Shown here: positions 1-35,005 of the stretch, piece by piece
Numbering within the stretch: position 1 is the stretch's first letter
How the letters are laid out: every line of letters begins with the position of its first letter
From: Hyphomicrobiaceae bacterium
GTDB taxonomy: Bacteria > Pseudomonadota > Alphaproteobacteria > Rhizobiales > Hyphomicrobiaceae
Length of the DNA stretch: 35,005 bases
Direction of reading: 5' to 3'
NCBI GenBank assembly: GCA_017353825.1
Contig: JAFMSC010000002.1
Span: forward strand, 1-35,005
Made by a program: the position numbers and the translations under genes
Notes under the pieces: generated by a model
The model's database searches: none
What the model was told of the DNA's origin: nothing
Seen by the model: only the letters and a program-made list of their open reading frames with translations

Positions 1-263
1 CCTCGAGCGAAGGCCCGCAGCCCTGTCGTCTGGCAGGAGTTCAATCGAACGCGCCACCGATCTGCGCGTGTCCGCGTTCACACCGTTGGGTTTGGACCAA
101 TTTTAAGTTGGCGCTGACAGAAGGGCCTCTTCCGGCGCGTTCTCGACATTCTCGTCGAATCCCGCCGGCGCAAAGTAGATCCGGAAATCGAGGACCATCG
201 AGGCTGGATGGGCGAGGACCAATGAGGAAATCGATTGGGGTGAACTAACGGAAGGCTTGATCC

Positions 264-640
264 ATGACTATTCGTCTGTGTGCACAAGGCGACATCCTGA
301 TCGAGCGGGTCGAGGATGCCGCGGCCTACGGGCAAGTTTTCAATCCGTCCATCAAGGACCCGTTGTCATCGCCGAAGGCGAGGCGACGGGACATCATCAC
401 CGGCTGCTGGGCTCGGTTACGACGTATCGCGACGACGCCATCGCGCGCGAGCTTCCCTCGGGGCTGTACATCGCGCACGTGATAGCGCGAGATCGAGGCA
501 ACCGTATAAAGATCATCGCCTATGGCGCGGCAAGAGCGCAAACATCCAACTCTTATGATCGTTACGGTATCCTCGTTCACAATGGCGAACCGCGTGTCTA
601 CCGGATCGAACGCCATCGGAGGCGGCTTCGCATCCCTTTT
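264..640 (+). pseudogene. Frameshifted relic of a small conserved hypothetical protein (QGDILI...VVIAEGEATGHHHRLLG...YRDDAIARELPSGLYIAHVI)
   Basis: The N-terminal part (MTIRLCAQGDILIERVED) is in the 264-482 frame. The continuation (GPVVIAEGEATGHHHRLLGSVTTYRDDAIARELPSGLYIAHVIARD) is in the frame of ORF 257-808. The frame switches near 350-360. Confidence 0.55.
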
Positions 641-827
641 GAGGTGCGATGCTGCCGTCCTAGAGGCCTAAGCGCAGCTCCGTTCAGGCATGGACGAGGG
701 TCCGGTACTCGATTGGGCCTCGTCAGGCCGCCCGCCCCTGATTGGTGGCCTGCGCACGGGAGTGGCGGAGGCCACGGCCTGGTCCATCCTTGCGCGGTCT
801 ATCGTTGAGCGGTGCGCCGAGTGAGCG

Positions 828-2237
828 CTAGCGGTTGACAAATCGAGTGCAGTTTACGCGCAAGTCGGGCGCCGATATCTGGCATTCAACGAAGCGCGTC
901 TCGCTGAGAAATTGAACTCGCAGCACGGTCCGGTCACTGGATGGCGGATTTCGGGCAGGCGTGTAATAGGCGACACGTGCGTGCCGGATGCTTCCGACAC
1001 AGGGATCGTTGGAAAATTCTCCGACCGCACGCCTTTCTTCCCGAAATTCGATCTTGCCGTGTGTCGGCGCGGAGATGATTTCGACAATTGGGGGCGGAAG
1101 GCTGCTGCAATTGGGGCCCGAGTTGACAAAGCTTCTGATTATGACGGGTGCAGCTTGCACCTTGGACGCCTGGGTCCCCGTCGCCTGTGATGGCGCTGCT
1201 GCGACCTTCCCTATTGTTCCGGCCGGCCGGTCGTCCTCGATACGCTTTGCATCCGTGGCGCCGTGCTCTTCCTCCGATCTTTTCGTTGCCGCATCCTGCG
1301 CCGGCGCATGTGCGCTGGCCTGTCGCTCGAGGTGCTCGATCTGCGCCCGCGCGATCGGTGCGAACTCCCCGTTCGGGTAGCGCTCCAGATAGGTGCGCAT
1401 CACGGCAGGGTTCGAGCTGTTCTTCGCGGATTCCCAGAACTCCAGCTCAATCTGCTGCGCGCTCGTGCGCGGCTTTATGAAGTAGAACCTCGCCGTCAGC
1501 GCCGAGTGCTCCCACGGTACCTGCCGGCGGGCGGTTGCGTGCATCACATCATTGCGCACGTTTATGAGGATCGATGTCAGATCGTCACCCGGCGTAGCAA
1601 TATATTTCAGGAGCGCTGCCGTATAGGGCGAGTTCCGCCCGGCTCCGTCCAGGGCAACGTTTCCAGGCTGTGTTGAGAAGCCGATCAGGGTCCCTTCCCC
1701 CGATTCCACGGAGGCAAAACCGCGTCCGATCTCAGCCGAGCGAGTTCCCAGCGCGCGGGCCAGATTGCGCGCCAGCGGATTGTCGCGGCAGGCGTCGATG
1801 ATCAGGATGTTGGTCGTCGTCCCCTGCTCCATCGAACGCTGCACGAGATCGAGGCGCACCAGCTCGAAATCGACCGCGGACGCCGAAGCGAGTTCGGCAT
1901 CGATCGGCACCAGATAGTTCTGCCCAGCCACCTGCAGCCCGTGTCCCGCGTAGAAGAAGAGACCGGCCTCGGCGCCGCCGAGCGCCTGAGCGAAGTCGCG
2001 GACTGCGCGATCCAGCGCAGCCTTGCCGAGGTCCCGCCGCTCGGTCACGGCAAACCCCAGCTTGGCAAGCTTCGCTGCGAAATCAGCGGCGTCGTGCTTC
2101 GGGTTGGGGAGCCGGGGAGCGTGCTTATACTCGGAGTTGCCGATCACCAAAGCGACGCGCCCGCTCCCCGCACAAGCGGCACGCGCGCCGGACAGTGCGA
2201 TGAGAAGAACGAGAAACGTGTGCAGGAAGCCGCGCAT
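828..2237 (-). CDS. Secreted caspase-like (peptidase C14 / metacaspase-type) protein with extended C-terminal region
   Basis: Signal peptide MRGFLHTFLVLLIALSGARAACA; caspase p20 signature RVALVIGNSEYKHAPRLPNPKHDA, His motif FFYAGHGLQVAGQNYLVPID, Cys motif ILIIDACRDNP. Start chosen at the internal Met (2237). Confidence 0.88.
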   Translation of the reverse strand: MRGFLHTFLVLLIALSGARAACAGSGRVALVIGNSEYKHAPRLPNPKHDAADFAAKLAKLGFAVTERRDLGKAALDRAVRDFAQALGGAEAGLFFYAGHGLQVAGQNYLVPIDAELASASAVDFELVRLDLVQRSMEQGTTTNILIIDACRDNPLARNLARALGTRSAEIGRGFASVESGEGTLIGFSTQPGNVALDGAGRNSPYTAALLKYIATPGDDLTSILINVRNDVMHATARRQVPWEHSALTARFYFIKPRTSAQQIELEFWESAKNSSNPAVMRTYLERYPNGEFAPIARAQIEHLERQASAHAPAQDAATKRSEEEHGATDAKRIEDDRPAGTIGKVAAAPSQATGTQASKVQAAPVIIRSFVNSGPNCSSLPPPIVEIISAPTHGKIEFREERRAVGEFSNDPCVGSIRHARVAYYTPARNPPSSDRTVLRVQFLSETRFVECQISAPDLRVNCTRFVNR

Positions 2238-2429
2238 GTCCTTCCGCCATCTGGATGACAAACCAAACGCTGGCAGCCGAGATGTGGGGCGTACTGCAAC
2301 AGAGGCGCCGAGTCCATGATCTTTCCACGTCGCCATAGCCCCTGCGGTTTTCGCCTTCGTGCTACGTGGAAGCAGGGGCAGGCAGGCACCGTCGCGCCAT
2401 CGCGGGAGTCTTGACATAATTCCTGCAGC

Positions 2430-2679
2430 ACACTGTAGTACGTTTGGGACAGGTGGTTCGGCCCCAGTGCCTTCTCGCGGATGGGAGGCTACGCTGATAG
2501 ATCGGGTCGGCCTCGGCATAGCGGCCCTGGTCCTCGTACAGACTGGCTAGGTTGTTGAGGACGGTGGCGACAGTAGGAAAGAAGTCTGTCCCCAGCACAA
2601 GGACCGTGCATGAGGGCTGCACGACGAGCCGCTCGCAATAGGCAACCGCGCTGCCGACGCTGCGCAGATCGAGCGCCAC
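2430..2679 (-). pseudogene. Degenerate TPR (kinesin-light-chain-like repeat) fragment
   Basis: VATVLNNLASLYEDQGRYAEADPIYQRSL in one frame; the expected continuation (KALGPNHLSQTYYSVLQELC) is only readable after a frame change near 2480. Confidence 0.6.
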
Positions 2680-3394
2680 GGCGCGGTGCTACGGGTTACG
2701 CTTGGGGCGGGGTGGCCGCTGGTCGTGATCCTGGGCGGGAAAGGTCTCGACGGCATCGTGTCGAAGGCCGCGCCATCCCGAATGCGGGCCTTGCACACGG
2801 CGGCGGTGCTCGCCGTCTGGCGCGACCAGGGCCGCGATGTCGAGATTGCCGGTGGAGCAGGGGTACGTGGTTCGACGCCGTCGGCCAGCACACGATCCTG
2901 CCCCTCCAGGACGGGCAGGGCCGCATTCTGGCCTTGTAGGTGCCGCACTCGGCGGCAACCGCAGCGACGGCGTCGCGTTTCGAAAGCAATTGCCGCTGTG
3001 GCCCGCATCGAGGTGGCGCTTGTCGAGATTGTGCCGGTTAGCGGCGGCTTTCTGCCGATGCCGCCCTCGCTCACCATCCGCAAAACGCCCGACGCTGCTC
3101 TGGAGCTTGCGCTGGTCGATCCCCGTCTCGCCCCGGTCGATGGCCCCGACGCCGATGCCGCCGGCAGTAGGACGGCCGAAGGCTCGCGCCTGCGACGACG
3201 AGCAACAACCACGTCCCCTTCCTTCCGCGCGGCCAGCGAGAGGAAATTCGTTCGGCTGGTACTATTTAGGTGGTACCTAAGCAGCGTTGTCTGGTTTCGC
3301 CAACGCAGACGACCTCCGGAGTACACGGAAAGCAGACAGTCGGCGGGTGGCGCGATGTGCCACACAGAAGGGGACGTCGCTCCCAGAATGCTGC

Positions 3395-4054
3395 TTACAC
3401 GGTTGGCCGCCTCATACTGGCGTGGGCGACCGATCCTATCGCCCAGCCGAGGAGGGCAACGATCAACGGCCACTTGACGTGATCGAAAGCGCCGAACGCA
3501 TAGTAGACCAGGAACTTGAATTCACGCGTGGGCTGCGACATCAGCCCTATCAAGAACTGCACGCCGAAGAGCACGATTGGCGACACTACGAACAGGGTCA
3601 AGTACAGCCTGTGCCTCGCAAAGAAGCTCAATACCGCGACAATTGCGGCTGTGATGGCCAGTAAAGTAAAGTAAAGTAAAGTAAAGTAAAGTAAAGTAAA
3701 GTAAAGTAAAGTAAAGTAAAGTAAAGTAAAGTAAAGTAAAGTAAAGTAAAGTAAAGCGTACCTCGCCGAAGTACTCAGATAAGAACCAGTTCCGAGGAAC
3801 CCGGTCAGCAGCAGGCCCCAGGCGAGGCCAACGAAGAGGAGCGGCGTGTCTTCGATCAAAGGGAAGAGCCGCGTATATCCCAGCGCCAGGAAGGTGAGAA
3901 TCGACAAAGTCGGCCAGGCCGAAAAAAATGCCCCGTGCATCAGCCCCCATGAATGAAACGTCGGCCAGTGCAGCACGCCATACACGTAGCCGAGGGGCCA
4001 CATCAGGAAGAAACCGACAACGGCCGATGTGACCGCTCGAATGACAGTCCGCAT
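3395..4054 (-). CDS. Multi-pass membrane protein of unknown function interrupted in-frame by an (LLYFT)n tract
   Basis: MRTVIRAVTSAVVGFFLMWPLGYVYGVLHWP...; hydrophobic segments on both sides of the repeat in the same frame; GGAG Shine-Dalgarno upstream of ATG 4054. Confidence 0.75.
   Translation of the reverse strand: MRTVIRAVTSAVVGFFLMWPLGYVYGVLHWPTFHSWGLMHGAFFSAWPTLSILTFLALGYTRLFPLIEDTPLLFVGLAWGLLLTGFLGTGSYLSTSARYALLYFTLLYFTLLYFTLLYFTLLYFTLLYFTLLAITAAIVAVLSFFARHRLYLTLFVVSPIVLFGVQFLIGLMSQPTREFKFLVYYAFGAFDHVKWPLIVALLGWAIGSVAHASMRRPTV
3661..3755. repeat. Perfect pentanucleotide microsatellite (GTAAA)19 / (TTTAC)19
   Basis: Direct reading: 19 uninterrupted GTAAA units plus a partial unit (g at 3756). 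Confidence 0.98.
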
Positions 4055-4197
4055 GGCACATTCTCCGCGTGGCGCATTCATGAGCGCGAGGGAAGTGTGC
4101 ATATTGGGCGTTCTGGCGGCAAGAGCGGGCGCGCATCGGCGCGACTTCCGTAGTGGGTCATCAGCAACGGCACCCTCCCAGCACAAGACTGCACTAG

Positions 4198-4454
4198 GCC
4201 CGGTCCACACCAGCAAGGCCACGCTCGCCGCGCTGGCGGCCCGCGCCCATTGGCTCACGGTCGAGTGGCTGCCCAAGTACGCGCCCGAGCTCAATGACAT
4301 CGAGGTGGTCTGGCACGACCTCAAGGCCCACAATCTGGCGCATCAGACGTTCACAGACACGCGCACCCTCGACCAAACCATCCACGCCGCGGTCACCGCC
4401 TTGAACCTGGAGCGAAACCGCGATCTGTTGGGCAACTCACGAATCTCTGCTTAG
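4198..4454 (+). pseudogene. IS630-family transposase C-terminal fragment (DDE_3)
   Basis: HTSKATLAALAARAHWLTVEWLPKYAPELNDIEVVWHDLKAHNLAHQTFTD...LDQTIHAAVTAL; only the C-terminal portion is present. Confidence 0.8.
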
Positions 4455-4582
4455 TCCTAACCGGACATGCGATGCGCAAGCGTGATCTGTTGGCCGAGCA
4501 AGGACAACTTGCGGTAGGAGCGGAGGACGATGCATGGTTGCCAAGGTCGGATTGTACAACTTATTGATTTTACGTAGAATTT

Positions 4583-4631
4583 TGGAGCGGGCGAAGGGAA
4601 TCGAACCCTCGACACTCAGCTTGGGAAGCTG
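4583..4631 (-). other. Partial tRNA-Gly(CCC): 3' half only (anticodon loop to CCA), probable attachment-site scar
   Basis: Reverse complement CAGCTTCCCAAGCTGAGTGTCGAGGGTTCGATTCCCTTCGCCCGCTCCA has the anticodon loop TTCCCAA, T-arm, acceptor 3' strand and CCA. The D-arm and 5' acceptor are absent. Confidence 0.8.
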
Positions 4632-4737
4632 CGTAAACCGTGCAAAAAGCCCCCGTTTTCCTGGATTTTCGTCACCCCTTGTCGCAACCTTGTCGCGAGG
4701 GTAGGGTGCGCAAGGCGCCAACTGACGGGAGGTTACA

Positions 4738-5910
4738 TTGGCTATCAGGCGACGCACGTGGACGTGGAAGGGCGAAGAGCGGAGCGCTTGGGTCTGTGAT
4801 TACCTCGACGCGAATGGGAAGCGTCATCTGAAGACGTTCCGGACCAAGGGCGAGGCCATCGACTATGCTGCCGAGACGCGCATTGAGCTCCGCCAGGGCC
4901 TCCATGTCCCCGATCGCGACTCTCTCACCGTCGAGGAAGCCGGCCAGCAATGGCTCACAGCCTGCGAAAACGACGGCCTGGAGCCCGCGACGCTGCAGAC
5001 CTACCGTCAGCATCTGTGCCTGCACATCGCCCCCAGGATCGGCCACAAGCGGCTCAGAGAGCTCACTGTGCCGGTGCTCAGGGCCTTCCAGGACCAGTTG
5101 CGCGCTGATGGCCGGTCGCAGGCTCTGACCAAGAAGACTATCACCTATCTAGGCGGGCTCATTGCCGATGCCCAGGAGCGGGGCTTGGCTGTGCGCAATC
5201 CTGTCCGGGAGCGCAAGCGCAAGAGGAGCCGCGGGAAGGCCGCCAGGCGTCATGAGAAGCGCCTCGAGGTTGGAGTTGATATCCCAACGCCAGAGGAAAT
5301 TCGGGCCATCCTGGGGGCCGCCACAGGCTATAGGCGGGCCTTCTTCATGGTGGCCGCCATGGCCGGCCTGCGCGCCTCCGAGCTGCGTGGGCTGCGATGG
5401 TCGGATGTCAATTTCCCGAAGGCGACGATCACCGTCGCCCAGCGCGCCGACAAGTGGTGCGTGATCGGCAGCCCCAAGGCTCACGCCAGCCAGCGGGAGA
5501 TCCGCGTGGCGCATGAGGTCGTGCTGGCCCTCAAGGAATGGAAGCTTGCCTGCCCGCATGGGAAGCTGGGACTCGTGTTCCCAAACGGCCGGGGCAATGT
5601 GGAGCTGCTTGCCAACATCAGGCGCCGGCATTGGCATCCGCTGCAGATCGCGGCCGGAGTGACCAGGGAGGAGGACGGCGAGACCGTCGCTAAGTACGGC
5701 GGGCTCCATGCGCTGCGGCACTTCTTCTGCTCATGGTGTGCGAACTCGCGCGAGCAAGGCGGGCTCGGCCTTACCCTGAAAGAGACGCAAGTCCGGATGG
5801 GGCACGCGACCCTAAGCCAGACCGCAGACCGATATGGCCATCTGTTTCATGGCGATGGCAAGCGCGAGCAAGAAGTTCTGGCGGCCGGGGCGCGCGCCCT
5901 ATTGGGCTAA
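4738..5910 (+). CDS. Tyrosine-type site-specific recombinase / integrase
   Basis: SAM-like N-terminal domain (TVEEAGQQWL...), catalytic motifs ASELRGLRW, HALRHFF, GHATLSQTADRYGHLF; TTG start preceded by GGGAGG; next to the tRNA 3' end. Confidence 0.93.
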   Translation: MAIRRRTWTWKGEERSAWVCDYLDANGKRHLKTFRTKGEAIDYAAETRIELRQGLHVPDRDSLTVEEAGQQWLTACENDGLEPATLQTYRQHLCLHIAPRIGHKRLRELTVPVLRAFQDQLRADGRSQALTKKTITYLGGLIADAQERGLAVRNPVRERKRKRSRGKAARRHEKRLEVGVDIPTPEEIRAILGAATGYRRAFFMVAAMAGLRASELRGLRWSDVNFPKATITVAQRADKWCVIGSPKAHASQREIRVAHEVVLALKEWKLACPHGKLGLVFPNGRGNVELLANIRRRHWHPLQIAAGVTREEDGETVAKYGGLHALRHFFCSWCANSREQGGLGLTLKETQVRMGHATLSQTADRYGHLFHGDGKREQEVLAAGARALLG

Positions 5911-6076
5911 ACCATCCACGTCGCCAACGGCACGCCAACGCAGACCACCCACAGCACCACCGACCCCACCACGCGCTGCCGCCGGCGCCGCCGGAACACC
6001 GCGAGCCACTCGATCAGCGCCGCCTCAGCCTCGGCGAGACGACGGTCGCGGACGATGCGGCGGACGTGATTGAGCC

Positions 6077-6376
6077 TTAGGCCGCTTCTTCCGTCCAGTG
6101 CAGGCGCTCGACGGTCACGCGGTTCTCGCGTTCGTTGTGCCATAGATCAAACTGCATCTGGAGTGCCATCCAGAAACGGGCCCCATTGCCGAAGGCCTGC
6201 CCGAGCCGCTGGGCCATGTCGAGCGAGACGGCGCGCTTCTCGTGCACCAGCTCGGACAGCGTGGTGCGGGTCACACCCAGGTGCTCGGCAAGATCGGTGA
6301 TGGTCATGCCGAGCGCCGGTAGGATGTCCTCCCGTAGGTACTCACCAGGATGCGGCGGTTCGCGCTTAGCGGCCAT
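6077..6376 (-). CDS. higA: HigA-family antitoxin (XRE HTH)
   Basis: PPHPGEYLREDILPALGMTITDLAEHLGVTRTTLSELVHEKRAVSLDMAQRLGQAFGNGARFWMALQMQFDLW is the characteristic HigA/VapI signature. Confidence 0.92.
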   Translation of the reverse strand: MAAKREPPHPGEYLREDILPALGMTITDLAEHLGVTRTTLSELVHEKRAVSLDMAQRLGQAFGNGARFWMALQMQFDLWHNERENRVTVERLHWTEEAA

Positions 6377-6656
6377 GGTAATCCTCCAGTTGCACGTCGT
6401 ACGGCCCGTCATCGTCCCATTTGAAGGTGATACGCCAGTTGCGGTTGACGAGCACTGAGAACGTCCCTCGGCGATCGCCGGTCAATCGATGGAACTTGTA
6501 CCCCGGCATCGCGAGCTCTCTGGGCGATGTGGCTACATCCAGGGCATTGAGGATGCGCCACACCTTGGCGCGCCAATCCGGGCGAATGCCGCTAGGGTCG
6601 TCGTCCTCCCAGTAGCGCCGCAACGCGCTATCACTGATCCGGTCCCCGTCGAGCAT
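6366..6656 (-). CDS. higB: HigB/RelE-family toxin
   Basis: PGYKFHRLTGDRRGTFSVLVNRNWRITFKWDDDGPYDVQLEDYHGR; overlaps higA in the typical HigB-first order. Confidence 0.9.
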   Translation of the reverse strand: MLDGDRISDSALRRYWEDDDPSGIRPDWRAKVWRILNALDVATSPRELAMPGYKFHRLTGDRRGTFSVLVNRNWRITFKWDDDGPYDVQLEDYHGR

Positions 6657-6659
6657 GGC

Positions 6660-6676
6660 GTTACGTGGCACGTAAC
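6660..6676. promoter_or_regulatory. Perfect inverted repeat GTTACGTG-G-CACGTAAC, probable HigBA operator
   Basis: 8-bp arms, 1-nt spacer, immediately upstream of the higB ATG; a further cgtaacgtg copy follows at about 6678-6686. Confidence 0.65.
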
Positions 6677-6707
6677 GCGTAACGTGTCAAGGCCCCCGCT
6701 GGGGCGG

Positions 6708-6884
6708 TCATGGCTTGCCCTGCTTGTCCCTGATTTGCATAAGGTGAGTGTTCGCCCAGGCCAGATTGCCATCGATGTTGTCGAGGATTGGTATGAGCCG
6801 GGGATGGACGTAGCCCTGTGCGAAGAAGTTCAGCCACACGCCGATGGCGATCCACCACAGCAGTTTGGTTTGGCGGTCGCTCAC
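6708..6884 (-). CDS. 58-aa small probable membrane protein (not in supplied ORF track)
   Basis: VSDRQTKLLWWIAIGVWLNFFAQGYVHPRLIPILDNIDGNLAWANTHLMQIRDKQGKP*; its GTG start overlaps the TGA of the upstream ORF (GTGA). Confidence 0.55.
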   Translation of the reverse strand: MSDRQTKLLWWIAIGVWLNFFAQGYVHPRLIPILDNIDGNLAWANTHLMQIRDKQGKP

Positions 6885-7069
6885 TTCCTGGCCCCCTTCG
6901 CCTTCTTCGGATCCGGCATCTTACCCCGCTCAATGGCGTGGCGGAGCACCAGGCGCTCCAGGTAGCTGCTCACCGGCCGGCCGTCCTCTTCGGCGAGCTC
7001 CTTGATTGCCTTCGCGAGGGTCTCGTCGACCCGTGTCGATAGAACCACCAGTCTCTTCTCCTTCGGCAT
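6881..7069 (-). CDS. Small ribbon-helix-helix-like regulator
   Basis: MPKEKRLVVLSTRVDETLAKAIKELAEEDGRPVSSYLERLVLRHAIERGK resembles the RHH/CopG pattern (strand then two helices). Confidence 0.6.
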   Translation of the reverse strand: MPKEKRLVVLSTRVDETLAKAIKELAEEDGRPVSSYLERLVLRHAIERGKMPDPKKAKGARK

Positions 7070-7240
7070 GGGCCGCACATAAGCGGCTTCAAGTTGAAAG
7101 AACATGCTTGCCCGCGTCTACTTCCCATGCATAATGTAGACGCTGAGGGTTGGCAAGAGCCAGCCTCAAAACGGGAGCGGGGCCACGCAGTGCTTCACCA
7201 CCGCGCAGCCCCTGGCCCACACAGCGAGAGGAGCCTCGCC

Positions 7241-8173
7241 ATGAAGGTTGATTCGCATAAGGCCTCAAACGGCGACGGGAGGACAACTGCTGTCGCCGTC
7301 CCTCCACGGAAACCGAAACCCGCGGTGCAGATCGCAGCCGCCGTACCGCCCACCACGTTGCTCGGCCGGATCATCGATGTTGCCGGTCGCGCTGATATCG
7401 ACGTGGAGAAGATTAAGCAGCTGGTTGACCTGCACAAGTCGATGCAGGTGGCCGAGTGGCAGCGCCTGTTCAACGAGTCGATGGTCAAGTGCCAGCAGGC
7501 GCTCGACCCAGTGCGCCGCAACAAGTCGAACTCATCCACGAACAGCCGCTACGCCGACCTCGCCCAGCTGGCCGAACAGGCCCTGCCGATCATCCACGCC
7601 CACGGCTTCGCGGTGTCCTTCTCTGAGGCCGAGCCGCGGAAGCCCGACCATATCGGGGTTGCTGTGAGCGTTCGGCACCAGGGCGGCTACACCGAGGTCA
7701 GCACGTGGAACGTGCCGCAGGACCTGTGCGGCCTAAAGGGCCAGGTCAACAAGACGGCCATCCATGGGTGGGGATCGGCGATCACCTACTGTCGCCGATA
7801 TTCCCTGCTGGCGAGCTTCAACATCATTGTATCCGGAGACGACGACGGTCAGGCCGCGGGCGGACAGAAGAGCGCCGCCCAGGCCCGCCGTGATGGCAAG
7901 TGGCCGATCCTGGAAGCCAAGCTGCGCTCGGCCAAGAGCATGAGCGAGCTGCAGGACATCTGGAACGAGTTCCGGTTCGAGATAAAGGCATGGCCTGCCG
8001 CGTGGCGCGACTGCGCCGTGGCGGCCAAAGAGGACGCCAAGACCCGCCTCGGTGGGACAATGACGGCCTTGCACGAGTCGCTACGGCAGCTCGAGCGTCC
8101 CGAGCCCAGGGAGGCTGACATTGAGCAGTGGGGCGGCGCTGAGCCCCGCGTGACCAGGCTGAGAAACGGCTGA
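7241..8173 (+). CDS. ERF-family single-strand annealing/recombination protein (phage type)
   Basis: NKSNSSTNSRYADLAQLAEQALPIIHAHGFAVSFSE...HQGGYTEVSTWNVP...QVNKTAIHGWGSAITYCRRYSLLASFNIIVSGDDDGQAA; RBS gagaggag upstream of ATG 7241. Confidence 0.88.
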   Translation: MKVDSHKASNGDGRTTAVAVPPRKPKPAVQIAAAVPPTTLLGRIIDVAGRADIDVEKIKQLVDLHKSMQVAEWQRLFNESMVKCQQALDPVRRNKSNSSTNSRYADLAQLAEQALPIIHAHGFAVSFSEAEPRKPDHIGVAVSVRHQGGYTEVSTWNVPQDLCGLKGQVNKTAIHGWGSAITYCRRYSLLASFNIIVSGDDDGQAAGGQKSAAQARRDGKWPILEAKLRSAKSMSELQDIWNEFRFEIKAWPAAWRDCAVAAKEDAKTRLGGTMTALHESLRQLERPEPREADIEQWGGAEPRVTRLRNG

Positions 8174-8227
8174 GGTTTTCAACCGGCTGGTCATCTATGG
8201 CCAGCCCTTTTCATTGGAGAAGACGAC

Positions 8228-8470
8228 ATGTTTGACAAACACAAACTGGACGACCTGCCCCCGCCACACCTGCTTCGCATCCCCATAGACGCCGCGACCG
8301 CGCTGGTGAGCACCATCATCTCCGAGCTCCCGCACATGCCGGCCAGCGTCCGTGCCGAGCTGCTCACGTTCACGGCCGACCCCACGGTGTGGAATGCCGG
8401 CAGGCTCATCAACGCACTGCGCTATGCAGGGCATCCAGGGTTGGCGCGAGAAGTGGAGGATGTTCTGTGA
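8228..8470 (+). CDS. Hypothetical 80-aa protein
   Basis: GGAGAAGACGACATG start context; stop overlaps the next start (TGATG). Confidence 0.65.
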   Translation: MFDKHKLDDLPPPHLLRIPIDAATALVSTIISELPHMPASVRAELLTFTADPTVWNAGRLINALRYAGHPGLAREVEDVL

Positions 8471-8592
8471 TGGGGAGCCTGTTCGGATATTTCGCCACCT
8501 GGGGATATTTCGGGTTCTGGCGATGGCTGGCTGCGGCGGCGATCTTCCTGGCCGTCGTGACCGTGTGGAGCTGGCTTGGGAGGCGCTCATGA
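8470..8592 (+). CDS. 40-aa single-TM protein
   Basis: MGSLFGYFATWGYFGFWRWLAAAAIFLAVVTVWSWLGRRS*; overlaps both neighbours by stop/start codons. Confidence 0.55.
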   Translation: MGSLFGYFATWGYFGFWRWLAAAAIFLAVVTVWSWLGRRS

Positions 8593-8780
8593 ACCTCGCC
8601 AACCGCATCACCGCGCTGCTGTGCTCGCTGACGACATTGCAAATCCGCGCCATGTCACCCGTGGACAAGCAACAGCTCTGCAACGAGTGCCTTCCCGTCT
8701 TGCAGGCGGCCATGCCGCCTCAGGCGCAGATCAAGGCCGGTGTGCTCTACGAACTCAAGCGGGGGGATCGCCCACAATGA
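8589..8780 (+). CDS. Hypothetical 63-aa protein
   Basis: ATGA overlap with the upstream stop; MNLANRITALLCSLTTLQIRAMSPVDKQQLCNECLPVLQAAMPP... Confidence 0.55.
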   Translation: MNLANRITALLCSLTTLQIRAMSPVDKQQLCNECLPVLQAAMPPQAQIKAGVLYELKRGDRPQ

Positions 8781-9043
8781 ACAGCACCATCAACTTCATC
8801 CGCGGGGTGTTCCACTGGATCGCCCTGACAGCTTTCTGGGGCTGGAACGCCGTCATGGCCTATCTTGGCTATGTGACCTGGGCGGCACTCCACGAGACGC
8901 CGCCCGAGTTCAGCCATACGGCCACAGCGCGCGCCGGCTACGACGCTGGCGTGACCTTCGGGATGTTCGCCATCCTGCTCCTCTGGGCGCTCGTCGCCGG
9001 CATCCTCTACATGATCGCGGCCAGCACTCGGAGGGCGCCGTGA
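8777..9043 (+). CDS. 88-aa two-TM membrane protein
   Basis: MNSTINFIRGVFHWIALTAFWGWNAVMAYLGYV...FGMFAILLLWALVAGILYMIAASTRRAP; ATGA overlap with the upstream stop. Confidence 0.7.
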   Translation: MNSTINFIRGVFHWIALTAFWGWNAVMAYLGYVTWAALHETPPEFSHTATARAGYDAGVTFGMFAILLLWALVAGILYMIAASTRRAP

Positions 9044-9162
9044 CCAAGCTGCTCATCGTGCTCGCAGCCGGCGCCTTGCTGCTGGCCCTGGTTAGTCCAG
9101 GGCCAGCAAGCCGGCCTAAGGTCCCGCGGTCATCGCCGCCGGGCCTGGTGCTGATCGCTTAA
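9040..9162 (+). CDS. 40-aa membrane/secreted peptide
   Basis: VTKLLIVLAAGALLLALVSPGPASRPKVPRSSPPGLVLIA*; GTGA overlap with the upstream stop. Confidence 0.45.
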   Translation: MTKLLIVLAAGALLLALVSPGPASRPKVPRSSPPGLVLIA

Positions 9163-9187
9163 ACTCGGATTCTGTAGGGGAACCAAT

Positions 9188-9545
9188 ATGTCCAAACTCG
9201 CATATGCCATCGTGCTCGCGTGCTGCCTCGCTACAGAGGCGCACGCCTTTGATGATGAGGCTTTCTGCCGGGCGTTCCAGGTCGAGGCTGTGAAAATCAA
9301 CCGCGACATCGGCACCAGGGTCGATAACATCACGGTGCTCGACGGGCTGGGTTCGCGCCTACGGCACGGCGCTCGGGGTCGTGCTCGACGGGCAGGTGGA
9401 AATCCGGCCGGGCCCACCCCCAGCTGCCGAGCACGCGGACATGCGCCCTGGTCCGGTCTTCGGCCTGCGTCCGCGCGGGCGGAAGTCCGATACGGGGATC
9501 GGCGAAAGCATCGGCCGCGCGTTCGGGGCGAGGAGGGCGCCATGA
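9188..9545 (+). pseudogene. Small secreted protein gene with apparent +1 frameshift near 9347-9351
   Basis: Signal peptide MSKLAYAIVLACCLATEAHA. Removing one G from the GGG run gives ...DGLVRAYGTALGVVLDGQVEIRPGPPPAAEHADMRPGPVFGLRPRGRKSDTGIGESIGRAFGARRAP*, ending in an ATGA overlap with the next gene. Confidence 0.55.
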
Positions 9546-9822
9546 GAAAAGGCCTAATTATTACGGGTTTCTCGCCCTCGCCGGCTGCATGAGCACCGAT
9601 GAGCAAATCGCCGCGAGCGCTCGCGAGGCGCTCGGGCCGAAGGTCGTCGCAGACTTCTGCGCGATGCCCGAGCAACAGAAGCTGGCCTATCTCACCAAGC
9701 GCCTGCGCTTCAGCGAGGGAAGTGCCGTGAACGTCGGCGGCCGTTGGTACGACTCGACCGTGGTGACCAGCCGCGAGCTGGCCGCGGAACGGGTGACGTG
9801 GCGTAGGAATCTAGGCTGTTGA
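9542..9822 (+). pseudogene. Small lipoprotein gene with apparent -1 frameshift near 9567
   Basis: Adding one T to the TTT run gives MRKGLIITGFLALAGCMSTDEQIAASAREALGPK..., which restores the lipobox LALAGC in frame with ORF 9589-9822. Confidence 0.55.
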
Positions 9823-9859
9823 GCTTCGAGGGCGCTTCCCCGCACCGGCGCCCCTGAGA

Positions 9860-9893
9860 CGCCGCCACCTGCTCCCCTGGGTGGCGGCGTTTT
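9860..9893 (+). terminator. Rho-independent terminator
   Basis: CGCCGCCACC-tgctcccctg-GGTGGCGGCG-TTTT: 10-bp perfect stem followed by a T run, just after the small-ORF operon. Confidence 0.85.
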
Positions 9894-10007
9894 CGTTCGA
9901 GAACCTGACCTGCACCGGGCAGGCCTCGAGCTGGACTGAGTGATGTCCCGGTGATGTCTTCTCGAAATCGAGGTTTGGAGAGCGCCGCGGTAACTGCCTG
10001 AAATAAT

Positions 10008-10084
10008 TGGTCGGGGCAGAGGGATTCGAACCCCCGGCCCCCTGCTCCCAAAGCAGGTGCTCTACCAGGCTGAGCTATGCCCCG
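10008..10084 (-). tRNA. tRNA-Pro(UGG)
   Basis: Minus-strand CGGGGCATAGCTCAGCCTGGTAGAGCACCTGCTTTGGGAGCAGGGGGCCGGGGGTTCGAATCCCTCTGCCCCGACCA; full cloverleaf with encoded CCA. Confidence 0.97.
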
Positions 10085-10250
10085 ACACGGGGGCGGATCC
10101 AACAGGCTCTTCCGCCGAAGTCCAGAGCGTTTTACAGGTTCCGGTCGAAAGTGCATAGGCCCCGCTGTCGGCCTTTTCGGCCGACCCACGGCGCCCCCGG
10201 CCCGGAACCTCCCGCCGCCGGGCCGATGCAAAGCGGTTCTGGAGAGCGCT

Positions 10251-10745
10251 ATGAGCGTCCGCCTGATGGTCCTCAACGGGCCGAATCTCAACCTCCTGGG
10301 GGTCCGCGAGCCCCATATCTATGGCACCACCACGCTCGCCGCGATCGAGGCGAGCTGCCGGGAGTTCGGAGGGGCGGCGGGCATCGCTGTCGCCTTCCAC
10401 CAGTCCAACCACGAGGGCGCCCTCATCGACCTTGTGCACCAGGCGCGATCGGCGGCCGACGCCATTATCATCAACCCGGCCGCGCTCTCCTTCACGTCCA
10501 TCGCCCTCCTCGACGCGCTTAAGGCCTTCGAGGGTCCCGTGGTGGAGGTGCATATCTCCAATATCCACGCCCGCGACGAATTGCATAGCCGCTCGATTAT
10601 CTCCAGCGTCGCCCGCTGCGTGATCTGCGGGGCCGGCCCCTACGGCTACGTCCTCGGCCTGCAGGCGGCGGCCAACCTGCTGAACGCGCTGCCCCTCTCC
10701 CTTTCCCCGCAGGCGGGGAGGGGGAACGCCCCTACAGCCCGCTGA
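10251..10745 (+). CDS. aroQ: Type II 3-dehydroquinate dehydratase
   Basis: VLNGPNLNLLGVREPHIYGTTTL...FHQSNHEGALIDLVHQA...IIINPAALSFTSIALLDAL...VEVHISNIHARDELHSRSIIS. Confidence 0.95.
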   Translation: MSVRLMVLNGPNLNLLGVREPHIYGTTTLAAIEASCREFGGAAGIAVAFHQSNHEGALIDLVHQARSAADAIIINPAALSFTSIALLDALKAFEGPVVEVHISNIHARDELHSRSIISSVARCVICGAGPYGYVLGLQAAANLLNALPLSLSPQAGRGNAPTAR

Positions 10746-11523
10746 ACCAGTTGTAACCCTGCTCCTCCCAGTAGCCGCCAGGATACTGGTTCACCACCGA
10801 GAGGCCCACCACGTGCTTTGGGTTCTTGAACCCGAGCTTCGTGGGGATGCGAATGCGTAGCGGAAACCCGAACTTGGTCGGCAGCGGCTGGCCGTCGAAT
10901 TTTAGTGTCATCTGCGTCTGCGGATGCAGCGCGGTGGCCATGTCGATCGAGCTCGAATAGCCCTCCGCACAGGCGAAGTGCACATAGTTGGCTCGGAGGT
11001 CCGCGCCGATCCGCTCCAGGAACACGCGCAACGGCACCCCCGTCCACTTGCCGATGGCGCTCCATCCCTCCACGCAGATGAGGCGCGTGATCTGCGTTTC
11101 CTGGGGCAGCGCGTTGAGTTGCTCGAGGCTCCACGGTCGTTGGTTCTCGACCAGCCCGTCCAGGACCAGGCGATAGCTGTCCTCGTCGACGTCTGGGGCG
11201 TCCTCCTCGTCGTAGTAGGCGTTGAACCGGAACGGGCGGACGATGGCGCTCTCGGGGTAGGTCTCGGCAAGGCGGCTGGGATCGAACAGGCGCGCCTGCA
11301 CCCAGTCGTTGAACTCCGAGATCTTGCGCAGCACGCGCTCCGCCGATGCGCTGTCGGAGACACCGCACCCTGTGAGCAGTACCAGCGCGCCCACGCTTGC
11401 CCCGTTGCGCAGGAACAGGCGTCGCGCCGGATCGGGAAGCAGCCCGGCCGCATCCCTGACGAGGAGGCGGACATCGATCCCTGAAATGGCCCCGCGCCGT
11501 TTTCGCACCGCAGCCTCCGTCAA
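10732..11523 (-). CDS. Sulfite-oxidase-fold molybdopterin-dependent oxidoreductase (MsrP/YedY-like), Tat-type lipoprotein signal
   Basis: RRLFLRNGASVGALVLLTGC (Tat + lipobox); Moco region ITRLICVEGWSAIGKWTGVPLRVFLERIGA; C-terminal NPKHVVGLSVVNQYPGGYWEEQGYNWFSGL. Confidence 0.9.
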   Translation of the reverse strand: MTEAAVRKRRGAISGIDVRLLVRDAAGLLPDPARRLFLRNGASVGALVLLTGCGVSDSASAERVLRKISEFNDWVQARLFDPSRLAETYPESAIVRPFRFNAYYDEEDAPDVDEDSYRLVLDGLVENQRPWSLEQLNALPQETQITRLICVEGWSAIGKWTGVPLRVFLERIGADLRANYVHFACAEGYSSSIDMATALHPQTQMTLKFDGQPLPTKFGFPLRIRIPTKLGFKNPKHVVGLSVVNQYPGGYWEEQGYNWFSGL

Positions 11524-12149
11524 CGCCCCAGGACCATGGCGCGCAGGCTTCTCGGCACCAGCAGCGCCATTACCACGTGCACAACCAGGAACAAAGCGAT
11601 GAAGGCCATCGCGAAAAAGTGCACGAGCCGCGCCCCTTCATAGCCCCCGAACAGTACCGCCAGGGGCCTCAGCTGAACCGGCTTCCAGACGGCGAGCCCC
11701 GAAGCGACGATCACCAACCCGGCCACGAGCACGCCGAGATAGAGCAGCTTCTGCACGGCGTTATAGACGCTGAGGTCGGCATGGCTGAGGCGCCCCGTCA
11801 GCGCCACCGCCAGATCGGCCATCACGCTTCGGGCCGAGACGGGCAGCAGCTTGCGGCGCAGCCGGCCGGTGACGAGCCCTGCCACCAGGTAGACAAGACC
11901 GTTGGCGGCCAGCACCCACATGGCCGCGAAGTGCCACAATAACCCGCCAGCCAACCATCCGCCGAGGGTGACCTCGCTCGGAAACGTGAACGGAAAAAGC
12001 GGCGAGGCGTTGTAGATCTGCCATCCCGATCCGATCATGATCAGCATGGCAACGGCATTGATCCAGTGCGTGATGCGGACGTAGAGAGAGTGGATGGCCG
12101 GCCGGCGGCCCACGGCCTTTTGAGCTTCGGCTTCGGCGAGGCTATTCAC
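11520..12149 (-). CDS. Cytochrome b561-type membrane subunit, partner of the molybdoenzyme
   Basis: SLYVRITHWINAVAMLIMIGSGWQIYNA...; several TM helices with His; 4-nt overlap with the oxidoreductase gene. Confidence 0.85.
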   Translation of the reverse strand: MNSLAEAEAQKAVGRRPAIHSLYVRITHWINAVAMLIMIGSGWQIYNASPLFPFTFPSEVTLGGWLAGGLLWHFAAMWVLAANGLVYLVAGLVTGRLRRKLLPVSARSVMADLAVALTGRLSHADLSVYNAVQKLLYLGVLVAGLVIVASGLAVWKPVQLRPLAVLFGGYEGARLVHFFAMAFIALFLVVHVVMALLVPRSLRAMVLGR

Positions 12150-12242
12150 AGGTCCGTCATTGGGTCTGGATACGCATCTTCAGCGGACTAAAATTGGCCC
12201 CTCCAGCGTCTATGGGCTAGCCAACTTTTCGGGAGGATCCCC

Positions 12243-12887
12243 ATGTCTTCGTTCATGCCGGCAACAAGCTTGACCTCGAGACGATGGCCTCGCCCACTCG
12301 GCGCGGTTGCGCTGGGCCTCACGCTGCTCGCATCGGCTGTATGGGCGCAGGACGCCCCTCTGCGCGTGCGCGGCACCATCGAGCGGGTCGACGGCGGGGT
12401 CTACGTCGTCAAGTCGCGGGACGGTGCCGAGTTGAAGCTGACCCTCGCTGCCAATGCCAAGGTGTCGGCGATCGTGCCCGCCAAGCTCGCGGACATCAAG
12501 CAAGGCCAGTACATCGGCGTGGCCGCCATGCCCCAGGCCGACGGCAGCCAGAAGGCGCTTGAGGTGCACATCTTTCCGGAGGCCCTGCGCGGCCTGGCCG
12601 AAGGCTTTCAGCCCTGGGACCTGGCGCCGAAGAGCACCATGACCAACGCCAATGTCGAAGCCCAGGTCACCTCCGCCGACGGCCAGACGCTGACGCTCAA
12701 GTACAAGGATGGAGAAAAGAAGATCATCGTGCCCGCTGGCACGCCCATTGTCTCCTTCGCTGCAGGCGACGCCGGCGACCTGAAACCCGGTGCCAAGATC
12801 TTCGTCGGCGGCGCCAAGAAGCTGCCCGACGGCACCCTGGAAGCGGCGCGCGTCAACGTGGGCAAAGGCACCGCACCTCCGATGTAG
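12243..12887 (+). CDS. Periplasmic DUF5666-like protein
   Basis: Signal peptide then RVRGTIERVDGGVYVVKSRDGAELKLTLAANAKVSAIVPAKLADIKQGQYIGVAAM; two OB-like repeats. Confidence 0.7.
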   Translation: MSSFMPATSLTSRRWPRPLGAVALGLTLLASAVWAQDAPLRVRGTIERVDGGVYVVKSRDGAELKLTLAANAKVSAIVPAKLADIKQGQYIGVAAMPQADGSQKALEVHIFPEALRGLAEGFQPWDLAPKSTMTNANVEAQVTSADGQTLTLKYKDGEKKIIVPAGTPIVSFAAGDAGDLKPGAKIFVGGAKKLPDGTLEAARVNVGKGTAPPM

Positions 12888-13499
12888 CCCCGGCGAGACG
12901 GGTCAGACCCACGGGGATCTGACCTGGCTCCAACGCTGATGGCGGAATGTGGGCGAAACCCACGGGCGTTGTGCCCTCTAGGTCGCCAGCGGTCCCCTTC
13001 ACGAACTCGACGTCTCAAGCAATTGCCTTCAGGTCGGACCCGTGGTTTCCCGCGTTTCGCCCGCGCGCGGGTTTGTCAGGGGCTGCGGTGCGCTCGTTGT
13101 GCCATTCCATCAAGTCGCAGGGTCCAGGGCCTTGCATCCTGAAGCGTGCCGCAAACGCCTCTTGCAACAGGCGAGCGCCTGCCGCACCAGTTTTGGTCTC
13201 GCCTTAATTGGCGCAAGCTGGGCGCCGCCGAGCGGCTGGGCGTCCGGATTGCTGCGCGCGACTGCCAGGACGACCTCGTCGGTCTGAGCGTCGAGGGCGC
13301 TTCAAGCGTACTTGGTGGCCCTCGTTTAACCTGTGGCCTGGATGGCCGGCGGGCGGGCTGTCCTCGGATTCCCAACCTTCAAGGTACCGCGTTTTCTCAC
13401 GGCGCTCCCCTGAACGTGGCGAGATGATTCGCCTCACGGCCGACGCAGCTGCCGGTTAGACCATTCGTCGCGGCGACCTTCGAAAGAACGGCACGGGGC

Positions 13500-14165
13500 A
13501 TGCGACGCTTGGCATACAGCGCTTGTCTATGGCTCTGCTGTTTGAGCTTGCGGCTGCCAAGCCTTGCGGAAGATCCGAACTCCTGCAAGGGCAGCCTCTT
13601 GGTGTGGCCGAACACGGCACCCACGCTCTACTTGTCGTGGACCGGCACGATTGCCGATCCGATGGCCGAGTGCATCAGGGCTCAATTCGACAAGGTGCGC
13701 GGGACCACCACCCGCGTGGTGCTGGAGCTCGATTCAGAGGGAGGGTATCTTCCCGCAGCCGAAGATGCGATCGCGACGCTGCGGAAAATCCGCCGGACGC
13801 ATCTTCTTGTAACCGTCGTTTCTCGCGGCAGGAAGTGTTGGTCGGCCTGCGTACCGGTCTTCTTGACAGGCAAGCGTCGCCACGCCGCGCTCGCGAGCAC
13901 TTGGCTGTTCCACGAGGTCAGCGCATGGGCTCAGGAGGGCAGCAGCCGCTACAAGACCGTCGACCGAGCCGTGAGCGACCGCGTGTTCCGCGATTATTTT
14001 CTTGCGGCCGGCGTCTCTGAACAGTGGCTCAAACGCCTGTATATCGTCATTCCCCATGCCAACTATTGGCAAACAGGGCAGAACCTCTGGGAAGATAAGA
14101 GCGGCATCATAACCTATCCGCTGGACAATCTCGTCCCGCGCAACACCGAGCGACCCAAATATTGA
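13500..14165 (+). CDS. Secreted ClpP/crotonase-fold-like protein (COG3904-like)
   Basis: Signal peptide; VVLELDSEGGYLPAAEDAIATLRK...CWSACVPVFLTGKRRHA...WLFHEVS (candidate Ser/His). Confidence 0.65.
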   Translation: MRRLAYSACLWLCCLSLRLPSLAEDPNSCKGSLLVWPNTAPTLYLSWTGTIADPMAECIRAQFDKVRGTTTRVVLELDSEGGYLPAAEDAIATLRKIRRTHLLVTVVSRGRKCWSACVPVFLTGKRRHAALASTWLFHEVSAWAQEGSSRYKTVDRAVSDRVFRDYFLAAGVSEQWLKRLYIVIPHANYWQTGQNLWEDKSGIITYPLDNLVPRNTERPKY

Positions 14166-14262
14166 CACCTGGTAGAGGGATCAGGCGTTGCCCGCCGTCC
14201 GCCGGTACCCGCGAGGGCGGATTTGCCGGCTTGCCCTAATCCCTCCTACGCCACGCCGGTCC

Positions 14263-16218
14263 TCACGCCCGCCCGCCCGTCCGCTTGTTCTGGCGATTGT
14301 TGACGAGGTCGTCCACCACGGCCGGCTCCGCCAGGGTGGAGGTATCCCCCAGGTTGGAGAAGTCGTCCTCGGCGATCTTCCTGAGGATGCGGCGCATGAT
14401 CTTGCCGGAGCGGGTCTTGGGCAGACCCGGCGCGAACTGGATGAGATCGGGCGTAGCCAGCGGGCCGATCTCCTTTCTCACGTGGGCTACCAGCTCCTTT
14501 TGCAGTTCCTCGCTCGGCTGGTAGCCGGCGATCAGCGTCACGTAGCAGTAGATGCCCTGACCCTTGATGTCGTGGGGGTAGCCCACCACGGCGGCCTCGG
14601 CCACCTTGGGGTGAGAGACCAGCGCCGATTCCACCTCAGCCGTGCCGAGGCGGTGGCCCGACACGTTGATCACGTCGTCGACACGGCCGGTGATCCAGTA
14701 ATAGCCGTCCTCGTCGCGCCGGCACCCGTCGCCCGTGAAATACTTGCCGGGGTAGGTGGAGAAGTAGGTCTGCACGAAGCGCTCGTGGTCACCGTAGACC
14801 GTGCGCATCTGGCCGGGCCAGGAGTCCAGGATCACCAGGTTGCCTGAGGTGGCGCCCTCCAGCAGGGCGCCCTTCTCGTCCACCAGCGCGGGTTTGATGC
14901 CGAAGAACGGCCGCGTGGCCGAGCCTGGTTTGAGCTTGGTGGCGCCAGGCAGCGGCGTGATGAGGATACCGCCGGTCTCGGTCTGCCACCAAGTGTCCAC
15001 GATCGGGCAGCGCCCCTCGCCCACCACGCGGTGATACCACTCCCAAGCCTCGGGATTGATGGGCTCGCCCACGGTGCCGAGCAGCTTGAGCGAGGAGCGG
15101 TCGGTGCGCTTGACGTAGTCGTCGCCTGCACCCATCAGCGCGCGGATCGCCGTAGGCGCGGTGTAGAAGATGTTCACGTCCCACTTGTCGATTACATGCC
15201 AGAAGCGCGAGGGCGTCGGGTAGTTCGGCACACCCTCAAACATCAGCGTGGTGGCGCCGTTGGAGAGGGGACCGTAAAGGATGTAGCTGTGGCCCGTGAC
15301 CCAGCCGACGTCGGCCGTGCACCAGTAGATGTCGCCGTCGTGGTAATCGAACACGTACTGGTGCGTCATGGAAACGAAGGTGAGATAGCCGCCCGTCGTG
15401 TGCAGCACGCCCTTGGGCTTGCCGGTGGAACCGGAGGTGTAGAGGATGAACAGCGGGTCCTCTGCGCTCATCTCCACCGGCGGGCAGTCGGCGCTCACCT
15501 TCACCAGCTCGTCGTGCAGCCAGATGTCGCGTCCCTTCGCCCAGGGGATGTCGGCCCCGGTGCGGCGCACCACCAGCACCTTTTCGTCGCCCCTGCAGTT
15601 TTTGAGCGCCTCGTCGGTGTTTTTCTTGAGCGGGATCGGCCGGCCGCCGCGCACGCCCTCGTCCGCTGTGACGATGAACTTGGAGTCGCAGTCGTTGATG
15701 CGCCCCGCCAAGCTGTCGGGCGAGAAGCCGCCGAACACCACCGAGTGGATGGCACCGATGCGGGCGCAGGCCAGGATGGCGTAGGCCGCCTCAGGGATCA
15801 TCGGCAGGTAGATGGTGACGCGGTCGCCCTTCTTGACGCCGTTGGCCTTCAGCACGTTGGCGAACTTGCACACCCGCTCATGCAGCTGCCGATAGGTGAT
15901 GCGCTCGTCGTGGGTGGGGTCGTCGCCCTCCCAGATGATGGCCACCTGGTCGGACCGCTTCTTCAGATGACGGTCGATGCAGTTGTAGGAGGCGTTGAGA
16001 GTGCCGTCCTCGTACCACTTGATGGAGATGTTGCCCGGCCCGTAAGAGGTGTCCTTCACCTTGGTGTAGGGCTTGATCCAGTCAATGCGCTTGCCAGCCT
16101 CACCCCAGAACCCGTTCGGGTCCTCCACCGAGCGCTTGTACAGGCCCAAGTACTTCTCGTTGTCGAGGTAGGCGCGAGCGGCCCATTCGGCCGGCACGTT
16201 ATAGACCTTCTCGGACAT
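14263..16218 (-). CDS. acs: Acetyl-CoA synthetase
   Basis: 651 aa; [74 protein letters not shown]. Confidence 0.98.
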
Positions 16219-16787
16219 CGCGCGCTTTTCCTCCCATGGAACTACGCCGTTGAGCCCTATTTATCTGCAGCCGGCAGCAATGGGCAACCGCCCGTTGGTC
16301 GAATGCCGGGCGGTGGCTTGACCGATGTAAGCGCTCATCGCCTTGCTTTTGAGGGCCGGCCGCCTGGCTCTCCGCACCAAACCGTTCCCGGGCGACCCGG
16401 ACAAACTCCTCCAGATGCCGGGCCAGCATCAGCATGGAAGGGGCAAAGGCGAGTGGAGCAAGACCGAGAAGAGGATGACTGCAAGCCAGTTGACGAAAAC
16501 GATCCCTCCGTCACTGGCCTTCTCGTGATCAAACTCTTGCCGCCAATCCCCTTTCCGAGCCAAGCGCCGCCGGTGGCGCCGATGCTTCTCCGCGTCGATG
16601 GCCCCGACGAGGGGCGGGCTTGATCGCGAACGTCGGCGTCAAGCGCACGCGATGTCACGCGCCGGGGATGGCCGACCGAACACAAAGGCGATCGGGCAAG
16701 CGCGATGATTGGCGCATTTCGGACCTCACGCCTCGTGCCCCAAACGGCGATCGAGCCGCGGGATCGGATCCGCTGGGTTCGGATTCG

Positions 16788-17483
16788 CTACGCCGCGACG
16801 TTGTTGGTGTTGGGGTCGCGCAGGACATAGCCGCGGCCCCACACCGTCTCGATGTAGTGCTGGCCGCCGGTGGCCGCCTGCAACTTCTTGCGCAGTTTAC
16901 AGATGAACACGTCAATGATCTTGAGCTCGGGCTCATCCATGCCACCGTAGAGGTGGTTGAGGAACATCTCCTTGGTCAGCGTCGTGCCCTTGCGCAGCGA
17001 GAGCAGCTCCAGCATCTGATATTCCTTGCTCGTCAGATGCACGCGCTGGCCGTTCACCTCCACCGTCTTGGTGTCAAGGTTGACGCGCAGGTTGCCGGTC
17101 TCGATTACCGACTGGGCGTGGCCCTTGGAGCGACGCACAATGGCATGGATGCGGGCGATAAGCTCGTCCTTATGAAACGGCTTCGTCATGTAGTCGTCGG
17201 CGCCGAAGCCCAGCCCGCGGACTTTGTCTTCGATGCCGGCGAGGCCGGACAGGATCAGGATGGGCGTTGAGACCTTGCTTACCCGGAGTGTCTTGAGCAC
17301 TTCGTAGCCGCTCATGTCGGGCAGGTTCAGGTCGAGAAGGATGATATCGTAGTCGTAGATCTTGCCAATATCCACACCCTCCTCGCCGGTCTCGGTGATG
17401 TAGACATTGAACCCTTCAGATTGAAGCATCAGCTCGATGCTCTGCGCGGTTGCGCTGTCGTCTTCGATCAGAAGGACCCGCAT
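16788..17483 (-). CDS. ctrA: Cell-cycle response regulator CtrA
   Basis: [67 protein letters not shown]...[53 protein letters not shown]. Confidence 0.97.
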
Positions 17484-18186
17484 TGTTATTCCTCTCTTCC
17501 CTGACCCGCTGAGAGTCCCGCTGCCCACGCACGAAGGAGACGTACTGCCGAGGCCAAGCCCACTGGCGAAGCTAGACGCCACAAGTTAACGAAAGCTAAT
17601 TTTGCATTACGCCCTTGCGGCGCTTTGCACAACCGCTTCGTGCTGGCGCAGCACGCCTAGAAACCCACGCGCAGTCAACGACACGCGACGCAACCACCCA
17701 AGCTCCAGGTGCTTGGCCGCCGACCTTATGACGCGGCCGCCCTGCCGAAGAGACAAGGGAGGCAAGTTCCAACTTTTGTCGCTTTGGATGAGCCCCAGCG
17801 ACCAGCCCCGGACACGGTTTCGGGCGCAATTCCGGTGGCCGGGCCGAACCTAACTGATTTGCGAACGGGGCCCTAGAGGGGTAGAAGCAAAAAATTTCCC
17901 CTTGCGCGGCGCTGCCGAATTGGGCTGAGCTAACGTTGCTTTACCGCAACTTAAGTGCTCCCGCATAGCGTGCGCGGGGCGCGCGCGAAAGCCGGGCTCG
18001 GCCCGAACAGATCGATCCGGTGGTCGATCCGATCCAAACGGCACTAAGGATGCCGTCGCGCTCTTGGGTCGGCATGAGCACTGGTCGCCGGGTCGGCACA
18101 CAAAGCGCAAGCGTTGACGTGCAAAAGGATGCGAGACAAGCCATCTGCGGGATGCGGTCTAACATTGGGGTGTTGGGGTACGCACG

Positions 18187-18558
18187 ATGAAGCCACGTGA
18201 TTCCGCGGTCCGGGCGAAGCGGTTCGAGGTCGCCGAGAGTGGGCGCAAGGTCGCATCCCTGGAAGGAACGATCCGCGATTTCGAGCACTTGGCGTCCGAG
18301 CTCGCACGACAGATCGCGAACGAGGAGGATCGCACCGGAGTAAGAGACCAAGCTCACTTCGCCTATTCCACGTTCGCCAAGGCCGCGGCCCAGCGGCGCG
18401 CCAATCTTCTCACCTCCGTGGAGGACCTCAAGGGGAAGCTGGCGGCGGCCAAGCGCGAGTACGAGGAAGCGGCGCTCGCCCTAAAGCGGCTCGAGCCCAC
18501 CGAGGAGCGCGACCGTGTGCACCACAAGGGCGACCCCCGCGCGGCCGCCGGCGGCTGA
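18187..18558 (+). CDS. fliJ: FliJ-like flagellar export chaperone
   Basis: RAKRFEVAESGRKVASLEGTIRDFEHLASELARQIANEEDRTGVRDQAHFAYSTFAKAAAQRRANLLTSVEDLKGKLAAAKREYEEA; coiled coil typical of alphaproteobacterial FliJ near ctrA. Confidence 0.8.
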   Translation: MKPRDSAVRAKRFEVAESGRKVASLEGTIRDFEHLASELARQIANEEDRTGVRDQAHFAYSTFAKAAAQRRANLLTSVEDLKGKLAAAKREYEEAALALKRLEPTEERDRVHHKGDPRAAAGG

Positions 18559-18592
18559 ACCGGCCTTGCGCTCGTCCCGGGCAGCCAGAGCG

Positions 18593-19180
18593 ATGAAGAC
18601 CCCTGCGGCCGCGAAATGGCCCCGCCTCACGGGGATCGGCTTGGTCCTGGCCGGCGGGGTTGGCGGCTGCACCGCCGCCAACCTGCCAAAGCTGCCCTCA
18701 CTCCCTCTGCTTCCTACCCCATCTGAAACCGCGGCAGCGACCGGGTCGGGCCCCCAGGAGGCCTCGCTGATGGTTTCCGGCACGCCGACGGGCGTGTTCA
18801 CCGAGGTGGCGCGCGAGGTACTCGGGTGCTGGTTCGGCGCCGGCGGGCCGCTCAAGGCAAGCCACGTCTACCACGCCGAAGCCGAGCCGCCGGCCAAGGG
18901 TGGGGCGGCCGTGATCGTCATCCACGAGCGCGACGTGTCCTTCAACGACCAGCGCGGCCCGCGTGCCTACCGTATCTCGTTCGGCGACGAGGCGGGCGGC
19001 GTGCACGTGGTCGCCACGGCCCTCAAGTTCGACGGGCCGAAGGCACAGGCGATGGCGCGCGACGTGGAGACCTGGGCCAAGGGCGGTACGGGCTGTCAGC
19101 TGCGCGCCCTCTATCCGTCGCCGGCGCCGCCCTCATCGGCCAAGACGGCCAAGGCTCCAGCTCCGACCAGGAAGCACTGA
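18593..19180 (+). CDS. Hypothetical lipoprotein
   Basis: GIGLVLAGGVGGC lipobox; conserved-looking C-terminal domain (VAREVLGCWFGAGGPLKASHVYHAEAEPPAKGGAAVIVIHERD). Confidence 0.7.
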   Translation: MKTPAAAKWPRLTGIGLVLAGGVGGCTAANLPKLPSLPLLPTPSETAAATGSGPQEASLMVSGTPTGVFTEVAREVLGCWFGAGGPLKASHVYHAEAEPPAKGGAAVIVIHERDVSFNDQRGPRAYRISFGDEAGGVHVVATALKFDGPKAQAMARDVETWAKGGTGCQLRALYPSPAPPSSAKTAKAPAPTRKH

Positions 19181-19231
19181 GGTTCGGCGCGGAACTGGCC
19201 GCATCCGGCCGGGCGATTGGTCGCTGGACGG

Positions 19232-19510
19232 TCAGTCCCGGTAGTCCTGGACACGCGTGGCGCGCAGCCCAGGCAGGCCGTGGCGCTCGATGGAGCGTTG
19301 CCACGACAGGAACTCGTCGATGGTGAGCTTATAACGCTCGCAGGCCTCCTCGAGGCTCAGCAAACCGCCGCGCACGGCCGCAACCACCTCGGCCTTGCGC
19401 CGGATCACCCAGCGCTTCGTGTCCTTGGGCGGAAGATCGGCGATGGTAAGCGGGCTCCCGTCCGGCCCGATCACATAGCGGACCCGCGCCCGGTATTGTT
19501 GTTCGGTCAT
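19232..19510 (-). CDS. sciP: DUF1153 protein, SciP-type CtrA inhibitor
   Basis: RVRYVIGPDGSPLTIADLPPKDTKRWVIRRKAEVVAAVRGGLLSLEEACERYKLTIDEFLSWQRSIERHGLPGLR. Confidence 0.92.
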   Translation of the reverse strand: MTEQQYRARVRYVIGPDGSPLTIADLPPKDTKRWVIRRKAEVVAAVRGGLLSLEEACERYKLTIDEFLSWQRSIERHGLPGLRATRVQDYRD

Positions 19511-19622
19511 GATGCTCGTTACACTAGTCAGACCTGGCACCACGCTAGAGGAATGCGATTAAAATCAACCTACTGGTGTGGGTAAATACTTGGAGAAGCA
19601 TTGCGCCGCATTAAGGTGGGCG

Positions 19623-19652
19623 ATGGTTAATCAGGCAATTGCCCTGGTTAAT
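19623..19652 (-). promoter_or_regulatory. Paired TTAACC(A) elements, candidate CtrA-binding region upstream of sciP
   Basis: TGGTTAAT (plus) at 19624-19631 and 19645-19652, 21 bp apart, flanking the palindrome GGCAATTGCC (19634-19643); minus strand reads ATTAACCAT and ATTAACCAG. Confidence 0.5.
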
Positions 19653-19933
19653 TTTGAAACGGTCAGAGCTGGAGCTGAACGAATATAGTTCTCTCCGGTT
19701 TTTTGGCCCGATCGCCGGGGCAAGGTGTGCGGGGTTCAGGTCGGCTGGCGAACCGGCAGGGCTTGGGCGGGCGCGGGGCAGGGCGTGGGGCGCTGCCGTC
19801 TAGCTGTGGCGCTGCTGTGCGTCTTGATTGCGCCGGCGCGTCTCGCCATATTCGGAAACTGTAGACGGGGACGGTAGCGTCCCCCCGGCGGTTTTTCTTG
19901 TCTCGCGGCTGCGAAGCACATCGACGGGCGCCC

Positions 19934-21109
19934 ATGCCTCCCAACCCGCCAACCGGCCCGCTTGCCGCAAGGACAGGGCGCCGCATCATCGTCGCCATGT
20001 CAGGCGGCGTCGATTCCTCGGTCGTCGCCGGGCTGCTCAAGCGCGACGGACATGACGTGATCGGCGTCACGCTCCAGCTCTACGACCACGGCGAGGCGCT
20101 CGGGCGGCGCGGCAGCTGCTGCGCCGGCCAGGACATCCACGACGCCCGCCGGGTGGCCGACAGGCTCGGCATTCCCCACTACGTGCTCGACTACGAGGCC
20201 CGCTTCCGGGCCGGCGTCATAGAGGCGTTCGCCGACAGCTACGCGGCGGGCGAGACGCCGATCCCGTGTGTCGCCTGCAACCAGAAGATCAAGTTCCGCG
20301 ACCTGCTCGATACCGCCCTCAAGTTGGGGGCGGACTTGCTGGCGACGGGCCACTACATCGAGCGCCGTGACGGGCCGGCCGGACCTGAGCTTTATCGCTC
20401 GCACGACGCCGAGCGCGACCAGAGCTATTTCTTGTTCACCACCACGCGCACCCAGCTCGCCCGGCTGATGTTCCCGCTGGGGAGCCGGCCAAAGCGTGAG
20501 GTGCGGGCGTTGGCGCGCGAGCTCGATCTGCCCGTAGCCGACAAACCAGACAGCCAGGACATCTGCTTCGTGCCCAAGGGGCGCTATAGCAGCCTGGTCG
20601 AGCGCCTCAGGCCCGGCGCCGCCGAACCCGGTGCCATCGTGCATGTGGACGGCCGCGTGCTGGGGCGCCACAACGGCATCATCCACTACACCATCGGCCA
20701 GCGTCACGGGCTAGGCGTATCGGGCCCCGCCCCGGTCTACATCGTGCGCCTCGACGCCGCGAACCGCGAGGTGGTGGTGGGCCCGCGCGAGAGCGTCTTC
20801 ATGCGCAGCCTCGTGCTGCGGGACGTGAACTGGTTGGGTGACGAGCCGCTACCCGCTGCAGGTCAGGACGTCGCGGTGCGCATCCGTTCCACCTCCCCGC
20901 CGCAGCCGGCCCGCGTGTATCATAACGGCGAGCGAGTGCGCGTCCGGCTCCGCGCCGGCGAATACGGCGTCGCCCCAGGCCAGGCGTGCGTATTCTACGC
21001 CGACGCAGGTGCGCGGGCGCGGGTGCTGGGTGGCGGCTTCATCGAGAGCGCCGCGGCGGCAGGCGAGGGAGCGCCGGACGCCGTTGGTAGGGAGCTGGTA
21101 GGGTCCTAG
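19934..21109 (+). CDS. mnmA: tRNA-specific 2-thiouridylase
   Basis: [34 protein letters not shown]...[27 protein letters not shown]...[34 protein letters not shown]. Confidence 0.97.
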
Positions 21110-21165
21110 AGCCGCCGCCGGGGCGGCCTGCTGGTGGAGTGGAAGGCATGGGAAGGGAGGTGGCG

Positions 21166-21864
21166 ATGACGTCCAGTCCTCGGACGACGAAGCGGAAGCG
21201 CAGAAGGCAGATGCGTCCGCCGTCCATGGACGAGGCCGCGGTTAAGAGCGCCTACCGGCGCTGGGCCCCGGTCTACGACAACACGTTCGGGCGGGTGGCA
21301 GCAGAAGGGCGCAAGCACGCCGTCGAGATCATCAACCGCGGGAGCGGCCGGGTGCTGGAGGTGGGTGTGGGCACCGGCCTGTCGCTGCCGTCCTATCGGC
21401 GCGATCTGGAGATCGTCGGCATCGACCTGTCGCCCGATATGCTGGAGAAGGCGCGCGCGCGTGTGGCAGCCGAGGGGCTCCGTAACGTCAGCGGCCTTCA
21501 CGAGATGGACGCGGGCGACCTCAAGTTCCCCGACGGCTCGTTCGACACCGTGGTGGCCATGTACGTGATGACGGTGGTGCCAGAGCCCGAGAAAGTGATG
21601 CGCGAGCTCGCCCGCGTGTGCCGACCGGGCGGCGAGGTGCTGCTCGTCAACCATTTCAGCTCCGCGGAGGGCATGCGCGGCTGGGTGGAGCGGCAAATGG
21701 CGCCCTTCGCCCACAAGATCGGCTGGCGCCCCGTGTTCGACGTCGAGCGCGTGATGGGCTGCGGCGACCTGCAGCTGATCGAGAAGCGCGGGCTACGCCC
21801 CCTTCGCCTCTTTACCATGATGCGCTTCCGCAAGGCCGGCGGCGAGGGGCGGGCGGCGGCGTGA
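21166..21864 (+). CDS. Class I SAM methyltransferase, phosphatidylethanolamine N-methyltransferase (PmtA)-like
   Basis: VKSAYRRWAPVYDNTFGRVAAEGRKHAVEIINRGSGRVLEVGVGTGLSLPSYRRDLEIVGIDLSPDMLEKAR; AGGGAGG RBS before ATG 21166. Confidence 0.85.
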   Translation: MTSSPRTTKRKRRRQMRPPSMDEAAVKSAYRRWAPVYDNTFGRVAAEGRKHAVEIINRGSGRVLEVGVGTGLSLPSYRRDLEIVGIDLSPDMLEKARARVAAEGLRNVSGLHEMDAGDLKFPDGSFDTVVAMYVMTVVPEPEKVMRELARVCRPGGEVLLVNHFSSAEGMRGWVERQMAPFAHKIGWRPVFDVERVMGCGDLQLIEKRGLRPLRLFTMMRFRKAGGEGRAAA

Positions 21865-21923
21865 ACGTTCCGCGCAGCTCATTGGCATCGGGCTGAGCAA
21901 CGTCTTCAAATGTTGAGCCAACC

Positions 21924-23228
21924 CTACGCGGCCAGCTGCATCTGCGCCGCGTTCTTGCCTTCGAGGATGGCGGCGACGCCCATGCCGCCGGCGGTGCAGA
22001 TGGAGATCAGGCCGCGGCCGCCGTGCCTGGAGAGGAGCTTGGCGAGGTTGGCGAGGATGCGGGCGCCGGTCGCGGCGAACGGATGGCCGAAGGCGAGGCT
22101 CGACCCGTGCACGTTGAGCCTCGAGCGATCGATGGGGCCCAGCGGCTCGTCGCGGCCGAGGTGGGTCTTGCAGTAGGCGGGATCCTCCCAGGCCTTCAGC
22201 GTGGCCAGCACCTGCGCGGCAAAGGCCTCGTGGATCTCGTAGAAGTCGAAGTCCTGCAGTTTGAGGCCATTGCGCAAGAGCAGCTGGGACACCGCGACGG
22301 TGGGCGCCATCAGGAGCCCCTCGCCTGCAACGAAGTCGAGAGCGGAGGTCTGCGCATCGATGAAGTAGGCCTCAACCGGCAGGCCGCGGCTGGTCGCCCA
22401 TTCTTCCGAGGCCAGCAGCACGGCGGCGGCGCCGTCGGTAAGCGGAGTGGAGTTGGCGGCGGTGAGGGTGCCGCGCCCAGATTTGTCGAACGAGGTCTTC
22501 AAGCTGGCCATCTTCTCCAGGTTGATGTCCTCGCGCATGTTGTTGTCGCGGTACACGCCAGCATACGGCAGCACCAGATCGTCCATGTAGCCCGAGCGGT
22601 AGGCCGCGGCGGCCTTCTTGTGGCTCTCGAAGGCAAGCTTGTCCTGCTCAGCCCGGGAAATGTGCCACTCCTGCGCCATCAGCTCGGCGTGCTGGCCCAT
22701 GGAGAGGCCTGTGCGCGGCTCGGCCACCGACGGCGGCTGCGGCGCGAGCTCTCCGGGCGTGAAGCCCTTGAAGGCCTTGAGCCGGTCGGCAAAGGAGCGC
22801 GCGTTCTGCGCCTCGACCAGGCGGTGTGCGAACTTCTCCTTGAACACGATGGGCGCATCCGAGGTCGTGTCTGAGCCCATGGCTATGCCGCTGTCGATCT
22901 GGCCGACGGCGATCTTGGCGGCCAACCCCATGGCCGCCTGCAGGCTGGTGCCGCACGCCTGCTGCATGGTGATGCCGGGCGTTGTGGGCGCGAGCTTGGT
23001 GCCCAGCACCGCCTCGCGCGCCAGGTTCCAGTCCCTGGAGTGGGTGACGACGGCGCCACCCACCGCCTCGTCGATGTGCACGCCAGCGAGGTGGTACTTG
23101 TCGACCAGCCCGTTGAGCACGGCAGTGAGCATCTCTAGGTTGGATTTGTCCGCAAAGAGCGTGTTGGAGCGGCAGAACGGGATGCGCAAGCCGCCGATCA
23201 CCGCCACGCGCCGAAGGGTTTGGTTCAT
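21924..23228 (-). CDS. fadI: Acetyl-CoA C-acyltransferase (thiolase)
   Basis: VAVIGGLRIPFCRSNTLFADKSN...MQQACGTSLQAAMGLAAKIAVGQ...NVHGSSLAFGHPFAATGARILANLAKLL...ISICTAGGMGVAAILEG. Confidence 0.95.
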   Translation of the reverse strand: MNQTLRRVAVIGGLRIPFCRSNTLFADKSNLEMLTAVLNGLVDKYHLAGVHIDEAVGGAVVTHSRDWNLAREAVLGTKLAPTTPGITMQQACGTSLQAAMGLAAKIAVGQIDSGIAMGSDTTSDAPIVFKEKFAHRLVEAQNARSFADRLKAFKGFTPGELAPQPPSVAEPRTGLSMGQHAELMAQEWHISRAEQDKLAFESHKKAAAAYRSGYMDDLVLPYAGVYRDNNMREDINLEKMASLKTSFDKSGRGTLTAANSTPLTDGAAAVLLASEEWATSRGLPVEAYFIDAQTSALDFVAGEGLLMAPTVAVSQLLLRNGLKLQDFDFYEIHEAFAAQVLATLKAWEDPAYCKTHLGRDEPLGPIDRSRLNVHGSSLAFGHPFAATGARILANLAKLLSRHGGRGLISICTAGGMGVAAILEGKNAAQMQLAA

Positions 23229-23353
23229 TGAGGGCTCCGATGGGGCCAGACCGTGCGGGCCTGCCCCGTTCTGCAACCTGTTTGCCACCTAACGGTACGC
23301 TCGCTCAGACGGCGTGCCATGCGGTCAGACCCGGGGGCTGACCCCGACGACAG

Positions 23354-25360
23354 CTAGGCCACGGCGGGCCTTCGCAGCACCTCCACGTTCGACTTCTCCT
23401 CATTGGCGGCGAAGTGCAGCGGGCCGCCGCGGAAGGGTGCAAAACCGGTGCCGAAGATCACGCCGGCGTCGACGAGGTCGCCGCTTTCGACGATTTTCTC
23501 CTCGCGCACGCGCTCGGCCTCGTGGATCAGGGGGGCGACCAACTCGCGGCCCAGCCGCTCCAGCTCGCCCTTGTCCCATGCCGTCTGCGGCTGCGCCTTC
23601 TGAGGCTTGCCGTCCTTCCAGACGTAGAAGCCCTCGCCCGATTTCTTGCCGAGCTTGCCCGCCGCCACCATCTGGTCGAGCTTGGAGACACCCGGCGGCG
23701 CGATCTTCAGGATGTTGCCGACGCTGGCACACACGTCGAGGCCTACGGTGTCGGCCAGCTCGACGGGCCCCATGGGCATGCCGAAGGTGCGGGCGGCCTC
23801 GTCGATCTTCTCCTTCATCTCGCCGCGGTCCACGCGCTGCAGCGCCGCCATCATGTAGGGGCCGAGCACACGGTTGACGACGAAGCCGGGGCTACTCCGG
23901 GCGACCAGTGGGAGCTTGTCAATGGCGGTGACGAAATGACACCCCTTCTGCACTTCCTCTTCGCGCGTGTCCTTGCCGCGGATAACTTCGACCAGGGGCA
24001 TCTGCGCGACGGGATTGAAGAAGTGGATGCCGATCAGGCGGCCCCGATTGGCGAGCGGCTCGGCGATCTCTTCGATCATGATGGAGGAGGTGTTGGTGGC
24101 GAGCACGGCGCCGGGCTTGAGCGTGCCCTCGATCGCCTTGAACAGGTTTTGCTTGGACTCCAGCCGCTCCACGATCGCCTCGATCACCACGTCGGCGCGG
24201 CCGATATTGGCGCCGCTGGGATCGGCCAGCAGGCGGGCCGCGGCGGCATCGCGTTCCGCCTTGGTTCTGAACTTGCGCTGGAACAGTTGCTTCTGCTTGG
24301 CGATGCCCTTGGCGATCTGGTCGGCGTTCACGTCCTGCAGCGACACCTCCATGCCGGAGGCCACGCACCAGCCGGCGATGTCGGCGCCCATCACACCGGC
24401 GCCGATCACCTGCACACGCAGGGGCTTGAAGGGCACTTCCTTGGGCGCCTGCCCCTTCAGCATCTCCATGAGCTTGAACACGCGCCGCAGGTTGCGCGAG
24501 GTTGGGCCCATCATTAGCGGCGCGAACGCGCGCGTCTCCGCCGCCTTCATGCCCTCGAGATTGGCGGCATGGGTCTCGAACAGCTCGATGAGCTTGAAGG
24601 GCGCGGGATAATGGTCCTCGCGCCCCTTCTTGGCGGTCTCGTAGCGCAGCTTCTTGGCAAGCAACTCGCGCGCCGGCCATTGCCGCGCCAGGTCCTTCCA
24701 GAAGGCCACCGGCTTCGACTTCAGCCTGCGCTCGATCGCCTTGCGGGCGGCCCACGGCAGGCTGAGCGGGCTCGCCACCAGTTCGTCAACGAGGCCCATG
24801 CCGCGCGCGGCACCTGCGCGGATCATGGAGCCCTTCAACATCATGGGCATGGCGGTGAGCGCGCCGGCTTGGCGGATCGAGCGCGCGGTGCCGTTGAAGC
24901 CGGGGAAGAGCCCAAGTCGCACCTCGGGGAACCCGAGCTGCGTGGCGTCGTCGCGCGTGGCGATGCGCCAGTGGCAGGCGAGGGCCAGCTCCAGGCCTCC
25001 CCCCAAGCAGAAGCCGTGGATGCAGCACACCACGGGGATCGGCATGCGCTCGATCCGATCGAGGTAGCCGTTGACAAGGCTCACGCTCTCGATCACCTCG
25101 CGCTCGCTCGTCAGCTGCTCGAACTCGCGCACGTCGGCGCCGACGATGAAGCCCTTCTCCTTGCCCGAGATGATGATGAGCCCGACCAGGCGGCGATCGC
25201 GCGCGCCGCGCTCCACCGCCTGCACAATGGCGCCCAGCTCTTCCAGCGCGCGCCGGCTGAACGAGTTCTGGCTCTCGCCCTCGCGGTCGAAGACCGCCCG
25301 GGCAATGCCCCACATGTCGACCGAGTAGCGCCAGTCGCGCAGCGCGTTGATGTCCGTCAT
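23354..25360 (-). CDS. fadJ: Fatty-acid oxidation complex: enoyl-CoA hydratase / 3-hydroxyacyl-CoA dehydrogenase
   Basis: Crotonase domain (CCIHGFCLGGGLELALACHWRIA) + NAD-binding domain (VIGAGVMGADIAGWCVASGMEVSLQDV) + C-terminal HAD motifs (IGIHFFNPVAQMPLVEVIRG). Confidence 0.96.
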   Translation of the reverse strand: MTDINALRDWRYSVDMWGIARAVFDREGESQNSFSRRALEELGAIVQAVERGARDRRLVGLIIISGKEKGFIVGADVREFEQLTSEREVIESVSLVNGYLDRIERMPIPVVCCIHGFCLGGGLELALACHWRIATRDDATQLGFPEVRLGLFPGFNGTARSIRQAGALTAMPMMLKGSMIRAGAARGMGLVDELVASPLSLPWAARKAIERRLKSKPVAFWKDLARQWPARELLAKKLRYETAKKGREDHYPAPFKLIELFETHAANLEGMKAAETRAFAPLMMGPTSRNLRRVFKLMEMLKGQAPKEVPFKPLRVQVIGAGVMGADIAGWCVASGMEVSLQDVNADQIAKGIAKQKQLFQRKFRTKAERDAAAARLLADPSGANIGRADVVIEAIVERLESKQNLFKAIEGTLKPGAVLATNTSSIMIEEIAEPLANRGRLIGIHFFNPVAQMPLVEVIRGKDTREEEVQKGCHFVTAIDKLPLVARSSPGFVVNRVLGPYMMAALQRVDRGEMKEKIDEAARTFGMPMGPVELADTVGLDVCASVGNILKIAPPGVSKLDQMVAAGKLGKKSGEGFYVWKDGKPQKAQPQTAWDKGELERLGRELVAPLIHEAERVREEKIVESGDLVDAGVIFGTGFAPFRGGPLHFAANEEKSNVEVLRRPAVA

Positions 25361-25373
25361 GGTGTGTGCCTCG

Positions 25374-27878
25374 TCATTCTGCCGCGGCGCTCTCAATGGC
25401 GCGCGCGTTGTGCCCCGCCATCATGTAATGCGGCATCAGCTCCGCGGGATCGAAGTGGTCCACGGCAATCACACGCGCTACCAGCGCCTCCAGCTCGCGC
25501 AGCTGCGCCGCTTCCGCATCAGAGATGTCGCCCAGCTTCGCCGCATCGCCCACCCAGTCGGTGCCATGCACCCGGCGCACGCGGCCGGCGCGCACCGCGC
25601 GATCAAGCTTCCTCTCCGCCGTCTCGGCCGCCACGGCCTTGGCCAGGGTGACCTCCAACAGGCCGGTGGGATCGTCAGGGTTGTCCGACACATAGATGTA
25701 GCGGGTAAGGCGGTCGCGCACATCGCCAGGTGCCAGCACTAGCTCCACGCACTTGTGCGCAAGCCAGTCCGGCGCTGGCTTGTAGTGGGCACCAAGTGGG
25801 AACACCGCCAACCGCATCAGCCAGCGCACGGGAAACGAGGGGAAGTTGTCGATGTTGCCGCGCAGCGCCTCCTGAAAGCGGTGGAGGCCATTGCGGGCGC
25901 AGAGCGCCACGATGTGCCGGTCGCCCTCGGGCTTGCCGTCGTCCTCGTAGCGCTTCAACACGCAGGCGAGCAGGTAGAGCTCGGAGAGCGCGTCGGCGAG
26001 GCGGCCGGTGAGCTTCTGCTTGGTCTTGAGCCCGCCACCGAGCACGGCGACCGTGAGGTCGGCCACGAATGCGAAGTTGCGCGAGGCGCGCCACAGCTGG
26101 CGGTACGCCTCGGCCGTGCCGTAGGCCTTGTCGGGCACGCGCCCAAAGAGCCCGCCGGTGAGGTTGTGGAACGCCGCCCCGAACACGTTCGACACCGCGA
26201 AAGCGACGTGGTCGGTGAACGCCCGCTCGAAGGCCGCCAGCCCGCGCTCATCATCGCTGTCCTGACAGGCCTCGATCTCCTTGTAGAGGTACGGGTGCGA
26301 GCGCAGGGCGCCCTGTGCGAAGGTGATGAGCGAGCGCGTGAGGATGTTGGCGCCCTCCACCGTGATGGCCACCGGCATCATCTGGTAGGCGGACTGCAGG
26401 TAGTTGGACGGCCCGTCGCACACGCCCCGGCCACCGTGCAGATCCATGGCGTCGTTGACCGATCGGCGCATGCGCTCGGTGGTCTGGTATTTCATGATGG
26501 CCGAGATCACGGACGGCTTCTCGCCGCGGCTCACCATGGACGCCGTAACCCCGCGCGCCGCCTCGGTGACATAGGCGTTCTCCACCATGCGCGCGAGCGG
26601 CTCTTCCAGGCCCTCCATTTTGCCGATGGGGAAGTCGAACTGCTTGCGGATGCGCGCGTAGGCGCTGGTGTTGCGCAGCAGCGATTTCACGCCGGCCGCG
26701 GCCGACGAGGGGAGCGAGATGGAGCGGCCCGCAGCGAGGCATTCCATCAGCATACGCCAGCCCTGGCCCACCATCTTCTCGCCGCCGATCACCCAGTCGA
26801 TGGGGATGAAGACGTTCTTGCCCCATATGGGGCCGTTGGGGAACGCCGCACCCGAGGGCAGATGGCGCCGGCCGATCTCGACGCCTGGATGCCCCGCCGG
26901 AATAAGCGCCACTGTGATGCCGCGCTCCTCCCCGCCGCCCAACAGGTTGTCCGGGTCGAAGACGCGGAAGGCGAGGCCAACCAGCGTGGCCTGCGGCGCC
27001 AGCGTGATGTAGCGCTTCTCCCAGGAGAGGCGCATGCCGACGACCTCGTTGCCCTCGTGCATGCCGCGTTCGACGTAGCCCACGTCGCGCATGGTGGCGG
27101 CGTCGGAACCGGACGCGGGGCCCGTCAGCGCGAAGCACGGCACCTCCACGCCCTGGGCTAGGCGCGGTAGGTAGTGCTCTTGCTGCTCGGGGGTGCCGTA
27201 CTTTTCAATCAGCTCGCCGGGGCCGAGCGAGTTCGGCACCATAACAATAGTGCATGCGTCCGGGGAGCGCGAGGCGATGCGCCCGAGGATGAGCGACTGA
27301 GCCTGCGGTGAGAAGCCGAGGCCGCCGTGCGCTTTGGAGATGAGCATGCCGAGGAAGCCTTGACGCTTCACGAAGTCCCACACTTCCTTGGGAACTTCCC
27401 TTTCATTGTGGCGGATGGTCCAGTCCTTGAGCATGCGGCACAGCTCGTTGGTCGGGCCGTCGAGGAAGGCCCTCTCCTCCTCGGTGAGGGTAATGGGCGG
27501 AACGCTGCGCAACTTGCCCCAGTCGGGTTGGCCGGAGAACAGCTCGGCGTCGAAGCCGATGGTGCCGGCCTCCAAGGCGGCCTTCTCCGTGTCGGAAACC
27601 TTGGGGAGATTTCGCCTGATCAATTGGAACATGGGCCGGACCAGCAGGGCGTGCCGGATGGCCGGTACACACAGGGCCACAAGGACGGCTGCGACCACCC
27701 AGCCCGCGGCGCCGAGCCAACCCGGCGCCAGCTTATGGGGCGCGTCCATGAGGGCGCCGGTTTGCCACAGGAGCAGCGCCACGGCCAAGCCCGCCGCCCA
27801 GGCCCATAGCGGAGCCCGGCGCATGCCGAGCGCAAACGCACCGATGACGTAGAGGACCAGTAGCACCAGCTCGGGCAT
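25374..27878 (-). CDS. fadE: FadE-type acyl-CoA dehydrogenase
   Basis: N-terminal TM segments then LSWEKRYITLAPQATLVGLAFRVFDPDNLLGG..., FGDE-type acyl-CoA dehydrogenase core (DLHGGRGVCDGPSNYLQSAYQMMPVAITVEGANILTRSLITFAQGA). Confidence 0.95.
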   Translation of the reverse strand: MPELVLLVLYVIGAFALGMRRAPLWAWAAGLAVALLLWQTGALMDAPHKLAPGWLGAAGWVVAAVLVALCVPAIRHALLVRPMFQLIRRNLPKVSDTEKAALEAGTIGFDAELFSGQPDWGKLRSVPPITLTEEERAFLDGPTNELCRMLKDWTIRHNEREVPKEVWDFVKRQGFLGMLISKAHGGLGFSPQAQSLILGRIASRSPDACTIVMVPNSLGPGELIEKYGTPEQQEHYLPRLAQGVEVPCFALTGPASGSDAATMRDVGYVERGMHEGNEVVGMRLSWEKRYITLAPQATLVGLAFRVFDPDNLLGGGEERGITVALIPAGHPGVEIGRRHLPSGAAFPNGPIWGKNVFIPIDWVIGGEKMVGQGWRMLMECLAAGRSISLPSSAAAGVKSLLRNTSAYARIRKQFDFPIGKMEGLEEPLARMVENAYVTEAARGVTASMVSRGEKPSVISAIMKYQTTERMRRSVNDAMDLHGGRGVCDGPSNYLQSAYQMMPVAITVEGANILTRSLITFAQGALRSHPYLYKEIEACQDSDDERGLAAFERAFTDHVAFAVSNVFGAAFHNLTGGLFGRVPDKAYGTAEAYRQLWRASRNFAFVADLTVAVLGGGLKTKQKLTGRLADALSELYLLACVLKRYEDDGKPEGDRHIVALCARNGLHRFQEALRGNIDNFPSFPVRWLMRLAVFPLGAHYKPAPDWLAHKCVELVLAPGDVRDRLTRYIYVSDNPDDPTGLLEVTLAKAVAAETAERKLDRAVRAGRVRRVHGTDWVGDAAKLGDISDAEAAQLRELEALVARVIAVDHFDPAELMPHYMMAGHNARAIESAAAE

Positions 27879-27955
27879 GGCTTTCACCTCCCTGCAGGCG
27901 CGGCGAATCACGCCTGTTACGTCATGCTAGATCAAGGCCTTAAATCTAGGCTAAG

Positions 27956-27971
27956 TTGACGTTAACGTCAA
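27956..27971. promoter_or_regulatory. Perfect 16-bp palindrome TTGACGTTAACGTCAA upstream of fadE
   Basis: Direct reading; sequence equals its own reverse complement; about 80 bp upstream of the fadE start. Confidence 0.85.
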
Positions 27972-28194
27972 AGTCGGTGGTCGGTCGGGTCGGGCGCCAG
28001 CCAGACCTTCAGGCTACCCTTACGCTGGTAGCGTCATCATTTTGTGGACTCATCTCTCACAATCTCATGACTACACGATTTCACACAACAAATGTTCGGC
28101 GCAGACGCATCGGAAGCCGATGTTGGGTCGGCCGGATCCGCCCGCCTGATCCAGACCTGCCTCCTCGCCGCGAGTGCTCCGGGCTGAGCGCGAG

Positions 28195-28560
28195 GCGCTC
28201 TGCGGATCCTCAAAGAGCCTCACCACCATCCAACAGCAGCCAACGGCCTATCTTGCCGTCAACGCTCGGTCGGCTCAGGTGACTTTGGAGGTCTCGGCCT
28301 GGCGTTCAAAGCGTTCTTCCGCCGCGTCAAGGCCGCGAGGCGCCGGACTTCCCGCGTTTCAAAGCCAAGGAACGGCTCTCCGGCTATGTCATGCCCGAGG
28401 CGATTGGCTTCCCGTGCACGCCGGGCAAGGGGGCACCAGGGGCACCATGGCAAGCGCGCCTGTCGGGCTTCGGCGAGATCGCGTCGCGCCCCGCCAAGCG
28501 CGCACATCGGGCCCCGCGTCGCCTCGCCAGGTCGCGAACCGACCTGGGGCGTTGAAGGCG
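28195..28560 (+). pseudogene. TnpB (IS200/IS605 OrfB) N-terminal relic, frameshifted
   Basis: SLTTIQQQPTAYLAVNARSAQVTLEV.LGLAFKAFFRRVKA (two frames), then EAPDFPRFKAKERLSGYVMPEAIGFPCTPGKG...ARLSGFGEI. Matches the TnpB pattern AFxxFFRRVKAGExPGFPRFK...GFxxxPGKG...LSGxGxI. Confidence 0.7.
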
Positions 28561-28634
28561 CCTGCGAACAAGTCATCACAGCCGCAGAGCGATATTTGGT
28601 CACAATGCGTCGCAACGCGCTTGATGGCGTTCGT

Positions 28635-30020
28635 TCATTTGACCTCCACCGTGAGCCGCATCGACGGGTGGATGCCGCAGAACGCCTCGTAGGTGCCCGG
28701 CTGGGGGAACCTTATCGTCACGCTCTCGCGTGGCTCCTGGGCGCCGGAGTTGAAGTTGAGCTTTGCGTCGAATATGCGCACGTTATGCGTGCGCGTATCG
28801 TCGTTGAGGACGGTGAGGGCCTGTGCCGCCTTGAGGCGAACGTGGCCGGGATTAAAGGTCTTGTTGATCTGGCTCACGACGGTGGCGTCCTGAGGCGGCG
28901 GTGGGCTCACGGGCCGGCCGCCGGCCACCCAGGGCTCGGTGGACGGTTGCGGAGGCGTGTCGCTCGACAGGGTCTCCAGGAACGCGACGAGGTCGGTGCG
29001 CTCGTCGTCGGTGAGACGCAGCTTCGCCGGCAGATCCCTGCTGCGCGTCGGGCGGTCTAACCCGCCCTCCTCGTAGTGCCGCAGCACGTCGTCAAGGGTG
29101 GCCAACGAGCCGTCGTGCATGTAGGGCGCGGTCCAAGCCAGCTCGCGCAGGGTTGGCGTCTTGAAGGCATGATCGGCGGCGGGCAGGCCGATCTCTTTGC
29201 CGCGTCCCCTGTCGCCGTCCGGCAGTCCGATGTCGTAGAAGTTGTGGTCCGTGAAGTCGAAGCCGACGTGACAGGAGATGCAGCGGCCTTTACCGGCGAA
29301 CAGCCGAAAGCCGCGCACTTCCGATGGGGTGAGCGCATCGGCCTTGCCGGCCACCCACGCATCGAAGCGCGTGGGCGGCGAGACCAGCGTGCGCTCGTAG
29401 GCGGCCAGTGCGCCGGCGATGCTGTGCGGCGAGACCTCCGGGTCCTCCGGGAAGGCCGCCAGGAACGCGCCCCGGTAGCTCTCGTCCCTGGCCAGGCGCT
29501 GCGCCGCCGTCTCCAGCGTGCTGCCCATCTCGTCGGGGTGTTCCACAGGAAAGTGCACCTGCTCTTCCAGGCTCGATGCGCGACCGTCCCAGAACAGGAG
29601 CGGGCTGAACGCCGCGTTCCACAGCGACGGCGTGTGGCGCGCGAGGCTCCGGCCGGTGACACCCTTGCCTCTAACCTCACCGTCCGTGAAAGCGAGGCGG
29701 GGATCGTGGCAGGAGGCGCAGGCGATCGTGCCGACCGAGGACAGGGCCTTGTCCGCGAACAGCCGCCGGCCCAGCGCGATCTTCTCGGGCGTGGGCGCAT
29801 TGTCGGCGGGATAGGGGACAAACCCCGGCCGCGTGAACTTCTCCTTCAGGCCCGCGAATGGGTCGGGCGACTGCGCTCTGGCCTGACGATCGATCGTGGC
29901 CGCCGGCTTGAGGCCCGCCAACGCGACGAAGACGGCCGCCGCACCCATGGCCGCCTTCAGTCGGCGTCCGCGCGACGTTGACACTGTCGGTCGTGGACGC
30001 ATCGGGGCCAGCTTGCTCAT
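28635..30020 (-). CDS. MauG/cytochrome-c-peroxidase-like diheme protein with fused C-terminal cupredoxin domain
   Basis: Two haem motifs CASCHDP and CISCHVGF; WNAAFSPLLFWDGRASSLEEQVHFPVEHPDEMG; KTPTLRELAWTAPYMHDGSLATLDDVLRHY; C-terminus THNVRIFDAKLNFNSG...ITIRFPQPGTYEAFCGIHPSMRLTVEVK. Confidence 0.9.
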   Translation of the reverse strand: MSKLAPMRPRPTVSTSRGRRLKAAMGAAAVFVALAGLKPAATIDRQARAQSPDPFAGLKEKFTRPGFVPYPADNAPTPEKIALGRRLFADKALSSVGTIACASCHDPRLAFTDGEVRGKGVTGRSLARHTPSLWNAAFSPLLFWDGRASSLEEQVHFPVEHPDEMGSTLETAAQRLARDESYRGAFLAAFPEDPEVSPHSIAGALAAYERTLVSPPTRFDAWVAGKADALTPSEVRGFRLFAGKGRCISCHVGFDFTDHNFYDIGLPDGDRGRGKEIGLPAADHAFKTPTLRELAWTAPYMHDGSLATLDDVLRHYEEGGLDRPTRSRDLPAKLRLTDDERTDLVAFLETLSSDTPPQPSTEPWVAGGRPVSPPPPQDATVVSQINKTFNPGHVRLKAAQALTVLNDDTRTHNVRIFDAKLNFNSGAQEPRESVTIRFPQPGTYEAFCGIHPSMRLTVEVK

Positions 30021-30874
30021 CGGGTCATGGAGGAGGTGTGGAGCTCGATTTGCGAGATCAGGGCCGACATCTCGCCCACATCGAGCGCCGGCTTGGGCGG
30101 CGGCAGCGGCGCGGGCCAGGCCGCCTTGAGCTTGCCGAACGCCGCGCGGACCTTGGCCAGGGAGTCGGCGTCGAGGAGCGGCGGGCCGGCTGCGGCTTCC
30201 TCGATGACGCGCTCGGCACGCCATACGAAACCGCGGCTGTCCTGGTACTCCACGGGCTTTACAAAGACGCCGTTCTCCATGGATTCCGCGTATTCCGACT
30301 GCGCCGAGCGCAGCACCTCGATCGCCGACTGGACCACGAAGCGCTGCTCCGGCCGCATGAACGTCTTGGCGGTCCCGAGTGCGGCGTCGATGCGCTGCTC
30401 AACCGGTTTCAGGGCCCGTTCGTAGGCGCCCTTGCGCTTGGCTTTGACGGTCTGGGCCAGCGCCTTGAGCTCGCGCCCAAAGGGCCGCATATTGTGCAGC
30501 TTGATGTACTTCTCCATCAGGCCGTAGAGCTCCTCGGTGGGGTGCAGGAAGTGCGGCAGTGCCTCGTCCCACAGCTCCAGGTCGATCAGCTGCTGACCGA
30601 CAAGCAAATGGCCGCGCGTCAGCTCGATGTCCCGGTAGAAGCGGACACGGGTGTCGGTCGGGCCGCCGTCGGTGAGGTAGGCCTCGCCGCCTTCGCCGGA
30701 GTTCAGGTTGGCGCCGCCGTTGAGCGCCGGCGGCAGCGGCGCGCCGTGGGCCTTGTGTTCCATCTCGTCATGGTCCACGTCCTGGGCGCCGATCCCCTGC
30801 GCCATCGAGGCGCTGGCGACGGTGGCAACACCGATGCCGACCCAAAGCTTGCGCGTGAACTTGGCCATAGCCAC
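30017..30874 (-). CDS. Secreted protein of unknown function, coupled to the diheme protein
   Basis: Signal peptide ...VGIGVATVASASMAQGIGAQD; helical mature region (GHLLVGQQLIDLELWDEALPHFLHPTEELYGLMEKYI); ATGA overlap with the downstream gene. Confidence 0.85.
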   Translation of the reverse strand: MAMAKFTRKLWVGIGVATVASASMAQGIGAQDVDHDEMEHKAHGAPLPPALNGGANLNSGEGGEAYLTDGGPTDTRVRFYRDIELTRGHLLVGQQLIDLELWDEALPHFLHPTEELYGLMEKYIKLHNMRPFGRELKALAQTVKAKRKGAYERALKPVEQRIDAALGTAKTFMRPEQRFVVQSAIEVLRSAQSEYAESMENGVFVKPVEYQDSRGFVWRAERVIEEAAAGPPLLDADSLAKVRAAFGKLKAAWPAPLPPPKPALDVGEMSALISQIELHTSSMTR

Positions 30875-31015
30875 CCTCCTTCGGCTCCGGCGGGCTGTGC
30901 TGGGTGAAGTATACTCTGATTTTCAAGAATATGCGGTAGACGAGCGTCAGGACCCTTTCCGCGCCCCTTCGTGTTATATCTCCACCCCTAAGAAGGGGTT
31001 GACCCGTCTCGACGC

Positions 31016-31675
31016 ATGATCCTGGCGATCTCCGACATCCTCTCTCACGGCGACGTGACAGCGCTTCGCGACGGCCTCGCCCAGGCCACATTCCTGCGCG
31101 GCGAAATGACGGCGGGTTGGGCCGCGCAGTCCGTCAAGTCCAACCTGCAGGTCCACGACGGCCCGGACGTCGAGGCCATGCGCTCGCTGGTGCGGACGCG
31201 CCTCATCGAGCACCCGATATTCGCCCTGGCCACGCGGCCCAAGACCATCATCGGCCCCCTGTTCGGGCGCTACCTGCCTGGCCATGCCTACGGCACTCAC
31301 GTTGACAACGCCTTGATGGGCGGAGCGCGCACCGATGTGTCCTTCACCCTGTTCCTGTCGGACCCGGCAGGCTACGACGGCGGCGAGCTCATCATCGATA
31401 CGCCCTCGGGCGAGGAGGCCTTCAAGCTGGCGGCCGGCAGCATCGTCACCTACCCCGCGACCACGCTGCACAGGGTGATGCCGGTGACGCGCGGCGAGCG
31501 CCTCGGCGCCGCCGGCTGGGTGCGGAGCTATCTGCGCGATCCGGCCGAGCGCGAGCTGCTGTTCGATCTGGAGACGGCACGGCGCCGCCTGTTTGAGCGC
31601 GAAGGCAAGACCGCCGAGGCGGACCTCCTCGCCAAATGCGCCACCAACCTCATGCGCATGTGGTGCGACGACTGA
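31016..31675 (+). CDS. PKHD-type Fe(II)/2-oxoglutarate hydroxylase (YbiX/PiuC-like)
   Basis: PLFGRYLPGHAYGTHVDNALMG...RTDVSFTLFLSDPAGYDGGELIIDTPSGEEAFKLAAGSIVTYPATTLHRVMPVTRGERLGAAGWVRSYLRD. Confidence 0.93.
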   Translation: MILAISDILSHGDVTALRDGLAQATFLRGEMTAGWAAQSVKSNLQVHDGPDVEAMRSLVRTRLIEHPIFALATRPKTIIGPLFGRYLPGHAYGTHVDNALMGGARTDVSFTLFLSDPAGYDGGELIIDTPSGEEAFKLAAGSIVTYPATTLHRVMPVTRGERLGAAGWVRSYLRDPAERELLFDLETARRRLFEREGKTAEADLLAKCATNLMRMWCDD

Positions 31676-31851
31676 GGGCCGGCGGCTCCCGCGGCTTTAT
31701 AGAGATGCGCCCCGCGCGAGCTGGCTCGGCCGGCAGGGGAAAACCGCCGGCCAGCCGTCTCCCCCCTCCCCTCAACCTTCTCGCGTTTCGCGGCGACTGC
31801 CCGACCTCTCCCCGTTCGCGCCCGCACAGCCGATGGGGAGGGCCAGGTATC

Positions 31852-33903
31852 TCATTCCGCCGCGGCCCGGTGCGCGGCGAGCACGTTGTCGGCCAGCTTA
31901 CCCGTCAGTTCAGCCAGGTGGTGGAACTTCGCGGTATACGTGCCGACGCCGGCGGTGGCCGAGCGCAACTCCACGATCAGGTCCTGGATCTCCGACTCGG
32001 GCAGCTGCGCCCGCACCACGTCCCAACCCGGCCAGCCCTCGCGGGCATCGAAGCCCAGGATCTGGCCGCGCCGCTGCGAGATCATGGCGTTGACCTTCGC
32101 GGTGGCGTCGGACGGTATCGCGATCTCCACTTCCATCACCGGTTCCAGCAGCACCGGGCTGCACTTGGGCACGCCCTCGGCCATGGCGATGCGGCCCGCC
32201 TGGCGGAAGGCCATGTCGGAGGAGTCTACTGAGTGATACGAGCCGTCCGTGAGCGTCACGGCCACGTCCACCACCGGAAAGCCGCCCAGCGGCCCTCTCT
32301 GCAGGTAGTCCTGCACGCCGATTTCCACCGAGGGGATGAACTGGCGCGGCACCACCCCGCCGGTGATGGTCTCGGCGAACTGGAAGCCGGTGCCGCGCGC
32401 TAGCGGCTTGATGTCGATGACCACGTCGCCGAACTGACCGTGGCCGCCCGACTGCTTCTTGTGCCGGCCGCGGACCTCGATCCCCTTGCGGATCGTCTCC
32501 TTGTAGGGCACCTGGCGCGGCCTCGACTCGGCGTCCACGCCGTACTTGCGCTTGAGCCGCTCCAGGGCGACGCGCAGATGCATCTCGCCCTGGCCCCAAA
32601 GTACCATCTGATGCGTGTCCTTGGCATGGTCTAGGCGCAGCGACGGGTCCTCCTCGGTGAGCTTGGCCAGCGCGGCCGTCAGCTTCACCTCGTCCTTGCG
32701 GTCCTTGACGCCGATGGCGATGCCGTAGACGGGCTGCGGCGGCTCAGGCGCAGCGACTTGCGTGCAGCCCGCCTTGTCCGCGGAGAGCGTTTCGCCGGAG
32801 AGCGTCTTCTCGAGCCGCCCCAGAGCCACCGTCTCGCCGGCCTTCGCCGGCCCGCGCTTGCGCGCCTCCTGGCCCATCAGCGAGAACGCCGCCGCCGCCC
32901 GCTCCTCGGCGTGGGGGCCATGCACCACCGTGCCTTCGCCGAACTCGCCTGCCAGCACGCGCACCACGCTCATCTTGCCGCCGTGCGGGGTATAGACCGT
33001 CTTGATCACGTGGGCCGCCGATTTGACGTTCTCAAGCTTCAGCCGCTTGGCGGTGCGATCGACAAACGGGGCCTCGTGGCGCAGGGCCTTCAGGAGGCGC
33101 AGGATACCGTTACCGTTCTCGGCCGAGCCCAGCAGCACCGGCACGATCAGGCCCTCTTGCATGTCCTTGACCAGATCGGCGAACACCTTATCGCGCGTGG
33201 GCTGCACGTCGGCGAGCAGCTGCTCCATCAGCTCGTCGTCGTAGTCGGCGAGCTGCTCCAGCATGCGAAAGCGCGCCTCGCTCTCCCGGTCCTTGAGCGC
33301 CGTCGGGACCTCGACCACCTCGGCATTGGCCTGCTTGCGGTAGACGAACGCGCGTTCGAGCGCGAGGTCGACGACGCCGGATGCCCCGCCGTTCTCCCAG
33401 ATCGGTATCTGCCGCAACACCAGCGGCTTGGTGCTGGCGGGCTGTAGGGTGGGCAGGATGTCGCGCACGCGCGCGTCGAAGGAATCGATCTTGTTGAGGA
33501 ACAGGAAGCGCGGGATGCCGCGGTCCTCCAGTCGCTTCAGGATGAGCTGCAGAGCGGCTACGCGCTTGGGGTCGGGTTCGCACACGACGACGGCGGCATC
33601 GCACGCGGTGAGCGCAAGCGCCCCCTCGTGCTGGAATTCGATGGAGCCTGGACAGTCGATGAAGGTGAAATTGTCGCCGAGGAAGGTTGCGTCAGCAATG
33701 TTCAGCTCGACGCTCATGACGTGGTCGCGCGCCTCCGGGGAGGCGTCGCCAACGGTGTTCTTGTCGGCAACCACGCCCTGCCGGGTGACGGCGCCGCAAC
33801 GGGTCAGGATGGCTTCGAGCAGAGTGGTTTTGCCAGAGAGATAAGGCCCAACCAGTGCGATGCAGCGGGAGCTGCGGCCGGCCGGGCCAGCGGATTGCCC
33901 CAT
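31852..33903 (-). CDS. EF-G-like translational GTPase paralog (FusA2 type)
   Basis: CIALVGPYLSGKTTLLEAIL, FTFIDCPGSIEFQHEGALAL, FLFLNKIDSFD, domain IV/V regions (GHGQFGDVVIDIKPL, VMEVEIAIPSDATAKVNAMISQRRGQI). Confidence 0.93.
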   Translation of the reverse strand: MGQSAGPAGRSSRCIALVGPYLSGKTTLLEAILTRCGAVTRQGVVADKNTVGDASPEARDHVMSVELNIADATFLGDNFTFIDCPGSIEFQHEGALALTACDAAVVVCEPDPKRVAALQLILKRLEDRGIPRFLFLNKIDSFDARVRDILPTLQPASTKPLVLRQIPIWENGGASGVVDLALERAFVYRKQANAEVVEVPTALKDRESEARFRMLEQLADYDDELMEQLLADVQPTRDKVFADLVKDMQEGLIVPVLLGSAENGNGILRLLKALRHEAPFVDRTAKRLKLENVKSAAHVIKTVYTPHGGKMSVVRVLAGEFGEGTVVHGPHAEERAAAAFSLMGQEARKRGPAKAGETVALGRLEKTLSGETLSADKAGCTQVAAPEPPQPVYGIAIGVKDRKDEVKLTAALAKLTEEDPSLRLDHAKDTHQMVLWGQGEMHLRVALERLKRKYGVDAESRPRQVPYKETIRKGIEVRGRHKKQSGGHGQFGDVVIDIKPLARGTGFQFAETITGGVVPRQFIPSVEIGVQDYLQRGPLGGFPVVDVAVTLTDGSYHSVDSSDMAFRQAGRIAMAEGVPKCSPVLLEPVMEVEIAIPSDATAKVNAMISQRRGQILGFDAREGWPGWDVVRAQLPESEIQDLIVELRSATAGVGTYTAKFHHLAELTGKLADNVLAAHRAAAE

Positions 33904-34248
33904 GAGTTCCTCCTCAATTTTGCGCTCAGGCAATGGGACGCCCCCAGCTCGCGCGCGCCCCGCGCCTGAGCTTCATGGGGCGCGTGACAGTATCGTGAAC
34001 CCGCGCCTCAGCCGGCGCAAGCGCTAACGGGGCCCCAACAGTTCGAGGGGTGCGCCCGACGCTCTTGCTGCATATGCGAGACCGAACAGTCACGATCTTT
34101 TCAACCGAAACTTGAGCGTCGCCACGAAGTGCCCGCAAATCGGGCGTACACAGTGGGTCAGACGCGGACAAGGACAGGGCTTGGAGCCGCAGGTTTGGCA
34201 GGAATTTTTGGCTGGAACCAACGCCTGGGCGTGCGGGTTTGGAGCGTC

Positions 34249-34473
34249 ATGGGAATCGAGACACTCAACAGCGCTGCGTGGGCGGCCGGCTTCGCCATGG
34301 CCGCCTCGGAGGATGCCTTCGACGACGCCGTGCGCGTCAAGGAGGAGGCGGCCGACACCGATTGGCGGCCACGCGAGGCCGTTCTGGTGCGCCCGGTCGA
34401 GAAGTCGGACCGGCTCAAGGCGCTGTTCGGCTTCTTCCACTTCAGTCGGCGCGCACCCGTTTCGCCGGCCTAA
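34249..34473 (+). CDS. Small hypothetical protein (74 aa)
   Basis: MGIETLNSAAWAAGFAMAASEDAFDDAVRVKEEAADTDWRPREAVLVRPVEKSDRLKALFGFFHF; plausible coding composition, no known family. Confidence 0.5.
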   Translation: MGIETLNSAAWAAGFAMAASEDAFDDAVRVKEEAADTDWRPREAVLVRPVEKSDRLKALFGFFHFSRRAPVSPA

Positions 34474-34565
34474 GTGCCGACCTGAGCGTGGGTCAGCGCG
34501 GTGCGGGGCCGCTTTCGAACCACTTGGGCACAAAGCTCGCCCGACGAACGGGTCTGACCACGTCA

Positions 34566-35005
34566 TCACGGGTATCTGCCCGCCGGAGCGCTGGCAACCC
34601 ACCCCAGAACATCGTCGTGGTGCACCGACACCCACAGGTGTCCGGCGTTTGGCAGCTCGGTCATGACGCAATGGGGAATGCGCTGCGCCAGCGCGCGCAC
34701 GGCCGCCAGCGGCACGTTGCAATCGCGGCTGCCGATCCAAAGGCGGGTCGGCGCACGGATCTTGCCAAGATCGACCTGCCACGGACGTGAGAACATGACA
34801 AGGTCGATGGTGGGCCCGGAGGTACCGGGCCGCAACCCCTCGCTGAAGCTGCGCAAGATGCGCTGACCGACATCGGGACGGCGAATCAGCCGCTTGTCGG
34901 GGCGCGCCGCGCGCCAGGTGGTGAGCCGGCTGGCGAGCCGCGGCGTGTGCGCCAGGCTCCAGCGGAACGCGCGCATGGCGGTGGAGACCGTGCGCGGCCG
35001 CCGCG
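34566..35005 (-). CDS. Alpha/beta hydrolase, C-terminal part (truncated by window edge)
   Basis: VDLGKIRAPTRLWIGSRDCNVPLAAVRALAQRIPHCVMTELPNAGHLWVSVHHDDVLGWV (GSRD...GHLW catalytic Asp/His region). Confidence 0.8.
   Translation of the reverse strand, partial: RRPRTVSTAMRAFRWSLAHTPRLASRLTTWRAARPDKRLIRRPDVGQRILRSFSEGLRPGTSGPTIDLVMFSRPWQVDLGKIRAPTRLWIGSRDCNVPLAAVRALAQRIPHCVMTELPNAGHLWVSVHHDDVLGWVASAPAGRYP

Follow-up and report, generated by a model that had tools for sequence, protein, structure and literature searches.

A gene of a soil-type alphaproteobacterium of the family Hyphomicrobiaceae encodes a single exported polypeptide in which a diheme domain of the MauG/bacterial CcP (bCcP) type is joined to a C-terminal cupredoxin. 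This architecture is real, conserved among relatives, built from known parts, and apparently undescribed: a search of open-access papers found no account of a MauG- or CcP-cupredoxin fusion. On balance, we lean towards the view that the protein (P0001) works in the periplasm as a diheme peroxidase of the MauG type, with its own type-1 copper domain as the point of electron entry, within an iron-homeostasis module.

Architecture and distribution of the fusion

The window (the whole stretch of DNA analyzed, 35,005 nucleotides) carries the fusion gene as one exact coding sequence, running from an ATG at 30020 to a stop at 28635 and encoding 461 aa (Table 1). Pfam assigned CCP_MauG (PF03150) to residues 78 to 227 (182 bits versus a gathering score of 25.6) and Cytochrom_C to residues 236 to 352, and the fold matches of the diheme part are bCcP, MbnH, YhjA, and MauG structures. 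Only two CxxCH motifs are present (C101-H105 and C247-H251), and the AlphaFold2 model of the whole protein has a mean pLDDT of 85. The initial annotation had proposed two haem motifs followed by a C-terminal cupredoxin; both were found (the former as CASCH and CISCH), with Pfam and PDB sequences in agreement. Elsewhere in the window, a FadE-type acyl-CoA dehydrogenase gene (25374-27911, reverse strand) is followed downstream by an ORF (23354-25396) that has a FadB-type look by eye.

Table 1. Features of the fusion gene and its neighbors (window coordinates)
Feature	Position	Strand	Basis
Diheme-cupredoxin fusion CDS, P0001	28635..30020	-	ORF, Pfam, PDB sequences, AlphaFold2, homologues
N-terminal export signal region, residues 1-50 (hydrophobic AAAVFVALAGL, low pLDDT)	29871..30020	-	Sequence, AlphaFold2
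CCP_MauG-type diheme domain, residues 78-352	28965..29789	-	Pfam, PDB sequence and fold matches
Haem 1 (peroxidatic), CASCH, residues 101-105	29706..29720	-	Sequence; invariant among homologues
Haem 2 (six-coordinate), CISCH, residues 247-251	29268..29282	-	Sequence; invariant among homologues
Tyr316, position of MauG axial ligand Tyr294	29073..29075	-	Alignment offset; invariant in fused proteins
Pro-rich linker, residues about 356-378, low pLDDT	28887..28955	-	Alignment, AlphaFold2
C-terminal cupredoxin domain, residues 380-461	28638..28883	-	Pfam, AlphaFold2, PDB profile matches
Type-1 copper ligand span (H412, C448, H451, M454; predicted)	28659..28787	-	Sequence, homologue alignment
P0002, 285 aa, signal peptide, helical bundle, no known family	30017..30874	-	ORF, alignment, AlphaFold2
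Divergent promoter region, P0002/dioxygenase gene	30875..31015	.	ICE-like site search
PiuC/YbiX-type Fe2+-dependent 2OG dioxygenase, divergent from P0002	31016..31675	+	Family model above cut-off

The same domain architecture, for which the initial annotation had suggested a search, was found in 13 genomes. Eight further genomes from the genus and family encode fused homologues with 47 to 76% identity. The cupredoxin profile was run across 84,980 species genomes, with patterns that reach close relatives only, and returned 11 loci, all in Hyphomicrobiales; seven were metagenome-assembled genomes (MAGs) already found, and the further four (Chelatococcus albus, C. caeni, C. sambhunathii, and Microvirga massiliensis) all encode the fused form. 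The 13 distinct fused loci thus comprise Hyphomicrobiaceae MAGs, three Chelatococcus, and one Microvirga. No fusion was detected outside the order at an E value of ≤1e-70 among 399 genomes of the phylum. Because it recurs in 13 genomes, the architecture is far beyond what chance would produce, and an assembly chimera or frameshift is ruled out, as four of these genomes come from named strains (L046, L047, L048, and L051). Both haem motifs are kept in all 13 loci.

Copper domain

The Pfam model Cupredoxin_1 matched residues 382 to 455 of P0001 with 27.1 bits (cut-off, 27.0). Independently, PDB sequences place the domain near amicyanin and plastocyanin, and its profile matched NirK-type and amicyanin/plastocyanin structures with E values from 5e-11. 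The type-1 copper ligand set is complete, and copper binding is predicted; the His...Cys-x2-His-x2-Met pattern initially read as such a site corresponds to H412, C448, H451, and M454. The structure prediction suggested for this site bears out the fold and the loop position of the ligands: AlphaFold2 returned an eight-stranded cupredoxin (pLDDT about 77 to 95, block means) in which H412 and the C448-x2-H451-x2-M454 loop occupy the loops expected of a type-1 site. The likeness to amicyanin extends to the cupredoxin fold and the copper-ligand loop. In contrast to amicyanin, the copper domain is fused, is not accompanied by methylamine dehydrogenase (MADH), and scores only 24 bits with TIGR02657 (cut-off, 110.2).

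A cupredoxin that served only for docking or for holding copper, exchanging no electrons with the haems, would accord with the long, flexible Pro-rich linker and with the loss of His451 in one homologue (the G018 fusion, L010:1459-2778), where Gln replaces this copper ligand. However, the four ligands are intact in 12 of the 13 fused loci, and a ligand-complete separate cupredoxin is kept beside the diheme gene in related genomes; we consider such a restricted role improbable.

Haem chemistry and comparison with known diheme enzymes

All of the fused proteins share W144, Q154, P158, and E164, which are spaced as W93, Q103, P107, and E113 of MauG, so that P0001 has both the inter-haem Trp and the Gln/Glu peroxidatic pocket. 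By alignment offset, the likewise invariant Y316 falls on MauG Y294, and its ligation of the haem is predicted. In classical bCcPs, a Met occupies the axial ligand position of the high-potential haem; in P0001 a Tyr is found there. Together, a Tyr at the six-coordinate haem, an inter-haem Trp, and a catalytic Gln/Glu pair point to MauG-type bis-Fe(IV) chemistry, as judged from conserved residues. BthA, which is also Tyr-His-ligated, forms bis-Fe(IV) and can nevertheless use an external donor to reduce H2O2 (PMC6405878).

P0001 shares with MauG the fold, the two c-haems, the inter-haem Trp, the Gln/Glu pocket, and the Tyr position, and is about 31% identical to the MauG structure 3l4m over the fold match. 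Unlike MauG, it carries a cupredoxin and has iron-type neighbors, and the genus yielded no mau genes. The analogy to methylamine dehydrogenase systems drawn in the initial annotation does not hold. The MauG model TIGR03791 scored 268.8 on P0001, below its cut-off of 443.85, whereas MauGs from mau clusters of the same family, used as positive controls, scored 458.9 and 453.5. The MADH small subunit was not found in five genomes of the genus (G000-G003 and G005), the window genome (84% complete) among them, in a search for which G026 and G045 were positive controls. On the model score and the lack of MADH in these genomes, a true MauG of the methylamine pathway is rejected.

With classical bCcPs the fusion has in common the fold and the peroxidatic pocket, and 3o5c is its best PDB sequence match. 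It differs from them in the Tyr at the Met ligand position and in having the donor domain in the same chain, whereas bCcPs take electrons from separate type-1 copper proteins (PMC10301912). The tri-haem peroxidases YhjA and QPO likewise add a domain for electron entry to a peroxidase core within one chain (9qdt match). However, the extra domain of P0001 is a C-terminal copper domain rather than an N-terminal haem domain, a third N-terminal c-haem is absent as there are two CxxCH motifs, and quinol donors are not implied. MbnH, a MauG-like protein of copper homeostasis (6e1c), has the same MauG-like diheme fold, but the fusion scored only 217.6 with TIGR04039 (cut-off, 362.85) and differs in its cupredoxin and its PiuC/iron neighbors.

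The upstream partner P0002

P0002 lies upstream of the fusion gene, which it overlaps by 4 bp (ATGA, 30017-30020). P0002 matched nothing in Pfam, NCBIfam, or the PDB sequences and gave no significant fold match; its model is a confident helical bundle. Six of its residues are invariant (H89, H108, H111, E115, E209, and D212), and this His/Glu/Asp set suggests that P0002 may bind metal. Distant relatives of P0002 in genomes or loci lacking the fusion still adjoin PiuC (G018, G028, G167, G193, G245, and G271), and PiuC adjoins members of the family wherever the context is readable.

The exported P0002, encoded by an adjoining and overlapping gene, would be a candidate substrate if the fusion were a protein-modifying oxidase of the MauG/MbnH kind, with the copper domain accepting or storing the released electrons. 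The MauG-type Tyr ligand and inter-haem Trp would suit such an enzyme. However, P0002 relatives exist without a nearby diheme fusion and have the same invariant Tyr residues, and no Trp of P0002 is conserved across all fused loci. Moreover, the equivalent of the substrate-docking Trp199 of MauG is Gly245, although the mau-cluster MauGs examined here lack this Trp, too. We therefore regard protein modification as a poor prospect.

Iron-related gene neighborhood

P0002 and PiuC adjoin the fusion at 11 of the 13 fused loci (the window, G001, G002, G003, G005, G022, G034, the three Chelatococcus, and Microvirga; in G002 the contig breaks inside the fusion gene). In the other two, G050 and G018, the fusion lacks these neighbors, which counts against the preferred reading, as does the copper ligand lost in G018. 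In G018, a P0002-PiuC pair is located elsewhere in the genome (L140). Bacterioferritin is encoded nearby in five relatives (G001, G002, G003, G005, and G034; the G003 contig ends inside this gene), and Bfd and a RirA-like Rrf2 regulator are also present in four of these five loci. The corresponding Rrf2-Bfd-Bfr set of the window genome is on a different contig from the fusion, which again counts against that reading.

Loci were searched with what we take to be the ICE/Irr-box consensus. In two loci of 16 to 18 kb (L051 and L038), the sole Irr-box-like matches fall in the P0002/PiuC promoter; no Irr-box- or ICE-like site was found in the promoter of the window or in L046, a further point against the preferred reading. 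The ccpA promoter of Rhodobacter sphaeroides is a binding target of Irr (PMC3413700). Overall, as the fusion adjoins iron-handling genes, it seems to serve iron homeostasis and not a methylamine pathway. Its iron context, not remarked on in the initial annotation, is reasonably supported, while any iron chemistry is hypothetical. Other genes in these neighborhoods include one for an elongation factor G-like protein (EF-G domains, Pfam) adjoining the iron genes of the window (31852-33933, reverse strand) and one for a DUF6746 protein adjoining PiuC (L108:7630-8001), with a similar-looking protein at L107:10089-10493.

The same neighborhood would allow an Efe-like role in iron oxidation and uptake. 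P0002 would hold periplasmic Fe2+, the copper would take an electron from it, and the diheme center would pass electrons to H2O2, leaving Fe3+ for storage or uptake; the electron source would be iron and not a respiratory donor. Parts of the same kinds occur in EfeO (cupredoxin plus helical imelysin) and the EfeB peroxidase, although joined differently (PMC3143127, PMC9174327). Both systems combine a cupredoxin and a peroxidase with a helical protein that probably carries metal ligands, but here the cupredoxin is attached to the peroxidase instead of the helical protein, and the enzyme is a c-type diheme protein. The invariant His/Glu/Asp residues of P0002 and its linkage to PiuC also favor this explanation, as does the scarcity of M75 (imelysin) proteins, which occur in 1 of 8 P0002 genomes versus 239 of 390 others of the order, an anticorrelation that ignores phylogeny (Fisher P = 0.008). 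No M75 protein was found in the window genome. However, P0002 is unrecognizable as M75, and its identification as an imelysin is unsupported by sequence or significant fold matches. The locus encodes neither an M75/imelysin component nor the FTR1 permease of EfeUOB; FTR1 is found in only three of nine fused genomes and is not linked to the fusion, the single copy in the window genome being on another contig. Efe-like iron oxidation is thus an unlikely explanation, if a more credible one than protein modification. There is a similarly small chance that the locus represents a new periplasmic iron-oxidation module in Hyphomicrobiales, in which one chain unites the cupredoxin and peroxidase functions that are divided between proteins in the Efe system, and an undescribed, PiuC-tied family of helical metal-binding proteins (P0002) replaces imelysin.

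Unfused relatives and origin of the fusion

Elsewhere in the order, matches to the cupredoxin profile are mostly stand-alone cupredoxins. The 12 best-scoring of these all have a MauG-like diheme gene in the vicinity, eight within 1.5 kb and four within about 3 kb, and the next-ranked one adjoins a catalase-like gene. As the closest stand-alone cupredoxins in other families adjoin MauG-like diheme genes, the fusion joins two genes that were linked beforehand. True mau clusters of the same family likewise pair amicyanin with MauG.

The diheme tree has one group of true MauG and diheme proteins with a separate neighboring cupredoxin and a second group of fused proteins and unfused paralogues. Placing the fused proteins in a single clade was not rejected (p-AU, 0.239), a result with which a single origin is compatible. 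Unfused paralogues adjoin neither P0002 nor PiuC. One of them, 51% identical, is encoded in the window genome (L002:1501-2601), where, judged by eye, the gene upstream of it looks like one for 5-aminolevulinate synthase.

Several loci with separate genes also encode sensor-like proteins. Diheme-cupredoxin gene pairs are followed by a sensor-like gene in L095, L096, L097, L100, and L101; that of L096 encodes a methyl-accepting chemotaxis protein, which weakly matches a four-helix-bundle sensor. In L090, L091, L093, and L094, the diheme gene is grouped with genes for an unnamed membrane protein, a cupredoxin, and a large sensor-like protein, which has PAS, GGDEF, and EAL domains in L090. At L104:6511-10421, a cupredoxin gene lies between a catalase-family gene and one encoding a GGDEF-EAL protein.

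Proposed mechanism and significance

In the peroxidase mechanism that we prefer, H2O2 would react at the five-coordinate haem 1 in the Q154/E164 pocket, and oxidizing equivalents would spread via W144 to haem 2 with its His/Tyr ligation. The Cu(I) of the fused cupredoxin would then supply two electrons, one after the other, to return the enzyme to its resting state. Classical bacterial peroxidases can draw electrons from type-1 copper proteins, and in YhjA an additional domain for electron entry is fused to a core of this kind (PMC10301912); from these analogies, we infer an electron path from copper to haem 2, haem 1, and H2O2. Intramolecular copper-to-haem transfer, as proposed in the initial annotation, is plausible because such donors are known and because separate cupredoxins adjoin MauG-like diheme genes in related genomes. 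Produced together with P0002, which has a metal-binding look, and adjoining the PiuC-type dioxygenase, the fusion would form part of an iron-homeostasis module, where it would most likely remove peroxide, and possibly oxidize Fe2+, at sites of iron handling. The architecture, its conservation, the haem and copper motifs, and the gene linkage are observed, whereas metal loading, electron direction, peroxidase activity, and the iron role are all inferred here.

Transfer from type-1 copper to a bis-Fe(IV) center is normally studied in a transient two-protein complex. If the diheme site is supplied by copper of the same chain, the fusion would offer a natural single-chain system for measuring this step. 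It further connects the MauG-like enzymes, a group mostly without an assigned role, with iron homeostasis and places a testable function beside an uncharacterized PiuC-linked protein family.
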